Of a stretch of 64,000 bases of DNA, positions 1 through 64,000 are shown one piece after another. Where the stretch lies: contig JAGBEO010000008.1 in the NCBI GenBank assembly GCA_017936885.1, forward strand, positions 1 to 64,000, read 5' to 3'. The stretch comes from Lachnospiraceae bacterium (GTDB lineage Bacteria; Bacillota; Clostridia; Lachnospirales; Lachnospiraceae). Positions within the stretch are counted from its first letter, which is position 1; the number at the start of each line of letters is the position of its first letter. A model generated the notes under the pieces. It ran no database searches. It was not told the origin of the DNA and saw only the letters and a list, made by a program, of their open reading frames with translations. A program made the position numbers and the translations under genes.

Positions 1-182
1 ATGGTATGATAGGTATCAGAATAACGCCTTTCCTAGACGGTGGATTTTAGTTTTTCGACAACTCTATTATACCATATCCGGTGAGGAGTTATTTTATTTT
101 GTAACAAGAAGAAACCTGATTTTATGCGGGTTTCGGCATTTCGCAAACGCCTATTTGTGATATAGTCAAGGAGGAAAATACT
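1..182. other. left-edge region without a supported gene
   Basis: No convincing coding region is seen here. A weak 7-bp hairpin (AAACCTG at about 114-120 against CGGGTTT at about 129-135) could be the end of an upstream transcript. The strong AAGGAGG ribosome binding site at 168-174 belongs to the acetyltransferase that starts at 183. An extended -10 look-alike (TGATATAGT, 158-166) would place the transcript start inside that ribosome binding site, so it is not called as a promoter. Confidence 0.4.
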
Positions 183-707
183 ATGCTCAGACTCAGACCA
201 TATAAAATTAGTGATGCCAAGACAATTATTACCTGGTGCAAAGATGAGACTGCATTTAGAAAATGGACTTCTGATAGATATGAAAATTTTCCGATCACGG
301 AAATTGATATAAATAAGAAGTACATAGACAATAATGGAGATTGTATGGAACCGGATAATTTTTATCCTATGACAGCATTTGATGAGAGTGGTATTGTCGG
401 ACACCTTATCATGAGGTTTACAGATGAAAAGAAAACGGTTTTGCGATTTGGGTTCGTAATTGTAGATGATACCAAAAGAGGTAAGGGTTATGGTAAGGAA
501 ATGATTTCACTGTCTTTTAAATTCGCTTTTGAGATACTCAAAGCGGATAGGGTAACCATTGGAGTATTTGAAAATAATATGCCTGCATATTATTGCTATA
601 AAGCTGCTGGATTTAAGGATGTGGAAGCAGAAGAAATGATATGTGAGTTATTCGGCGAAAAGTGGAAAGTCTTAGAGTTGGAACTTACAAAGGAAGAATA
701 TTTATAA
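183..707 (+). CDS. GNAT-family N-acetyltransferase
   Basis: A 174-residue protein with the layout of a GNAT acetyltransferase, which moves an acetyl group from acetyl-CoA to an amine. It opens with LRLRPYKISDA, typical of RimJ/RimL-like members. The acetyl-CoA loop is visible as the RGKGYGKEM stretch near residues 99-107, and the C-terminal motif B region (FENNMPAYYCYKAAGFK) is near residues 128-145. The ATG at 183 follows AAGGAGG at a good distance, so the start is secure. The substrate cannot be told. The gene is more AT-rich than the housekeeping genes downstream and may be part of a small accessory segment reaching to about 1.75 kb. Confidence 0.85.
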   Translation: MLRLRPYKISDAKTIITWCKDETAFRKWTSDRYENFPITEIDINKKYIDNNGDCMEPDNFYPMTAFDESGIVGHLIMRFTDEKKTVLRFGFVIVDDTKRGKGYGKEMISLSFKFAFEILKADRVTIGVFENNMPAYYCYKAAGFKDVEAEEMICELFGEKWKVLELELTKEEYL

Positions 708-779
708 AATATCAACATCTGCCATTTCATTGGTAAATCGATTAAAGAGAAGAATCGGGATTTGATGAGGTGCTAAAGC

Positions 780-1148
780 ATGGAAAATAGAATCTATAAC
801 AAAATAAAAACGGAACTAAAAGCCAGACCAAAGCAGTTAACATGTTTAGATCAATGGCTATTTACAGTAGTAAACACGGCTAAGTCAATCATTGACAATA
901 CAAGTAAAAACAACATGGATCTTGTTATGAAGTTCGCGGATTGTAATAGTACCAGCCAAATTCAGCAGGAATTTGATATCATACAAGGCAAATTTGGTCG
1001 AGAAGGTTTTTCTCAAAGATATAGTCCCAATTATATTTATCTTTGTTCACTGGTTGCTAATTATCCTGATCAGAAGCTTTCAAATAGAGATAGAGAATTA
1101 GTAAGGCAATATTGTGCGGTCGAAACTTATTTATTATATGAGTTATAA
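780..1148 (+). CDS. hypothetical protein, 122 residues
   Basis: I do not recognise a family. The protein is 122 residues, with a lysine-rich start (ENRIYNKIKTELKARPKQL), no signal peptide and no membrane segment. It looks mostly helical, with several tyrosines near the C-terminus and a YLLYEL ending. The ATG at 780 is preceded by GATGAGGTGCTAAAGC, giving a plausible GAGGTG ribosome binding site. It lies between the acetyltransferase and the MreB-like gene on the same strand and shares their AT-rich composition, so it may be co-transcribed with either. No function is proposed. Confidence 0.55.
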   Translation: MENRIYNKIKTELKARPKQLTCLDQWLFTVVNTAKSIIDNTSKNNMDLVMKFADCNSTSQIQQEFDIIQGKFGREGFSQRYSPNYIYLCSLVANYPDQKLSNRDRELVRQYCAVETYLLYEL

Positions 1149-1174
1149 AATTGGAAGTTGTAAAGGAGTCAGGT

Positions 1175-1741
1175 ATGGTTGATTTGAACCTCTACGAACC
1201 GGCGGATATAATCATATATGCGGAAAGCGGGGATGTGGTGTTAAAGGAAAAATCTCTGATCGCCTTTGACAAAACAACCAATCAGGTTATTGTAGCTGGA
1301 AATGAGGCGGAATATGCGGATAACAGGCGGGATGGAACGATCGTTGTCATGTCGCCCTTGCGTCTTGGCATGGTTGCTGATTTTACAGTGGCAGAAAAGA
1401 TGTTTCGTATGTTCTTTATGAAAGCGGGAATCAAACCAGGGAAAATACGCAGAAAAAGAGTGGCGGTCAGCGTTCCTTCCGGAGCGACAGAGGTTGAAAA
1501 GAAAGCTTATCAGGATCTGTTTTATCTCATCTGCAATGCATCCGAAGTTCTGCTGACAGATATGAGAATCACTGAATTCATAAGCAAAATGCCGGAAACG
1601 GCTTCAAAGTATAAAATAATGATAGAAATAGCGAAGGATGAGCCTGCCGCTTATGTAAGAGAAATACTGAAAAAAGGGATCACATGTGCAAAGCAGGCAG
1701 GAATGACCATGGAAGAAGTGGCGGAATTCCTGGGTGTCTGA
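1175..1741 (+). CDS. truncated MreB/Mbl-like protein with divergent C-terminus
   Basis: A 188-residue protein clearly related to the N-terminal third of MreB/Mbl. Stretches such as GDVVLKEKSLIAFDKTTNQV, SPLRLGMVADFTVAEKMF and VAVSVPSGATEVEKKA line up with KGVVLKEPSVVAFDRDTNKI, RPLRQGVISDYQVTEKMM and IAVCVPSGVTEVEKKA of the full-length Mbl at 7507-8499. The phosphate-1 loop (DLGTAS in Mbl) is lost (DLNLYEPAD). After about residue 130 the similarity ends, and a helical tail of about 60 residues replaces the rest of the actin fold, including DIGGGTSD. It therefore probably cannot bind ATP in the usual way. ATG 1175 is preferred over an upstream TTG at 1151 because GGAG at 1165-1168 sits 6 nt before it. 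A partner or modulator of actin-like filaments, or a decaying paralogue, are both possible. Confidence 0.7.
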   Translation: MVDLNLYEPADIIIYAESGDVVLKEKSLIAFDKTTNQVIVAGNEAEYADNRRDGTIVVMSPLRLGMVADFTVAEKMFRMFFMKAGIKPGKIRRKRVAVSVPSGATEVEKKAYQDLFYLICNASEVLLTDMRITEFISKMPETASKYKIMIEIAKDEPAAYVREILKKGITCAKQAGMTMEEVAEFLGV

Positions 1742-1855
1742 CAGACTGCGGACTTGTTGGTAATATAGTGTTAAAGAGGAATACGCGGATAGCATTGCAT
1801 AACCGAGTATTAACTCTCAATATAGGTAGCAGAAAAAAGTAGGAGGAATCATATC

Positions 1856-2386
1856 ATGAGTAATGTAATCGAAGTCATTGAGAAAAGAAGTTCTACAAGA
1901 GGCTATACAGAAGAACCTTTGACAAATGAAGAACTGAATGCATTGATCCAGGCAGGACTGCAGGCACCCACAGCCGCCAATAAGCAGGAAATCCATTTTA
2001 CAGTTTTAAAAGGAGATCATCCAATCCTAAAAGAAATGGAAGACGAGAAGAACAGACTGCGTGACATCTCTGCGCTGGAGCATAACTTTTACTATGAGGC
2101 GCCCACGGTTATCGTGCTGAGCGCTGACAAAGACTATAAGTGGAGCCCGCTGGATGCCGGTATAGCGGTGGAAAATATCGCTCTTGCAGCAGAAGGGCTT
2201 GGACTCGGGAATCTGATCATCGGATGTATTTATGATGCTTTAAGGGGTGAGAAAAGAGAATATTTTTCTGACGCGCTGCAATTCCCTGAGAATTATGAGT
2301 TTGAGATTGCAATAGCCGTTGGACACAAGGCAGTTGCAAAAGAACCGCATACTTATGATGCTGCGGCGCAGGTTACATATTTGTAA
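1856..2386 (+). CDS. nitroreductase-family flavoprotein
   Basis: A 176-residue protein of the FMN-dependent nitroreductase superfamily, which uses NAD(P)H to reduce nitro compounds, quinones or related acceptors. Family features include the N-terminal EKRSSTRGYTEEPL segment (the RRSxRxF-type FMN contact), LIQAGLQAPTAANKQ near residues 33-47, and the central AGIAVENIALAAEGLGLG helix near residues 101-118. The family usually acts as a dimer. A GGAGG ribosome binding site lies just before ATG 1856. A rho-independent hairpin follows at 2413-2458, so the gene probably ends its own transcript. The substrate is unknown. Confidence 0.88.
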   Translation: MSNVIEVIEKRSSTRGYTEEPLTNEELNALIQAGLQAPTAANKQEIHFTVLKGDHPILKEMEDEKNRLRDISALEHNFYYEAPTVIVLSADKDYKWSPLDAGIAVENIALAAEGLGLGNLIIGCIYDALRGEKREYFSDALQFPENYEFEIAIAVGHKAVAKEPHTYDAAAQVTYL

Positions 2387-2412
2387 AATATATTATATGA
2401 TTCGTAAAAAGT

Positions 2413-2458
2413 AAAAGTGATTTGGCGGTATGGATTGTAATGCCGCTGAATCACTTTT
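2413..2458 (+). terminator. terminator hairpin after the nitroreductase gene
   Basis: A 10-bp outer stem (AAAAGTGATT at 2413-2422 with AATCACTTTT at 2449-2458) encloses an inner 6-bp stem (CGGTAT with ATGCCG, one wobble). The run of T lies in the closing strand of the stem and continues as TTTTGTC. The position 27 bp after the stop codon fits transcription termination. Confidence 0.65.
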
Positions 2459-2509
2459 GTCAGTTAATGGCAGAATATGCCTAATTGTTAGTAGCATATA
2501 AATATGATA

Positions 2510-2568
2510 TTGACAATGCAATAAGACTGTGGTAGTCTATAAACACAAACAGACTACCACAGTCTTAT
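2510..2568 (+). promoter_or_regulatory. promoter with paired palindromic BlaI-type operators
   Basis: TTGACA at 2510-2515 is a consensus -35. At 17 bp spacing the -10 position (TAGTCT, 2533-2538) falls inside a perfect 18-bp inverted repeat whose arms are 2521-2538 and 2551-2568. Each arm is itself a dyad: AGACTGTGGTAGTCT at 2524-2538 and AGACTACCACAGTCT at 2551-2565, about 27 bp apart centre to centre. GTAGTC-type half-sites resemble known BlaI/MecI operators. The placement over the promoter of a BlaI-like gene suggests autorepression. Repressor binding is inferred. Confidence 0.65.
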
Positions 2569-2642
2569 AATTCGTTTAGTATTTAGTGTAATACAGGCAG
2601 CTAAGCTTAATAGGAAGAATGTAAAGAAAAAGGAGCAAACTT

Positions 2643-3011
2643 ATGGAAAAGGAACCGATCAAATTATTTGACTCAGAACTGCGGGTTATGGACGTGCTGT
2701 GGAGAGAGGGAGACTGCCATGCGAAGCATGTTGCGGAAGTGCTGACCAGAGAAGTTGGATGGAACAAGAATACCACCTATACTCTGATTAAGCGCTGCAT
2801 GAAAAAAGGCGCGATTGAGCGCATAGAACCGAATTTTCTGTGCCATGCCCTCATTCCGAAGGAGCAGGTGCAGGAGGCAGAGACACAGGAGTTGATCAAC
2901 AAAGTATATGACGGATCAGTGGATAAATTGTTTGCGGCATTGTTAGGCAGTAAGAAACTGTCGCCGGAGCAGATTGAGAAGCTGAAAGCGATGGTGGAGG
3001 AAATGTCTTAG
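2643..3011 (+). CDS. blaI: BlaI/MecI/CopY-family transcriptional repressor
   Basis: A 122-residue winged-helix repressor. The N-terminal DNA-binding part includes LFDSELRVMDVLWREG and the recognition region NKNTTYTLIKRCMKKGAIERI. The C-terminal helices (about 85-122) match the dimerisation part of the family. Such repressors bind dyads at their own promoter and are inactivated by proteolysis when the partner M56 membrane protease senses a signal. Here the M56 gene follows directly at 3090, and a double operator lies upstream at 2521-2568. AAGGAG at about 2629-2634 precedes ATG 2643. The signal need not be a beta-lactam, because the partner lacks a penicillin-binding domain. Confidence 0.88.
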   Translation: MEKEPIKLFDSELRVMDVLWREGDCHAKHVAEVLTREVGWNKNTTYTLIKRCMKKGAIERIEPNFLCHALIPKEQVQEAETQELINKVYDGSVDKLFAALLGSKKLSPEQIEKLKAMVEEMS

Positions 3012-3089
3012 AACATAGAATGAGCCAATGTGTTGCCGGGTGATGATTAGTAATGGATGTGCTGATATGTGAAAGGGTAAGGTGCTGTA

Positions 3090-5057
3090 ATGGGATTGAC
3101 GGAAATAAGTGCTGCGGGAGCAATCATGATTGCTTTTGTTATCTTAACACGAAAGATAATGGGAAACAGACTGCCGAAAGTGACTTTTCTGGTGCTGTGG
3201 TGGTGCGTTATTCTCCGACTGCTTCTGCCTTTTGGAATTCCCTCTTCGTGTAGTGTTGTTTCTATCGCGGAAAATGGTGGGAGTTATCTACGGACTGCAA
3301 TAGCAGACATTGCAGAGCGAAATGTGTCAGAATTAAACATTACAGAAAGCTATGTAGAAAGGTTAAGCATCGACGAACCGCTTGCGGCAGAATCAGACAA
3401 CTCAGATCAGAGTGTTGTCGTGGAAACTGCCGAAGCGTACTCTGTAAGCAGCACGGCATTAGAAGTGCCCGCCACATTGAAAGAATACGCATATTATCTC
3501 TATCTTGCAGGAACTGCCATTTTTGCAGCCTTTTTCCTGATAGGATATCTTCGGGGACTAAGAGCCTTTGCGGTAGCAATACCGGTGAAAGAAGAAGCGG
3601 TGACTGAGTGGGCAGCCGGGCATCCTCTTCGTAGAAAATATGTGGTAAAAAAGCTGCGCGGACTTTCCGGGCCGATCACCTATGGGATAAGAAAGCCAGT
3701 GATCTTACTGCCGGAGGTTTTGTGTGAGGGATTAGCAACAGGCAGTATTTCCAAAGAAGAGCTTTCCTATATTCTATTGCATGAGTATATCCATATCTGC
3801 AGATGGGATGCATTGACTAAGATTTTTTTAGCGGCGGCGGTATGCCTGCATTGGTGGAATCCTATGGTCTGGTGGATGTATGTTCTGGCGAATCGGGATA
3901 TAGAGTTATCCTGTGATGAGGCGGTGCTGTGGAAACTTGGAGAGGACAAAAAGGCCGCATACGCAAATCTTTTGATCGCTATGGAGACATGGAAAAGCGG
4001 TTTTACCCCTTTTTACAGTGGGTTCGGAACTGAAAAAACGGAAGAGAGGATTTATGCGGTTATGAAAAATAAAAAGTATACAATTGCTGCAGTTGCAGCG
4101 GTTGCCATATTAGTGTTGGGAACAGTAATAGTATTTAGTTTTTCTGAGAGGGCGGATTCAAAGGCATCCCCGGAAGCAACTTTTGTAGAATCCGCAGAGG
4201 GTTCAGAGGAAGAAGCGTCCATTAACGCAGAAAAAGAATACGAACAGTTGTCAAAAGAATATGCAGCTTTGGGCGTGACGGAAGATGATAAGGGAAATTT
4301 GTATTATAATGGCGAATTGGTGCGCTTTTTCCTGGACGGCTATGAACAGAAAGGAGAGGGAGGCGGAGAGAATCAGATCAGTCGATACACCTATTACAAT
4401 GATAAAGGAACGGTAGACGTTCATACGGTGTATGATGATCTGCGGCAGGAGGATGGCAGCACTGAATTATTTGGAAAACTGATTGATATTGTGCCCTATT
4501 CAGAGGAAGAGTTTGCAGCCAGAAGTGAGGAATGGCAAGAGTCGCAGAAGACCCTTTATGAAGGGGAAGAAAACATAGCATATGAAGCCTCCTACAACAC
4601 ATACAGTGGGGACAAGACTCCTGAGGCGACCACATCCGTGGCTGAAGCTGTGCTGATAGAGAGTGCAGATGTGGAACTGTCAGAGATAGATTATGATAAT
4701 GGGCGCTCAGTCTCAGAGTTTACAGTCGAGGCAGTAGAAACGAATGTTGAAGCGGCTGGCGAAACAAGTGTCGGCGGAGTCACTGAAGCAGTCGAATCGG
4801 AGGAGAATACAGCTGATACTGGAAGAAGTCATGCAGACATATTTGCGCAATATGCAAAATGGGGCATTACTTATGAAGAGAATGATGGTAAACGTAATGT
4901 CTACTTAAACGGGGAACTGGTCGGGCTTTTTGTCGATGTAGACAAGAACAATCAGCGCACCTTTGCCTTCGAGTCTTCGGATGGAGGTGACCTGGTAGTC
5001 GGTACAATCTATGATAAGAACGGCAGGCTTTATGGGGTAAAGGAAATATCGGAGTAA
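3090..5057 (+). CDS. BlaR1-like M56 sensor protease with duplicated extracellular domain
   Basis: A 655-residue membrane protein. Hydrophobic segments near residues 5-50, one near 135-160 and one near 330-352 surround an M56 zinc protease domain. The catalytic HEYIH motif is at residues 231-235, within the LLHEYIHICRWD stretch, with the helper segment ELSCDEAVL further on. Members cleave the cognate BlaI repressor after signal binding. The C-terminal outer region is not the usual penicillin-binding sensor. It has two related modules, one from about residue 384 (YEQLSKEYAALGV, then NLYYNGELVRFF) and one from about residue 580 (FAQYAKWGITYEE, then NVYLNGELVGLF), joined by an acidic Glu/Ser-rich linker. 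The 3' end overlaps the convergent HD gene by 28 bp. Confidence 0.82.
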   Translation: MGLTEISAAGAIMIAFVILTRKIMGNRLPKVTFLVLWWCVILRLLLPFGIPSSCSVVSIAENGGSYLRTAIADIAERNVSELNITESYVERLSIDEPLAAESDNSDQSVVVETAEAYSVSSTALEVPATLKEYAYYLYLAGTAIFAAFFLIGYLRGLRAFAVAIPVKEEAVTEWAAGHPLRRKYVVKKLRGLSGPITYGIRKPVILLPEVLCEGLATGSISKEELSYILLHEYIHICRWDALTKIFLAAAVCLHWWNPMVWWMYVLANRDIELSCDEAVLWKLGEDKKAAYANLLIAMETWKSGFTPFYSGFGTEKTEERIYAVMKNKKYTIAAVAAVAILVLGTVIVFSFSERADSKASPEATFVESAEGSEEEASINAEKEYEQLSKEYAALGVTEDDKGNLYYNGELVRFFLDGYEQKGEGGGENQISRYTYYNDKGTVDVHTVYDDLRQEDGSTELFGKLIDIVPYSEEEFAARSEEWQESQKTLYEGEENIAYEASYNTYSGDKTPEATTSVAEAVLIESADVELSEIDYDNGRSVSEFTVEAVETNVEAAGETSVGGVTEAVESEENTADTGRSHADIFAQYAKWGITYEENDGKRNVYLNGELVGLFVDVDKNNQRTFAFESSDGGDLVVGTIYDKNGRLYGVKEISE

Positions 5058-5551
5058 AATATTGTCCGGCAGATCCGTGTCCCGGTTTCCGTGCGGAATA
5101 CCTTATGAAGCATCGTATCCACAGCGTCTGCCGGAAGATGATCTTCACAGAGGTTCACTAATGCATCTGCTTCTAAGAGGATTCGGTAATCCATATTGTC
5201 CACCTGATCATAGGTGTGATGATGTGCTACGAGAAAACATATCCTGTCAACGATATCGGAAGCAAAACCGATGGCAGAGAGCATCACGCGGGCAGGGGCA
5301 GGGCCTTCCTGTTCCTGCAGTTTGCCGTTGCAGCTGCCGTACTTTTCTTCCGCAGGCCGGATGCCGATATCGTGAACAAGTGCCGCAGCTTCTAAAATCA
5401 ACTGTGTTTTCTCATCCAGATTTTCCCCCATACCAATTATTTTTGCAAAGCTGTGTACCTTTATAAAATGCTGAATACGTTTAGGATCACCTTTATCATA
5501 AGTGATCATAGCCTCTGTAAGCTGATAGAGCATATCATTCTTAGTCTGCAT
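5030..5551 (-). CDS. HD-domain metal-dependent phosphohydrolase
   Basis: A 173-residue HD-superfamily protein. The metal-binding pattern is visible as RIQHFIKVHSFAKIIG, then the AAALVHDIGIR stretch with the HD doublet, then LVAHHHTYD, and finally ILLEADALVNL with the last Asp. The family hydrolyses nucleotide or cyclic nucleotide phosphates. Substrate cannot be inferred, and the small size suits a stand-alone HD hydrolase. The start is placed at the Met encoded at 5549-5551, because AAAGGTG lies just upstream and the preceding extension has no homology signal. It is convergent with the M56 gene and overlaps its 3' end. Confidence 0.78.
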   Translation of the reverse strand: MQTKNDMLYQLTEAMITYDKGDPKRIQHFIKVHSFAKIIGMGENLDEKTQLILEAAALVHDIGIRPAEEKYGSCNGKLQEQEGPAPARVMLSAIGFASDIVDRICFLVAHHHTYDQVDNMDYRILLEADALVNLCEDHLPADAVDTMLHKVFRTETGTRICRTIFYSDISFTP

Positions 5552-5747
5552 AAGGAACACCTTTCTGATTTCTAAATATATAGACAAATCCCTTTCTTTT
5601 TCAGAATATATCAATTAAATAAAAATACACTCTAATCTTAGGCGGCAGCAGTATAAAAGTCAAGCAGGCTGTTGTAGGATTGGAGTTTTACGGTTAGGAT
5701 ACTATTTATATACTAATTACGAAGAAAATAAAAATATTTCACAGCCA

Positions 5748-5777
5748 TGAAACTTTTTGCAGTCTGCACCGGTCTAA
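5748..5777 (+). promoter_or_regulatory. ECF-sigma promoter for the sigV-rsiV pair
   Basis: TGAAAC at 5748-5753 is followed after about 16 bp by CGGTCTAA at 5770-5777. TGAAAC with a CGTC-like -10 is the usual ECF pattern of the SigV/SigW type. It lies about 50 bp upstream of an ECF sigma gene, so autoregulation is the natural reading. The -10 is not perfect (CGGTCT rather than CGTCTA). Confidence 0.6.
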
Positions 5778-5828
5778 CATTCAGTCGGTATTCATTACAG
5801 ATGTGAAATGCATAGGAGGTAAGAAAAC

Positions 5829-6368
5829 TTGCAAGGCTTAAGTGAGAGAAAAAGAACAAGCAATGAAAAAGTAATCGAGCAAATCATATTGGAGCAATAC
5901 AATCAATATTATCAGCTGGCATACAGTTATGTGCATAATGAGGCAGATGCGGGTGATATTGTGCAAAGCGGTGCATATAAGGCATTGCGCAGCAGCCATA
6001 CCCTGCGCAACCCGAAATATGCAAAGACATGGGTTCACCGGATCATGTTAAACGAGGTGTTTAACCATTTATCACAGCCGAAATTAGAATCCTATGAATC
6101 TTTGCAGGAAGAGCGGGGCAATGAGTCAGAACATACGCAAGACAGCTATTCCGACATAGATTTACAAAGGGCATTGGATGCGCTGCCCTCACAGGAGAAA
6201 GCCATTGTCATCATGAGGTATTTTGAGGATAAAAAGCTGGATGAGATCGCGGATATTCTGGAGATTAATGTCAGCACGGTTAAAAGTAAATTGTACCGCA
6301 GCATGGAAAAACTTCGCGTTAAGTTGTCGGACGAATCAACCGCTATAGGAATGGGAGGATTAGTATGA
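5829..6368 (+). CDS. sigV: ECF RNA polymerase sigma factor, SigV-like
   Basis: A 179-residue ECF sigma factor. Region 2 is at about residues 12-80 (QYNQYYQLAYSYVHNEADAGDIVQ, then NPKYAKTWVHRIM). Region 4 is at about 112-165 (LDALPSQEKAIVIMRYFEDK, then EIADILEINVSTVKSKLYR). TTG 5829 is chosen because AGGAGGT (5814-5820) is 8 nt upstream. The stop overlaps the start of the next gene as ATGA, implying translational coupling with an RsiV-like anti-sigma factor. In Bacillus, SigV answers lysozyme. The same trigger here is inference from the partner's domain make-up. Confidence 0.85.
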   Translation: MQGLSERKRTSNEKVIEQIILEQYNQYYQLAYSYVHNEADAGDIVQSGAYKALRSSHTLRNPKYAKTWVHRIMLNEVFNHLSQPKLESYESLQEERGNESEHTQDSYSDIDLQRALDALPSQEKAIVIMRYFEDKKLDEIADILEINVSTVKSKLYRSMEKLRVKLSDESTAIGMGGLV

Positions 6369-7297
6369 AGGATAATATTTTAGAATTTGAAACCGGAAAA
6401 GAAAACAGCATGGCAGCATTTGAGTCATTAAAAAAGGAGTATAAAGAGGTGCAAATGTCAGAGGAACAACTGAGAAATCTGGAAATAGTGATGCAGCAGG
6501 CGAAAAAGGAAAACAGAGAGGAACGGGGAAGAAGGCATACAATGAGATACGTGACTGCAGCGGCAGCAGTCATGCTTGCATTTCTGATTCTGCCTAATAC
6601 ATCGGCAACGGCTGCATATGCAATGGAGAAGATTCCGGTTATCGGGCAGTTGGTAAAGGTGGTTACATTCCGCGATTATGAATATGAAGATGACAGAAAC
6701 AGTGCTTCTGTCGATATTCCCAAGCTGGAAGTGGAGCAGACAGACGGTGAGAAGGCGCTTCAGAAGGAATTAGAGAAAACTACGGACGAAATTAATGCTG
6801 AGATCGAAGAGATCAGCATGAAGCTGGTGGAAGAATTTAAAGAATCCATGGAAAATGAGATGGGTTATCAGGACCTTATAGTACAGAGTGAAGTATTGGC
6901 AACAACGCAGGATTATTTTACCTTGAAGCTGCTTTGCTATCAGGGTGCAGGCAGCGGCTATCAGTTTAACTATTACTACACAATAGATTTGAACACAGGA
7001 GAACGTCTGCAGTTGCAGGATATTTTCAAGGAAGGTGCAGATTATATAACACCCATCAGTGAAAATATCAAAGAGCAGATGCGGGCACAGATGTCAGCAG
7101 ACGAAAATGTGCAGTATTGGCTGGATAATGAAGTGGAAGAATGGAATTTTAAGGCGATCACAGACGAAACCTCTTTCTATCTGAATGAGAAAGGAAACGT
7201 AGTCATCGGATTTAATGAAGGAGATGTGGCGCCGATGTATATGGGAACGGTGGAGTTTGAAATTCCTGCGGAAGTATTAAAAGATATCAGAAAGTGA
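6365..7297 (+). CDS. rsiV: RsiV-like membrane anti-sigma factor (DUF4163/DUF3298)
   Basis: A 310-residue anti-sigma factor. The cytoplasmic part (residues 1-60) should hold the sigma factor. A single membrane segment follows at about 61-80, and then the AxA-type motifs ATA and AYA near 81-86, where a signal peptidase could cut. The outer part begins EKIPVIGQLVKVVTFRDY and contains a DUF4163/DUF3298 arrangement ending in FNEGDVAPMYMGTVEFEIP. In Bacillus subtilis RsiV binds lysozyme directly and is then cleaved, releasing SigV. The same layout supports that model here. The gene overlaps sigV by 4 bp (ATGA), and GGGAGG at 6353-6358 serves as its ribosome binding site. Confidence 0.8.
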   Translation: MKDNILEFETGKENSMAAFESLKKEYKEVQMSEEQLRNLEIVMQQAKKENREERGRRHTMRYVTAAAAVMLAFLILPNTSATAAYAMEKIPVIGQLVKVVTFRDYEYEDDRNSASVDIPKLEVEQTDGEKALQKELEKTTDEINAEIEEISMKLVEEFKESMENEMGYQDLIVQSEVLATTQDYFTLKLLCYQGAGSGYQFNYYYTIDLNTGERLQLQDIFKEGADYITPISENIKEQMRAQMSADENVQYWLDNEVEEWNFKAITDETSFYLNEKGNVVIGFNEGDVAPMYMGTVEFEIPAEVLKDIRK

Positions 7298-7370
7298 AAC
7301 TTTTGACGCGTCTTATTCGTATTATAAACAGGAGCAGAAGATAAAATTATAAAAAAATTGTGAAAGCACT

Positions 7371-7398
7371 TTGAAAAACTCTTTCTTTGGGGTATAAT
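7371..7398 (+). promoter_or_regulatory. sigma-A type promoter of the mbl-flagellar rod cluster
   Basis: TTGAAA (7371-7376), a 16-bp spacer and a perfect TATAAT (7393-7398). Transcription should begin near 7405, giving a leader of about 100 nt before the ATG at 7507. Confidence 0.75.
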
Positions 7399-7506
7399 GT
7401 ATGCAGCAAATTGCGCAATTCTATCCAATTAGCTGATTTCGTGTTTAGTTTGATTGTAATTGGAAATTATGTAATATAGATGCCGGAAGAAAGGGGTACA
7501 TTGTAA

Positions 7507-8499
7507 ATGCAGTATACGGATATAGGAATCGATTTGGGAACGGCCAGCATTTTGGTTTATATCAGGGGAAAAGGTGTTGTTTTAAAAGAGCCTTCTGTTG
7601 TGGCTTTTGATAGAGATACTAATAAAATCAAAGCGATCGGAGAGGATGCGAGACTGATGCTTGGCAGAACGCCGGGAAATATCGTAGCGGTAAGACCTCT
7701 TCGTCAGGGTGTTATCTCTGATTATCAGGTAACGGAGAAGATGATGAAATATTTCATCCAGAAGGCACTCGGTAAGAGAACCTTCAGAAAGCCCAGGATT
7801 GCTGTGTGTGTACCAAGCGGTGTCACAGAAGTTGAGAAGAAGGCAGTAGAAGATGCTACTTATCAGGCAGGCGCCAGAGAAGTATCTATTATAGAAGAAC
7901 CGATTGCGGCAGCCATCGGGGCAGGAATCGATATTTCCAAGCCCTGCGGCAATATGATCGTAGATATCGGGGGTGGTACTTCCGATATAGCGGTTATTTC
8001 CTTAGGCGGTACGGTTGTCAGCGCCTCCATCAAGATTGCGGGAGATGACTTCGACGAGGCAATCGTGCGTTATATGCGTAAGAAACACAATCTGCTGATC
8101 GGTGAAAGAACAGCAGAGGATTTGAAGATTAAGATCGGTTCTGCTTATAAGAGATCGGAAGTAGATTACATGGATGTCAGGGGACGTAACCTTGTGACAG
8201 GTCTTCCGAGAACTGTCAAGGTTTCCTCCGAAGAGACAGAGGAAGCATTACATGAGACAACCGTACAGATTGTGGAGACGATTCACAGCGTACTGGAGAA
8301 AACACCGCCGGAGCTGGCTGCGGATATTGCAGACAGAGGCATTGTATTGACAGGCGGCGGGAGTCTGCTTCGGGGCTTAGAAGATTTGATTGCGGCTAAG
8401 ACAGGTATCAATACCATGACAGCAGAGGATCCGATGACGGCAGTTGCCATCGGAACAGGTAAATACGTAGAATTTTTGGCAGGATACAGAGAAGATTAA
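7507..8499 (+). CDS. mbl: MreB/Mbl-family actin-like rod-shape protein
   Basis: A 330-residue bacterial actin. It has the phosphate-1 loop GIDLGTASILVYI (about 7-19), the VPSGVTEVEKKA segment (about 103-114), IEEPIAAAIGAGID, the phosphate-2 motif DIGGGTSDIAVISLGG (about 157-172) and the adenosine region LTGGGSLLRGLEDLI (about 281-295). MreB-family filaments steer the elongation wall-synthesis machinery under the membrane. I favour Mbl over MreB because two FlgF/FlgG-type genes follow immediately, as in the Bacillus mbl-flhO-flhP order, and no mreC/mreD is present. AAGGGG at about 7492-7497 precedes the start. Confidence 0.85.
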   Translation: MQYTDIGIDLGTASILVYIRGKGVVLKEPSVVAFDRDTNKIKAIGEDARLMLGRTPGNIVAVRPLRQGVISDYQVTEKMMKYFIQKALGKRTFRKPRIAVCVPSGVTEVEKKAVEDATYQAGAREVSIIEEPIAAAIGAGIDISKPCGNMIVDIGGGTSDIAVISLGGTVVSASIKIAGDDFDEAIVRYMRKKHNLLIGERTAEDLKIKIGSAYKRSEVDYMDVRGRNLVTGLPRTVKVSSEETEEALHETTVQIVETIHSVLEKTPPELAADIADRGIVLTGGGSLLRGLEDLIAAKTGINTMTAEDPMTAVAIGTGKYVEFLAGYRED

Positions 8500-8519
8500 T
8501 CAAGCGAAAGAGGATAAAA

Positions 8520-9359
8520 ATGCTCAAAGGTTTATACACCGCCTATACAGGCATGATCAACGAACAGCATAGAATGGATGTTATGACTAACAATCTGGCT
8601 AATGCGGATACCAATGGTTATAAGAAAGAAGGTGCTACCAGTCAGGCGTTTGACACAGTACTTGCTTATAAAATCAAGGATTTGTCGGAACCCGGTAACC
8701 TTCCCAAGAATCTCGGTACTGCCAAAACATTTGATGAGGATTCGGTGGACAATCCGGATCGCTGGATTAACCGTACAGGTATGAATCTGGGTGTGAAGAT
8801 CGGAGAGAATTATGTGGATTACTCTGAGGGGCCGATTAAGGAAACGGGGAATACTTTTGATCTGGCTATCTCTGACAGAGGTTTCTTTGCGGTAGAGTAT
8901 ACCAATAAGGCGGGTGAGACCTCCACCAAATATACGAGAGACGGTAATTTTACGATGGACCGTCAGGGATATCTGGTAACACAGGACGGAGATTTCGTAT
9001 TGGATGAAAACGGACGGCGGATCCGGATGAATACAGCGCTTCCGGTAAGTATCGACCGCAGCGGCCGGATTACGCAGGATGGCACAGAAGTTGCAGTGAT
9101 CGGCTTGACAGATTTTGAGGATTATGATTATTTGGAGCGGTTCGGTGAAAACTTTTTCCAGCCGGTAGACGGAGCAACGGAGATTGACTGCGAATCAGAG
9201 ATTTATTCCGGTTATTTAGAGACAGCGAACATTTCCGTGGTTACAGAGATGGTTAATATGATTACAATACAGCGCCAGTATGAGAGTAATCAGAAAGTAA
9301 TTACTACATTTGATGAAACTCTTGATACGGCTGTGAATCAGTTAGGTAAAGTCAATTAA
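8520..9359 (+). CDS. flhO: flagellar hook-basal body protein, FlgF/FlgG family (FlhO-like)
   Basis: A 279-residue axial flagellar protein. It starts LKGLYTAYTGMINEQHRMDV with the MTNNLANADTNGYKKE rod motif (about 21-36). It ends with the SVVTEMVNMITIQRQYESNQK coiled region, and both ends form the filament core in this family. It has no signal peptide and would be exported by the flagellar type III apparatus to build the rod. Position directly after mbl and before a second FlgG-type gene matches Bacillus flhO. FlgF or FlgG naming would also be defensible. Confidence 0.85.
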   Translation: MLKGLYTAYTGMINEQHRMDVMTNNLANADTNGYKKEGATSQAFDTVLAYKIKDLSEPGNLPKNLGTAKTFDEDSVDNPDRWINRTGMNLGVKIGENYVDYSEGPIKETGNTFDLAISDRGFFAVEYTNKAGETSTKYTRDGNFTMDRQGYLVTQDGDFVLDENGRRIRMNTALPVSIDRSGRITQDGTEVAVIGLTDFEDYDYLERFGENFFQPVDGATEIDCESEIYSGYLETANISVVTEMVNMITIQRQYESNQKVITTFDETLDTAVNQLGKVN

Positions 9360-9379
9360 GATATAGGAGGCGGTAAGAC

Positions 9380-10198
9380 ATGGTAAGAAGTTTATGGTCG
9401 GCAGCGACCGGTATGAATGCACAGCAGGCTAATGTAGATACGATAGCAAACAACCTCGCCAATGTTAATTCGGTAGGATATAAAGCGCAGGTGGCACAGT
9501 TTAAGTCCCTTCTGTATCAGAATCTGCAGACGGTAACCACTACGGCGAACGGAGATCCTAAGCCAACCAGTTCGCAGGTGGGATTGGGTGTTAGAACATC
9601 CTCTATTAATTCCATTTTTTCACAGGGCAGTTTACTGGATTCCCAGAGCGATACGGCATTTGCCATTGAAGGAGAAGGATTCTTCGCATTGCGTGGTGAA
9701 GATGGTAATACATATTATACCAGAAACGGTGACTTTACCTGGGCGATCGGTACGAACGGCGGTATGACGCTGACTAATGCAGACGGCCTTCCGGTATTGG
9801 ATTCCAACGGCCGTGCGATTGCACTCAACCGCACCTATATTGCAAGCAAATTATCTATTTCGGAGAGCGGAGAAATCTGCTATCCGGATGATTTGAATAA
9901 TCCGGTCTCCATAGGAATTACGATCGGCACTTATCAGTTCAGCAATCCGGGGGGCTTAAACAGAGTAGGAGATACACTGTTTGCCGTAACGGATGCCAGC
10001 GGACGTGCCATCAATGAGGATACCAATGCAGATGTGGATAAGAGCAGAATTGTACAGGGATATCTGGAAGGCTCCAACGTGCAGGTGGCCAATGAGATGG
10101 TTAACCTGATCGTGGCACAGCGTGCTTATGAAATGAACTCTAAGGCGATTACGACATCTGATTCCATGATGGAGACAGCTAATAACCTTAAGAGATAA
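9380..10198 (+). CDS. flgG: flagellar basal-body rod protein FlgG (FlhP-like)
   Basis: A 272-residue FlgG-type distal rod protein. The N-terminus VRSLWSAATGMNAQQANVDT with IANNLANVNSVGYKAQ, and the C-terminus NVQVANEMVNLIVAQRAYEM then SKAITTSDSMMETANNL, are hallmark FlgG sequences. It should assemble with the preceding protein into the rod that crosses the envelope. A 20-bp gap with GGAGG separates it from the upstream gene, so the two are co-transcribed. By gene order it corresponds to Bacillus flhP. Confidence 0.88.
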   Translation: MVRSLWSAATGMNAQQANVDTIANNLANVNSVGYKAQVAQFKSLLYQNLQTVTTTANGDPKPTSSQVGLGVRTSSINSIFSQGSLLDSQSDTAFAIEGEGFFALRGEDGNTYYTRNGDFTWAIGTNGGMTLTNADGLPVLDSNGRAIALNRTYIASKLSISESGEICYPDDLNNPVSIGITIGTYQFSNPGGLNRVGDTLFAVTDASGRAINEDTNADVDKSRIVQGYLEGSNVQVANEMVNLIVAQRAYEMNSKAITTSDSMMETANNLKR

Positions 10199-10250
10199 GT
10201 TAAGTCAGATGAGTTGTTTTTGAAATGGAAGCTTAGCGTGAAACCCTTAT

Positions 10251-10265
10251 GCGAAATTCTTTCGC
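10251..10265 (+). other. small intercistronic hairpin between flgG and the rod-binding gene
   Basis: GCGAAA (10251-10256) and TTTCGC (10260-10265) form a perfect 6-bp stem with a TTC loop just upstream of the next gene's ribosome binding site. There is no T-run, so it is not a terminator. It could affect translation or stability of the downstream message. Confidence 0.4.
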
Positions 10266-10292
10266 GGCTTGGGAGAAAGGCATGGTATTATT

Positions 10293-10649
10293 ATGGATTT
10301 AACAGGATTATCAAATTATACAGATTATATGACAGATACCAACAGAGTAGCTGCTGAGAATCTGCAGAGCCAATTGGAGAAGACCAATCAGACCAAGGGA
10401 ACAGATGATGATGCACTTCTTGATGCCTGTAAGCAGTTTGAGTCCTATCTTTGGGAACAGGTTTATAAAGAGATGACCAAAAGTGTTAACTTGTTTGGCG
10501 GTGACGAAGAAGATGGTTATGCATCTAATATGGTAGATTATTTTAAGGACTCTGTTATTCAGGAAATTTCAGAACAGACAGCTTCTCAGGGTTCTAACTC
10601 TCTTGCACAATTATTGTATGAACAGGCGAAACGCAACTATAATCTGTAA
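10293..10649 (+). CDS. flgJ: FlgJ-type rod-binding protein (N-terminal domain only)
   Basis: A protein of about 119 residues that matches the FlgJ N-terminal rod-binding domain. The diagnostic part is ALLDACKQFESYLWEQVYKE, then EEDGYASNMVDYFKDSVIQE, then a SLAQLLYEQ ending. It lacks the muramidase half found in proteobacterial FlgJ, as is normal in Firmicutes. It probably caps or scaffolds rod assembly by the two axial proteins encoded upstream. ATG 10293 (MDLTGL) is preferred over an upstream TTG at 10269. GAAAGG at 10275-10280 is the likely ribosome binding site, although slightly distant. Confidence 0.78.
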   Translation: MDLTGLSNYTDYMTDTNRVAAENLQSQLEKTNQTKGTDDDALLDACKQFESYLWEQVYKEMTKSVNLFGGDEEDGYASNMVDYFKDSVIQEISEQTASQGSNSLAQLLYEQAKRNYNL

Positions 10650-10725
10650 AGCTGCGTAAGCGTGTATATATGCAAGACGGAACAGTCGTCTGTATGATTA
10701 ATATCAGAGTATATAGATGGAAAAC

Positions 10726-10747
10726 GGGCTGCTTATATAGGCAGCCC
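10726..10747 (+). terminator. terminator-like hairpin after the flagellar rod genes
   Basis: GGGCTGC (10726-10732) pairs with GCAGCCC (10741-10747) around an 8-nt loop, followed by the T-rich ATTCTTGTGTTT. The tail is imperfect, so some read-through into recD2 is likely. Confidence 0.55.
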
Positions 10748-10788
10748 ATTCTTGTGTTTATCCGGCATTCATGCCGGCGGGTGAGCAG

Positions 10789-13035
10789 ATGGAAACAATC
10801 AAAGGATTTATTGAACATATTATATACCGCAATACGGATAACGGATATACGGTTTTAAATCTGACCAGCGGGGAAGAAGAGATAACCTGTGTGGGATTTT
10901 TCAAAACTATGGATCAGGGAGAGACGATAGAGGCTGAGGGGGAGTATACGACCCATCCGGTATATGGAGAACAGTTTAAGATTGAGCGTTACCAAATCGT
11001 CCCGCCGGATGATGCGGTAAGTATTGAGCGTTATCTGGCTTCGGGAGCCATTAAAGGAGTAGGAGAAGCACTTGCCGCCCGTATTGTGAAACGTTTTGGC
11101 GCAGATACCTATCGTATTATTGAGGAAGAGCCGGAGCGTCTTGCAGAAGTCAAGGGCATCAGTGAACGCAAGGCGCGGGAGATTGCGGTTACGGTATATG
11201 AGAAACGTGATGCCAGGGAGGCCATGACGTTTCTGCAGAAATATGGGATATCCAACACGCTTGCTATCCGCATTTATGAGGAATACGGGATGAATCTGTA
11301 TGGAATTATGAAGGAAAATCCCTACCGTCTGGCGGAAGATATTCATGGAATCGGATTTAAAATTGCGGACGAGATTGCATCTAAGATCGGTATTCATACG
11401 GATTCCGATTATCGGATCAGAAGCGGAATTTTATACACGCTGATGCAGGCCGGGGGAGAAGGGCATTGCTATCTGCCACATAGCATTTTACTGCAAAAAG
11501 CGGGGGAACTTCTGGGATTGGAACCTTCTCTTCTGGAACCTCAGTTACAAAATCTTGCTATGGACAAGAAACTGATTCTTAAAATGCCTGCCAAGGGCGA
11601 GACGGAGCGGAAAGTATACGCTGCCACTTATTATTATGCAGAGCTTAATTGTGCTAAAATGCTGCATGACCTGAACATTTCCGTGGAGGAAGAGGGATTA
11701 CTGCCTTCGGAGGAGCGTAAAATTCTGACTAAGATTGACCGGATTGAGGAAGAACTTGGCATTGATTTGGATGACTTGCAGAAGAAATCGGTGCTGGAGA
11801 GTGCAAAGAACGGAATTTTCATACTCTCAGGCGGACCGGGAACAGGTAAGACTACAACAATTAATGCGATTATCCGTTACTTTATGTCAGAAGAACTGGA
11901 TATCTATCTGGCGGCGCCCACAGGCAGGGCGGCGAAGCGTATGACAGAGGCAACAGGGTATGAATCCCGTACCATACACCGGTTGTTGGAGTTAAACGGT
12001 GTGGTGTCTGAGGAAACAAAATCAGCAAGATTTGAGCGCAATGAGGAAAATCCGCTGGAGGCAGATGTCATCATTGTGGACGAGATGTCCATGGTTGATA
12101 TTTTCCTTTTTCAGGCACTTCTTAAGGCTGTCGCGGTTGGAACAAGGCTGATCATGGTAGGGGATGTAAACCAGCTGCCGTCTGTGGGAGCGGGACAGGT
12201 GCTGCGGGATTTGCTGCAGAGTGAGAGGTTCCCTGTGGTAATTTTGGAGAAAATATTCCGGCAGGCGGGAGAGAGTGATATCGTGTGGAACGCCCATCGT
12301 ATTCATGCCGGACAGGAATTGCAGTTGGATAATAAGAGTAAAGATTTCTTTTTTCTGGAAAGAAACGATGTCAATGTGATTTACAAGCACATGATACAGT
12401 TGATTACAGAAAAACTGCCGCCCTATGTGGGCGCTGAGGCTTATGATATTCAGGTTTTAACGCCGATGCGCAAGGGGAAGCTCGGAGTGGAGGTATTAAA
12501 CGGTATTTTACAAAGATATTTGAACCCGCCGTCTGAACAGAAGAAAGAATATCAAGCGGGAGATACCCTGTTTCGGGAGCGGGACAAGGTCATGCAGATT
12601 AAGAATAATTATCAGTTGGAATGGGAGGTGGTCAGCAAGTACGGCATACCCATTGACAAAGGAACCGGAATTTTTAACGGTGATATAGGAATGATTCTGC
12701 AGATCAATGAATATGCTCATGAAGTAGTGGTAGAGTATGATGAACATAGAAGGGTTACCTACCAATATGCGCAGTTAGATGAGATAGAGCTAGCCTATGC
12801 GGTAACCATTCATAAGTCACAGGGAAGTGAATATCCGGCGGTGATCATGCCGCTTCTGACAGGCCCTAAGATGCTTTTTAACAGAAACCTGCTCTATACG
12901 GGGGTGACCCGGGCGAAAAACTGCGTGACGATTCTCGGAAGCAGTAAGACGGTGCAGGAAATGGTAGATAACAACTATCAGAATCGCCGCTATACCGGAC
13001 TTGCAGACCGGATAAGGGAATTGATTCCGGTATGA
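10789..13035 (+). CDS. recD2: RecD2-like ATP-dependent DNA helicase
   Basis: A 748-residue superfamily 1B helicase, close to the usual RecD2 length. The N-terminal OB-like domain (METIKGFIEHIIYRN, residues 1-90) is followed by helix-hairpin-helix repeats (IKGVGEALAARIVKRFG, then IHGIGFKIADEIASKIG). Then come Walker A GGPGTGKTTT near residue 348, the Walker B-like DEMSMVD, QLPSVGAGQVLRD, and the C-terminal AVTIHKSQGSEYPAV motif. RecD2 unwinds DNA 5' to 3' and works in repair outside RecBCD. ATG 10789 is chosen over 10771 because METIKG is the family N-terminus. Confidence 0.9.
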   Translation: METIKGFIEHIIYRNTDNGYTVLNLTSGEEEITCVGFFKTMDQGETIEAEGEYTTHPVYGEQFKIERYQIVPPDDAVSIERYLASGAIKGVGEALAARIVKRFGADTYRIIEEEPERLAEVKGISERKAREIAVTVYEKRDAREAMTFLQKYGISNTLAIRIYEEYGMNLYGIMKENPYRLAEDIHGIGFKIADEIASKIGIHTDSDYRIRSGILYTLMQAGGEGHCYLPHSILLQKAGELLGLEPSLLEPQLQNLAMDKKLILKMPAKGETERKVYAATYYYAELNCAKMLHDLNISVEEEGLLPSEERKILTKIDRIEEELGIDLDDLQKKSVLESAKNGIFILSGGPGTGKTTTINAIIRYFMSEELDIYLAAPTGRAAKRMTEATGYESRTIHRLLELNGVVSEETKSARFERNEENPLEADVIIVDEMSMVDIFLFQALLKAVAVGTRLIMVGDVNQLPSVGAGQVLRDLLQSERFPVVILEKIFRQAGESDIVWNAHRIHAGQELQLDNKSKDFFFLERNDVNVIYKHMIQLITEKLPPYVGAEAYDIQVLTPMRKGKLGVEVLNGILQRYLNPPSEQKKEYQAGDTLFRERDKVMQIKNNYQLEWEVVSKYGIPIDKGTGIFNGDIGMILQINEYAHEVVVEYDEHRRVTYQYAQLDEIELAYAVTIHKSQGSEYPAVIMPLLTGPKMLFNRNLLYTGVTRAKNCVTILGSSKTVQEMVDNNYQNRRYTGLADRIRELIPV

Positions 13036-13094
13036 GAAATATGGGGTAGGATTGCGGCAGACGTTTATAATTATAGAAACATAAGAGGACTATC

Positions 13095-13817
13095 ATGAAT
13101 CGAATCAAATCATTCTTTGGGACATTGCAGGATCTTCTGTATCCTCGCAGATGTCCTGTCTGTGACCGGGCAGTTAAGCCCTTTACAAGCCTGATCTGTA
13201 AGGCTTGTGAAAGCAAATTTGTATACATTGAAGAACCATACTGCATGAAATGCGGTAAGAGACTGCAGGAGGAAGAAAAGGAATGCTGCGGTGACTGTGT
13301 GCGGCATAAGCATTTGTTTGACAGAGGACGTGCGCTTTTTGAATATCAGAGTATAGCGGATTCCATTTACCGGTTTAAATACAAAGGCAGACAGGAGTAT
13401 GCGGCATATTATGCCGGATGTATGGCGGAGAAATTGGGAGGCTGGCTTAGGGGATGTCATCCTGACGCACTGGTTCCGGTTCCCATCCATCGAAGCAAAC
13501 GCCGGGTGCGGGGCTATAATCAGGCAGAAGTGCTTGCTAAGGAACTTCATAAGATTACGGGGATTCCCGTAGAGACCGGATTGATCAAAAGAGTGCGAAA
13601 AACAGTGCCTATGAAAGATTTATCTGCATCAGAGAGGCAAAATAATTTGAAAAGGGCTTTCAAAATCTGCCGTAATGATGTAAAATTAGATACGATTGTA
13701 ATTATCGATGACATTTATACTACGGGAAGTACGATAGATGCCATGAGTTATGAATTGCGAAGAGCAGGAGTAAAACATATTTATTTTATGACCCTATCTA
13801 TAGGCAGAGGATTATGA
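13095..13817 (+). CDS. comF: ComF-family phosphoribosyltransferase-like protein
   Basis: A 240-residue ComF-family protein. An N-terminal zinc finger is formed by CPVCDR, CKACESKF, CMKCGKR and CCGDCVRH cysteines (about 19-73). A type I phosphoribosyltransferase domain follows, with ALVPVPIHRSKRRVRGYNQA (about 125-144) and the PRPP loop VIIDDIYTTGST near residues 202-213. ComF takes part in single-stranded DNA handling during natural transformation in other bacteria. Neighbouring recD2 and a yvyF-like gene mimic the Bacillus comF-yvyF order. No other competence genes are visible here apart from mecA at 44.8 kb. Confidence 0.87.
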   Translation: MNRIKSFFGTLQDLLYPRRCPVCDRAVKPFTSLICKACESKFVYIEEPYCMKCGKRLQEEEKECCGDCVRHKHLFDRGRALFEYQSIADSIYRFKYKGRQEYAAYYAGCMAEKLGGWLRGCHPDALVPVPIHRSKRRVRGYNQAEVLAKELHKITGIPVETGLIKRVRKTVPMKDLSASERQNNLKRAFKICRNDVKLDTIVIIDDIYTTGSTIDAMSYELRRAGVKHIYFMTLSIGRGL

Positions 13818-13834
13818 GTACAGGAGGATAGCAT

Positions 13835-14239
13835 ATGAATGTACGAAACTGTAAAAAATGTGGCAGAATATTTAACTATGTATCCGGCCCTCCGATTTGT
13901 ATGGGATGCAGGGAAGCATTGGAAGAAAAATTCCAGGAAGTAAAGAAGTATATACAGGATCATGTGAGGGCATCCATTCCTGAAGTTTCTGAAGCATGTG
14001 ATGTATCTACAGGCCAGATTCAGCAGTGGCTGAGAGAAGAGCGTTTACAGTTAAGCGAAGAGTCAGGGATTACGCTTTTCTGCGAGAAGTGCGAGGCGCC
14101 TATTTTGAGCGGCCGGTTCTGCGAAAAATGTAAAAATCACATGGCTAATGAGTTAAACAGCAGTATACGGAGACCGGAAGCACCGAAACCGCAGCCGAAG
14201 AAGGATTCACGCGACAATCCAAAGATGCGTTTTCTGTGA
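13835..14239 (+). CDS. yvyF: YvyF-like flagellar operon protein
   Basis: A 134-residue protein matching the YvyF/flagellar operon protein type. It has an N-terminal zinc-ribbon pattern (CKKCGRIF with CMGCREAL) and a short helix-turn-helix-like segment (IPEVSEACDVSTGQIQQWLREERL, about 48-71). A second cysteine pair set (CEKCEAPI with CEKCKNHM) and a proline/lysine-rich tail follow. In Bacillus this gene sits between comF and flgM, and the protein is proposed to regulate flagellar genes. ATG 13835 follows CAGGAGG closely. Confidence 0.8.
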   Translation: MNVRNCKKCGRIFNYVSGPPICMGCREALEEKFQEVKKYIQDHVRASIPEVSEACDVSTGQIQQWLREERLQLSEESGITLFCEKCEAPILSGRFCEKCKNHMANELNSSIRRPEAPKPQPKKDSRDNPKMRFL

Positions 14240-14250
14240 TAGGAGATATT

Positions 14251-14634
14251 ATGTTAAACGAAGAAAGAATCATCCTGATGACGAAGCTGGCATCCTATGA
14301 GGACAATGACGGTAAGAAGAACGTTGCCATAGGAAGCTATTTTCGCAGCGATTATATAGGATGGCAGGTATTAAAATCCATTATAAGTGCAACCATTGCA
14401 TTTGTAGTGGTTTTTGCCATGTATATTTTTTATGATTTTGAAATGTTCATGATGGACATTTATAAGATGGATCTTATGGAATTCGCAAAGAAGGTCTTGT
14501 TCCTGTATTTGGGAATAGTAGGCGTTTATGCGATTATTTCTTATATCATTTATACAGTTCGATATAATAGAGCGAAGAGAAGTTTGAAGCTGTATTATAT
14601 GAATCTTCGCCGATTAGCAAATATGTATAAGTAA
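14251..14634 (+). CDS. small membrane protein of unknown function, 127 residues
   Basis: I do not recognise a family. The protein has a charged N-terminus (NEERIILMTKLASYEDNDGKK) and two hydrophobic segments at about residues 38-57 and 77-99, followed by a basic, tyrosine-rich tail (YNRAKRSLKLYYMNL). ATG 14251 is chosen because AGGAG (14241-14245) is 5 nt upstream. An earlier GTG at 14236 would overlap the previous stop. It is tightly linked to the next membrane protein and to cdaA-cdaR-glmM, suggesting an envelope or c-di-AMP related role, but only by position. Confidence 0.65.
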   Translation: MLNEERIILMTKLASYEDNDGKKNVAIGSYFRSDYIGWQVLKSIISATIAFVVVFAMYIFYDFEMFMMDIYKMDLMEFAKKVLFLYLGIVGVYAIISYIIYTVRYNRAKRSLKLYYMNLRRLANMYK

Positions 14635-14676
14635 AGAAACATTTGCGAGAACGTACGAAAAGTGAAAGGATTTATG

Positions 14677-15639
14677 ATGACTACCTTACTTGTTGCAAAG
14701 CAGACATTAATGACTCTATATGGTAAATATGAAGTATATATTACGCCGCTGTTAAAGTTCCTTTTGGCGCTGATCTCTTTACTGCTCATTAATTCCCGGC
14801 TGGGGTATATGGAAAGTATTGATAAACTTACAGTGGTGCTGATTGTGGCATTGATGTGTTCTTTTATGCCGACGAATTTTATAGTTATTATGGCGGCGTT
14901 GTTTACGCTGCTCCATCTTTATTCTTTCAGTTTGGAGTGTGCGGCTGTAGTGGGAGCGGGATTTTTATTGATTTTCCTGCTGTACCTGAGATTTTCACCT
15001 AAGGATACACTGGTAGTAGTGCTTCTGCCGATCTGTTTTTTGATGAAAATCCCATATGTGATTCCCATTGCCATAGGGCTGATCGGCACACCGGCATCGG
15101 CAGTAGCGGTTGCCTGTGGCGTGATCGCATATTATATGATACATTATGTAGTCCTGAATGTGTCGGTGATTGCTTCCATGGCGGATGAGGAGACGGCAGC
15201 CAAGTTTAAATTTATTATTGACGGACTAATCGGCAACAAAGAGATGGTCGTAATCATTGTAGCTTTTGCAATTACGGTTATACTGGTATATATCATCAGA
15301 AGGCTGAGTGTAGACTATGCATGGACGATTGCCATGGTGGCAGGCGCAGTAGTAAACATTCTGATTCTTCTTGTGGGGGATCTGATGTTTGATACCAATG
15401 TAGGGCTGCTTAGTATGATTCTGGGAACGATTGTTTCTTTATTGTTAGCAGCGGTTTTACAGTTCTTTGTGTTTAACGTGGATTACAGCAGGACTGAGAA
15501 AGTACAGTTTGAGGATGATGAATATTATTATTATGTGAAAGCCGTACCGAAGGTAACTGTTGCCAAACCGGAGAAAAAAGTAAAACAGATTAACAGTCAG
15601 ACGGTAAGGAACGTTCAAAGAACCAGAAATACGCATTGA
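14677..15639 (+). CDS. polytopic membrane protein of unknown function upstream of cdaA
   Basis: A protein of about 320 residues with roughly eight to ten hydrophobic segments (for example FLLALISLLLINSRL, MCSFMPTNFIVIMAALFTLL, MVVIIVAFAITVILVYII) and a charged C-terminal tail with an acidic/tyrosine patch (FEDDEYYYYVK) and lysines. No transporter or enzyme motif is visible. ATG 14677 is preferred because AAAGGA ends 6 nt before it. The gene ends 34 bp before cdaA on the same strand, so co-transcription is likely. It could be a scaffold or partner of the c-di-AMP complex, or an unrelated envelope protein. Confidence 0.65.
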   Translation: MTTLLVAKQTLMTLYGKYEVYITPLLKFLLALISLLLINSRLGYMESIDKLTVVLIVALMCSFMPTNFIVIMAALFTLLHLYSFSLECAAVVGAGFLLIFLLYLRFSPKDTLVVVLLPICFLMKIPYVIPIAIGLIGTPASAVAVACGVIAYYMIHYVVLNVSVIASMADEETAAKFKFIIDGLIGNKEMVVIIVAFAITVILVYIIRRLSVDYAWTIAMVAGAVVNILILLVGDLMFDTNVGLLSMILGTIVSLLLAAVLQFFVFNVDYSRTEKVQFEDDEYYYYVKAVPKVTVAKPEKKVKQINSQTVRNVQRTRNTH

Positions 15640-15673
15640 TGGCATAAAATAGAACAGAGAGTAGGTGAGAGGC

Positions 15674-16543
15674 ATGCAACAACTGAATAACTTGATAGAA
15701 ACTCATCTTGCTAATCTGCATATGCCCACCATTCACTGGAATGATGTTGTAGAAATTTTGATTTTGACTTTTCTGGCATATCATCTTTTGGTTTGGATTA
15801 AGAACACGAAGGCATGGGCGCTCCTAAAGGGAGTCGTTGTAATTGCAGTATTCGTCTTAATCGCGGCCATTTTCAGAATGAATACGATCCTGTGGATCGT
15901 GTCCAACATATTCAGTATCGCAGCGATAGCGATTGTGGTGGTGCTTCAGCCGGAGCTGCGCAAGGCTTTGGAGGAATTAGGCAGGAAGAATCTGTTCTCC
16001 TCTATTTTGGCATTTGACACTTCTAAGTCGGAAGACGGGCGTTTCTCGGATCGTACGATTAATGAAATTGTGAAAGCTTCCGTGGAGATGGGCAAAGTGA
16101 AGACGGGAGCACTGATCGTGATCGAGCAGGAGCAGCCCTTAAGTGAATATGAAAGAACAGGAATTGACGTGGATGCGCTGATATCCAGTCAGCTTCTTAT
16201 CAATATATTTGAGCATAATACACCGCTGCATGACGGTGCGGTAATTGTGAGAGGCAATCGCGTTGTTTCTGCCACTTGTTATCTGCCTTTGTCGGATAAT
16301 ATGGCGCTCAGTAAGGACTTGGGAACCAGACACAGAGCTGGTGTAGGTATTTCGGAGGTTACGGACTCCTTAACCGTAATCGTATCCGAAGAGACCGGCA
16401 AGATCAGTGTTGCTTACGGCGGACAGTTAGAGAGAGGATTAGATGCTGAAAGGCTGAGAGCAAGACTTTCAGATATACAGAATAAGCCGACAGAAGAGAA
16501 GAAACGGAAGTTGTGGAAAGGCAGGTCCAGAAATGAAGAATAG
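15674..16543 (+). CDS. cdaA: diadenylate cyclase CdaA
   Basis: A 289-residue membrane-bound diadenylate cyclase that makes c-di-AMP from two ATP. Three hydrophobic segments lie in about residues 25-90 (VVEILILTFLAYHLLVWI, then LKGVVVIAVFVLIAAIF, then NIFSIAAIAIVVVLQPELRKAL). The DAC domain carries the conserved DGA motif (LHDGAVIV, near residue 185) and RHR motif (GTRHRAG, near residue 217). ATG 15674 is preferred to an upstream GTG at 15665. The stop lies inside the next gene (11-bp overlap). Order cdaA-cdaR-glmM is the classic Firmicutes module linking c-di-AMP to wall precursor synthesis. Confidence 0.93.
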   Translation: MQQLNNLIETHLANLHMPTIHWNDVVEILILTFLAYHLLVWIKNTKAWALLKGVVVIAVFVLIAAIFRMNTILWIVSNIFSIAAIAIVVVLQPELRKALEELGRKNLFSSILAFDTSKSEDGRFSDRTINEIVKASVEMGKVKTGALIVIEQEQPLSEYERTGIDVDALISSQLLINIFEHNTPLHDGAVIVRGNRVVSATCYLPLSDNMALSKDLGTRHRAGVGISEVTDSLTVIVSEETGKISVAYGGQLERGLDAERLRARLSDIQNKPTEEKKRKLWKGRSRNEE

Positions 16544-17813
16544 ACTGACCAAAAACTGGGGACTGAAGCTCGGATCTTTTCTATTTGCGGTTGCATTATG
16601 GATTATTGTCACAAATATCAATGATCCTGTCATGCCGATTAAGGTAACGGATATTCCCGTTACAATTAAAAATAGTAATCTCATAACGGATAACGGTCAG
16701 ATATATGAGGTGCTGGATGGAACGGATGTCATAGATGTAGTTACCATACGGGCGCCCAGATCAATTATTGATTCTTTGGATAAGAGCAACGTGGTGGCTG
16801 TTGCAGATATGAATGATCTGACCAGCGTAAATACAATTGCTATCAAGCTTTCTACCAATAAATACAATGATAAGCTGGAGAGCATTAAGGGAAACATAGA
16901 CAGTGTAAAACTGAATATTGAAGATAAGGTGACGAAATCGCTTCCGCTAAAGACAAGTACTACGGGTGAAGTACGCGATGGATATATTCTGGGAGATGTT
17001 ACAACAGACCAGAATCTGGTTAAGATTTCCGGACCGGAATCAGTTATTTCCCAAGTCAGCAAGGCGGCGGTAGAAGTGGGAGTATCAGGATTTACAACCA
17101 ATATCAGCACCGATGCGGATATCCGATTGTTTGATGAGGACGGCAAAGAAATCAAATCTGCCAGTATTGATAAAAGTATCAGTAAGGTGCGTGTTAATGT
17201 AGAAATTTTGGAAGTAAAAACGGTGCCTGTTAAATATGTCGTAACAGGAATTCAGGCAGAGGGATACCGCCTGACGGGTGTTATTGAGAGTACCCGGGAT
17301 TATATCAATATCGCCGGTAAATCCAAGACCATCCAGAATATCAATGAAATTGAAATTCCTGAGAATGTTATTGATGTGACCGGTGCAAAAGAAAATGTTA
17401 CAACGCTGATTAATCTTAAGGATTATCTCCCGGATGGAGTGGTTCTTGCCGATGAGGACTTCAGCGGCAATATCAACGTAACTGTCTTTGTGGAGCCGGA
17501 GATCGAGAAAACTGTGTCGATCGACGTGGAGGATATCAGGATTACAGGCATTCCGGAAGGGTATGAAGCAGCCATAACAGAACCGGAAGAGACGTGCGAT
17601 ATCACATTGGTGGGTCTTGCCTCCGAACTGGATGCGATTGCGGTGGAAGAAATCGAGGCAACGGTTGATGTGGCTTCATGGTTTGAGTCGGAAGAAATCG
17701 AAGAGCCTGACAGAGGCAATTATTGGATTCCGATTGCGGTAAAGATTGCGGATGAATCTGTTGTCCTGCGGGATGAAGTGCAGGTACGTGTGCATATTAC
17801 CGAGGCAGAATAA
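16533..17813 (+). CDS. cdaR: YbbR-domain protein, CdaA regulator CdaR
   Basis: A 426-residue protein with one N-terminal membrane anchor (LGSFLFAVALWIIVTNI, about 11-27) and several YbbR repeats outside the membrane. The repeats are recognisable by recurring phrases such as PIKVTDIPVTI, LPLKTSTTGEVRDGYILGDV, VPVKYVVTGIQAEGYRLTGV and KTVSIDVEDIRITGIPEGYE. CdaR binds and modulates CdaA in Bacillus, Listeria and Staphylococcus. It overlaps cdaA by 11 bp and is followed by glmM, which fits translational coupling of the three-gene module. Confidence 0.9.
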   Translation: MKNRLTKNWGLKLGSFLFAVALWIIVTNINDPVMPIKVTDIPVTIKNSNLITDNGQIYEVLDGTDVIDVVTIRAPRSIIDSLDKSNVVAVADMNDLTSVNTIAIKLSTNKYNDKLESIKGNIDSVKLNIEDKVTKSLPLKTSTTGEVRDGYILGDVTTDQNLVKISGPESVISQVSKAAVEVGVSGFTTNISTDADIRLFDEDGKEIKSASIDKSISKVRVNVEILEVKTVPVKYVVTGIQAEGYRLTGVIESTRDYINIAGKSKTIQNINEIEIPENVIDVTGAKENVTTLINLKDYLPDGVVLADEDFSGNINVTVFVEPEIEKTVSIDVEDIRITGIPEGYEAAITEPEETCDITLVGLASELDAIAVEEIEATVDVASWFESEEIEEPDRGNYWIPIAVKIADESVVLRDEVQVRVHITEAE

Positions 17814-17855
17814 AACCCATATGATATGAATAAAGAGAAGGGACAGGTATTTATC

Positions 17856-19205
17856 ATGAGCAGATTATTTGGTACGGATGGCGTTCGCGGCGTCGCAAAT
17901 GAGGAATTGACACCGCAGTTGGCAATGCAGCTTGGGCAGGCAGGTGCTTATGTCCTGACAAAAGAAAATGCACATAAGCCAACGATTATGGTGGGGTGTG
18001 ATACGAGAATTTCAGGAGATATGCTGGCCAATGCTTTGATGGCAGGGGCGTGTTCCGTGGGAGCTAATGCCGTATATGTTGGGGTTGTACCCACACCGGC
18101 GGTAGCATACCTGACCAGAAAATATAAGGTGGATGCAGGTGTTGTGATTTCCGCATCCCATAATTCGGTAGAATTCAACGGTATCAAGTTCTTTGACGGC
18201 AACGGATATAAGCTTCCGGACTCTTTGGAAGATGAAATTGAAGCCTTGATCAACAGTGATATGCAGGGAGTAAAATTTCCGATCGGTACAGGCGTGGGTA
18301 AGATCAAATACCGTACGGATGCCAGAGAAGAATATATTAACCATGCAATGAAAGCCGTCAATGTGGATTTAAGGGGTATGAAGATTGTTTTGGATTGTGC
18401 GGAGGGAGCTTCCTACTATACATCCGTGGAGACTATGAAAGAGCTGGGCGCTGAGGTCGTAGCAATCCATAATAATCCTGACGGCACCAATATCAACGCG
18501 AACTGTGGTTCTACCCATATGGAAGAACTACAGGCAAGAGTGGTATATGAGAAAGCACAGGTGGGTCTTGCCTTTGACGGAGATGCCGACAGACTCTTGG
18601 CGGTAGATGAACTGGGAAATATTGTGGATGGCGACCAGATTATGGCGCTTGTCGGTAATCATATGAAGCAGCAGGGCAAACTGAATCAGGATACGATCGT
18701 GGCAACCGTTATGAGTAATCTCGGATTTTTCTTAATGGGAGAGAAGAACGGTATCCATATAGAGCAGACTAAGGTAGGCGACAGATATGTGCTGGAGAGA
18801 ATGAAAGAAATCGGCGCAAGCCTCGGCGGCGAACAGTCCGGTCACGTGATCTTTTTGGATGAGAATACGACCGGTGACGGACTGCTTAGCGCATTACATC
18901 TGCTTCAGGTAATTGTGGAGACGGGCAAACCGTTGTCTGAGCTGAAAACGATTATGGACGTTATGCCGCAGGCACTTGTGAACGCCAAGGTTCCGAATCA
19001 TAAGAAGGAAAAATATATGGATTATCCCGAGATTGCAGAGGCAATCGAGGAACTGAACAAGAAGTTTGCCGGAGAGGGACGCGTGCTCATCAGACCGTCC
19101 GGTACGGAACCTCTTGTAAGAGTTATGATTGAGGGCAAAGATCAGAAAATGATTGACGCGGAGGCTAAGAAGTTAGCAGAACTAATACAGAATATTATGT
19201 TATAA
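17856..19205 (+). CDS. glmM: phosphoglucosamine mutase GlmM
   Basis: A 449-residue alpha-D-phosphohexomutase that converts glucosamine-6-phosphate to glucosamine-1-phosphate, the route to UDP-GlcNAc and peptidoglycan. The start [13 protein letters not shown] is canonical. The phosphoserine is Ser101 in [11 protein letters not shown]. The metal loop is [11 protein letters not shown] (about 239-249), the sugar loop [10 protein letters not shown] (about 325-334), and the phosphate-binding end is [12 protein letters not shown] (about 406-417). ATG 17856 is chosen over an upstream ATG at 17826 because it matches family starts. In other Firmicutes GlmM also binds and inhibits CdaA, which fits its place after cdaA-cdaR. 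Confidence 0.95.
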
Positions 19206-19208
19206 CCC

Positions 19209-19237
19209 TTGTGATACATCAGAAAAAATGTTATAGT
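19209..19237 (+). promoter_or_regulatory. candidate promoter of the HPr gene
   Basis: TTGTGA (19209-19214), a 17-bp spacer and TATAGT (19232-19237). Transcription would start near 19244, about 60 nt before the HPr ATG. This separates HPr from the cdaA-glmM operon. Confidence 0.55.
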
Positions 19238-19302
19238 TAAGAGAAGGTTGTGATTGAGGGGGATTCAAATATCAGCCAGGAATGGAATTGGAGGAAAAGG
19301 GT

Positions 19303-19566
19303 ATGGTAAGCCAAAAGGTAGTCATCAAAAACCCGACAGGGCTACATCTAAGACCGGCAGGCATCCTATGTAAGGAAGCAATGCAGTTCAAATCATTAAT
19401 AACATTTACATTCAGAGAGAATACAGCGAATGCGAAGAGTGTTCTAAGTGTGCTGGGTGCATGTGTTAAGTGTGGAGACGAGGTCGAGTTTGTATGTGAT
19501 GGCGAAGACGAGGAAGAGGCACTTAAGGCATTGATCAGTGCGATAGAGAATGGACTCGGAGAATAA
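19303..19566 (+). CDS. ptsH: HPr-family phosphocarrier protein
   Basis: An 87-residue HPr, the small phosphate carrier between Enzyme I and the sugar-specific EII proteins. The active histidine is in NPTGLHLRPAGILCKEA (near residue 15). The regulatory serine, phosphorylated by HPr kinase in Firmicutes, is in the NAKSVLSVLGACVKCGDEV region (near residue 46). Both sites being present argues for HPr rather than Crh. ATG 19303 follows GGAGGA (19290-19295) by 7 nt, and an upstream ATG at 19282 lacks such a site. A strong terminator follows, so the gene is monocistronic. Confidence 0.88.
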   Translation: MVSQKVVIKNPTGLHLRPAGILCKEAMQFKSLITFTFRENTANAKSVLSVLGACVKCGDEVEFVCDGEDEEEALKALISAIENGLGE

Positions 19567-19576
19567 AGTAATTGTT

Positions 19577-19603
19577 AAGCCTGTTGTATTCAACAGGCTT
19601 TTT
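19577..19603 (+). terminator. rho-independent terminator of the HPr gene
   Basis: A perfect 10-bp stem, AAGCCTGTTG (19577-19586) with CAACAGGCTT (19591-19600), a TATT loop and a TTTTT tract. It lies 10 bp after the HPr stop. Confidence 0.9.
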
Positions 19604-19651
19604 CTTATGTAAGAGAGTCAAACGGATAAGGGATTAATAGGAGGAATTAAC

Positions 19652-21331
19652 ATGTTAAACTACAAACGGTATCGTAAAAATCCGGTGATTGAGTATCCGG
19701 AAAGAGAATGGCCTAATAAGGAGATTGAGAAAGCGCCGATATGGTGTAGTGTAGATCTGCGTGACGGTAATCAGGCATTGATAGATCCGATGATCGTGTC
19801 AGAGAAGATTGAGTTTTTTAATTATCTGATCAAACTGGGATTTAAGGAGATTGAGATCGGTTTTCCGGCAGCCAGCCAGATTGAATTTGATTTTCTGCGT
19901 CAGTTGATAGACCGAAAGCTGATTCCGGATGATGTGGTGGTTCAGGTGCTGACACAGTGCCGTGAAGAGCTGGTGGAGAGAACTTTTGAATCTATTCAGG
20001 GATGTAAGCAGGCAATTGTGCATATATATAATTCTACTTCGACGTTACAGCGGGATGTAGTATTTAACATGGACAGGGAGCAGATCATCAATATCGCCGT
20101 AGAAGGTACGAAGATGGTTAAGAGATATGCGAAAGAATTCCCCGGCAAGATCATTTTGGAATATTCGCCGGAGAGCTTTACAGGCACGGAACTTGATTTT
20201 GCATTGGATATTTGTACCGCGGTACAGGAGGAATGGGGACCGACGAAAGAGAATCCTATGATAATCAATCTGCCGTCCACGGTGGAGATGAATACACCGA
20301 ATGTATATGCGGATCAGATTGAGTGGATGAACAAACATTTCAAAAACAGAGAAAGCATTATTCTGAGTGTACATCCCCATAATGACAGAGGAACCGGTGT
20401 GGCAAGTGCGGAGCTGGCATTGCTTGCGGGTGCTGACCGTGTGGAGGGTACTTTGTTCGGCAATGGTGAGAGAACCGGTAATGTAGACATCTTGAATATT
20501 GCATACAATATGTTCTCCCAGGGGATTGATCCGAAGCTGGCGATCGAACATGTCAATGAGAGTATTGAGATCTACGAGAGATGCTGTAAGATTCCGATTC
20601 ATCCAAGACATCCGTATGCAGGTAAATTAGTGTTCACCGCTTTCTCCGGTTCTCATCAGGATGCAATCAATAAAGGTGTGAAGGCAATGAAGGAACGCGG
20701 AAGCGAGATCTGGCAGGTACCTTATCTGCCCATCGACCCGGCGGATATCGGAAGAGAGTACGAACCGATTGTGCGTATCAATTCACAGTCCGGCAAGGGT
20801 GGTGTAGCCTTTATTATGGATACCTATTTCGGGTTCAAGCTTCCTAAGGGAATGCATAAAGAGTTTGCCAATGTTATCCAGAAGGTTTCCGAGAAGCAGG
20901 GCGAGGTATCACCGGATCAGATTATGGAAAACTTCAGAGAGCAATATCTGGACAAGAAGGAACCGATTCATTTCCGCAAACTGCGTGTGGATGACTTGAG
21001 CGGAGAGACAAAATCACAGTTCGATACCGGAGTCACCGTTGTCTATACCGATGCCGGTGTGGAGAAATCCTTCGAGGCAGTAGGCAACGGTCCTATTGAT
21101 GCGGTAAAACGCGGCTTGCAGGAAGCATTGGATATCGATATTAAGATTTTGGATTATGAAGAGCATGCATTACAGAGCGGTTCCAACTCTCAGGCGGCTG
21201 CTTATATTCATCTGCTGGATGTGGAGAGCGGAAGTGTAACCTACGGCGTAGGCGTAAGCTCTAATATTACCCGTGCTTCCGTGAGAGCAATTTTCTCAGC
21301 GGTTAACCGTTTGGGACTGGGTAAGAAGTAA
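19652..21331 (+). CDS. leuA: 2-isopropylmalate synthase
   Basis: A 559-residue enzyme of the long LeuA type, which condenses 2-oxoisovalerate with acetyl-CoA as the first committed step of leucine synthesis. The TIM-barrel begins around CSVDLRDGNQALIDPM (about 32-47) and contains LSVHPHNDRGTGVASAEL (about 238-255) and VEGTLFGNGERTGNVDI (about 266-282), which hold the metal-binding residues. The last 130 or so residues form the regulatory LeuA dimer domain (QSGSNSQAAAYIHLLDVESG). GGAGG at about 19640 precedes ATG 19652. No leuBCD genes and no T-box leader are visible next to it. Confidence 0.93.
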   Translation: MLNYKRYRKNPVIEYPEREWPNKEIEKAPIWCSVDLRDGNQALIDPMIVSEKIEFFNYLIKLGFKEIEIGFPAASQIEFDFLRQLIDRKLIPDDVVVQVLTQCREELVERTFESIQGCKQAIVHIYNSTSTLQRDVVFNMDREQIINIAVEGTKMVKRYAKEFPGKIILEYSPESFTGTELDFALDICTAVQEEWGPTKENPMIINLPSTVEMNTPNVYADQIEWMNKHFKNRESIILSVHPHNDRGTGVASAELALLAGADRVEGTLFGNGERTGNVDILNIAYNMFSQGIDPKLAIEHVNESIEIYERCCKIPIHPRHPYAGKLVFTAFSGSHQDAINKGVKAMKERGSEIWQVPYLPIDPADIGREYEPIVRINSQSGKGGVAFIMDTYFGFKLPKGMHKEFANVIQKVSEKQGEVSPDQIMENFREQYLDKKEPIHFRKLRVDDLSGETKSQFDTGVTVVYTDAGVEKSFEAVGNGPIDAVKRGLQEALDIDIKILDYEEHALQSGSNSQAAAYIHLLDVESGSVTYGVGVSSNITRASVRAIFSAVNRLGLGKK

Positions 21332-21377
21332 ACGCCGTTGTCTATTGTAAAAGATCAAGCGTAAGGAGGAAGAATAT

Positions 21378-22091
21378 ATGGAACCATTAGAACAGCTCCG
21401 TACATGGGTGAAAGAAAGTGATAATATAGTATTCTTCGGCGGCGCCGGAGTTTCTACCGAGAGCGGCATACCGGATTTCAGAAGTGTGGACGGTCTGTAT
21501 CATCAGCAGTATGACTATCCTCCGGAGACAATCTTAAGCCATACCTTTTACAGAAGAATGCCGGAGGAATTCTATCGGTTTTACCGCGCTAAAATGCTGT
21601 GTCTGGATGCGAAGCCTAATGCGGCGCACTTAAAGCTTGCGCAGTGGGAGCGGGAAGGCAAATTAAAAGCGGTAGTGACACAGAATATTGACGGACTGCA
21701 TCAGGCGGCGGGAAGCAAGGTTGTGTTGGAACTGCACGGTTCCGTGTTGCGCAATTACTGTGAAAGCTGCGGTAAGTTTTATGATGCACAGTTTATCCTG
21801 CATTCGGAGGGAGTACCGGCCTGCGAATGCGGAGGCAGCATTAAGCCTGATGTGGTGCTCTATGAAGAAGGTCTGAATCAGAAGACGTTGACGGATGCTG
21901 TGCGCTATATCAGTGAGGCGGACGTACTGATCGTGGGAGGTACATCACTGGCGGTGTATCCGGCGGCCGGTCTTTTAGATTATTATCATGGCAGCAAGCT
22001 GGTATTGGTCAATAAGACACCTACATCGAGAGACTCCGTGGCTGACCTGATTGTACAGGGAAGCATCGGCGAGATTTTCTCGCAGTTGTAA
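21378..22091 (+). CDS. cobB: NAD-dependent protein deacylase (sirtuin)
   Basis: A 237-residue sirtuin that removes acyl groups from lysines using NAD. Conserved parts are GGAGVSTESGIPDFRS (about 22-37), TQNIDGLHQAAGS (about 103-115), ELHGSVLRNYCESCGKFY with a zinc site made of two CxxC-like pairs (CESC and CECG), KPDVVLYEEGL, and GTSLAVYPAAGL. AAGGAGGA precedes ATG 21378 closely. The gene is followed by a DUF951 gene and the rpsF operon. The symbol cobB is by family. Confidence 0.9.
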   Translation: MEPLEQLRTWVKESDNIVFFGGAGVSTESGIPDFRSVDGLYHQQYDYPPETILSHTFYRRMPEEFYRFYRAKMLCLDAKPNAAHLKLAQWEREGKLKAVVTQNIDGLHQAAGSKVVLELHGSVLRNYCESCGKFYDAQFILHSEGVPACECGGSIKPDVVLYEEGLNQKTLTDAVRYISEADVLIVGGTSLAVYPAAGLLDYYHGSKLVLVNKTPTSRDSVADLIVQGSIGEIFSQL

Positions 22092-22162
22092 GACACAGGA
22101 GATATACGCTGCTTGCGGGAGGCTGGTCTATTTATAGAATTCAGAATGAAATGGGAGAAGAT

Positions 22163-22354
22163 ATGGATATTCAAGTCGGCGATATTTTAAAACTGAAAAA
22201 ACAGCATCCCTGTGGTTCCAAAGAGTGGGAGGTGCTGCGTATCGGAGCAGATTTCCGTTTGAAATGCTGCGGTTGCGGACATCAGATTATGATTGCGAGA
22301 AGACAGGCGGAGAAAAATGTGAAAGAGATCATTCCGGCACAGTCAGAATCCTGA
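22163..22354 (+). CDS. DUF951 family small protein
   Basis: A 63-residue basic protein. Features are VGDILKLKKQHPCGSKEWEV and RLKCCGCGHQIMIARR, with one Cys in HPCG and the CCGCGH cluster that could hold a metal. This matches the DUF951 family, common in Firmicutes and often just upstream of rpsF or near ychF. The function is unknown, and a nucleic-acid related role is only a guess from charge and gene context. ATG 22163 is chosen because GGGAG (22153-22157) is 5 nt upstream. Confidence 0.8.
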   Translation: MDIQVGDILKLKKQHPCGSKEWEVLRIGADFRLKCCGCGHQIMIARRQAEKNVKEIIPAQSES

Positions 22355-22451
22355 TTTCTCAATATAGGAAGATTTCATTATTTATTTTCTCATGATTTTT
22401 TTCGGAAAATTACTTGCGATTTGCGAATACCTATGTTATCATAAGTATTCG

Positions 22452-22534
22452 TGATATACTAAATTGACTAACAGTCAAACATCCTTGCTCCTTCATACAG
22501 AAAGGGGCCAGAGACCAAAAGGAGGTAACGAAGC
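22452..22534 (+). promoter_or_regulatory. promoter and leader of the rpsF-ssb-rpsR operon
   Basis: TGATATACT (22452-22460) is an extended -10, so transcription would begin near 22467. The leader contains a stem GCTCCTT (22487-22493) with AAGGGGC (22502-22508) just before the AGGAGG ribosome binding site. In many bacteria an rpsF leader hairpin is bound by the S6-S18 pair for feedback. Whether this stem is that element is not certain. Confidence 0.45.
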
Positions 22535-22825
22535 ATGAACAAATATGAATTAGCCGTTGTTGTTAGTGCAAAGATCGAAGATGACGAAAGAGCTGCGACT
22601 TTAGAGAAAGCAAAAGCTTTAGTAGAAAGATTCGGTGGAAAGATTACAAATGTTGACGACTGGGGTAAGAGAAGATTAGCTTATGAAGTACAGAAGATGA
22701 AAGAAGCTTTCTACTACTTCATCCAGTTCGAAGCAGAGAGTAATGTTCCGGGCGAAATCGAAAGCCGTATCCGCATTATGGACAATGTCATCAGATACCT
22801 GTGCGTTAGACAAGACGAGAAATAG
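22535..22825 (+). CDS. rpsF: 30S ribosomal protein S6
   Basis: A 96-residue S6 protein of normal length. Typical segments are NKYELAVVVSAKIEDDERAA at the start, DDWGKRRLAYEVQKMKEAFYY (about 42-62) and IMDNVIRYLCVRQDEK at the end. S6 binds S18 on the platform of the small ribosomal subunit. It heads the common rpsF-ssb-rpsR operon, with 12 bp before ssb. Confidence 0.96.
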   Translation: MNKYELAVVVSAKIEDDERAATLEKAKALVERFGGKITNVDDWGKRRLAYEVQKMKEAFYYFIQFEAESNVPGEIESRIRIMDNVIRYLCVRQDEK

Positions 22826-22837
22826 AAAGAGGTATTT

Positions 22838-23278
22838 ATGAACAAAGTAATACTTATGGGGCGTTTGACCAGAGATCCCGAAGTAAGGTATTCTCAGGGG
22901 GAGAACGCTACGGCAGTAGCCAGGTATACACTGGCTGTAGATCGTAGATTTAATCGTAATAATGACGAACAGACAGCAGACTTTATCAACTGTGTTGCTT
23001 TTGGCAGAGCAGGTGAGTTTGCTGAGAGATATTTCCACAAGGGAACGAAGATTGCTGTGACCGGACGTATCCAGACAGGCAGCTATACCAATAAGGATGG
23101 CGTCAGGGTATACACAACAGATATCGTAGTGGAAGAGCAGGAATTTGCCGAGAGCAAGAATGCATCCGGTAACAGCGAGGGTGGATATACCCCTGCGGGA
23201 AGACCTGAGCCGGCAGCAGCCGGAGACGGCTTCATGAATATTCCTGACGGAATCGACGAGGAACTGCCGTTCAACTAA
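22838..23278 (+). CDS. ssb: single-stranded DNA-binding protein
   Basis: A 146-residue SSB with the N-terminal OB fold ([53 protein letters not shown], about 1-105). A glycine/proline/alanine-rich linker leads to the acidic tip [10 protein letters not shown] that recruits repair and replication partners. It sits between rpsF and rpsR, the classic order, and is the housekeeping SSB of this genome. Confidence 0.95.
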
Positions 23279-23283
23279 TAGCA

Positions 23284-23295
23284 GCTTGCGCAAGC
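23284..23295. other. perfect 12-bp palindrome between ssb and rpsR
   Basis: GCTTGCGCAAGC is fully self-complementary and lies just before the rpsR ribosome binding site. It could form a short hairpin or a protein site, or be incidental. Confidence 0.35.
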
Positions 23296-23318
23296 AAAGT
23301 TTAGAAGGAGGCAAAACC

Positions 23319-23579
23319 ATGGCATTTAATAAAACAGATAAGCCGGATTTCCCTAAGAAAAAGGGTGGAATGCGCAGAAGAAAAAAAGTATGCGTATTCT
23401 GTGGTAAAGATAACGTAATTGATTACAAAGATACAAACAAACTGAAAAGATATGTATCTGAGAGAGGTAAGATTCTTCCCAGAAGAATTACCGGTAACTG
23501 CGCTAAGCATCAGAGAGCTCTTACAGTAGCTATCAAACGTGCAAGACACGTAGCTTTGATGCCTTACGTTCAGGACTAA
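23319..23579 (+). CDS. rpsR: 30S ribosomal protein S18
   Basis: An 86-residue S18. It contains the conserved core [20 protein letters not shown] and [20 protein letters not shown], ending with [12 protein letters not shown]. The N-terminal CVFCG pair plus Cys and His in NCAKH make a zinc-type (C+) version. The start is at 23319, where AAGGAGG (23305-23311) is 7 nt upstream. A strong terminator follows. Confidence 0.95.
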
Positions 23580-23591
23580 TTGACACATGTA

Positions 23592-23622
23592 AGCCCCGAC
23601 TGCGGATGCGGCCGGGGTTTTT
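23592..23622 (+). terminator. terminator of the rpsF-ssb-rpsR operon
   Basis: AGCCCCGACTGC pairs with GCGGCCGGGGTT (one mismatch, two wobbles) around a GGAT loop, followed by TTTTTC. It lies 12 bp after the rpsR stop. Confidence 0.85.
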
Positions 23623-23722
23623 CGTATGTCCGGCGGCAGATGTTCGTCTGGCTATTTTGGTGAAAATATGATAGACTGTGTGCATCACATAGTATTTCTT
23701 AAAGAAAGGCCTGGTTATTAAA

Positions 23723-24907
23723 ATGAATCATTTTATTTATGAGACACCTACCAAGGTGTATTTTGGTAAAGATGAAGAACAGAAGGTTGGAAAGATCATC
23801 AGTGAATACGGTGCCACAAAGGTATTGATTCACTATGGCGGTAAATCTGCAAAGGAAAGCGGGTTATTGGACCGGGTAAAAGGTTATCTTGCGGCAGAAA
23901 AAATTGAATTCGTAGAACTGGGGGGCGTCGTGGCTAACCCGGAGCTTAAGCTTGTTCGGGAGGGGATCGCACTGTGTCAGAAAGAAGGCGTTGACTTTAT
24001 TCTGGCTGTGGGCGGCGGTTCTGTGCTGGATTCTTCCAAGGCGATAGCGAACGGTGTGGCAAATCCTGATGTTGATGTGTGGGATTTTTCTCTTGGGAAA
24101 GCAGCCCCGGAGAAAACATTGCCGAAGGGAGCCATCCTGACACTTGCCGCAGCAGGTTCTGAAATGTCCAATTCCTGCGTGATTACGGATACAGAGACAG
24201 GGAGCAAGCGGGGATACGGCAGTCCCTGCAACAGAATGAATTTTGCCATTGAGAACCCGGAGCTGACTTATACTGTGAATGCTTATCAGACAGCCTGCGG
24301 AGCGGTGGATATTGCCATGCATACGATAGAACGGTATTTTTGTCCAGGGGAAGATACGTATCTGACAGATGCGATTGCAGAGGCGGTAATCAAAAGTACT
24401 ATGAAAGCCGGTGCGGACTGCATTGCTGATCCGAGAGATTACACGGCAAGAGCAAACATGATGTGGGCGTCTTCTCTGGCGCACAACGGATTGACCCAGT
24501 GCGGCAGAAGTTTTCTCCTTGCGGTGCATCAGTTTGAACATGAAGTATCCGGTATGTATCCGCAGGTTGCCCACGGTGCAGGGCTGGCAGCATTATGGTG
24601 CAGTTGGGCCAGATATGTATACAAAGCGAATATGCCGCGTTTCTTACAGTATGCTCACAATGTCTGGAATCTGGATATTGATTTCGAACACCCTGAGAGC
24701 ACTGTATTGAAGGCTATTGAGCTGCAGGAGAAATATTATCGATCTATCGGTATGCCGACGAATCTGAAAGAACTGGGCGTGCAGGCAGAGGATCTGGAAG
24801 TGCTTGCCTTACAGTGCAGCCGCGGTAAGACAAGGACGCTGGATGGTTATAAGAAGCTTGGTTATGATGAAATGCTGGATATTTATAAAATGGCATACGA
24901 GGCATAG
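23723..24907 (+). CDS. iron-containing alcohol dehydrogenase (butanol dehydrogenase type)
   Basis: A 394-residue group III iron alcohol dehydrogenase similar to BdhA/YugJ. The nucleotide site shows LAVGGGSVLDSSKAIA (about 93-108). The iron site is formed by CGAVDIAMHTIERYF (Asp and His near 194-198), AVHQFEHEVSG (His near 267) and VAHGAGLAALW (His near 281). Such enzymes reduce aldehydes to alcohols with NAD(P)H, disposing of reductant in fermentation. It is followed after 23 bp by the CotH-like gene. The cofactor preference cannot be told. Confidence 0.88.
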   Translation: MNHFIYETPTKVYFGKDEEQKVGKIISEYGATKVLIHYGGKSAKESGLLDRVKGYLAAEKIEFVELGGVVANPELKLVREGIALCQKEGVDFILAVGGGSVLDSSKAIANGVANPDVDVWDFSLGKAAPEKTLPKGAILTLAAAGSEMSNSCVITDTETGSKRGYGSPCNRMNFAIENPELTYTVNAYQTACGAVDIAMHTIERYFCPGEDTYLTDAIAEAVIKSTMKAGADCIADPRDYTARANMMWASSLAHNGLTQCGRSFLLAVHQFEHEVSGMYPQVAHGAGLAALWCSWARYVYKANMPRFLQYAHNVWNLDIDFEHPESTVLKAIELQEKYYRSIGMPTNLKELGVQAEDLEVLALQCSRGKTRTLDGYKKLGYDEMLDIYKMAYEA

Positions 24908-24930
24908 AAAATCGGTTTGAGGAAGGATGT

Positions 24931-26823
24931 ATGATTAGTAACAGAAAAAAGCTGTTGCTGCTTGTGACAGTTGCCGCGGCAGTGCTTGCGGTGCTGTTGC
25001 TGCTGCCTGTCGTAAAGCAGCTTGTGGCAGAACGCGGTGAGCAGTCAGTTTCTTTGGGAGAGTCTGTGACGGAAGAATACAGTGGACAGGCCGCGGCAGA
25101 ACACATCGTGCCGCATACTGTACAGAATCATTTGCAGGATGCAGCGGAAGAAATGACAGAGATTCCTTACGAGGACATGCCGTCGGTTACACTCCGTCTG
25201 GAGAATGCTTCCAAAGAGTGTATGGACATCAACTTGTGGCAGAGCGTGGATGGAATCTGTTATTTCTTTTTGCCGGGATATGCAGAGCGTGCGAAAATTA
25301 CACTGGCAGATGCAGAGGGCGGTTATCTGCGTATCAACGGACAAACAATCCGTGAAGGAGATACGATTGAGAATATTTTGTGGGATGATGTTTATCTGGC
25401 AGAAATAGGCGGTGCCGGGGAAGAGGAGGAGACAGTCAGTGCGGCTCTTGTGTTCAAGCATTCCTCAGAGCTTCCGGTGCTTGCCGTAAATACGGAGTCC
25501 GGCAGTCTGGAGCAAATTCACGGGGATAAGGCCTATACGGAAGAGGGAACGGTTGTCTGGCAGGATGAGCAGGGAAATGTAACATATAAGGGTGCTGCGC
25601 AGGAATTTGGCGGGCGCGGCAATTCTACATGGGGACTTACGAAGAAACCTTATCAGTTTAAGCTTTATGAGAGTGTGGATTTATTAGGCGCAGGCGCTGC
25701 AAAATCCTATAATCTGCTTGCCAACGGTTATGATGAGACGAGACTGCGCAATCGGATTGCCACAGAGCTGGCGGAGGCACTGGACATGGAGAATGTGCCC
25801 CGGTGTCGGATGATAGATTTGTATGTGAACGGTTATTATCATGGCAATTACTATCTAACAGAAAAGATTGGGATTGAAGATGCAGCGGTCGGCGATTATT
25901 TGATTGAACGTGAATTAGAAGACCGTTATAAGACGGAGAAGCAGGGGTTTGTAACAGCGCAGGGGGACTGCTATGTGCTGCAAAGCCCGGAAGAGGCCAC
26001 AGAGGAGCAGATTTCTTATATTGCAGACTGGATGCAGGCATTCCAGAATGCGGCACAAGAGCAGGATGGCGTGAACCCTGAGAACGGAAAGCACTATTCG
26101 GAATATATTGATGTCACTTCCTTTGTGCAGAAATATCTTGTGGAAGAGATCAGCAAGAACTATGACGGAGGAGTTACCAGCAGCTTTTTCTATAAAAAGG
26201 AGAGCGGAACGGATCACAAGCTGTATGCAGGGCCTATATGGGATTATGATGTAGCATTTGGCAACTGTAATCTGGATAAGATTTCTGCAAATCCGCTGGG
26301 AGTAACGAAGCTGTCCAACCACATTTACGGAACAGATCTGTTTGCCGCTCTTTACGAGCAGCCTGATTTTTATGAGCAGATGGTGCAGATGTACGAAGAC
26401 AAAGCGCTGCCCTATCTGGACAGCCTGCTGGAGGGCGGCATAGACCAGATGATAGAGGAAAGCAGACTCTCCGCGCAGATGGACAGCATACGGTGGGAGA
26501 GCCTTGAAAACAGATATCAATATTACAAAAATTATGACAATGATGTCAGATATTTAAAATATTTTATCGAAGAGAGAAGAGATTTTCTAAACGATGTATG
26601 GCTTGAGGGCGAGATCTATCATAATATGAATTTCGTCGTAGATGGTGAGATCTGGCAGATTCTGTGCGTTAAGGATGGCGGGCTGCCCCGTCAGGAGCCT
26701 GTGCCTGTCAGGAATTACTCTGTGTTTGCAGGCTGGTATACGGATCGGAATGTTCCCTTTGATATTTATAAGCCGGTGTATGAAGATATTACCTATTACG
26801 CCGTATGGCAGGAGCTTGAATGA
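24931..26823 (+). CDS. CotH kinase-family protein with membrane anchor
   Basis: A 630-residue protein. A hydrophobic N-terminal anchor (LLLLVTVAAAVLAVLLLLPVV, about 7-27) is followed by an outer region. The CotH kinase-like domain is marked by FGGRGNSTWGLTKKPYQFKL (about 226-245), SYNLLANGYDETRLRNRIA and GPIWDYDVAFGN (about 430-441). CotH proteins phosphorylate spore coat proteins in Bacillus. Clostridial relatives like this one are often surface-linked. The final 60 residues (YSVFAGWYTDRNVPFD, then ITYYAVW) resemble an InlB B-type (List-Bact) repeat. Confidence 0.8.
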   Translation: MISNRKKLLLLVTVAAAVLAVLLLLPVVKQLVAERGEQSVSLGESVTEEYSGQAAAEHIVPHTVQNHLQDAAEEMTEIPYEDMPSVTLRLENASKECMDINLWQSVDGICYFFLPGYAERAKITLADAEGGYLRINGQTIREGDTIENILWDDVYLAEIGGAGEEEETVSAALVFKHSSELPVLAVNTESGSLEQIHGDKAYTEEGTVVWQDEQGNVTYKGAAQEFGGRGNSTWGLTKKPYQFKLYESVDLLGAGAAKSYNLLANGYDETRLRNRIATELAEALDMENVPRCRMIDLYVNGYYHGNYYLTEKIGIEDAAVGDYLIERELEDRYKTEKQGFVTAQGDCYVLQSPEEATEEQISYIADWMQAFQNAAQEQDGVNPENGKHYSEYIDVTSFVQKYLVEEISKNYDGGVTSSFFYKKESGTDHKLYAGPIWDYDVAFGNCNLDKISANPLGVTKLSNHIYGTDLFAALYEQPDFYEQMVQMYEDKALPYLDSLLEGGIDQMIEESRLSAQMDSIRWESLENRYQYYKNYDNDVRYLKYFIEERRDFLNDVWLEGEIYHNMNFVVDGEIWQILCVKDGGLPRQEPVPVRNYSVFAGWYTDRNVPFDIYKPVYEDITYYAVWQELE

Positions 26824-26891
26824 TGCACCATATCATGTCAATTTCCGGAGAAAAAGAACTATATATTGGTGTAGCAGGAATTTGTAAAAAA

Positions 26892-26900
26892 TGCTATACT
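26892..26900 (+). promoter_or_regulatory. extended -10 promoter of gdpP-rplI-dnaB
   Basis: TGCTATACT (26892-26900) is an extended -10. No good -35 is seen, which is common with extended -10 promoters. It lies about 64 bp upstream of gdpP. Confidence 0.5.
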
Positions 26901-26963
26901 TATGATGGTGTGTAACCATGTAGAAGTAGTTTTGCCGGTTTGTGGGCATTACAGGTATAAAAT

Positions 26964-29024
26964 ATGATGAAAAACAGTGTTAAATTAAAGGGAAGGTTGA
27001 AGGGCTATCTGCAGTCTTCTTTATATTTGGGATTTTTGCTGATTGTTGTAAATATTTTGATCTACATGCTGGACTATAGAGCAGGACTGGTTTTGAGCGG
27101 ATTTATTATTTTCTATCTTGCGATTATCCTGTCCATGATGTTTTATAATAAGCCTGTTATCATGAATGAGCTGATCAGTTTTGCCACGCAGTACGGTCAG
27201 ATTCAGAGGAGGCTGCTGCGTGATTTGGAGCTGCCTCATGCACTTTTGGATGATTCCGGTAAGATCATTTGGACGAATATTGCATTTGAGAAACTGGTAC
27301 ATCAGGAGAGGGGCTACCGCAAGTCAGTTACATCCCTGTTTCCTTCCATTACGAAGGACAAGCTTCCGGGCATGAATGAGGAAGATGAAGTAGAATTCGA
27401 TGTAGAGTATGAGTCGGGCAATTATATTGCGAAGATGAAGAAAATCTCCTTAAAGGAGATGGCAGAAAACAGTGACATCATTGAAGCGAAAGGCTATGAA
27501 GGCTATCTGGTTGCGTTGTATCTGTTTGATGAGACGGCACTTAAGATTGCTTTAAAAGAGGTGGATGACCAGTCACTGGCAGTAGGCCTTATTTATCTGG
27601 ATAATTATGAAGAGGCTTTGCAAAGCGTTGAGGAAGTCAGACGTTCCCTGCTGATTGCATTAATTGACCGTAAGGTCAATAAATATATTGCGGCTCTGGA
27701 TGGTATCTGTAAGAAACTGGAGAAGGACAAATACCTTGTGATTATGCGTAAAGAGGCGGCAATACAGTTCCAGGAGAACCGATTTGATCTGTTAGAGGAT
27801 GTGAAGACTGTTAATATCGGTAATGAGATGGCGGTGACCATTAGCATCGGTATGGGATATAACGGTCTGAGCTATACGCAAAACTACGAGTTCGCCCGCA
27901 ATGCAATTGATATTGCGCTGGGGCGGGGCGGTGACCAGGCGGTAGTGAAGATACCTGAGAACGTGAGTTATTATGGCGGTAAGAGCCAGCAGGTGGAGAA
28001 GAGTACCCGTGTCAAAGCCCGTGTCAAAGCCCATGCGCTGAAGGAAATTATTTCCGTTAAGGATGAAGTATATGTGATGGGACACCGCATGGGAGACGTG
28101 GACAGTTTCGGGGCTTCTGTGGGTATTTTCCGAATTGCACAGTCTCTGGATAAGCGGGCGCATATTGTGTTAAATGATGTTACTTCTTCCATGCAGCCTA
28201 TGGTGGAAATGTTTCAGAATAGCAACGAATATCCTCAGGATATGATTATCAATAGTGCGCAGGCGCTGGAGATGGTGGGCAATAATGCGGTGTTAGTCGT
28301 GGTGGATGTCAATAAGCCCAGTATCACGGAGTGTCCGGAACTTTTGAAACGTTGTAAGTCGGTGGTTGTATTAGATCATCACAGACAGGGGTCTGAGATT
28401 ATAGAGAATGCCACGTTATCTTATGTTGAGGCATATGCCTCATCTGCCTGTGAGATGGTATCGGAAGTGCTGCAGTATATCAGTGACAATATGAAGCTTC
28501 GATCTGAGGAGGCTGACTGTATGTATTCCGGTATTATGATTGACACGAATAATTTCATGACGAAAACAGGTGTCAGAACTTTTGAGGCGGCAGCCTTCTT
28601 AAGAAGAAACGGTGCTGACGTAACCCGCGTCAGAAAGCTGTTCCGGGACGATGCGGCAGAATACAAGGCCAAGGCGGATGCGGTCAGCCAGGCTGAGATT
28701 TACAGAAATTTCTATGCTATTTCTGTCTGTACCGGTGAGGATGTGGCCAGCCCTACGGTAGTAGGCGCACAGGCAGCCAATGAACTTCTGAATATTAAGG
28801 GAATCAAGGCAAGCTTTATCCTGACGCCGTATAACGGGATTATTTATATCAGCGCGCGCTCCATTGATGAAGTGAATGTACAGGTCATTATGGAAAGAAT
28901 GGGCGGCGGCGGACACTTGAATATTGCGGGTGCTCAGATAGAGAACGGTTCTATCGAAGAAGGCATTGTAACGATTAAGAGAACGCTGGATGCCATGATA
29001 GCAGAGGGTGAACTGGAAGCATAA
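26964..29024 (+). CDS. gdpP: GdpP-type c-di-AMP phosphodiesterase
   Basis: A 686-residue membrane enzyme that hydrolyses c-di-AMP. Two hydrophobic segments (about 14-60) are followed by a PAS-like part (about 80-170) and a degenerate GGDEF domain (SLAVGLIYLDNYEEAL to ISIGMGYNG, about 205-300). The DHH domain has the MGHRMGDVDSFGA motif near 372, VVVDVNKPS and VVLDHHRQG near 468. DHHA1 ends with GGGGHLNIAGAQ near 646-657. The order gdpP-rplI-dnaB is conserved in Firmicutes. With cdaA at 15.7 kb, both sides of c-di-AMP turnover are in this window. Confidence 0.93.
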   Translation: MMKNSVKLKGRLKGYLQSSLYLGFLLIVVNILIYMLDYRAGLVLSGFIIFYLAIILSMMFYNKPVIMNELISFATQYGQIQRRLLRDLELPHALLDDSGKIIWTNIAFEKLVHQERGYRKSVTSLFPSITKDKLPGMNEEDEVEFDVEYESGNYIAKMKKISLKEMAENSDIIEAKGYEGYLVALYLFDETALKIALKEVDDQSLAVGLIYLDNYEEALQSVEEVRRSLLIALIDRKVNKYIAALDGICKKLEKDKYLVIMRKEAAIQFQENRFDLLEDVKTVNIGNEMAVTISIGMGYNGLSYTQNYEFARNAIDIALGRGGDQAVVKIPENVSYYGGKSQQVEKSTRVKARVKAHALKEIISVKDEVYVMGHRMGDVDSFGASVGIFRIAQSLDKRAHIVLNDVTSSMQPMVEMFQNSNEYPQDMIINSAQALEMVGNNAVLVVVDVNKPSITECPELLKRCKSVVVLDHHRQGSEIIENATLSYVEAYASSACEMVSEVLQYISDNMKLRSEEADCMYSGIMIDTNNFMTKTGVRTFEAAAFLRRNGADVTRVRKLFRDDAAEYKAKADAVSQAEIYRNFYAISVCTGEDVASPTVVGAQAANELLNIKGIKASFILTPYNGIIYISARSIDEVNVQVIMERMGGGGHLNIAGAQIENGSIEEGIVTIKRTLDAMIAEGELEA

Positions 29025-29092
29025 GGAGTTTGCATGGCTCTGTAAGCGGCTTTAAAGGTATGAGTTTAAAGCTGGGAAAGTGAGGAAAGAAC

Positions 29093-29539
29093 ATGAAGGT
29101 AATTTTATTAGAGGATGTAAAATCCCTTGGGAAAAAAGGCGAAATCGTGAATGTGAGCGATGGGTACGCAAGAAATTTCGTGCTGCCTAAAAAGCTAGGT
29201 GTGGAAGCGAATTCCGCCAATATGAATGATTTGAAATTACAGAAAGCGAATGCAGATAAAGTGGCACAGGAGCAATTAGAAGCTGCACAAGAGTTGGCCA
29301 AGGTGTTAGAGACCAAGGAAGTGGTTGTTAAAATGAAGTCCGGTGAGGGCGGCAGAACATTTGGATCTATCTCTTCTAAGGAAATCGCAACAGCAGCTAA
29401 GGAACAATGTGCACTGGAATTGGATAAGAAGAAGATTCAGTTACCAGAGGCTATTAAATCGCTGGGCGTTTATGAAGTGAATGTGAAGCTGCATACGAAA
29501 GTGACCGGAAAGCTGAAAGTAAAAGTTATAGAAGAGTAA
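29093..29539 (+). CDS. rplI: 50S ribosomal protein L9
   Basis: A 148-residue L9 with the signature N-terminal domain [20 protein letters not shown] and [19 protein letters not shown] long connecting helix (about 45-75) leads to the C-terminal domain ([19 protein letters not shown]). L9 binds 23S rRNA near the L1 stalk. Position between gdpP and dnaB is typical. Confidence 0.95.
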
Positions 29540-29563
29540 GAAAGATTTCTGAGACATCAGGAT

Positions 29564-30955
29564 ATGCTGGCTGCAGTTGGCAGCAGAGGAAAAGAATCGA
29601 TATCGGAAAGGACGTTGACGGACGTGGAAGAAGCACTACTGAAAAGAATATTGCCCCATAGTATGGAAGCGGAACAGTCGGTGATCGGTTCTATGATTAT
29701 GGATAGGGAAGCGATTGTGGTCGCTTCCGAAATCGTTTTAGGCGATGACTTTTATAATAAACAGTATGGAATTCTTTTCGATACAATGGTAGAGTTAAAT
29801 GATGAAGGGAAACCGGTAGATTTGGTGACATTACAGGACCGATTGAAGGAGAAGGATGTTCCGCCGGAAGTAAGCAGCCTGGAATTTATCAGAGATTTGA
29901 TTACTGCGGTACCCACATCGGCCAATATCAAATATTATGCCAATATCGTGGCAGAGAAATCTACGTTGAGAAGACTGATACGCCTGAATGAAGAGATTGC
30001 CAATACCTGTTACGTAGGGAAAGAAAATCTGGAAGACATCCTGGCGGATACGGAGAAGAGAGTATTTGATCTGGTTCAGAGAAGAAATACGGGAGAGTTC
30101 GTACCGATCAGACAGGTAGTTATGAATGCCATGGATAACATTGAGAAAGCATCTCGGAATAAGGGGAATGTAACCGGTGTTGCCACGGGTTTTCTTGATC
30201 TGGATTACAGAACCGCCGGTATGCAGCCCTCTGACCTGATTCTGGTGGCCGCAAGACCATCCATGGGTAAAACTGCTTTCGTCCTCAATATCGCCCAATA
30301 TGTGGCTTTTAAGCAGAATAAAACGGTGGCGATATTCAGTTTGGAGATGTCGAAAGAACAGTTGGTTAACCGTCTGTTTTCCATGGAGTCTAAAGTGGAC
30401 TCCCAGCATCTGAGAACAGGTAACTTGTCGGATGCGGAGTGGGAGAAGCTGATCGAGAGTGCCGGAGTGATCGGTAAGTCGAATCTGATTATCGACGATA
30501 CACCGGGTATCAGCATATCGGAGATGCGTTCCAAATGCCGTAAGTATAAGCTGGAGCACAATCTGGAAATGATTATTATCGATTACCTGCAGTTGATGTC
30601 GGGAAACGGTAAATCCACAGATTCCAGGCAGCAGGAGATATCGGATATTTCCCGTTCCTTAAAGGCGCTGGCAAGAGAGTTGCATGTGCCGGTGATCGCA
30701 TTATCCCAGCTTAGCCGTGCGGTGGAGCAGAGACCGGATCACAGACCGATGCTATCTGATCTGCGTGAGTCAGGGGCCATCGAGCAGGATGCGGACGTGG
30801 TCATGTTTATTTACAGGGATGATTATTATAACAAGGATACTGAGAAGAAGGGCATTGCGGAGATTATTATTGCGAAGCAAAGAAACGGCCCGATCGGAAC
30901 GGTAGAGCTGGTCTGGTTACCGGACTTCACCAAGTTCGCAAATCTCCAGAAATAG
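29564..30955 (+). CDS. dnaB: replicative DNA helicase DnaB/DnaC
   Basis: A 463-residue replicative helicase. The N-terminal domain (LPHSMEAEQSVIGSMIMD to about residue 130) is followed by a linker and a RecA-type motor. The motor has Walker A ARPSMGKTAFVLNIA near residue 230, Walker B EMIIIDYLQLMSG near 345, and ARELHVPVIALSQLSRAVE. The hexamer opens DNA ahead of the fork. The true start may be GTG 29624, giving VEEALLKRILPHS as in relatives. The ATG at 29564 is kept because the GTG has its ribosome binding site rather far away. Confidence 0.94.
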   Translation: MLAAVGSRGKESISERTLTDVEEALLKRILPHSMEAEQSVIGSMIMDREAIVVASEIVLGDDFYNKQYGILFDTMVELNDEGKPVDLVTLQDRLKEKDVPPEVSSLEFIRDLITAVPTSANIKYYANIVAEKSTLRRLIRLNEEIANTCYVGKENLEDILADTEKRVFDLVQRRNTGEFVPIRQVVMNAMDNIEKASRNKGNVTGVATGFLDLDYRTAGMQPSDLILVAARPSMGKTAFVLNIAQYVAFKQNKTVAIFSLEMSKEQLVNRLFSMESKVDSQHLRTGNLSDAEWEKLIESAGVIGKSNLIIDDTPGISISEMRSKCRKYKLEHNLEMIIIDYLQLMSGNGKSTDSRQQEISDISRSLKALARELHVPVIALSQLSRAVEQRPDHRPMLSDLRESGAIEQDADVVMFIYRDDYYNKDTEKKGIAEIIIAKQRNGPIGTVELVWLPDFTKFANLQK

Positions 30956-31013
30956 ATTTTACGGCTATCATAGCGATAAGATGCTGCAAAATTATATATG
31001 GAAACTATTTTTT

Positions 31014-31051
31014 ACAAAAGAGACAAGCCTGGTAAGGTCTGTCTCTTTTGT
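31014..31051 (+). terminator. terminator after dnaB
   Basis: A perfect 12-bp stem, ACAAAAGAGACA (31014-31025) with TGTCTCTTTTGT (31040-31051). The loop can form a further CCT/AGG pairing. Because A and T tracts flank the core, it can act in both directions. It supports a start for the MerR-type gene at 31115 rather than the upstream ATG at 30998. Confidence 0.75.
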
Positions 31052-31114
31052 GCGTTAAAGGAAAAAAACGCAGTCAGAAATTGCGGAATGGCTGCAAGAG
31101 GAAAGGGGAAGAGT

Positions 31115-31840
31115 ATGGAACAAAACACTATTTATTACATATCGGAGGCTGCCAGACTGGTACAGGTTGAAACCCATGTCCTGCGCTATTGGGAGGAAGA
31201 ATTACAGCTGCCGATCAAAAGAAATGAAATGGGACATCGTTATTATACGGGCAGGGATATCAGGCAGCTTCAGGAGATCAAGGTTTTAAAAGAGCAGGGA
31301 TTGCAGTTAAAGGCGATCAGAACGATTCTGCCCAGGACAGAGGAGGATGCAGAGCACATGAAAGGAGAACTGACACAACGGGAGCAGGCTGAAAAGGATC
31401 AGACAGAAGGGAGTGGAATTGTGGAAGCAGAGAAGAATCAGATAGAGGAAAAGGCCAAAGAGATCGTTATAAATAAGGCGCAGAAATATATGGTGACTTT
31501 GTCCAAGGATAAGAATGTGACGGTAGAGACACAGCCGGAACCCCTGTCGGAATACCCGGCGAAGGATGATGCGAAAGACCAGAAGGCAGCCAGACTTCAA
31601 TATTTATTGCAGCATATGATTACGGAATCGGTGAAAAGCGCTAACCGGGAATTGTGTACGGAAGTAAAGGAAAGCATATTAAAGGAGCTGGACTATCAAT
31701 TCAGAATGCAGGAGGAGCGTGACGAAGAGAGGTGGAAGAAAGAAGAAGAGCATTACCGTAAGATTGACGAAATGATCAGAGAAAGGCATAAGACCAGAGA
31801 AAAATTGGGAAAGGGCAAAAAAAAATCCCCTATCGTATGA
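31115..31840 (+). CDS. MerR-type DNA-binding regulator with long charged C-terminus
   Basis: A 241-residue protein. Residues 1-75 form a MerR-type winged helix (YYISEAARLVQVETHVLRYW, then MGHRYYTGRDIRQLQEIKVL). The rest is highly charged, probably coiled coil (long Glu/Lys runs at about 85-150 and 180-241), with no recognisable ligand domain or effector cysteines. RacA-like chromosome-anchoring proteins have a similar plan, but that role is only a guess. GGGGA (31105-31109) is 5 nt before ATG 31115. The gene's last codons lie in the hairpin that ends the opposing ferredoxin gene. Confidence 0.7.
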   Translation: MEQNTIYYISEAARLVQVETHVLRYWEEELQLPIKRNEMGHRYYTGRDIRQLQEIKVLKEQGLQLKAIRTILPRTEEDAEHMKGELTQREQAEKDQTEGSGIVEAEKNQIEEKAKEIVINKAQKYMVTLSKDKNVTVETQPEPLSEYPAKDDAKDQKAARLQYLLQHMITESVKSANRELCTEVKESILKELDYQFRMQEERDEERWKKEEEHYRKIDEMIRERHKTREKLGKGKKKSPIV

Positions 31841-31849
31841 TAGGGGATT
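31815..31849 (-). terminator. minus-strand terminator of the ferredoxin gene, overlapping the end of the MerR-type gene
   Basis: An 11-bp perfect stem, AATCCCCTATC (31824-31834) with GATAGGGGATT (31839-31849), loop GTAT. Read on the minus strand it is followed by a run of nine T, which on the plus strand is the A-run encoding lysines near the end of the MerR-type protein. The stop codon of that gene lies in the hairpin. Confidence 0.85.
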
Positions 31850-31864
31850 CGTTAGTTTAGTGAA

Positions 31865-32035
31865 TTAACCCTGTGCAATGGAACCTGTAGGGCAAACACC
31901 TGCGCAAGAACCGCAATCAATACATTTTGTTGCATCAATTTCGAATTTGCCATCGCCCATGCTGATAGCGCCTACCGGACACTGAGCCTCACAAGCACCA
32001 CATGCTACACATGCATCACTGATTACATATGCCAT
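31865..32035 (-). CDS. 2[4Fe-4S] ferredoxin
   Basis: A 56-residue clostridial ferredoxin. Two CxxCxxCxxxCP motifs are seen, with cysteines at 9, 12, 15, 19 and at 38, 41, 44, 48. It carries low-potential electrons, for example from pyruvate oxidation to hydrogenase, and might also serve the PflA activase nearby. The ATG at 32033-32035 follows AAGGAGGA at good spacing. A longer upstream frame is not needed. It has its own terminator and promoter region. Confidence 0.95.
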   Translation of the reverse strand: MAYVISDACVACGACEAQCPVGAISMGDGKFEIDATKCIDCGSCAGVCPTGSIAQG

Positions 32036-32070
32036 AATAATATCCTCCTTGTATGATAAGACTATGCATA

Positions 32071-32090
32071 ATTGATATATATTTATCAAT
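32071..32090. promoter_or_regulatory. palindromic operator candidate, Rex-like, in the ferredoxin leader
   Basis: ATTGATA (32071-32077) and TATCAAT (32084-32090) form a perfect 7-bp inverted repeat with a 6-bp spacer. The central 18 bp (TTGATATATATTTATCAA) matches 11 of 14 defined positions of the clostridial Rex consensus TTGTTAAN4TTAACAA. It lies just after the predicted transcript start of the ferredoxin gene. Rex control is an inference. Confidence 0.35.
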
Positions 32091-32102
32091 CTGTTAGTCT
32101 CT

Positions 32103-32131
32103 ATTTTAATATAAAAGTATTGATTATACAA
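32103..32131 (-). promoter_or_regulatory. candidate promoter of the ferredoxin gene
   Basis: On the minus strand TTGTAT (32131-32126) is separated by 17 bp from TAAAAT (32108-32103). Both are fair matches. The palindrome at 32071-32090 lies just downstream. Confidence 0.45.
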
Positions 32132-32216
32132 GGGTAAAACATGGAAAAAGGCTAACATTTTTATACCAATGGGCAGCCGGAAAAAAGTGCGGCTGACGAG
32201 GTTGAAAATGCAGGCT

Positions 32217-32984
32217 TTAACTATGCTGTATACCTAATTCCTCCCGGCGTTTGCGGATGCCGTTCAGGATGACTTCCTTCTTCTCAATCAGCTTATTTTT
32301 ATCCATCGGTTCTATGCCTTCCAGTTTATAGGGGATACCGAGTTTCTCATACTTAGCCTTACCCATCGTATGATAGGGAAGCGCATCCAGTGCCTTGAGA
32401 TTGGATAATCCACCGATAAAATAACCTAACTGGTACAGATATTTATCATCGTCGGTAATGCCCGGTACGATGACATGACGAATCCATAGATCCACATGTT
32501 TTTCGTCCAGATATTGTGCGAAGGCAAGAATGCCGTCGTTGGGCTGAGAAGTCAGCTCTTTGTGTTTCTCAGGATCAATATGCTTGATATCCAGCATAAC
32601 GAGATCTGTAAGCGTCATTAAGTGATCCAGTTTGGCAAGCCATTCAGGATTGGCATTCTTCTTATAGGCGATACCGGAAGAGTCGATGCATGTATGGACG
32701 TTGTTCTTCTTACAGATGGTAAACAGATCGATCAAAAAGTCTACCTGCATCAGCGGTTCGCCGCCGGTAACCGTAATACCGCCGCCTTTATAAAAGGCTT
32801 CATTGCGCTTATACTGTTCAAAAATGTACTCCGGCTCCATTAAGGTTCCGGCATTCATTTCCCAGGTGTCCGGATTATGGCAGTAGGCGCATCGCATGGG
32901 ACAGCCCTGAACAAATACTACAAATCGTGTGCCCGGTCCGTCTACAGTACCGAAGCTCTCTAATGAGTGAATTCTTCCTTGCAT
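32217..32984 (-). CDS. pflA: pyruvate formate-lyase activating enzyme
   Basis: A 255-residue radical SAM enzyme that creates the glycyl radical on pyruvate formate-lyase. The cluster motif CPMRCAYC has cysteines at 28, 32 and 35, and the SAM-binding GGEPLMQ is near 75. Start segment IHSLESFGTVDGPGTRFVVF and later MLDIKHIDPEKHKELTSQ and IRHVIVPGITDD are typical of PflA. It needs reduced ferredoxin or flavodoxin as electron source. Its target here should be the separate glycyl-radical protein encoded at 34.6 kb. An oppositely oriented gene separates pflA from the pfl genes, so it needs its own promoter. Confidence 0.93.
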   Translation of the reverse strand: MQGRIHSLESFGTVDGPGTRFVVFVQGCPMRCAYCHNPDTWEMNAGTLMEPEYIFEQYKRNEAFYKGGGITVTGGEPLMQVDFLIDLFTICKKNNVHTCIDSSGIAYKKNANPEWLAKLDHLMTLTDLVMLDIKHIDPEKHKELTSQPNDGILAFAQYLDEKHVDLWIRHVIVPGITDDDKYLYQLGYFIGGLSNLKALDALPYHTMGKAKYEKLGIPYKLEGIEPMDKNKLIEKKEVILNGIRKRREELGIQHS

Positions 32985-33140
32985 GATTTCCCTCTCTTCT
33001 TTATAATGTTAATTGTATTCATTATCCATATCAGAGCAGTTTATTGCAATCATAGTATACCCCGAAATGGCATTTTTACCAGTTATGTAACAATTATATC
33101 ACTTACACAGATAACGTCAAGAAATGTGGAGGATAAATAG

Positions 33141-34538
33141 ATGATGTTTTGTTTACAAAGGAAAGAAGAGAAAAGGTTGTATTGTTTAACAGCAGCGATT
33201 TTGACCTGTACATTTCTTGCGATAGCGCTAAATCCTGCGAACATGGGGATTCTTAGTATAAGAGAATGGCGTAACCGCAAAGCGACTGAAAAGCCGGTGG
33301 CAGAGAGCCGGACAGAAGAGAAGTTCTATATCTATTCATGGAATGAGGAGCTAAAGGATAAACTTGCCTATGTAACAGAGCAGTATCCGGAAACAGCGGA
33401 TCGAATCGAATTTGTAGACCTTTACGATTCCGCGACCTATCAGGATACAATAGACGAATTGTTGGAAAATCCAGAGGCAGAAAAGTATCCTGATATGATT
33501 GCCCTGGAACCCAATTACATTAGGAAATATACTGATTCGGATTATCTCATACCGGTTGAGGAGTGCGGAGTGACGAAAGAAGATATGTCTGAAATGTATC
33601 CCTATACCTTGCAGGTTGGTACGGACAGTCGGAATGATTCCGTGAAAGGGGTTTCTTGGATGGTCTGTCCCGGTGCCTTTGCCTATAGGACTGATCTGGC
33701 TGACAGCCTGCTTGATGTGGAGAGCCCGGAGGAGATGCAGGACGAAATCGGCTCATGGGCAGACTTTCTTGCAACAGCTAATAAGATCAACCGGAAATCC
33801 GGTGGTAAGACTAAAATGCTTGCCTCTAATGGTGAGATTGCAAATGCTTTTTATGCTAATAAAGTAAAGCCCTGGGTGACTTCTGATGATGTATTTCAGA
33901 TTGATCCTGCCATGGAAGAATACATGGATGTTTATAAGGCGTTGGAAACAAAGGATCTCACGCAGAAAGCCGAACAGTGGAGCCTGGAATGGATGGAAGG
34001 GTTTTCCGATGACGAAGTGTTCGGGTATTTTGGCTGTACATGGTTTTTGGAATGGGTTATTAAGCTGGGATGCGACGGAGAGCGCGTGGGAGAAGGAACA
34101 TACGGCTTGTGGAATATTTGTCAGGGCCCTGCACCTTACTACTGGGGAGGAACCTGGATCGCTGCAACGGAAGGATGTTCTGATAAGGATTTGGCAGGCG
34201 TGATTATGAAAACGCTTTGCTGCGAAACCGAAACGATGCTTGAGATGAGAGAGGACACGCTTGATTTTGTAAATAATAAGGCAGTCATGCAGGCGTTGTC
34301 AGATTCCGGCAAGGGTGATGATGATTTCTTGGGCGGACAGGATTCTATAGAAATCTTTTCCGACGTGGCTAAGCAGATCGACGTCTCCTGTATGACCGAA
34401 TATGATGAAGAGATCAATGAACTCTTTGACCAACAGGTTATGATATATACTTATGAGAATAAGAAAAAGAAAGATGTAATTTCAGGTTTTGAGAGTATGG
34501 TGGCTGACAGATTCCCTTCTCTGAAAGTGGAACATTGA
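33141..34538 (+). CDS. orphan extracellular solute-binding-like protein
   Basis: A 465-residue protein resembling family 1 carbohydrate-type ABC substrate-binding proteins. A hydrophobic N-terminal segment (TAAILTCTFLAIALNPANM, about 14-32) anchors or exports it. The first lobe holds FYIYSWNEELKDKL and YPDMIALEPNYIRKYT, and the second includes ATANKINRKSGGKTKM and PYYWGGTWIAATEG (near residues 333-346). No proper lipobox is seen. No permease or ATPase gene is nearby. It sits on the opposite strand between pflA and the pfl genes. Its ligand is unknown. Confidence 0.65.
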   Translation: MMFCLQRKEEKRLYCLTAAILTCTFLAIALNPANMGILSIREWRNRKATEKPVAESRTEEKFYIYSWNEELKDKLAYVTEQYPETADRIEFVDLYDSATYQDTIDELLENPEAEKYPDMIALEPNYIRKYTDSDYLIPVEECGVTKEDMSEMYPYTLQVGTDSRNDSVKGVSWMVCPGAFAYRTDLADSLLDVESPEEMQDEIGSWADFLATANKINRKSGGKTKMLASNGEIANAFYANKVKPWVTSDDVFQIDPAMEEYMDVYKALETKDLTQKAEQWSLEWMEGFSDDEVFGYFGCTWFLEWVIKLGCDGERVGEGTYGLWNICQGPAPYYWGGTWIAATEGCSDKDLAGVIMKTLCCETETMLEMREDTLDFVNNKAVMQALSDSGKGDDDFLGGQDSIEIFSDVAKQIDVSCMTEYDEEINELFDQQVMIYTYENKKKKDVISGFESMVADRFPSLKVEH

Positions 34539-34569
34539 CGGATTGATCTGTATCATAAGCTAAAATAAA

Positions 34570-34600
34570 AAGGATTCCGCATGATGCGGAATCCTTCTTG
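34570..34600. terminator. bidirectional terminator between the solute-binding gene and the pfl genes
   Basis: A perfect 12-bp stem, AAGGATTCCGCA (34570-34581) with TGCGGAATCCTT (34585-34596), loop TGA. On the plus strand it is followed by CTTGTTTT. On the minus strand it is followed by TTATTTTAG, so it can also end the pfl transcript. Confidence 0.88.
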
Positions 34601-34623
34601 TTTTGGTTGCATATTAACACGTA

Positions 34624-34866
34624 TTAGATGCTCTCGTGGAATGTACGGGAGATAACGTCTGCCTGCTGTTCCGGAGTTAATTTGATGAAGTTAACTGCGT
34701 AACCGGAAACACGGATTGTTAACTGAGGATAGTTCTCAGGATGCTTCTGTGCATCTAATAATGTGTCTCTGTTCAGTACGTTAACGTTAAGGTGATGACC
34801 ACCCTTTGTTGCATAACCATCTAATAAAGATACTAAGTTATCTACCTGAGCATTTGCTGCTGCCAT
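34624..34866 (-). CDS. grcA: stand-alone glycyl-radical domain of pyruvate formate-lyase
   Basis: An 80-residue protein equal to the C-terminal end of ordinary PFL. It has the [11 protein letters not shown] start, [19 protein letters not shown] (about 22-40), the glycyl-radical loop RVSGYAVNF with the radical glycine at residue 55, and the [19 protein letters not shown] end. The 679-residue protein encoded upstream lacks exactly this part, so the two should form one enzyme. It resembles GrcA/YfiD spare radical domains, but here it would be the only radical domain. AGGAGG lies 8 nt before the ATG. It is the last gene before the terminator. Confidence 0.88.
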
Positions 34867-34915
34867 TGTATTGTCCTCCTATTAATTTATTTCCGATTCT
34901 ATGAAAAGGAATCGT

Positions 34916-35119
34916 TTATTGATAATCGTCCAAGCCCTCATGGAGAGTCGGAACACTACATGCCAATGGGGTACGGGAGCAATCCGTGCACCCCATTGTC
35001 TGTACATTTTTGGATTTTTCAGCTTTGTCATCAACGTCCACATTCACATGTCCGACACCCTGTGCCATACCGGAATCCAACATCTTAACAAAGTCATCAA
35101 TCATTTGATTGTTGTCCAT
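34916..35119 (-). CDS. small cysteine-containing protein resembling the front half of the radical domain
   Basis: A 67-residue protein between the two pfl parts, same strand. Residues 6-29 (starting MIDDFVKMLDSG and ending GHVNVDV) align with [23 protein letters not shown] of the radical protein (residues 8-30). The second half has no RVSGYA loop. Instead it has three cysteines (C44, C47, C54; pattern CTDCSRTPLAC) and an acidic end. The start is preceded by a weak AAAGGA site about 10 nt away. It may dock to the PFL body as a regulator, metal-binding subunit or decoy. This is inference, as no known family was recognised. Confidence 0.7.
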   Translation of the reverse strand: MDNNQMIDDFVKMLDSGMAQGVGHVNVDVDDKAEKSKNVQTMGCTDCSRTPLACSVPTLHEGLDDYQ

Positions 35120-35195
35120 ATATTCTCAATCCTTTATTTGTTCAGATCAAGTTAGATCTATTTATATAGGTCGAACTCGAATATCAACAGTGATA

Positions 35196-37235
35196 TTACT
35201 TATTTAAGTCGAGCTCAATATCGCCGGCAAATACCTGATCCTCTTTACCAAGAGCTCCAGGAATGATTGTGAAGGTATTGGAGATACCATCCTGTGCATC
35301 ATTGAATGGAAGCTTGGATACAGAAGATAAGGAAGCTACTGCACCATGAGTATCGCGTCCGTGCATCGGGTTAGCACCAGGAGCGAAAGGCTGGCCTTTC
35401 TTACGTCCGTCAGGTGTGTTACCTGTTGCCTTACCATATGTTACATTAGATGTAATAGTAAGGATGGATGTTGTCGGGAAGCCATCTCTGTAGGTGTGAT
35501 GTCTTCTTACTGCTGTCATGAACTTGTGTACAATATCCTGTGCGATTTCGTCTACACGGTCATCGTCGTTACCATATTTAGGGAATTCACCTGTTGTCTT
35601 GAAGTCAACGATGATTCCGTCTTCGTCTCTGATCGGCTCAACCTTAGCATACTTGATAGCAGATAAGGAGTCAGCTACGATAGAAAGACCTGCAACACCT
35701 GTTGCGAAGTAACGTCTTACGTCTCTGTCATGAAGAGCCATCTCTGCTCTCTCATAGCAGTATTTATCATGCATATAGTGGATGATGTTCAGAGTGTTTA
35801 CATATACATCTGCCTGCCACTCCATCATGTCTAAGAATTTATCCATAACATCATCATAGTCAAGTACATCACCGACAACCGGACGATATTTAGGTCCAAC
35901 CTGTTTCTTGGTAACTTCATCAACACCGCCGTTTAATGCGTACAGTAAGCACTTAGCAAGGTTGGCACGTGCACCGAAGAACTGCATTTCTTTACCAACT
36001 CTCATGGAAGATACACAGCAAGCGATTGCATAATCATCACCGTGTGTTACTCTCATCAGGTCATCGTTCTCATACTGGATAGAAGAGGTCTGGATAGACA
36101 TCTTAGCACAGTATTTCTTCCAAGCTTCAGGAAGTCTTGTGGACCAAAGAACTGTTAAGTTCGGCTCCGGAGAAGGTCCTAAGTTTGTTAATGTGTGTAA
36201 GTAACGGAAACTCATCTTAGTAACCATCGGACGTCCGTCAACACCAACACCGCCAAGAGACTCTGTTACCCATACCGGATCACCAGCGAAGATCTGGTTG
36301 TATTCAGGTGTACGAGCAAATTTGATGCAACGTAATTTCATGATGAAGTGATCAACGAACTCCTGAATCTGCTCTTCTGTAAATGTGCCGTTAGCTAAGT
36401 CTCTCTCTGCGTAGATATCAAGGAAGGTAGAAGTACGTCCAAGGGACATAGCTGCACCGTTCTGCTCTTTTACTGCGCAAAGGTAACCGAAATATGTTGC
36501 CTGAATAGCTTCCTGTACGTTAGAAGCAGGTTTAGAAATATCACAGCCGTAAGAAGCTGCCATTTCTTTCATCATCTTAAGAGCAACCATCTGCTCGGAA
36601 AGCTCCTCACGAAGACGGATAACATCATCTGTCATAACACGTCCTGTGGAATCTTTCTGTGCCTGCTTATCCTCGATCAGTCTGTCAATACCGTACAGAG
36701 CAACTCTTCTGTAGTCACCGATGATACGTCCACGTCCGTATGCATCCGGAAGACCTGTGATGATGTGAGCGGAACGGCATGCTCTCATCTCTGCATTGTA
36801 AGCATCGAAACATCCTGCATTGTGTGTCTTTCTGTGTGTAGAGAAGAACTCGCTGATCTCAGGGTCAACTTCGTAACCGTTATCGGAGCAGGCTTTCTCT
36901 GCCATTCTGATACCGCCGTAAGGCTGTAAAGAACGTTTGAAAGGCTTATCTGTCTGGAAACCTACGATTGTCTCTTTGCTCTTGTCTAAGTAACCAGGGC
37001 CGTGGGATGTGATAGTAGATACAACCTTTGTATCCATATCAAGCACACCGCCGGCTTCACGCTCCTGCTTCTGTAAGTCAAGAACCATTGCCCATAAGTC
37101 TTTTGTGTTCTGTGTAGCGTCAGCTAAGAAGGACTCGTCGCCATCATAAGGATGATAGTTTCTCTGGATGAAGTCACGAACGTTAACTTCTTTGTCCCAT
37201 TTGCCGCCTACAAAATCTTTCCATTCTGGTCTCAT
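35196..37235 (-). CDS. pflB: pyruvate formate-lyase catalytic body lacking the glycyl-radical domain
   Basis: A 679-residue formate C-acetyltransferase, which splits pyruvate and CoA into acetyl-CoA and formate. The two active cysteines are C406-C407 in the [11 protein letters not shown] stretch. Other family segments are [20 protein letters not shown] near the start, [33 protein letters not shown], and [19 protein letters not shown] near residues 645-663. The protein ends at [18 protein letters not shown], where normal PFL (about 760 residues) would continue into the radical domain. That domain is a separate gene 330 bp downstream. AGGAGG precedes the ATG. It is not a frameshift, since separate starts and ribosome binding sites exist. 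Confidence 0.93.
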
Positions 37236-37279
37236 TTTGAAATAGCCTCCTATTAATATAATTTTGGTTGATATATTTT

Positions 37280-37306
37280 GACATGTTTCTGTGACAAAAA
37301 CATGTC
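37280..37306. repeat. inverted repeat in the pfl leader
   Basis: GACATGTTT (37280-37288) and AAACATGTC (37298-37306) form a perfect 9-bp inverted repeat with 9-bp spacer. It lies between the predicted transcript start (near 37327, minus strand) and the pflB start, so it can be an RNA hairpin or a regulator site. It does not match Rex or FNR consensus sites. Confidence 0.6.
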
Positions 37307-37333
37307 GAAAAGATATGCTTATCCAGTACCAAT

Positions 37334-37363
37334 ATTATATGTTATAGGGAGCAGTAGAGTCAA
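37334..37363 (-). promoter_or_regulatory. promoter of the split pfl operon
   Basis: On the minus strand TTGACT (37363-37358), an 18-bp spacer and a perfect TATAAT (37339-37334). The transcript would start near 37327, giving a leader of about 90 nt before pflB. Confidence 0.75.
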
Positions 37364-37579
37364 GTCGGGCTTTGTACTTTTTCTTATACAAATGGTAAAA
37401 AATGAGAAAAATTTTTGTGAAAATTGCATGGAAGGATTTGGCGGTTGTCCGGCAAAAACAAATTCGATATATTTATTTATAGAATTATGGATAATATGTT
37501 ATTATAAGGAAATTGGTAATAGTGGATAAAACGCAGATGATTGCAAAACTCATATAAATTAAGAAGGAGAAAAACTCTT

Positions 37580-40500
37580 GTGATAAGGAATATAGGAAAG
37601 AAGGTACTTGTATTTGTTTTGACCGCAGCTTTGCTGGGAAGTTCCCTGCAGCTGTCCGGCAATACTTTGCAGGTGACTGCGAAGGAGATAAACAATGCGG
37701 ATAGCAAAGATATGATATCAGGTAATGGCATTGTTTTACATGAAGCGGCGGAAGAGGAACAGCCAAAAGAAGGACAAACGGAGGAAGAACAAAGGGAAAA
37801 GGCAGAAAATGAAATAATTGACGAGGGTTCTGACGGGGCATCTGATTTGTCTGAAACACAGGAAACCGGTGTGGTATCTGAGCGAATGCATATCGGACAG
37901 ACGGAAAATATGGAGAATTTACCTGATCTTGATGCCCCTGATTTCGATTGTACATATGATCTGCCAATCGTTCTTACAGCGTCTGGCGATCAGATTCGAT
38001 TATTTGCCAACTGGGGTGCTGCTGTCGAGACTAGGAAGGACAACGGGAGCAGGGTGACGAATTGGCAGTACAGTTATATTGGAGGATGCGGATCCAATGG
38101 GGAGAGTGGTGCGCTGAAATGTCCATATGAGGGAGTACTTACATGGAGCATTCTTCGGGGAAGAGTGGGAACGGCACAAGGTACAACAAACCTTCTCAAT
38201 GAGGAAGATGACTGGACGGATTTTGAAACAGTGTCTTCTTCCCCGCTTTTTACCATGCACGAAGATGAAGAGAAAAACAGCGCTTTTTATAAGACTGTAA
38301 CGATCGCTTCTAAGGAGGACGCTGCCGGGGAAACGAATATTAACTGGTATTACGATTACTACATTCGGGCAACCTTCCGGTATGTGAAAGAGCAGACGGA
38401 ATGTACGGCAATCACTACCGTGCCTGTTACAGTCCAGGACGCTGCGGGAGAAGAAGATACGTCCGCTCCCGGTATGGCGGAAAATGCGGCGGCAGCCGGA
38501 ACCGGGGACAGCCTGATAGACGAAGAGGAAGGCGCAGCGTCGGCAGAAACAGATGAAGAGGTTACTACAACGGGAATAACGGAAGATTCTCCGGTATCTA
38601 TGGAATCGGAAGAAGGACAGCCGGAAAAAGAACAGTTGGAAGACAGACAGGATGATGTCCCGGCGCAGGAGATTCTGAACGTGAACGAAGCGGATGATTT
38701 TGCAATAGAAGCGGAATCTGTCTATGCGGAGGAACCTAACAGCGTTATAACCTCAGGAGAGGACAATGCAGAGGCAGAGTCCGGGGAATCTGGGAGCTTG
38801 ACAGAGTCTGTCATAGGCGTCAGTAAGCTGTCATTGAATAGAACAAGTGCGGTCTTAAATCCCGGTGATACGTTAAAGCTGTCTGCGGCGGTCGTACCGG
38901 AGGGGCTTAGTCTGAACGTGGTCTGGACCAGCAGCGATGAAACCGCAGCAACCGTCGATGATAAAGGAAACATTACGGCACTGGCGGAAGGCAGTGCAGT
39001 GATCACTGCGGAATGCGGCGGGAAATCAGTCGCTGCCAGGATTGATGTCGCAGAAACGGATGCCGCAAAGAACGGTGATCAGCCCACGGATGAAGAGGGA
39101 AATCTCATAGAAATATCCGATGATGTATGGATTGCCGGGTTTGAGAGGGAGAGTGGCGCGCTGATCTATACCGGCGGGAAAATCACCCAGAATCTCCGTA
39201 TTTATCATAAAGGGACGCTTCTAAAGGAGAAGTCGGACTACACGCTAACCTATAAAAATAATGTCAACGCAGCCGCTTATGATGCAGCCAAAGCGCCCTC
39301 TGTCACGATTACGATGAAAGGTCAGTATTCCGGCAGCCGGACGCTGTACTTTACCATTGCACCGCGGGATATTGATGAGGAGCATTTGCAGGGATATGAG
39401 CAGGTACTGCAATACGCCAAAACTTTGAAGATTTCCACACCGACGCTGTATTACGGCAGTAAAAAACTTGTTGCCAATAAAGACTTTGTCTGTGATTACA
39501 GTACTTTGCCCGCAAACTATACAAAAGGGGATTCCTACGAAGACGGTCAGATTTATGAATATACCGTGAACGGAAAGGGGAATTTTACAGGGTCCTTTAC
39601 GATGACCCTTGCTGTTATCAGAGATAAGACTCTTAATTTGGGTTCTGCTGCTGTTACCGTGGATAAAAAACAGTATGAATTTCATGGGGAGGCGTTGTCT
39701 GTATCGGATGTCGGGATCGTCTCTGTGAAATTCGGCAAAACGGTTTTGGATCCCGTTTTTTACGAATATGAAGTGTACGCAGAAGGCGTGGGAACCGGCT
39801 ATGTTGAGGTTTATCCGTCCGATGCCGGCAGAAACGCCGGCTACCGGGGAATGAAAAAGGTGAATATCAAGGTGGTCGGCGATCGTAGTATTAAGAATGC
39901 CGGGCTGGGAGATGAATGGCAGGCTTCTATTGTCTTTTCTCGGGAGAAGATCAACAGTGACGGCGGGATTGTGCAGGAAAAGACCGGTGTACTTGTCTAC
40001 GGTGAGGGAGAGGACAGGGAATCTCTTACGGAAGGGGTAGATTATACCGTTAAATACAGTAATCATAAGAAAGTCGGAACGGCAACGGTTACTTTTACCG
40101 GAAAGGGCAGGTATACGGGATCTGTCAAAAAGACCTATAAAATTACAGCCAATACGGATCTGGCTGTTCAATGGTATGACACAAATGATGAGGGAATGCC
40201 GTTTGCAGTTTACAGGAAAGGAGGTGCCGCACCCCGATTTGACCTGACAGAAGTGTCAGAAAACGGATATACTAATGTTTTGACTGTTAAGACTGACTAT
40301 ACCGTTACCTTTAAAAACAATAAAAATCTGGGTACTATGACTTGTGAGATCACCGGAAAAGGAAATTACAAAGGATATAAAAGCAGCACGCAGGTAACCG
40401 TTATTGCCGCCGATATCAGTCAATGCACCATATCCATTCCGGATAAGCAGTACAGCACGAAGAAAAACGCGTGGAAATCGTCGGTAACGATAAAAGATGT

Positions 40501-42793
40501 CAATGGAAAGAAATTAGCCGCGGGAACAGATTATGACAAGAATCTGATCTACCGTTATACCGGAATGGAGGAAGGAGGGTTGCCCCAGCCGGGCACGATC
40601 GTGTATGTAACCGCATCGGGAATCAATAATTATGCGGGCTCTTCCGTTACCGGCAGCTATCGTATTTACAGCACAAGCATCGGCAAGCTGACTGTTGTAA
40701 TCGACTCACAGGAATATACGGGCAGAGAAATAGAATTGTCGGCAGACGATATTCATGTGTATGCCAATAAGACGGATGCTAAGAAAGGGATAGAAATTGC
40801 AGAACCATGCTATGAGATCATGGGTTACAGCAACAATATCAAAGCAGGCACGGCTAAGGTCACGCTGCGTGGAACGGGGGATTATGGAGGAACCCGGACC
40901 TGCTCCTTTAAGATCACTAAGAAAACGTATGTGAATGTGCGTGTTACCAAGGTGATGCTGGATGAAACCTCAGTTTCCATCGGGGCTGGCAACAGCAGAC
41001 AGCTTACCGCCACGGTAGTTCCCGAAAATGCGTACAACAAAACAGTGCTGTGGTCCACTTCCAACAGTAAAGTTGTGACAGTCAGTAAGGACGGCGTCAT
41101 TACGGCAGTAAAATCAGGTAAGGCAACGATCACGGCAGCCTCGCAGGATACCGGAAAGAAGGCGACATGTAAGGTGACCGTATCGGTGATTCCTGTAACT
41201 TCCTTTTCTTTAAATACAACGGAAATCAATCAGGAGGAAGGAACCAGCTATCAGTTAGAAGCGACAGAGATTCAGCCGGAAGGTGCGACTTACAGTACCA
41301 TCCGGTGGGAGAGCAGCAACCCGGAAATTGTATCGGTGGATGCCAATGGGCTGGTTTCTTTAAATAAAGCGGGGATGGCGGTCATAACAGCCTATGCCGA
41401 CGGACGGAAATTCTCTGATAAATGTTTGGTGATTGTGAACGGAGAAGATGATGGTACAGCGCCGGATGGAGACTATGTCACGCCGCAGGAGTACAGGAGA
41501 GCAGACGATGAGGACGATACAGCGGCGTTTAACAGGGCGATCCGGACTTTTGACGGAAACTACGAAATATTGTATGTTCCTGCGGGGACTTATTATATCA
41601 ATGCAGAAACCGGAATTCAGCTTGTAAGTAAGATGAAACTGATCATGTCTCCTGATGCGGTGATAAAGGCTGTCGGTAATTCCAGTGAGTTTTATGATGT
41701 TATTCTGGTCAAAGAAGTAAGCCAGGTCACAATCTTCGGCGGGCAGATTAAGGGGGAACGATATGAGCATACCGGAAAAGCCGGGGAGTGGGGACACGGT
41801 ATCGGTGTGTATGACAGCTCCGTGATCACGATAACGGATGTGGATATCTCCGAATGCTGGGGAGACGGTATTTATCTTGGTACTAACCGTACAGATGCCG
41901 ATACGAACAAGGAAGCCGGATGCGGCGTGATTGCAATTCAAAATTGCAGACTCTTTGATAATAGAAGAAATAATATGTCTATCGTGTGCGGAGACTATGT
42001 GACAGTGGATCAATGTTCCTTTAATAATGCGGGCGGAACGGCTCCGGAATATGGCATTGATATTGAGACCAATTATACGAATAATCCCTGTGAACATATT
42101 ACGATTTCCGATTCGACCTTTGACGGGAACGGACAAGGGAGCCTGGCGATCATTACGGCTGCAAATGATGTGCGGATCGAGGGCTGTACGCTGAACGGCG
42201 CTTTTATCAATTATGCCGGAACGAATGTGGTTATTTCTGATTCGGTCATCAATGGGGAAGCAGATGCCAGAATCGGCATCTTGCTGGAGAACGGCAGCAG
42301 GATCAATGACGGAACGGACGCGGAAGATGTGTTGATCGCTTCTTTCCATGCCGCTGATCTCGATGCAGCAGAAGGGCAGTACACGCTTGGCGAATACGGA
42401 GTAAACACTTCTAATCTGATGTCGTGGAGCGTGATTGACGACAGTGGCAGTTCTTCGGGGAAAGCGCTGCGTCTGGAACGCCAGTCGGAAGGGACACAGG
42501 AGGCAGGATATTATTTGAATCTTAATGAATTGACAGGGGGCGAATTATCGGCTTTGAAATATGGTGCTACCTACAGATTCGAGTATGTTGTTAAGGGCAG
42601 TGGACAATGGGGAATCAAGACCGATCAGACCGGCTGGTATCCCTGCGTTCCGATGTCTGATAAGTTCAGTACGGGTATCGTAACATACAAAGCGAGCGCT
42701 GGGACAAACTGCAGACTAATGCTGTATGCGGTGGATGTGACGGAAGGCATGTGGCTGGAGGTTGAGGGTGTAAGGATATATGAGGTGAGATAA
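37580..42793 (+). CDS. large secreted multidomain surface protein with Big_2 and beta-helix domains
   Basis: A 1737-residue exported protein. A signal peptide (about 1-35, VLVFVLTAALLGSSLQ core) is followed by an acidic Glu/Ala-rich region, then a Big_2 domain (about 410-493, SLNRTSAVLNPGDTLKLSA). Next come repeated modules with the phrase DYTVTYKNN and GKGNYTG-like strands (about 500-1118). Two more Big_2 domains (about 1120-1288) lead to a pectate-lyase-type right-handed beta-helix (about 1300-1590, beginning DDTAAFNRAIRTFDG with VPAGTYYIN). The C-terminus resembles a carbohydrate-binding jelly roll. No LPxTG or SLH anchor is seen. GTG 37580 is chosen over TTG 37541 because AAGGAG (37564-37569) is 10 nt upstream. 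Likely a glycan-acting or adhesive protein. Confidence 0.78.
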   Translation: MIRNIGKKVLVFVLTAALLGSSLQLSGNTLQVTAKEINNADSKDMISGNGIVLHEAAEEEQPKEGQTEEEQREKAENEIIDEGSDGASDLSETQETGVVSERMHIGQTENMENLPDLDAPDFDCTYDLPIVLTASGDQIRLFANWGAAVETRKDNGSRVTNWQYSYIGGCGSNGESGALKCPYEGVLTWSILRGRVGTAQGTTNLLNEEDDWTDFETVSSSPLFTMHEDEEKNSAFYKTVTIASKEDAAGETNINWYYDYYIRATFRYVKEQTECTAITTVPVTVQDAAGEEDTSAPGMAENAAAAGTGDSLIDEEEGAASAETDEEVTTTGITEDSPVSMESEEGQPEKEQLEDRQDDVPAQEILNVNEADDFAIEAESVYAEEPNSVITSGEDNAEAESGESGSLTESVIGVSKLSLNRTSAVLNPGDTLKLSAAVVPEGLSLNVVWTSSDETAATVDDKGNITALAEGSAVITAECGGKSVAARIDVAETDAAKNGDQPTDEEGNLIEISDDVWIAGFERESGALIYTGGKITQNLRIYHKGTLLKEKSDYTLTYKNNVNAAAYDAAKAPSVTITMKGQYSGSRTLYFTIAPRDIDEEHLQGYEQVLQYAKTLKISTPTLYYGSKKLVANKDFVCDYSTLPANYTKGDSYEDGQIYEYTVNGKGNFTGSFTMTLAVIRDKTLNLGSAAVTVDKKQYEFHGEALSVSDVGIVSVKFGKTVLDPVFYEYEVYAEGVGTGYVEVYPSDAGRNAGYRGMKKVNIKVVGDRSIKNAGLGDEWQASIVFSREKINSDGGIVQEKTGVLVYGEGEDRESLTEGVDYTVKYSNHKKVGTATVTFTGKGRYTGSVKKTYKITANTDLAVQWYDTNDEGMPFAVYRKGGAAPRFDLTEVSENGYTNVLTVKTDYTVTFKNNKNLGTMTCEITGKGNYKGYKSSTQVTVIAADISQCTISIPDKQYSTKKNAWKSSVTIKDVNGKKLAAGTDYDKNLIYRYTGMEEGGLPQPGTIVYVTASGINNYAGSSVTGSYRIYSTSIGKLTVVIDSQEYTGREIELSADDIHVYANKTDAKKGIEIAEPCYEIMGYSNNIKAGTAKVTLRGTGDYGGTRTCSFKITKKTYVNVRVTKVMLDETSVSIGAGNSRQLTATVVPENAYNKTVLWSTSNSKVVTVSKDGVITAVKSGKATITAASQDTGKKATCKVTVSVIPVTSFSLNTTEINQEEGTSYQLEATEIQPEGATYSTIRWESSNPEIVSVDANGLVSLNKAGMAVITAYADGRKFSDKCLVIVNGEDDGTAPDGDYVTPQEYRRADDEDDTAAFNRAIRTFDGNYEILYVPAGTYYINAETGIQLVSKMKLIMSPDAVIKAVGNSSEFYDVILVKEVSQVTIFGGQIKGERYEHTGKAGEWGHGIGVYDSSVITITDVDISECWGDGIYLGTNRTDADTNKEAGCGVIAIQNCRLFDNRRNNMSIVCGDYVTVDQCSFNNAGGTAPEYGIDIETNYTNNPCEHITISDSTFDGNGQGSLAIITAANDVRIEGCTLNGAFINYAGTNVVISDSVINGEADARIGILLENGSRINDGTDAEDVLIASFHAADLDAAEGQYTLGEYGVNTSNLMSWSVIDDSGSSSGKALRLERQSEGTQEAGYYLNLNELTGGELSALKYGATYRFEYVVKGSGQWGIKTDQTGWYPCVPMSDKFSTGIVTYKASAGTNCRLMLYAVDVTEGMWLEVEGVRIYEVR

Positions 42794-42827
42794 AGGGAAA
42801 AGATAATTTTCTTTCAAAAATAATGTG

Positions 42828-42870
42828 ACTATGGCATACATGTAATAAGCATGTATGTCATAGTTTTTGT
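42828..42870 (+). terminator. terminator after the large surface-protein gene
   Basis: A 15-bp stem (42828-42842 with 42850-42864, one G-T wobble, 7-nt loop) that closes directly into TTTTTG. It lies 35 bp after the stop codon. Confidence 0.88.
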
Positions 42871-43221
42871 TGTCTCCTATATATGGGTTTTCTTTTTGAT
42901 AAAAAAAATAAATGTAAATATAATTTCGTGAAAATGGTTGACATATAAATAAATGCATATTAAGATAAACCTATCAGAAAAAATCTTTATTATGTGCAGT
43001 TCGCACATTCAGACAGTTTCTGTCAGATTTTTCTAAATTTTCAATTCGATAGGGCAGGAGCTGGTAAGAAGGGCATAATGATCTGGACGGCATGCTCAAC
43101 AGGCGCGGCAGAAGAAATGCTTCCACGTAAGAAGGAAAGCGGCGCAGGCATATGATGCGGGCAAGCGTCATACAACAGACATTTGTCTGCTGGTATCCTG
43201 TCAGACAAGGGAGGATACGGT
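42871..43221 (+). promoter_or_regulatory. promoter and long leader of the Rpn-family gene
   Basis: TTGACA (42938-42943), a 17-bp spacer and TAAGAT (42961-42966) form a strong promoter. The transcript would start near 42973, leaving a leader of about 250 nt before the ATG at 43222. The stretch 43060-43200 is clearly more GC-rich than its surroundings and contains a small palindrome (CAGACATTTGTCTG, about 43177-43190). No gene is supported in it. Confidence 0.6.
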
Positions 43222-44166
43222 ATGCAGAGAACATTTGAGACAGCAGGACATGTCGAAAATCGTCAAACCGGTTTTTTCCACAGACGGTTTTACAAAAAAA
43301 GTGAACGGAAGGTACATCGGCAGATCAAAGACAGGCTTTTTGGATTCATATTTGAAAAAGACAGGGAGGCCTTGCTGCAGTTGTACAATGCCTTAAACGG
43401 AACGGATTATGAAGATGCATCGCAATTAGAAGTAATGACGATTGAAAGCGCGGTCTATATCGTGATGAAGAATGATCTTGCCTTTGTGGTGGCGGGAACG
43501 ATCAACCTGTACGAGCATCAGAGTACATACAATCCGAATCTTCCTGTCAGATTTCTGATTTATCTGGCAGAGGAATATCAGAAACTGGTCGAACAGGCGG
43601 AAGAGAGCCTGTATGGAACAAGGCGGATATCCCTGTCTGCCCCGCAGTGCATAGTGTTTTATAACGGTGAGAAGGATATGCCGGAGGAACAGGTTATGTG
43701 CCTGTCGGAAGCCTTTGAAAACAGGAAGGCGGAAGCTGCTGTGGAGTTGAAGGTGCGGGTGCTGAACATTAACTACGGACACAACCGGAAGTTAATGGAG
43801 AAGTGCAGGGTACTGGAGGAATATGCACAGTTTGTGGCAGTGTCCAGACGGTATGCGTCAGACGGCTTTAAGATGCAGGAGGCACTTAACAGAGCGATAG
43901 AATATTGCATAGACCATGATATTTTATCGGATTTTTTAAAGAAATACCGGGCGGAGGTGTTGGGAATGTTGCTGGAAGAATTTGACGCGGAGAAGTATGA
44001 GAGATCGATCAGAAGAGATGGTATTGAAGAAGGCATCGAACGTGGACAGGCAAGAATCAGCTTGTTGTATCAGAGATTGAAAACTGACAATCGCATAGAA
44101 GAACTTATGAGAGCCATTGATGATGCAGAATATCGTGAACAATTATTAAATGAATACGATTTGTAG
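43222..44166 (+). CDS. Rpn-family PD-(D/E)XK nuclease/transposase-like protein
   Basis: A 314-residue protein of the Rpn/PDDEXK_2 type. The N-terminal region (HRQIKDRLFGFIFEKDREALLQLYNALNGTDY, in pieces, about 31-62) is followed by the nuclease core with LEVMTIESAVYIVMKNDLAFVVAGTINLYEHQS split over about 67-100, containing the acidic and E-x-Q catalytic positions. The C-terminus has a DFLKKYRAEVLGMLLEEFDAE helix and an EGIEEGIERGQA-type repeat typical of these proteins. Rpn proteins promote RecA-independent recombination. GGGAGG (43209-43214) is 7 nt before ATG 43222. The gene may be mobile-derived; no terminal repeats are seen. Confidence 0.75.
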   Translation: MQRTFETAGHVENRQTGFFHRRFYKKSERKVHRQIKDRLFGFIFEKDREALLQLYNALNGTDYEDASQLEVMTIESAVYIVMKNDLAFVVAGTINLYEHQSTYNPNLPVRFLIYLAEEYQKLVEQAEESLYGTRRISLSAPQCIVFYNGEKDMPEEQVMCLSEAFENRKAEAAVELKVRVLNINYGHNRKLMEKCRVLEEYAQFVAVSRRYASDGFKMQEALNRAIEYCIDHDILSDFLKKYRAEVLGMLLEEFDAEKYERSIRRDGIEEGIERGQARISLLYQRLKTDNRIEELMRAIDDAEYREQLLNEYDL

Positions 44167-44206
44167 TATAGTTATGGTTGCCGTTGAAATGCCCGTCGTT
44201 ATCCGC

Positions 44207-44235
44207 TTGACTGAAATGCCACTTTATCTTATAAT
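44207..44235 (+). promoter_or_regulatory. promoter of the DUF1858 gene
   Basis: TTGACT (44207-44212), a 17-bp spacer and a perfect TATAAT (44230-44235). Transcription should begin near 44242, just before the palindromic repeat array, which would therefore be part of the leader RNA. Confidence 0.75.
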
Positions 44236-44250
44236 CTACCTGTACAAAAG

Positions 44251-44347
44251 ATAGGATGTATTTTTTCCGAATTACTTGTAATTCTATTACTTGTAATTCT
44301 ATTACTTGTAATTCTATTACTTGTAATTCTATTATTCGGAATCCTAT
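44251..44347 (+). repeat. four tandem 15-bp palindromic units nested in a larger inverted repeat
   Basis: Four exact copies of ATTACTTGTAATTCT start at 44271, 44286, 44301 and 44316. Each contains the palindrome ATTACTTGTAAT. The array is framed by TTCCGAAT (44265-44272) and ATTCGGAA (44334-44341), and further out by ATAGGAT (44251-44257) and ATCCTAT (44341-44347). It lies between a strong promoter and the DUF1858 gene, so it is probably transcribed into a structured leader, or serves as a multi-site operator. Confidence 0.85.
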
Positions 44348-44374
44348 CCTACTAGAATATATGGAGGTATAAAT

Positions 44375-44575
44375 ATGGCACAGATCAGTAAAGATACAAC
44401 AATCGGTGAAGCATTAAGAATTAACATGGACATTGCTTCGGTATTGATGGAGATCGGTATGCATTGTCTGGGATGTCCTTCCGCTCAGGGTGAGACATTA
44501 GAGGAAGCAGCTATGGTACACGGCATTGCGATCGAAGACCTGATGGCTAAGATCAATGCGGTTACAGGTGCGTAA
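44375..44575 (+). CDS. DUF1858 small redox-disulfide protein
   Basis: A 66-residue DUF1858 protein. It has [20 protein letters not shown], then [20 protein letters not shown] with a CxxC pair (C31, C34), then [17 protein letters not shown]. Such small proteins or domains often accompany hybrid-cluster or redox proteins. The CxxC may form a redox disulfide or bind metal. TGGAGGT precedes ATG 44375. It is a single-gene unit with its own promoter, repeat-rich leader and terminator. Confidence 0.85.
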
Positions 44576-44691
44576 GCCGTGTGACGGATGCGGAAAGAGC
44601 TTGTGCTTGACCGGATCGTGACAGCGTAAAAGGGAAATTTTGCGTCGTGCGGTACGGATGGCAGAGCAAAATAAGACAGGAATAAGAAAAA

Positions 44692-44730
44692 GTCCCGGAT
44701 CATTCGTGGTCCGGGACAGTTTATATACAT
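44692..44730 (+). terminator. terminator after the DUF1858 gene
   Basis: GTCCCGGATCA (44692-44702) pairs with TGGTCCGGGAC (44707-44717), 11 bp with one wobble, closed by a TTCG tetraloop. A T-rich tail (AGTTTATATACATTTT) follows. It could also serve mecA on the opposite strand. Confidence 0.7.
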
Positions 44731-44819
44731 TTTATAATATATGCACGTTCGGTGGAATTTGCACCCATCGAATGCATATTAGAATATCTTTGCGACATAT
44801 CGTTAGCATCGCTTAAGAA

Positions 44820-45596
44820 TCAGATCTGGGACAAAACCTCCAGCGCATTATCCTTGATAAGCGGTTCAAAATGCTCCTCCAAATAGGCTCTGGTGGCATG
44901 CGCTGATTTCTCTGCTTTACCGTATTCCGAGACTAAGTTGCAGATTTTGTTAAAGTCCATCGCACTTAAGCCCTCAGAACTCAGTACAAGCAGATAACTG
45001 CCGGATAATTCATCCTTATACAGGGAATTGACACCCTGATAAGATGCAACGGCAATATGGGCAAGTCTTGTCACTTCGTGCATGGAAGAAAAGGAAAATA
45101 ATTGATTAGCAATATGGTTTACCGGGATATCCTTAGGAGTCTGCCCCTTTGAAACTTTATGCTCTGCGGCAGCAGAATCGGAATTGGAATCTTCCGATTG
45201 CTCTGCATCGTTCATCTTGCGCAGAAGATTTAAGACTTCATCGGCGCCGTCAGCAAAGGCTTCCATCAGTTCTTCATGTTCTTCCTCATACAGCTCTTCA
45301 TCATGGACGGAAGGTGCGAATTTGGAAAAACGGGTATCTAATTCTTCCGGATCTTCAACTTTAGTAACAATCAGTACGATGCATTCGGAATTTAAAGGAA
45401 TAGCCTCAATCATCAGAGGAATATCCTCTGCTTCAAAGCCACATTCAAAAGCTGCCTGCTGCATCATGTCACGAAACAGGCTCTTAGCTTTTTCTGTGCC
45501 GTAAGCCAGTTCGCTGATTTTTAATTCTCTATTTGCCAGATCCTCTCGCGTGAGGGTGCAACGGATCTGATGCTCATTTACTTTTTCTATTTTCAT
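44820..45596 (-). CDS. mecA: adaptor protein MecA
   Basis: A 258-residue MecA-family adaptor that delivers substrates to the ClpC-ClpP protease (in Bacillus, ComK and others). The N-terminal domain KIEKVNEHQIRCTLTREDL and ELAYGTEKAKSLFRDMMQQA (about 1-60) is conserved. An acidic linker (about 95-150) and a C-terminal ClpC-binding domain follow, with a RLAHIAVASYQGVNSLYKDE stretch and an AEKSAHATRAYLEEH segment. Length is slightly above the Bacillus protein. Together with comF it hints at a competence-like or stress-proteolysis network. Confidence 0.88.
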   Translation of the reverse strand: MKIEKVNEHQIRCTLTREDLANRELKISELAYGTEKAKSLFRDMMQQAAFECGFEAEDIPLMIEAIPLNSECIVLIVTKVEDPEELDTRFSKFAPSVHDEELYEEEHEELMEAFADGADEVLNLLRKMNDAEQSEDSNSDSAAAEHKVSKGQTPKDIPVNHIANQLFSFSSMHEVTRLAHIAVASYQGVNSLYKDELSGSYLLVLSSEGLSAMDFNKICNLVSEYGKAEKSAHATRAYLEEHFEPLIKDNALEVLSQI

Positions 45597-45626
45597 ATGA
45601 TGATCACATCCTTTTTAGATAAAAGT

Positions 45627-45655
45627 ATCTTATACTTTACGTCAATTTTAGTCAA
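45627..45655 (-). promoter_or_regulatory. promoter of mecA
   Basis: On the minus strand TTGACT (45655-45650), 17 bp, then TAAGAT (45632-45627). The transcript would start about 20-25 nt before the ATG, allowing only a short leader. Confidence 0.55.
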
Positions 45656-45702
45656 TAGTGCGCGGAAAGTGTTTAAAAATTTTTAATAATTTTAGAATTT
45701 CC

Positions 45703-46200
45703 TTGCTTTTTTGTCACATTATGGATATAATGCTTCTACAAGATGTCTCCTGACAATCTGCATCGAAAGGAGGCAATGCATGTAAACTTCATAAATAACA
45801 TCTATTTCTCCGAAGCAATCTAAGCCGGAGAATGTCTTATAGGCAGTGTGCCTGTTCGTCAACCATCTCTTATTTCCTTCTATCTTTATTTCACAATTAT
45901 AATTCACAAGGAATGAGTAGGTTATACAGTTATTTTTTATTTATTTTTGCATGTCAGGGATGTCTTCAGAACTATTTCCGCCTACATATATCTTATGCCG
46001 TTAGTATATCACAATGCTCCTTTTGGCGGATAAAAAGATTAAAATCAGGCAGTCTGGTTAAACTTTATGAGAAAAAGCAGCAATAAATTTACAGGACTAT
46101 ATACATTATAAGGAAGTTCCCACTTTATCAGTACTGAAACAGAGCTGTGTTTTGCTCGTACAGTTGGTTGAAAATTTACATTTTAGTAAGAAAAATGTCA
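45703..46200 (+). promoter_or_regulatory. promoter and non-coding leader or small RNA region with a start-stop AUG-UAA
   Basis: TTGCTT (45703-45708), 17 bp, TATAAT (45726-45731) predict a transcript from about 45738. AAGGAGG (45767-45773) is followed 6 nt later by ATGTAA (45780-45785), a start codon directly joined to a stop. An overlapping ATG at 45776 would give a 15-codon peptide ending at 45823, but at poor spacing. TTCTCCG and CGGAGAA (45806-45832) form a stem after it. No longer gene is supported up to the next promoter at 46210, so this could be a small RNA, an attenuating leader or a decayed gene. Confidence 0.45.
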
Positions 46201-46209
46201 AAATAATAA

Positions 46210-46238
46210 TGACTGGGAAGAAATAGTTTGCTATAATT
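46210..46238 (+). promoter_or_regulatory. promoter of the GH18 gene
   Basis: ATGACT (46210-46215), 17 bp, then an extended -10 TGCTATAAT (46230-46238). Transcription would begin near 46245, just before AAGGAG and the ATG at 46265. Confidence 0.65.
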
Positions 46239-46264
46239 AGGACGGTCAGAAAGGAGCTGGATAG

Positions 46265-47956
46265 ATGAAAAAAATAATTCCGGTGCTAATCGCGATCGTC
46301 CTTATTATCGTGGTTGCGGTTGCAGGTTTTGGAGCTAAGTTGCTGAATAAATATTCCTATTCTAAGGAACGTGCCGATTTGACGGAGTATTTCGGTATTA
46401 TGGACAGTGATGATGTGGCTGTGATTTTACAGGATGAGCAGATTGAGGAGTATGCCAAATTATGGGATGGCGTTTGTTATTTTGATCTTGCCACTGTGCA
46501 TAAATACTTTAATGATAGATTTTATGAAGATAAGAAAGAGGGACTTCTGCTGTATACGCTGCCGGATGCCGTCGTCAGTACGCTGATCGGTTCCACATCG
46601 GTGTCTGTAGGCGGGGACGGGAGCAACAGAGATTATGTGATCGCAAGATACGAGGGAGAAACCCTGTACATTGCCGCAGACTTTGTGAAAGAATATACAA
46701 ACTTTTCTTATGATCTGTATACGGAACCGAATCGTATGCAGGTCTATACGCAGTGGAATGAGCGTCAGACGGCGACTATTGCCAAAGATACACAGGTACG
46801 GTATCAGGGCGGCATTAAGAGCGATATTCTGACAGATGTGTCTAAAGGAGACAAGGTTGTTGTTCTTGAGCAAATGGAGACATGGACGAAAGTGAAGACG
46901 CAGGATGCGTTTATCGGCTATGTAGAAAATAAGAGGCTGGATGAACTTACGACAGAGACTCCGGTTCCGGTGACGGATTACGCGGAACCTGTGTATGAGT
47001 CTAACACCCGGGATTATAAGATTAATCTGGCATGGCATGCCGTATCAGGTGTGGCGGGTAATGATACGTTTGATGCCCTTATGGAGAATACGAAGAGCAT
47101 TAATGTTATTTCACCGACATGGTTTGCGTTGAGCGATAATCAGGGAAATTTTACAAGCTTTGCATCACAGGATTATGTGGACAAGGCTCATAATATGGGA
47201 TTGGAAGTATGGGGGCTGGTTGATAATTTCACCCATGAGGACGTGAACGTCTATGAAGTGCTGGCGGGTACCAGTACAAGAACGTACTTGATTGACGGTC
47301 TGGTTAATGCAGCGCTGGAATATAATCTGGACGGTATCAATATTGACTTTGAGAATATCGGTCTTGATGCCGGAGAACCTTTTATCCAGTTTATCAGAGA
47401 ACTGTCCATTCCCTGCAGAGAACATGGCATCGTACTTTCTGTGGATAATTATGTGCCTATGGCGCATACGGACTACTACGACAGGGAAGAGCAGGGTGTG
47501 GTAGCGGATTATGTGATTATCATGGGATATGATGAGCATTATAAGGGAAGTCAGGAAGCCGGATCGGTTGCTTCCATTGACTTCGTAGAGCAGGGCATTG
47601 CCAATACGGTAGCACAGGTTCCGGCCCATAAGGTGATTAATGCGATTCCTTTCTATACAAGAATCTGGGAGACGAAGGGAACCACTGTGGACAGTCAGGC
47701 TGTGGGCATGGAAATGGCACAGCAGTATATAGAAGAACATGGAATTACTACCAGATGGGATGAGACAACCTGTCAGAATTACGGTGAATATCAGTCCGGG
47801 GACAGTTATTATCAGATTTGGCTGGAGGATGCCGATTCCATACGGGTTAAGCTGAATATTATGGAGAAATATGAGATTGCAGGCGTGGCAGAATGGAAGC
47901 TTGGATTTGAGACGGCTTCTATTTGGGATGTGATTGCGGAATATGTCAATCAATAG
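46265..47956 (+). CDS. membrane-anchored glycoside hydrolase family 18 protein with SH3-like domain
   Basis: A 563-residue protein. An N-terminal hydrophobic anchor (IPVLIAIVLIIVVAVAGFGA, about 4-23) is followed by a copper-amine-oxidase-like segment (about 50-150). A bacterial SH3-type domain follows (about 175-225, TQVRYQGGIKSDIL to IGYVENKRL). The GH18 barrel spans about 250-563, with the catalytic DGINIDFENIG motif near residues 356-366. GH18 proteins in Firmicutes spores and walls act on N-acetylglucosamine-containing glycans (YaaH/YdhD type). With cwlD downstream it may act in spore cortex or wall remodelling. Confidence 0.83.
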   Translation: MKKIIPVLIAIVLIIVVAVAGFGAKLLNKYSYSKERADLTEYFGIMDSDDVAVILQDEQIEEYAKLWDGVCYFDLATVHKYFNDRFYEDKKEGLLLYTLPDAVVSTLIGSTSVSVGGDGSNRDYVIARYEGETLYIAADFVKEYTNFSYDLYTEPNRMQVYTQWNERQTATIAKDTQVRYQGGIKSDILTDVSKGDKVVVLEQMETWTKVKTQDAFIGYVENKRLDELTTETPVPVTDYAEPVYESNTRDYKINLAWHAVSGVAGNDTFDALMENTKSINVISPTWFALSDNQGNFTSFASQDYVDKAHNMGLEVWGLVDNFTHEDVNVYEVLAGTSTRTYLIDGLVNAALEYNLDGINIDFENIGLDAGEPFIQFIRELSIPCREHGIVLSVDNYVPMAHTDYYDREEQGVVADYVIIMGYDEHYKGSQEAGSVASIDFVEQGIANTVAQVPAHKVINAIPFYTRIWETKGTTVDSQAVGMEMAQQYIEEHGITTRWDETTCQNYGEYQSGDSYYQIWLEDADSIRVKLNIMEKYEIAGVAEWKLGFETASIWDVIAEYVNQ

Positions 47957-48029
47957 TCGGAGGTGTGCCGCATTTTTTCGGAGATGATTTCATATGCATT
48001 ATTAAGGGCAGTTGTGTTAGGGATGCAAT

Positions 48030-48749
48030 ATGAAAGGGAAAAAGGCGGAAGAATATGAGAGACTGATCAGGACAATATTGTTGGCACTCATGCTTGTATC
48101 CGTATATTTTATCGTACGCGGAGGGGCGAAGCTTACATCTTCGCAGCAGATTGAAGTGAAGGAGGCAAAGCCCTGCGTTGTGATTGATGCGGGTCACGGA
48201 GGGGCTGATCCGGGCAAGGTCAGTGTGGACGGAAGCCTGGAAAAGGATATCAATCTGCAGATTGCAAAGAAACTGCAGACATTTTTGACAATGGAAGATG
48301 TAGACGTCATTCTGACCAGAGAATCAGACGCCGGATTGTATGATGAAAGTGCTTCTAATAAGAAAGTTCAGGACATGAAGAACCGGGTGGGAATTATAGA
48401 AGAGAAGAGCCCGGCCCTTACTGTCAGCATACATCAGAACAGTTATCATGAAGAATACGTGCATGGTGCACAGGCGTTCTATTATGCAGGCAGTGAAAAG
48501 AGTAAGGAACTGGCGGAACGTATACAGCAGGTGATGACGCTTGAACTGGATAAGGATAATACCAGGCAGGCGAAGGCAAATGACAGCTATTATCTTTTGA
48601 AGAAAACTTCTTCGCCGATTGTGATTGTGGAGTGCGGTTTTTTATCTAATTATGAGGAAGCACAGAAGCTTTCGTCAGAGATTTATCAGGAAAAGGTGGC
48701 ATGGGCGATTCATTTGGCGATTTTGCAATATTTAAACAGCCAGCTATAA
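48030..48749 (+). CDS. cwlD: N-acetylmuramoyl-L-alanine amidase, CwlD-like
   Basis: A 239-residue Amidase_3 enzyme, about the length of CwlD. An N-terminal anchor (TILLALMLVSVYFIVRGGA, about 14-32) precedes the zinc domain: VVIDAGHGGADPG with the first His, DGSLEKDINLQIAKKL with the Glu, SIHQNSYHEEYVHGAQAFYY with the second His, and IVECGFLSNYEEAQKL with the catalytic Glu. CwlD removes peptides from muramic acid on the way to muramic-lactam in the spore cortex. This is one of the clearer signs of sporulation here. Its 3' end lies 41 bp before the next gene's chosen start. Confidence 0.78.
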   Translation: MKGKKAEEYERLIRTILLALMLVSVYFIVRGGAKLTSSQQIEVKEAKPCVVIDAGHGGADPGKVSVDGSLEKDINLQIAKKLQTFLTMEDVDVILTRESDAGLYDESASNKKVQDMKNRVGIIEEKSPALTVSIHQNSYHEEYVHGAQAFYYAGSEKSKELAERIQQVMTLELDKDNTRQAKANDSYYLLKKTSSPIVIVECGFLSNYEEAQKLSSEIYQEKVAWAIHLAILQYLNSQL

Positions 48750-48790
48750 TCCGGTTGTCATATCATAAGAGAACAGGGAAGTGCGTAAGC

Positions 48791-49843
48791 GTGGATACGA
48801 AAGTAATCCGAATGGATGAACAGCATATAGACAGGGAAATGCTTTTGGAAGCCGGAGACATTATTAAGGCAGGCGGTCTGGTAGCATTTCCGACGGAAAC
48901 GGTGTATGGATTGGGCGGAGATGCCCTGAATCCTGCTTCTTCCAGAAAGATTTATGAGGCAAAGGGAAGACCATCGGATAATCCGCTGATTGTGCATATC
49001 GCGGATCTGGAGGCACTGGATGCAATCGTGCGGGAGGTTCCGCCAGAGGCAGAGAAGTTAGCGGAGGCATTTTGGCCGGGGCCGCTGACTATGATTCTGC
49101 ATAAATCTGACTTGGTTCCTTATGAGACGACAGGAGGACTTGACACCGTGGCGGTACGTATGCCGGTGCACAAGGTGGCGAGAGAATTTATCCGGGCAGC
49201 AGGCGGTTATGTGGCTGCACCCAGTGCCAACCGGTCCGGCAGGCCCAGCCCCACTGTGGCAAAGTATGTGGCAGAGGATATGGACGGCAGGATTGAAATG
49301 ATTATTGACGGCGGGGATGTGGAGATCGGTCTGGAATCTACGATTGTGGATCTGACCGTGCCGGAGCCGATGATACTGCGTCCGGGTTATATCACGAAGA
49401 AGATGCTGGAAGAGGTGCTGTCCCGGGTGGAAGAGGATTGTACACTGATGCGTGCGGATTCCGGACAGGCTCCCAAGGCACCGGGGATGAAATACAGACA
49501 TTATGCGCCCAAGGGGGACTTGACAATTATATCCGGCGCGGAGGAGGCTGTCATAGAATATATTAACGAACAGTTAGAGAGACAGCGTCTTGCAGGAAAG
49601 AAAACGGGTGTTATAGGAACAGATAAAACCATAGGTAAATATCATGCGGATGTGTGTAAGAGTGCGGGAAACAGGGAGAAGGAAAATACGATTGCCAAAG
49701 AACTGTACCGTATTTTGAGAGAGTTCGATGATGAGTCGGTGGAAGTGATCTACTCGGAAGCTTTTGATGCGTCGGGGATCGGACAGGCTATTATGAACAG
49801 ATTGCTGAAAGCCGCCGGGCATAAAGTGATTGAGATTAAATAA
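48791..49843 (+). CDS. tsaC: threonylcarbamoyl-AMP synthase (TsaC/Sua5 family)
   Basis: A protein of about 350 residues of the long Sua5 form. It makes threonylcarbamoyl-AMP from threonine, bicarbonate and ATP for the t6A modification of tRNAs that read ANN codons. Motifs include GGLVAFPTETVYGLGGDAL, KIYEAKGRPSDNPLIVHI, the AFWPGPLTMIL core, APSANRSGRPSPT and LESTIVDLT. A linker (PKAPGMKYRHYAPKG) leads to the C-terminal Sua5 domain. GTG 48791 is chosen because AGGGAA lies about 10 nt upstream and the protein then has family-like length. An ATG at 48701 would overlap cwlD. Confidence 0.88.
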   Translation: MDTKVIRMDEQHIDREMLLEAGDIIKAGGLVAFPTETVYGLGGDALNPASSRKIYEAKGRPSDNPLIVHIADLEALDAIVREVPPEAEKLAEAFWPGPLTMILHKSDLVPYETTGGLDTVAVRMPVHKVAREFIRAAGGYVAAPSANRSGRPSPTVAKYVAEDMDGRIEMIIDGGDVEIGLESTIVDLTVPEPMILRPGYITKKMLEEVLSRVEEDCTLMRADSGQAPKAPGMKYRHYAPKGDLTIISGAEEAVIEYINEQLERQRLAGKKTGVIGTDKTIGKYHADVCKSAGNREKENTIAKELYRILREFDDESVEVIYSEAFDASGIGQAIMNRLLKAAGHKVIEIK

Positions 49844-49965
49844 TATGCGTTATATAATGACTGCCGGATTATTATGATACAAAGGCAACAGAACAAATGT
49901 GATATAAATTAATTCTAAATTTAATAAATAACCAAAAATATAAACAGAAACAGGAGGGAACATGT

Positions 49966-50397
49966 ATGATAGCAATTGGAAGTGATCACGGCGGATTTGA
50001 TTTAAAGGAGAAGGTAATCGCTCACCTGAAGGATCAGGGGATCGAATGTAAAGATTACGGGTGCACGGACAAAAGCTCCTGTGACTACCCGATCTTCGGA
50101 CGTGCAGTGGCAGAGGCAGTGGCAAAAGGTGAGTGTGAGAAGGGTATTGTAATTTGTACGACAGGTATCGGTATCTCCATTACGGCGAATAAAGTGAAAG
50201 GTATTCGCTGCGCACTCTGTGCAGATACGATATCCGCTAAGCTGACAAGACTGCATAATGATGCCAATGTGCTTGCTATGGGTGCGGGCATTGTGGGAGA
50301 GAATCTGGCACTCAGTATTGTGGATACTTTCCTCGGAACAGAATTTTCAGGGGAAGAGAGACATCAGAGAAGAGTGGATCTGATCGAACAGCAGTAA
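49966..50397 (+). CDS. rpiB: ribose-5-phosphate isomerase B
   Basis: A 143-residue RpiB/LacAB-type isomerase that interconverts ribose-5-phosphate and ribulose-5-phosphate. It has IAIGSDHGGFDLKEKV, KDYGCTDKSSCDYP, the active-site GIVICTTGIGISITANKV region with the catalytic Cys, and RLHNDANVLAMGAGIVG. It is close to full family length. CAGGAGG precedes ATG 49966. It is followed by a cell wall hydrolase gene. A related allose-6-phosphate isomerase role cannot be excluded. Confidence 0.92.
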   Translation: MIAIGSDHGGFDLKEKVIAHLKDQGIECKDYGCTDKSSCDYPIFGRAVAEAVAKGECEKGIVICTTGIGISITANKVKGIRCALCADTISAKLTRLHNDANVLAMGAGIVGENLALSIVDTFLGTEFSGEERHQRRVDLIEQQ

Positions 50398-50414
50398 GAA
50401 TTTTATTGTTATAA

Positions 50415-50449
50415 GTTTTACTGCCTTAAAAGTTTTATGACAGTAAAAC
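50415..50449 (+). other. inverted repeat between rpiB and the wall hydrolase gene
   Basis: GTTTTACTG (50415-50423) and CAGTAAAAC (50441-50449) form a perfect 9-bp stem with a 17-nt loop. Its right arm ends directly before the GGAGG ribosome binding site of the next gene. It may dampen translation of that gene or partly terminate rpiB transcription, though there is no T-run. Confidence 0.45.
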
Positions 50450-50460
50450 GGAGGAAGTTT

Positions 50461-51660
50461 ATGGGAAGAAAGCGGAACGTGGCTGCCTGCCTGACTCTGA
50501 TTCTGCTGTGCACTGCAACGTCCGCCTCTGTGTATGCAACGGAAGAGACCAAGCAGCTGCTCAATCAGGCTGAGCAGGAAAAGAAGGACACGGAAAACAA
50601 ATTGAATGAGACGGAGGAGAATCTGAAGGGCTTAAATGAGCAGATGGATTCCCTGCAAGGCACATTGACAACTTTAAATACAGAACTTTCTCAGGTGAGC
50701 AATAACCTTAATGATCTGGAAAACAAGATTACGGATAAGGAAGACGAGATAGAAGACCTGAATCAGAGAATTGAGCAAATCAACCGGGAACTGGAAGAAG
50801 CGATCCAGTTGAAGGATGAACAGTATGCTTCCATGAAAAAGCAGATTAAGTTTATGTATGAGAGAAGTGACTCTCTTTACTTGGAACTTTTCTTTTCGGC
50901 AGGCAGTTTTTCTGATTTCCTGAATAAGAACAGTTATATTGAGCAGTTGTCTGACTATCAGCAGAAGGTACTGCAAAGCTACAAGGATGCGCAGGCTGCC
51001 ATGGAACAGAAGGCAGCAGAGCTGGAGCAGGCCAAAGCGGATCTGGAAGAGGATAAAGCAGAGCTGGATGATTATAAGGTACAGGTTGTGGCGGAGCAAA
51101 GCCGCGTATCGGGGCTGGTCAGTCAGACAGCCAACTCGATTGATGCCACGGACAGTCAGATATCTGACGCGGAAGCGGCGGCTCTTGCCTATGAACAGCA
51201 GATTAAGGAGCAGGAAGAGAATATCTCTGTCCTGAAGGCGAAACTGGCAGAAGAAATCCGTATGGCGGAATTGGCGGCTCAATCCAGTTGGAGAGATATT
51301 TCGGAAGTAAGCTTCGGAGACGGAGACAGATACCTTCTGGCGAATCTGATCTACTGTGAAGCCGGCGGTGAGTCTTACACCGGTCAGGTAGCAGTGGGGT
51401 CTGTGGTGATCAACCGCGTGCTCAGTTCTGTGTATCCGGACACTATAACGGGTGTTATATATCAATCGGGACAGTTTTCACCCGTTGCCAGCGGAAGACT
51501 GGCATTGGCACTGGCGGAAGGCAGGGCCACAAGCAGTTGCTATCAGGCGGCAGACGAAGTGATGAAAGGTACTACCAATGTGGGCAACTGTGTATATTTC
51601 AGAACGCCTGTGGAGGGTATTTCCCCGAAGTATACGATTGGTGGACATATTTTCTATTAA
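50461..51660 (+). CDS. secreted coiled-coil protein with SleB-type cell wall hydrolase domain
   Basis: A 399-residue exported protein. The signal peptide is at about residues 1-26 (VAACLTLILLCTATSASVYA core). A long CwlO-like coiled coil runs at about 30-275, rich in Glu, Gln, Lys, Leu and Asn, with the FFSAGSFSDFLNKNSYIEQL hinge near 145-164. The C-terminal hydrolase_2 (SleB) domain at about 290-399 has LANLIYCEAGGESYTGQ with the catalytic Glu and SVVINRVLSSVYP. Proteins of this plan cut peptidoglycan, and the coiled coil commonly links activity to FtsEX-type regulation. ATG 50461 follows GGAGGAAG. Confidence 0.85.
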   Translation: MGRKRNVAACLTLILLCTATSASVYATEETKQLLNQAEQEKKDTENKLNETEENLKGLNEQMDSLQGTLTTLNTELSQVSNNLNDLENKITDKEDEIEDLNQRIEQINRELEEAIQLKDEQYASMKKQIKFMYERSDSLYLELFFSAGSFSDFLNKNSYIEQLSDYQQKVLQSYKDAQAAMEQKAAELEQAKADLEEDKAELDDYKVQVVAEQSRVSGLVSQTANSIDATDSQISDAEAAALAYEQQIKEQEENISVLKAKLAEEIRMAELAAQSSWRDISEVSFGDGDRYLLANLIYCEAGGESYTGQVAVGSVVINRVLSSVYPDTITGVIYQSGQFSPVASGRLALALAEGRATSSCYQAADEVMKGTTNVGNCVYFRTPVEGISPKYTIGGHIFY

Positions 51661-51706
51661 TCATGTTGCGGAGAAAGAATCCTGTCCTGAAACAGCAGAA
51701 TCAATA

Positions 51707-51775
51707 TAAGAAGAAACATAAAAGAAGAAGTATTAGAGAAGAAGTATAAAAGAAGAAATATGAAAGAAGAACTAT
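51707..51775 (+). repeat. degenerate purine-rich tandem repeat
   Basis: Four to five copies of an AAGAAGAAGTATNA-like unit of 13-15 bp lie between the wall hydrolase gene and its terminator. No gene is supported here. The run is nearly all A and G on the plus strand. It may be simple slippage-derived sequence. Confidence 0.55.
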
Positions 51776-51786
51776 GGAATACATAA

Positions 51787-51816
51787 AAAGCGCAGGCCTG
51801 ATTTGCCCTGCGCTTT
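51787..51816. terminator. bidirectional terminator between the wall hydrolase and DUF402 genes
   Basis: AAAGCGCAGG (51787-51796) pairs with CCTGCGCTTT (51807-51816), a perfect 10-bp stem with a 10-nt loop. Flanking A/T bases are symmetrical, so it can end the plus-strand hydrolase gene and the minus-strand DUF402 gene. Confidence 0.75.
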
Positions 51817-51853
51817 ATGTTACAGATTTATTTCGAAGCAATTGGTTAAAAGT

Positions 51854-52345
51854 TTATGCGTCTTGTGGATTCCGATGTTCTTCAATCGGCATAAGCAGCT
51901 TGTCAAAATCTCCTGCATAGATAATTTCTAACAGATGATTCAGCCGCAGCAATGATTTCTTAAGCATCTCCCCGGTAAGAAGCCCGGCTTCCTGAGCGGT
52001 AACCAGCTCGTCCAAATCCACCACTTTAACAAAACCGTCAGGATATATAATGACGTCTGCCAAAAGATCAGTCACGATGTAGGTATCTGTGCTTTCATTA
52101 TATTCGTAATCCACGATATCGCAGTACCAGTATAGCATGGAATCGTCTTCTTTACAGAAACGGCTTACCTTGATGCCTTCTGCCAGATAATAGCAGGAAT
52201 TGCCGTGATGCAGGTCTTTGCGGGGCTTTAAGGAATTCCAGCCGGTCACAATGATTTGATCGTCACGGTATAAAACCGTATCATCTTTGAGCAGTACACA
52301 TTCTTCAGGAATAAGTCTCTTGCGATATAGGGTTGGATTAGCCAT
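51854..52345 (-). CDS. DUF402 family protein
   Basis: A 163-residue protein with the DUF402 fold signature. It opens PTLYRKRLIPEECVLLKDD and continues with YYLAEGIKVSRFCKEDDSML, the YWYCDIVDYEYNESTDTYIV strands, and DLLADVIIYPDGFVKVVDLD (about 90-112), then a C-terminal helical part (LTGEMLKKSLLRLNHLLEII). Some DUF402 members are nucleoside diphosphate or thioester hydrolases, so a phosphatase-like role is possible. AAGGAGG precedes the ATG. Confidence 0.82.
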   Translation of the reverse strand: MANPTLYRKRLIPEECVLLKDDTVLYRDDQIIVTGWNSLKPRKDLHHGNSCYYLAEGIKVSRFCKEDDSMLYWYCDIVDYEYNESTDTYIVTDLLADVIIYPDGFVKVVDLDELVTAQEAGLLTGEMLKKSLLRLNHLLEIIYAGDFDKLLMPIEEHRNPQDA

Positions 52346-52470
52346 AATACCTCCTTAGGATCAGGAAAAAGTAAAATTATCTTATACGATACGTTACACT
52401 GAGGAACTAAAAAAGTCAATGTATTTTGCTTCAAAATGTTTAATCTTTGCTTAGATTTTCACAATTTTGC

Positions 52471-52499
52471 TAGACATAAGTACCAAAAATGGGTATAAT
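52471..52499 (+). promoter_or_regulatory. promoter of the ATP synthase operon
   Basis: TAGACA (52471-52476), a 17-bp spacer and a perfect TATAAT (52494-52499). The start would be near 52506, about 75 nt before the first gene. Confidence 0.75.
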
Positions 52500-52580
52500 T
52501 TTTCTGTTAGGTTTTATATGATACAAGATACGTGAAGTATATAATTGTATAAGATAATATTAAATAAGAAGGGAAAGGCT

Positions 52581-52856
52581 GTGAAATATAATAGAAATGT
52601 GTATCAGGCGCTTATGATGATCACTCAGTTCGGTATTAACATGCTGGTTCCTATTTTTATTTGTACATTTTTAGGAATGTTTTTAGACAGGAAGCTGGAA
52701 AGCTCCGTTTTTACCGTGATGCTGTTTTTTGTCGGTGCACTGGCGGGATTTACGAATGTCTTTCGCTTTGCAAAGCGGATTTACGAACAGCCGTCAGTAA
52801 CCAGAAAACGCAGTACGGGTAAAAATACGAAGAATTCTGACCATACTAAGGAATGA
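52581..52856 (+). CDS. AtpZ/AtpI-type small membrane protein
   Basis: A 91-residue protein with two membrane segments (ALMMITQFGINMLVPIFICTFLGMF in pieces, about 8-32, and FTVMLFFVGALAGFTNVFRF, about 41-60) and a basic tail. It matches the AtpZ/AtpI family found at the head of ATP synthase operons, where such proteins help c-ring assembly or Mg2+ supply. GTG 52581 is chosen since GAAGGG (52568-52573) is 7 nt upstream. It lies upstream of a second AtpI-like gene. Confidence 0.75.
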   Translation: MKYNRNVYQALMMITQFGINMLVPIFICTFLGMFLDRKLESSVFTVMLFFVGALAGFTNVFRFAKRIYEQPSVTRKRSTGKNTKNSDHTKE

Positions 52857-52894
52857 CAGGTAAATCAGAGGCAAAAGGAAACGGAGGATGCGGC

Positions 52895-53284
52895 TTGAAG
52901 AAAAAAATTGACCCGACTTTATTTGACCTTTGTCTGGGTATTTTTTTATATGGTGTGATGTTTGAGATTATTCTGTTGTTTTTCAGCCGGCGGGCATCCT
53001 ACAGCATCGGGTTATGGATCGGTGTGATTCTGGCGATTGCCGGTTCGGTGCATATGTGGTGGAGCTTAAACCGGGGAATGGAAATGGCATCCAAAGATGC
53101 CGGTAAGGCAGTAGGCGTGAATAATCTGGTTCGATATTTTGTGATTGTCATAGTGATTGTGACATTAATCTACACGGATTTTGCCAATCCGATTTTGGCG
53201 TTCTGCGGTTATATGGGTATGAAAATATCGGCATACTTAAATCCGGTGATCCGCAGGGTGCGTGAGAAAGTATTTAAAATTTAA
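52895..53284 (+). CDS. atpI: ATP synthase subunit I-like membrane protein
   Basis: A protein of about 129 residues with four hydrophobic segments (LCLGIFLYGVMFEIILLFF, YSIGLWIGVILAIAGSVHMW, YFVIVIVIVTLIYTDF, then PILAFCGYMGMKISAYL) and a basic end. It resembles AtpI/ATP synthase subunit I, thought to help assemble the c-ring. TTG 52895 is preferred, because GGAGG (52883-52887) is 7 nt before it. An ATG at 52853 overlaps the preceding stop and has AAGGA directly against it, without spacing. Confidence 0.7.
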   Translation: MKKKIDPTLFDLCLGIFLYGVMFEIILLFFSRRASYSIGLWIGVILAIAGSVHMWWSLNRGMEMASKDAGKAVGVNNLVRYFVIVIVIVTLIYTDFANPILAFCGYMGMKISAYLNPVIRRVREKVFKI

Positions 53285-53342
53285 TTTTGTTCTTTTAAGA
53301 AATTAAATCATTAAATAAAAAGTGTAACAAGGAGGTGAAACT

Positions 53343-54065
53343 ATGGGACAAGGAATACTGTTATCGTCCGGTGCTGATATCGACTTTATGATTCACGGCG
53401 TATTCTCCTATGAGCTGTTCGGACAGACCGTATGGATAACAACTACCCATGTCTGTGTTTTGATCGTGATGCTGGTGATCATCGGCTTCTGTATTGCGGC
53501 TAACCGTGCTGTCAAACATGCATCAGACGTTCCGGGTACATTCCAGAATATTGTGGAGCTGGTCGTAGAGATGTTAGATAATATGATTGGCGGCGTTATG
53601 GGCAGATTCAGCCCGAAATTCCGTAATTATATTGGCACGATCTTTATTTTTATTTTCCTGAGCAATATTTCCGGGCTGTTCGGTCTTAGACCGCCTACGG
53701 CAGATTATGGCGTAACATTTGCACTAGGTATCATGACCTTTGTGCTGATTCACTTCAATCAGTTCAAATACCAGAAGGTAAAGGGAGTTATTGCAGGATT
53801 ATGCGACCCGTGGCCGATCTGGGCCCCCATTAATATCATAGGTGATGTTGCCGTGCCGATTTCTTTGTCGCTGCGTCTGTTTGCGAACGTCTTATCCGGT
53901 ACGGTTATGATGGCATTGATTTATGGCCTGCTCAGCAAAATAGCGATTGTATGGCCGGCAGCGCTTCATGTTTATTTTGACTTGTTCTCCGGGGCAATTC
54001 AGACCTATGTATTCTGTATGTTGACTATGACATACATTGCCAATGCCTGCGAAACTGAGGAGTAG
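53343..54065 (+). CDS. atpB: ATP synthase Fo subunit a
   Basis: A 240-residue multi-span subunit a. The conserved arginine stretch SLSLRLFANVLSGTVMMALI (about 177-196) faces the c-ring and is essential for ion transfer. Earlier segments are NIVELVVEMLDNMIGGVMG and IFIFIFLSNISGLFGLRPPT. It forms the two half-channels for the driving ion. GGAGGTG lies right before ATG 53343. Confidence 0.94.
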   Translation: MGQGILLSSGADIDFMIHGVFSYELFGQTVWITTTHVCVLIVMLVIIGFCIAANRAVKHASDVPGTFQNIVELVVEMLDNMIGGVMGRFSPKFRNYIGTIFIFIFLSNISGLFGLRPPTADYGVTFALGIMTFVLIHFNQFKYQKVKGVIAGLCDPWPIWAPINIIGDVAVPISLSLRLFANVLSGTVMMALIYGLLSKIAIVWPAALHVYFDLFSGAIQTYVFCMLTMTYIANACETEE

Positions 54066-54098
54066 GCAAGGCTCTTTTTAGCAAAACACCATTTTTAA

Positions 54099-54389
<291 letters not shown>

Positions 54390-54432
54390 GAAGAGCCTCT
54401 GGCAAGGTTATGAAAGAAAGGAGGCTGAAAGC

Positions 54433-54993
54433 TTGAATACATTAGCGACAGGGTTAGTGTTGGCGTCTGCTGAGATGAATCCGAGACTTTTTGATCTGGA
54501 TCTGCAGCTCATAGCGGATTCTGCATTGATGATTATTGCCGTATTCGCATTGTTCCTGATTGCATCCCATCTTTTATTTAATCCGGTAAGAGAGATGATG
54601 CAGAACAGACAGGACCGCATTAAGAACGAGCTTGACAGTGCGGCTGCTGACATGGAAAATGCGCGTGCGCTGAAAGAAGAGTATGAAGCTAAATTAAAAG
54701 ATATTGATAAAGAAGCCGAAACCATTCTGTCAGAAGCAAGAAAGAAAGCGCTTGCGAACGAGAATAAGATTGTGGCGGATGCGAAAGAAGAAGCAGCCAG
54801 AATCATTGAGAGAGCAAACGTGGAAGCGGAGCTTGAAAAGAAGAAAGCTGCTGACGAAGTGAAACGTGAGATGGTAGTACTGGCATCCATGCTTGCGGGC
54901 AAGGTTGTAAATGCGGCGATTGACACGACTGTACAGGACAGTCTGATTGAAGAGACGTTGAAAGAAATAGGTGAAGGCACATGGCTAAGCTGA
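54433..54993 (+). CDS. atpF: ATP synthase Fo subunit b
   Basis: A 186-residue stator subunit. One membrane segment (ADSALMIIAVFALFLIASHLLF, about 27-48) is followed by a long charged helix (about 55-150, rich in Ala, Glu, Lys) that dimerises and holds F1 via the delta subunit. TTG 54433 is used as start, with AGGAGG about 8 nt upstream. Its 3' end overlaps atpH by 13 bp. Confidence 0.93.
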   Translation: MNTLATGLVLASAEMNPRLFDLDLQLIADSALMIIAVFALFLIASHLLFNPVREMMQNRQDRIKNELDSAAADMENARALKEEYEAKLKDIDKEAETILSEARKKALANENKIVADAKEEAARIIERANVEAELEKKKAADEVKREMVVLASMLAGKVVNAAIDTTVQDSLIEETLKEIGEGTWLS

Positions 54994-55526
54994 TTTCAAA
55001 GACATATGGTGATGCGTTATTTGAACTTGCAGTCGAGGAAAATAAGGTAGATGTCCTGTTAGAAGAAATCGAACAGCTTCAGGAGGTTCTGAAACAGAAC
55101 GAGGATTTCGGTAAACTGATGAATCATCCCAAGATTGATAAGGAAGAGAAGATTCAGGTTGCGAAGAATGTGTTTGAGGGCAGAATTTCTAAAGAGCTGT
55201 TGGGCTTTTTAACTATCATTATTTCCAAAGACCGTTATAGAGAAATTGATGAAATTCTTGCGTATTTCGTAGCGGAGGTTAAAAAGTATAAGGGAATCGG
55301 TGTTGCTACGATAACAACGGCAGTTCCGCTTAAGGAAGAGCAGTGTAAGAAGATTGAGCAGAAGCTGCTTGATACGACAGAATACCAATTAATGGAAATG
55401 CATTACAAAGTGGATGCATCCCTGATCGGCGGTATGGTGATCCGTATCGGGGACAGGGTTGTAGACAGCAGTATCAGTACTAAATTAAATGAATTGCAAA
55501 GAGAACTGCTAAAGGTTCAGATTTAG
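54981..55526 (+). CDS. atpH: ATP synthase F1 subunit delta
   Basis: A 181-residue delta (OSCP) subunit. The six-helix N-terminal part (SKTYGDALFELAVEENKVDV, then NHPKIDKEEKIQVAKNVFEG) and the C-terminal VDASLIGGMVIRIGDRVVDS region are typical. It joins the b stalk to the top of F1. Its start lies inside atpF, giving translational coupling. A strong hairpin follows before atpA. Confidence 0.93.
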   Translation: MAKLISKTYGDALFELAVEENKVDVLLEEIEQLQEVLKQNEDFGKLMNHPKIDKEEKIQVAKNVFEGRISKELLGFLTIIISKDRYREIDEILAYFVAEVKKYKGIGVATITTAVPLKEEQCKKIEQKLLDTTEYQLMEMHYKVDASLIGGMVIRIGDRVVDSSISTKLNELQRELLKVQI

Positions 55527-55541
55527 CGGTTTGAAGTAAAA

Positions 55542-55572
55542 GATTCAAGATTGAAATATTCAATTCTGAATC
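55542..55572 (+). other. intercistronic hairpin between atpH and atpA
   Basis: A 14-bp stem (55542-55555 with 55559-55572, one mismatch and one wobble) with an ATA loop lies in the 77-bp atpH-atpA gap. No T-run follows, so it is not a terminator. It may stabilise or process the downstream atpA message. Confidence 0.6.
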
Positions 55573-55600
55573 ACAAAAGTTAGAAGAAAGGTGCGTATGA

Positions 55601-57109
<1,509 letters not shown>

Positions 57110-57136
57110 AGGCTGAAAGGTTAAGTAATTTTAAAA

Positions 57137-57192
57137 GTTCAAATGACTGAAACTGTTTGAACAGGTTCGGACAGTTCAGAATGTTTGAACTG
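57137..57192 (+). other. intercistronic dyads between atpA and atpG
   Basis: Two short inverted repeats fill the gap: GTTCAAA (57137-57143) with TTTGAAC (57156-57162), and CAGTTCA (57172-57178) with TGAACTG (57186-57192). The second ends 6 nt before AAGAGGG, the ribosome binding site of atpG, and could lower its translation relative to alpha and beta. Confidence 0.5.
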
Positions 57193-57211
57193 GAAAGAAG
57201 AGGGTAATGTT

Positions 57212-58075
57212 ATGGCCTCAATGAGAGATATTAAAAGGCGTAAGGGCAGTATCCAGAGTACTCAGCAGATTACAAAAGCCATGAAACTCGTCTCTACGGT
57301 TAAATTGCAGAGGGCAAAGCAGCGTGCAGAGCAGTCAAAAGCATATTTTAACTGTATGTACGAAACAGTAAATTCCATGCTGGCTAAGACCGGTAATTTG
57401 AATCATCCGTATTTGAAAGCGGGAGAATCCGATAAGAAGGCAGTTATCGTAATCACCTCCAACAGAGGTCTTGCAGGCGGCTATAATTCCAATATCGTGA
57501 AGCTGATCACCAACGGCGATTTTAAGAAAGAGGATCTGGTGATTTATGCAATCGGTAAGAAGGGCAAAGATGCGCTGCACCGTTATGGATATGAGATCGC
57601 AGAAGATTATTCCGATGTGATTGAAGAACCGTCTTATATGGATGCGATGGCGATCAGCCGGACTCTGCTTGATTCTTTTGCGGCAGGAGAAATTGGAGAA
57701 ATCTATCTTGCTTATACGGGATTTAAGAATACGGTTGTGCATGAGCCGAAGCTGTTAAAGCTTCTTCCCGTAGAACCGGCAGAGAGCGGAGAGAATATGC
57801 AGGAGACAGGCAGTAAGGCAATGATGAATTTCGAGCCGGAGGACGATGAGGCGCTTGACCTTATTATCCCGAAATATGTAACGAGCCTGATCTACGGCGG
57901 ATTGGTAGAGTCCGTTGCCAGTGAGAACGGTGCGAGAATGCAGGCTATGGACTCCGCAACAAGCAATGCTGAGGAAATGATAGATCATTTATCACTGATG
58001 TACAACAGAGCACGTCAGGGATCTATTACGCAGGAATTAACAGAAATTATTGCAGGTGCAAATGCTATCTCATAG
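57212..58075 (+). CDS. atpG: ATP synthase F1 subunit gamma
   Basis: A 288-residue central-shaft subunit. The N-terminal helix has MRDIKRRKGSIQSTQQITKA and KLVSTVKLQRAKQRAEQSKA, with VIVITSNRGLAGGYNSNIV in the middle. The C-terminal helix has a SENGARMQAMDSATSNAEEM stretch followed by YNRARQGSITQELTEIIAGA. The start is placed at ATG 57212 (MASMRD), with AAGAGGG 7 nt upstream, rather than the TTG at 57185. Confidence 0.96.
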   Translation: MASMRDIKRRKGSIQSTQQITKAMKLVSTVKLQRAKQRAEQSKAYFNCMYETVNSMLAKTGNLNHPYLKAGESDKKAVIVITSNRGLAGGYNSNIVKLITNGDFKKEDLVIYAIGKKGKDALHRYGYEIAEDYSDVIEEPSYMDAMAISRTLLDSFAAGEIGEIYLAYTGFKNTVVHEPKLLKLLPVEPAESGENMQETGSKAMMNFEPEDDEALDLIIPKYVTSLIYGGLVESVASENGARMQAMDSATSNAEEMIDHLSLMYNRARQGSITQELTEIIAGANAIS

Positions 58076-58112
58076 TTGCAGATAGAGGTTGCACAGAAAT
58101 AAACATGAGTGA

Positions 58113-59528
<1,416 letters not shown>

Positions 59529-59558
59529 GAAATATGTTCAGAAGGGAGCAGGTAGCGT

Positions 59559-59966
59559 ATGGCTGACGATAGAAATTTTACGTTAAAAATCATTACACCG
59601 GACAGAGTCTTCTATGAAGAGGAAGTGTCCATGGTAGAATTTAATACAATCGAAGGTGAAGTCGGCATCTATAAAGACCATATTCCTATGACAATGATTA
59701 TTGCCCCCGGTATTCTGACGATTACCAATGGGGAGGAAGTGTCTGAGGCTGCGTTACATGCAGGATTTGCGGAAGTATTACCGGATCAGGTTACTATTTT
59801 AGCTGAGATTATCGAATGGTCGGCAGAGATCGATTTGGAACGAGCCGAGGAATCGAAGCATCGTGCCGAGGAGAGAATCAAGGAACATGCACCGGGAACG
59901 GATATGAAGAGAGCGGAGCTGTCCTTAAAGCGTGCGGTTGCCAGAATAGAAGCGGTTAATAAATAA
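59559..59966 (+). CDS. atpC: ATP synthase F1 subunit epsilon
   Basis: A 135-residue epsilon subunit. The N-terminal beta-sandwich (LKIITPDRVFYEEEVSMVEF, VGIYKDHIPMTMIIAPG, LHAGFAEVLPDQVTILAEII, about 7-88) is followed by a helical hairpin (AEESKHRAEERIKE, then AELSLKRAVARIEAV). It couples shaft rotation to F1 and can inhibit ATP hydrolysis. It is the last gene of the operon, and a terminator follows 34 bp later. Confidence 0.94.
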   Translation: MADDRNFTLKIITPDRVFYEEEVSMVEFNTIEGEVGIYKDHIPMTMIIAPGILTITNGEEVSEAALHAGFAEVLPDQVTILAEIIEWSAEIDLERAEESKHRAEERIKEHAPGTDMKRAELSLKRAVARIEAVNK

Positions 59967-60000
59967 GTAACGATTGTAATCGAATAAAACTATATTATGA

Positions 60001-60026
60001 GGGACGGGCTTTGGCTCGTCCTTTTT
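60001..60026 (+). terminator. terminator of the ATP synthase operon
   Basis: GGACGGGC (60002-60009) pairs with GCTCGTCC (60014-60021), 8 bp with one wobble, loop TTTG, followed by TTTTT. Confidence 0.88.
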
Positions 60027-60214
60027 ACTAAATAATAACGGGTGTAATCAAAGAAAAAGGGAGCTAACAGTGGGTGGAAGCATACTATAGATTGATTTAC
60101 TTCCCGGAGAGAGAAATTCATGTCAATAAATTAAAACAAGATATAACAAATAGGAACTGGCATGATGAAAAAAGATGCATATAATAAAGCAAAATGACAT
60201 GAAGCTGGTGCAGC

Positions 60215-60682
60215 ATGAATCAATCCAGAATATTACCTTTTTATATGGCATATCCCCTACCCATGTATTATCAGCAGGAAGATACAGTGACAAGGGATTT
60301 GGAATATTTACAGCAGATGTATCCTGCGGAGGCAAAGAAATACCAGAAAATAATAGCGGAGGTCCTGGATAAAATTGATTATGAAGGAAGCATGATTTAT
60401 GACGAATATCCGGATAAATGGCAGATTTACAGATTGACACAGCTTATAGTGGATAAGATCCGAAAACAACAGGAGACGGATCAGGCGGCTGCTATGGGTG
60501 ACATCTCAGACGGCGGTATGAATTATGAAATGGGAAACAACAGCAACCCGGGAATGGAAAACAATAGCGTAAAAGCCTCTGTCATGGACTGGGATTGGAT
60601 TACGGAATTTATACAGGTGCTGCTGTCCTATGAAATCTATAAGAAACGCCATACAAACCGCAACGGAATCTTAAAATTTTAG
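60215..60682 (+). CDS. conserved hypothetical acidic protein, 155 residues
   Basis: A 155-residue soluble protein. It begins QSRILPFYMAYPLPMYYQQE and carries YLQQMYPAEAKKYQKIIAEV (about 31-50) and YEGSMIYDEYPDKWQIYRL (about 56-74). A low-complexity Asn/Gly/Met region (about 95-115) leads to a basic C-terminus (EIYKKRHTNRNGIL). The MYP...YEGSMIYDEYPD pattern recalls conserved hypothetical proteins common in Lachnospiraceae, from memory and not searched. There is no signal peptide. The ribosome binding site is weak. A spore or surface role is possible but not shown. Confidence 0.6.
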   Translation: MNQSRILPFYMAYPLPMYYQQEDTVTRDLEYLQQMYPAEAKKYQKIIAEVLDKIDYEGSMIYDEYPDKWQIYRLTQLIVDKIRKQQETDQAAAMGDISDGGMNYEMGNNSNPGMENNSVKASVMDWDWITEFIQVLLSYEIYKKRHTNRNGILKF

Positions 60683-60824
60683 TTGTGGTTTTAATATAAT
60701 GTTATTAAAATAATAACAGAGAATGAAGTTACACTGAGGCTTGGGGAGCCATTCTTCCTGTTGGCTTCTTTGTATTGGGTAACGGCTTGACCCGGATACG
60801 AAAAGAAAGGCATAGAACATTAAG

Positions 60825-62009
60825 ATGAACGAACAGCTTAAAACGCTTTTACAGGATACGGTGGATAGCGGACTATATCAAATCATCCTCAGTAATCCCA
60901 GAGAAAAAGGCAAGGCTTTTAAAATAAAAATACGACCTGTTATGATAAAAAACAGGATGCTTTTTCAGGAGACAGTGTATGAAGGTACTAAAGTCTTTCA
61001 TGAAAATTATGAGTGCAACGATATAATAAGACAGGTTGAACAGGCACTTACCTGTGATTTTAAACAGTGTGAAGTGGAGCACAGAAGCTGTAAAGCAGTG
61101 GTGTTAGTAAGCAAAAAGGGCAAAATAACAGTGAACAGAAAACAGGTCAATCATGCCGGAACGGAACTTAAATCTGCCGGAGTGCCGCAAATGGCTCATA
61201 ACAGAGTTAAGCGTTATATTCTGGAAGAGGGGATACCGGTTCCGTTTCTGGTGGATCTGGGTGTGCAGACGAAGGAAGGCAAGGTCGTACATGCACGGTA
61301 TGATAAGTTTAAGCAGATTAACCGGTTTCTGGAATTTATTGAAGATATTTTGCCCACACTTTCTAAAGAAGGAACTGTACGTATTATAGATTTCGGCTGC
61401 GGAAAGTCATATCTTACCTTTGCGATGTATTATTATCTGCATCAACTGAAAGGATATGACGTGGAGATTACGGGGCTTGATTTGAAGGAAGATGTGATTG
61501 AACACTGCAATCGGCTGGCACGACAATACGGGTATGATAAATTACATTTCTTAAAGGGTGATATAGCACAGTATGAGGGCACTGACAGTGTGGATATGGT
61601 AGTAACGCTGCATGCCTGTGATACAGCGACGGATTATGCATTGGAAAAGGCGGTCAGATGGAATGCGAAGGTAATTCTGTCAGTGCCTTGCTGCCAGCAT
61701 GAGGTGAATAAGCAGATTCATTGTGCGGATCTTGCTTCCATTCTGCAATACGGCATTATTAAGGAACGCATGTCCGCCCTGATCACGGATGCGATTCGGG
61801 CCAATTTACTGGAAGCTGAGGGGTATGAGACCAGCATTCTGGAATTTATCGATATGGAACATACGCCGAAGAATCTTTTGATCCGGGCGGTGAAACGCTC
61901 TGCGGGATCAGAGCGGAAAGTGCGGCAATCTGCAAAAGAGGTGACTGTGCTAACCGATAAATTACAGATAGAACCCACCTTACAGAGACTTCTGTTTCCG
62001 ACAGAGTAG
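60825..62009 (+). CDS. class I SAM-dependent methyltransferase
   Basis: A 394-residue protein. The N-terminal half (about 1-180) is not assigned. The methyltransferase core starts at about 187 with RIIDFGCGKSYLTFAMYYYL (motif I), then VEITGLDLKEDVIEHCNRLA (motif II), LHFLKGDIAQYEG and VDMVVTLHACDTATDYALE. The NAKVILSVPCCQHEVNKQIH stretch (about 284-303) resembles the METTL25/RRNAD1-type family. The substrate is unknown; RNA or protein are candidates. The start at ATG 60825 is preceded by GAAAGG at about 60805, which is rather far. Confidence 0.78.
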   Translation: MNEQLKTLLQDTVDSGLYQIILSNPREKGKAFKIKIRPVMIKNRMLFQETVYEGTKVFHENYECNDIIRQVEQALTCDFKQCEVEHRSCKAVVLVSKKGKITVNRKQVNHAGTELKSAGVPQMAHNRVKRYILEEGIPVPFLVDLGVQTKEGKVVHARYDKFKQINRFLEFIEDILPTLSKEGTVRIIDFGCGKSYLTFAMYYYLHQLKGYDVEITGLDLKEDVIEHCNRLARQYGYDKLHFLKGDIAQYEGTDSVDMVVTLHACDTATDYALEKAVRWNAKVILSVPCCQHEVNKQIHCADLASILQYGIIKERMSALITDAIRANLLEAEGYETSILEFIDMEHTPKNLLIRAVKRSAGSERKVRQSAKEVTVLTDKLQIEPTLQRLLFPTE

Positions 62010-62027
62010 AAGAGGAATAATGATTTT

Positions 62028-64000
62028 ATGAAAAAAGCAATCATAAAAGGGGCTTCTCTGGGCATTATTTTTGCGCTTGCACTGACAATTATAAGTATTG
62101 TAATGAATCAGGGAAATACCGATATGACAACAGAAATGGGAGATCCGACATATCCTGTCGTATCCATGTTTGTGAAAGGACACCGGGTCAACACGCTTCA
62201 CGGCTATGCGGAAAGCATGAACAGTGCATATCTTCGGGACACGCTGCAACCGGTAGAGAACGATAGAAAGATTGGAGTGCAAATAGATACTTATGGAAGG
62301 GCAGTGTCGGAGATTGCTTTTGAGGTACGCAGTCTGGAAGGAGAGAGGCTTGTAGAAAGCACGGAAGTTACTTCCTTTGAGCAGGAGTCCGATGCCATAT
62401 CCTTTGACATTACCTTAAAAGACCTGGTTGAGACAGATACGGAATATCTGTTGGTGTTTCTGGTTACCCCGGAAGGGAGCACACCGATTCGGTATTATAC
62501 GAGGATTGTGATGAGTGATTCTCTGCATATGCAGGAGAAGCTGGATTATATTGTGGATTTCCATGAGAGAACCTTTGATAAAGAAGCAGCTACGGAGCTG
62601 ACCAAATATCTGGAATCCAATTCTGAGGGAGACAATACGACTTTTCATAAAGTGACAATACACAGCAGTTTTAATCAGGTCACATGGGGCGATCTGTCGG
62701 TCAGCAGGATCACAGAGCCTGATATTATGATCAAAGAACTGACGGAGCAGACAGGTTCTTTCCGGATGGAGTATCTTGCTTCCGTGAAAGAAGGGAAAGA
62801 TATAAACTATTATCGTGTCTCGGAATATTACAGGATACGGTATACGCCGGATCGAATGTATCTGTTGGACTATGAGAGAGAGATGCATCAGATATTTGAT
62901 GAGGAAGCGGATGTATATGTCAACGATAAGATTGTGCTGGGCATCACAGGCGATGAGGTGTCGCTGCAGGAGAGTGACGGCGGTAATATCTTTACTTTTG
63001 TGGTTGCGGATAAGCTGTACAGCTATAATGTGACGGATAATAAGTTGGCAAGACTTTTCAGTTTCTATGAAAATACGGAACAACTGCAGGATGCCAGAAG
63101 CGCTTATAATAAACATGATATTCAGGTGCTCAATGTGGACGAGACAGGAAATGTATTCTTTCTTGTATATGGATATATGAACAGGGGACGCCATGAAGGC
63201 AGCGTGGGACTGGCGGTATACGGATATAACAGTATGACGAATACGGTGGAAGAACTGGTTTATATTCCTTATGATAAATCCTATGAACTGTTGAAGACGG
63301 ATATTGATAAACTTTCCTATCTCAATAAATCAAACATTTACTATTTTATGATGGATGGAAGTGTGTATGCAGTTGACCTGGGGACAGAATCCTGTCAGAC
63401 TGTCGTCTCCGGTTTGCGGGAGGATGGATATCACGTATCGGATTCCAATAAGATGCTTGTATGGCAGGAGGGCAATGATCTGTATGCCAGCAGCAGCCTG
63501 ACTTTGATGAATTTAAATACACAGACACAGACTGCGATCAGTGCCGGAGCAGGGGAATATATATCTGTGCTTGGATTTATGGAAGAGGATCTGATCTATG
63601 GACTGGCTAAGAGAAGAGATGTAGTTGAGAATAACATGGGTGCCATCACATTTCCGATGTATTGCCTGAAAATCCAAAGTGATACCGGTGCGGTTCTTAA
63701 AACATACCGGAAACAAGGCATCTATGTGGTTGACAGTACGATAGAAGATAACCAGCTTAATCTGTCCAGAGTTGTATGGGATGAAGAGAATGCAAGCTAC
63801 AGTCCTACCACGGATGATCAGATCATGAGCACGGAAGAGGTTAAAACGGGAAGTAATTTATTGAGCTATGTGGTGACCGAGCGTTATGAGACCATCTGTG
63901 AAATAGACGTCAAAGATGAGATTGACAGCAAAGCATTGAAACATTTAACACCCAAGGAAGTATTATTTGAGGGCAACCGCTTAATCAAGATATCGGAGCC
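62028..64000 (+). CDS. membrane-anchored protein of unknown function, truncated by the right edge
   Basis: An open frame from ATG 62028 runs off the window with no stop, giving at least 657 residues. It begins with basic residues and one membrane segment (IIKGASLGIIFALALTIISI, about 5-24). Recognisable phrases are GDPTYPVVSMFVKGHRVNTL (about 40-59), then YYRVSEYYRIRYTPDRMYLL, DEEADVYVNDKIVLGITGDE and SYLNKSNIYYFMMDGSVYAV. Repeated short beta-strand phrases suggest a beta-propeller-like outer domain. The ATG lies 18 bp after the methyltransferase stop, with GAGGAA at 62012-62017. No known family was recognised. Confidence 0.65.
   Translation, partial: MKKAIIKGASLGIIFALALTIISIVMNQGNTDMTTEMGDPTYPVVSMFVKGHRVNTLHGYAESMNSAYLRDTLQPVENDRKIGVQIDTYGRAVSEIAFEVRSLEGERLVESTEVTSFEQESDAISFDITLKDLVETDTEYLLVFLVTPEGSTPIRYYTRIVMSDSLHMQEKLDYIVDFHERTFDKEAATELTKYLESNSEGDNTTFHKVTIHSSFNQVTWGDLSVSRITEPDIMIKELTEQTGSFRMEYLASVKEGKDINYYRVSEYYRIRYTPDRMYLLDYEREMHQIFDEEADVYVNDKIVLGITGDEVSLQESDGGNIFTFVVADKLYSYNVTDNKLARLFSFYENTEQLQDARSAYNKHDIQVLNVDETGNVFFLVYGYMNRGRHEGSVGLAVYGYNSMTNTVEELVYIPYDKSYELLKTDIDKLSYLNKSNIYYFMMDGSVYAVDLGTESCQTVVSGLREDGYHVSDSNKMLVWQEGNDLYASSSLTLMNLNTQTQTAISAGAGEYISVLGFMEEDLIYGLAKRRDVVENNMGAITFPMYCLKIQSDTGAVLKTYRKQGIYVVDSTIEDNQLNLSRVVWDEENASYSPTTDDQIMSTEEVKTGSNLLSYVVTERYETICEIDVKDEIDSKALKHLTPKEVLFEGNRLIKISE

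Follow-up and report, generated by a model that had tools for sequence, protein, structure and literature searches.

Pyruvate formate-lyase (PFL), normally one protein, carries out a central fermentation step, and bacteria of this group (Lachnospiraceae) are abundant gut commensals. In one such genome, a 64,000-nucleotide stretch of contig JAGBEO010000008.1 (the window) carries a PFL gene that stops short of the glycyl radical domain, followed by a small gene and then by a gene for the radical domain by itself. The question is whether these parts make up a genuine multi-subunit enzyme and what the small gene between them contributes.

Catalytic body and radical domain lie on separate genes

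On the minus strand, the gene order is body, middle gene, and radical subunit, with one gene separating the body gene from the radical gene. The body (679 amino acids; positions 35196-37235) scored 1093.5 bits against TIGR01255 (cut-off, 994.2) and 726 bits against PF02901, and it has both the whole-protein score and the adjacent active-site cysteines (Cys406-Cys407) of the TIGR01255 equivalog; this cysteine pair did not vary across the 87 split and 43 full-length rows compared. The TIGR01255 match spans positions 2 to 665 of 744, and the radical glycine is absent from the chain. The radical domain is on a separate gene (34624-34866, minus strand), which encodes an 80-residue protein with the motif RVSGYAVNF, its glycine being Gly55. 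Between the two lies the gene for a 67-residue protein (34916-35119, minus strand), here called the middle protein. A first-pass annotation of the window had described the body, which it gave as a 679-residue PFL with C406-C407 that stops before the radical domain, and the 80-residue protein two genes downstream; coordinates and features of the former were correct, and the latter was confirmed, HLNVNV beginning at residue 25. The cut had been placed before HLNVNV. Its location held, but the border lies about 24 residues ahead of HLNVNV, so that the helix preceding that strand is also on the separate piece. By comparison, then, the body has lost its radical domain, and a subunit bearing the radical glycine is encoded beside it.

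Direct reading of the start regions revealed AGGAGG upstream of the body and radical-subunit starts and AAGGA ahead of that of the middle gene. A consensus scan placed a promoter-like site, TTGACT-18-TATAAT, 5' of the body gene (37363-37334, minus strand) and a terminator-like hairpin of 15 pairs plus a T run 3' of the radical gene (34599-34567, minus strand). In the same scan, the hairpin had a terminator-like score on both strands. The body, middle, and radical genes probably form one operon. A PFL activating enzyme of the radical SAM type (255 residues; 32217-32984; 293 bits against TIGR02493; cut-off, 231.75) is encoded on the same strand, not adjacent; because a 465-residue gene without an NCBIfam match (33141-34538, plus strand) intervenes on the opposite strand, the activase lies outside this unit. 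Just 3' of the activase is a 97-residue frame with matches to two 4Fe-4S ferredoxin motifs (31865-32158, minus strand).

We compared the locus with relatives, using the best 80 of at least 586 confirmed stretches. The body ends at the same place in 80/80 of these, the middle gene is present in 80/80, and the radical gene is present in 78/80, the two misses (L012 and L045) being located at contig ends; the activase was found in 63/80 within the locus stretches examined, with two cut by the locus end. An assembly error is ruled out by this shared arrangement. The frame relative to the body was distributed 51/41/35 for the middle gene and 57/56/44 for the radical gene, and such freely varying frames rule out a frameshift or read-through. 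Thus, the claim of an ordered split whose parts have their own starts and ribosome-binding sites was borne out by the sites before all three starts as well as by the frames, and the survey of gene order that had been proposed for related genomes gave the counts above.

The first-pass annotation had also seen no intact PFL in the window, and a genome-wide PFL-like family search (3.57 Mb; completeness, 93.6%) agreed, since no PFL was found besides the split body. The other match was a 672-residue glycyl radical enzyme (GRE) on a different contig (C28) with a single active-site cysteine (SACWEPM), which we do not count as a PFL because it has one cysteine in that region.

The radical subunit scored 161.6 bits against NF038360 (NCBIfam GrcA3; cut-off, 158) and belongs to that family, while falling under the GrcA and GrcA2 cut-offs (100.7 bits against GrcA TIGR04365; cut-off, 170). 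The intact PFL that goes alongside a GrcA spare part was not found in the 93.6%-complete genome. Among the matches listed, stand-alone GrcA3 proteins are restricted to split-PFL genomes, and in full-length genomes the GrcA3 match sits inside a long frame; G034 and G142, which fall in between, are fragments of a joined gene truncated at contig ends. The 80-residue protein, which NCBI names GrcA3 (a spare part), is this PFL's only radical domain. A second, unlinked radical-subunit copy occurs in nine split genomes among the matches listed. The present genome is one of them, with an 84-residue open reading frame at C1:61900-62100, next to what we take to be a polynucleotide phosphorylase-like gene. 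Such a second gene fits the benefit suggested by the first-pass annotation, namely, that a split would let the cell swap an oxygen-cut radical piece or tune activity by the ratio of parts, which is plausible.

Relatives of the radical subunit, 65 to 83% identical, are encoded by 14 viral contigs in IMG/VR, and the replaceable radical part may be carried by some phages. Searches of IMG/VR with exact peptide patterns found no PFL body, and tblastn against it found no relative of the middle protein.

The middle protein resembles half a radical domain with a cysteine tail

The middle protein is composed of an N-half with a helix and GHVNVDV, a variable linker, and a conserved Cys tail (VQTMGCTDCSRTPLACSVPTLHEGLDDY). 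In hhalign, the N-half (helix and then GHxNV) matched radical domains at 95.4% (E, 1.8e-8; 31 columns) and, with a narrower alignment, at 81.8%. A middle-protein profile run over 150 genomes returned radical-domain N-halves as second matches and, itself containing no body, also matched the C terminus of the PFL body in three genomes (G092, G018, and G015). Judged by these profile comparisons, the N-half and the radical domain are homologous. The middle protein has no Gly loop; the variable linker and the tail take its place, and the tail residues Cys47, Ala53, Cys54, and Pro57 were invariant over 28 diverse middle proteins. For a set of 22 middle genes, including 21 from hand-picked relatives with 67-residue proteins, dN/dS was 0.087 for the whole gene (119/231 pairs kept after dropping those outside dS 0.05 to 3), 0.057 for the tail, and 0.36 for the linker. 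Thus, the middle gene, tail included, is under purifying selection, and the whole-gene value rules out a decayed gene.

The middle protein had no family match in Pfam, Gly_radical PF01228 included, and only a weak partial match to GrcA3 in NCBIfam (16.4 bits); with PHROGs added, the three collections yielded no convincing family match, and no resemblance to PDB chains was found (best E, 0.15). Separately, weak matches to the middle profile, and searches from one of them, brought up a second family of about 65 to 80 residues (L237 to L242 and L244, with a copy in the present genome at C18:117591-117752). Its members share a comparable N-half, with GVSRLKV or GVGRFKV, and continue with YHHGRCDVGSPWAxG; no GRE was seen beside these genes in the first 60 residues of neighboring frames.

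Among 150 family genomes from 149 genera, tallied by hand from the match list, full-length PFL occurred in 59, split PFL in 56, and both in 3, with 4 more split genomes visible as fragments only; 5 of the 59 full-length genomes carry genes nested in the split clade described below. The middle protein was present in 39/150, comprising 38 split genomes and one 67%-complete genome in which no body was found (G006), and in no genome with full-length PFL alone. In a sample of 196 genomes from the order, split PFLs were found, among the matches listed, in the same family and in three others (f8, f11, and f22). An apparent case in a further family (f2, G330) was rejected as a contig-end artifact (L186). 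At the phylum level, 120 of 398 genomes had a match and 2 were split, the present genome and another of its family; two more (G367 and G536) gave short partial matches. The middle protein occurred in 2/396 phylum genomes, the same two that are split.

A Cys tail accompanies the split in cis or in trans at the loci examined

To the 55 split loci of the family sample, which represent every clear split genome except the present one, we added 20 loci from 23 truncated matches in the order sample, among the matches listed, giving 75 loci from 65 genera (several order genomes share one genus). The body carries a Cys tail in cis, without a middle gene, at 25 loci; a middle gene is present, without a cis tail, at 49; and 1 locus, cut by a contig end (L186), was unclassified. 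Both together were seen in 0/75 loci and neither in 0/75, with that one unclassified. The middle gene lies beside the body at 47 of the 49 loci and is unlinked at 2 (G130 and G002), and the radical gene is close to the body at 74/75. One middle gene missed by the automatic search (L183) was found by eye, and two loci (L124 and L139) were resolved by unlinked genes. Cis bodies end in an extension of 27 to 47 residues with at least two cysteines (for example, GCGDMACKVPTLHKGIDDDD in L098) and bear this tail alone, without the radical-domain-like half; bodies with a middle gene have a short, acidic, Cys-free end of 14 to 25 residues. No middle gene was found elsewhere in the 25 cis genomes, some of which are incomplete, the matches there being to the radical-subunit N-half or the body's own tail. 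Comparison of these loci shows that a Cys-tail element accompanies the split. It forms either the C terminus of the body or the C-half of the middle protein, and no locus examined has both.

The cis and trans forms differ in detail. Against shuffled sequences, 12/25 cis tails had no significant similarity to the middle-protein tail, being Cys-rich and of the CxCCEP or CCSP type, and two middle proteins (L101 and L109) end before the ACxxP part. Corrected for phylogeny, the cis/trans pattern amounts to 3 contrasts on well-supported branches (P = 0.25) and 9 on all branches; the raw Fisher value of 9e-17 ignores kinship and was computed before the three exceptions were resolved.

A docking model and its competitors

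In E. coli, a radical domain supplied in trans works, according to the available text of PMC8683613, and a strain with PflB G734A plus GrcA makes formate, according to that of PMC12338860. In the former text, PFL cut after residue 695 bound YfiD too weakly to measure and was activated 32-fold less, and residues 696 to 733 were termed the recognition element for YfiD; once activated, the cut-695 complexes were as active as the wild type. The split bodies end before the region that corresponds to residues 696 to 733, and the middle protein includes, besides the Cys tail, a stretch homologous to part of that region. Our preferred reading is that the tail, plus the middle protein where present, would substitute for this recognition element, and we infer that an exchangeable radical subunit docks on a site formed by the body and the Cys tail. 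The radical subunit would dock in the slot held by the radical domain in an ordinary PFL, PflA would install the radical on Gly55 of the docked subunit, and the radical would then move to Cys406/Cys407 as usual. Less surely, the middle protein may use its radical-domain-like helix and strand to dock on the edge of the body where the radical subunit docks and, together with the Cys tail, might serve as a recognition or holding element for binding, activation, and exchange of the free radical subunit. This small, previously unnamed protein seems to manage the joint between body and radical part. From the comparative evidence, we put the probability of a genuine multi-subunit PFL, with a docked exchangeable radical subunit and a Cys-tail recognition or holding element, at roughly 55%.

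The scarcity of full-length PFL among split genomes (3/56 in the 150 family genomes) favors the docking model. So do the arrangement common to the 80 relatives, the genome search that found no intact PFL, the occurrence of stand-alone radical domains, among the matches listed, in split genomes only, the cis/trans pattern of the 75 loci, the N-half homology, the purifying selection on the tail, the joined genes nested in the split clade (below), and the E. coli results on trans radical domains and on the cut at residue 695. Against it stand the 12/25 dissimilar cis tails, the short proteins of L101 and L109, the 3 well-supported contrasts, and the genome (G006) where a middle gene was seen but no body was found. 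In the available text of PMC8683613, moreover, cut-695 PFL was activated 5.4-fold better with YfiD without its N terminus than with whole YfiD, which, with the wild-type activity of the activated complexes, makes a recognition element less necessary; the 80-residue subunit likewise lacks that long disordered N terminus. The cis forms indicate that the radical-domain-like half is not essential to the tail's job, and docking alone leaves the cysteines unexplained, which counts against the model. An AlphaFold2 model of a read-through body-middle-radical chain from L032 had a pLDDT of 33.8 and was left unused.

A strong rival to the recognition-element reading is that the middle protein or Cys tail is a redox guard or placeholder filling the radical slot, which would shield Cys406/Cys407, or cap them reversibly by a mixed disulfide, when oxygen is present, until it gives way to the radical subunit. 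It accounts for a radical-domain N-half in which a Cys motif replaces the Gly loop, for the invariance of Cys47 and Cys54 in 28 members, and for radical subunits that are Cys-free in 156/157 cases. The tail is also absent from one of the two joined lineages discussed below; however, the joined gene of the other, L223, still has a Cys stretch. We consider such a guard possible but tentative, and similarly hold it conceivable that a Cys-tailed placeholder, acting in cis or trans, occupies and shields the empty radical slot before passing it to the exchangeable radical subunit.

By analogy with the accessory subunits of benzylsuccinate synthase (BSS), the Cys tail might instead bind a metal or Fe-S cluster and tune radical transfer. 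Conserved cysteines on a small GRE partner suit this idea, and BSS beta and gamma, which are likewise small Cys-dependent accessory proteins of a GRE, bind [4Fe-4S] in HiPIP-like folds, with beta promoting thiyl formation (available text of PMC12590467). In contrast, the origin of the middle protein is half of a radical domain. Each tail has two invariant cysteines only, fewer than one cluster usually needs, and we consider cluster binding unlikely. Slightly more doubtful is a decoy that would compete with the radical subunit and so lower PFL activity: the docking half is kept and the glycine is absent, as such a decoy would have it, but a pure competitor does not explain the 25 loci at which the body itself carries a Cys tail, without the docking half.

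Evolutionary history of the split

A tree was built from 90 body cores, a thinned set of 136 rows. Every split body fell within a single clade (support, 100/99), to which five full-length PFLs also belong. A split-only clade excluding these nested full-length PFLs was rejected (AU P = 0.0013); three full/split changes are required on the tree. On this topology there appear to have been one split and two re-fusions, the direction being not proved. In one joined gene, L223 (a 774-residue frame whose exact position in the tree is weakly supported), a Cys-rich stretch, TCGCEEVTCAVD, lies between body and radical domain. The other joined lineage (G074, G011, G108, and G143) is clean, without the Cys stretch, and searches of these four genomes found no middle gene. 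In these two cases, the Cys tail would have been lost, or left as a scar, once the radical domain was covalently attached. The three changes can be read in either direction, so that the split might have arisen several times, with the nested full-length genes ancestral rather than re-fused. We think this improbable, as the split bodies form one clade, its specific residues are also borne by the nested full-length genes, and L223 has its Cys stretch between body and radical domain.

Relation to known systems and significance

This PFL resembles PflB (TIGR01255; E. coli, PDB 1h16/2pfl) in body sequence, the Cys-Cys pair, RVSGYA, and a PflA-type activase nearby, but its radical domain is on a separate 80-residue protein and a Cys-tailed protein is added. 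With GrcA/YfiD (TIGR04365 and NF008341) and GrcA3 (NF038360) it shares a stand-alone radical domain, here linked to a body that lacks one, with no intact PFL found to rescue. That the 80-residue protein is an ordinary GrcA/YfiD spare part beside an intact PFL, as its NCBIfam name would have it, is very improbable, because no such PFL was found in the 93.6%-complete genome and the gene adjoins a radical-domain-less body in 78 of the best 80 of at least 586 relatives, the others being contig-cut.

The best-scoring solved chains for the body were PDB 38la_A (687 residues) and 38lb_A (739 residues), both named formate acetyltransferase; by their chain sequences and molecule names, they could be split bodies as found in nature or constructs that were truncated. 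No match to the radical subunit or the middle protein was found in either chain, and 38lb ends in an extension with ECDMC; split bodies may therefore already be under study by others. A literature search, with preprints and most subscription journals outside its range, found no account of a split PFL, and the available text of PMC11528403 and PMC12288474 held nothing on one.

Overall, the first-pass reading is well supported in that the split is ordered and conserved and the genome search turned up no intact PFL, but it overlooked the middle gene, the locus's most novel component, and could not foresee the re-joined radical domain in lineages nested in the split clade. If the PFL of these bacteria is a plug-in enzyme, the small proteins that currently bear spare-cofactor names in this group would be obligate subunits, and the locus would offer a natural system for measuring docking, activation, and exchange of a glycyl radical domain. 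It also bears on the question of what residues 696 to 733 of E. coli PFL recognize in the spare part. If the placeholder reading is true, PFL in these anaerobes would have a plug-in radical cofactor protein, replaced after oxygen damage, and would be controlled by subunit ratio, and the Cys-tailed placeholder would be a new kind of glycyl-radical-enzyme element.
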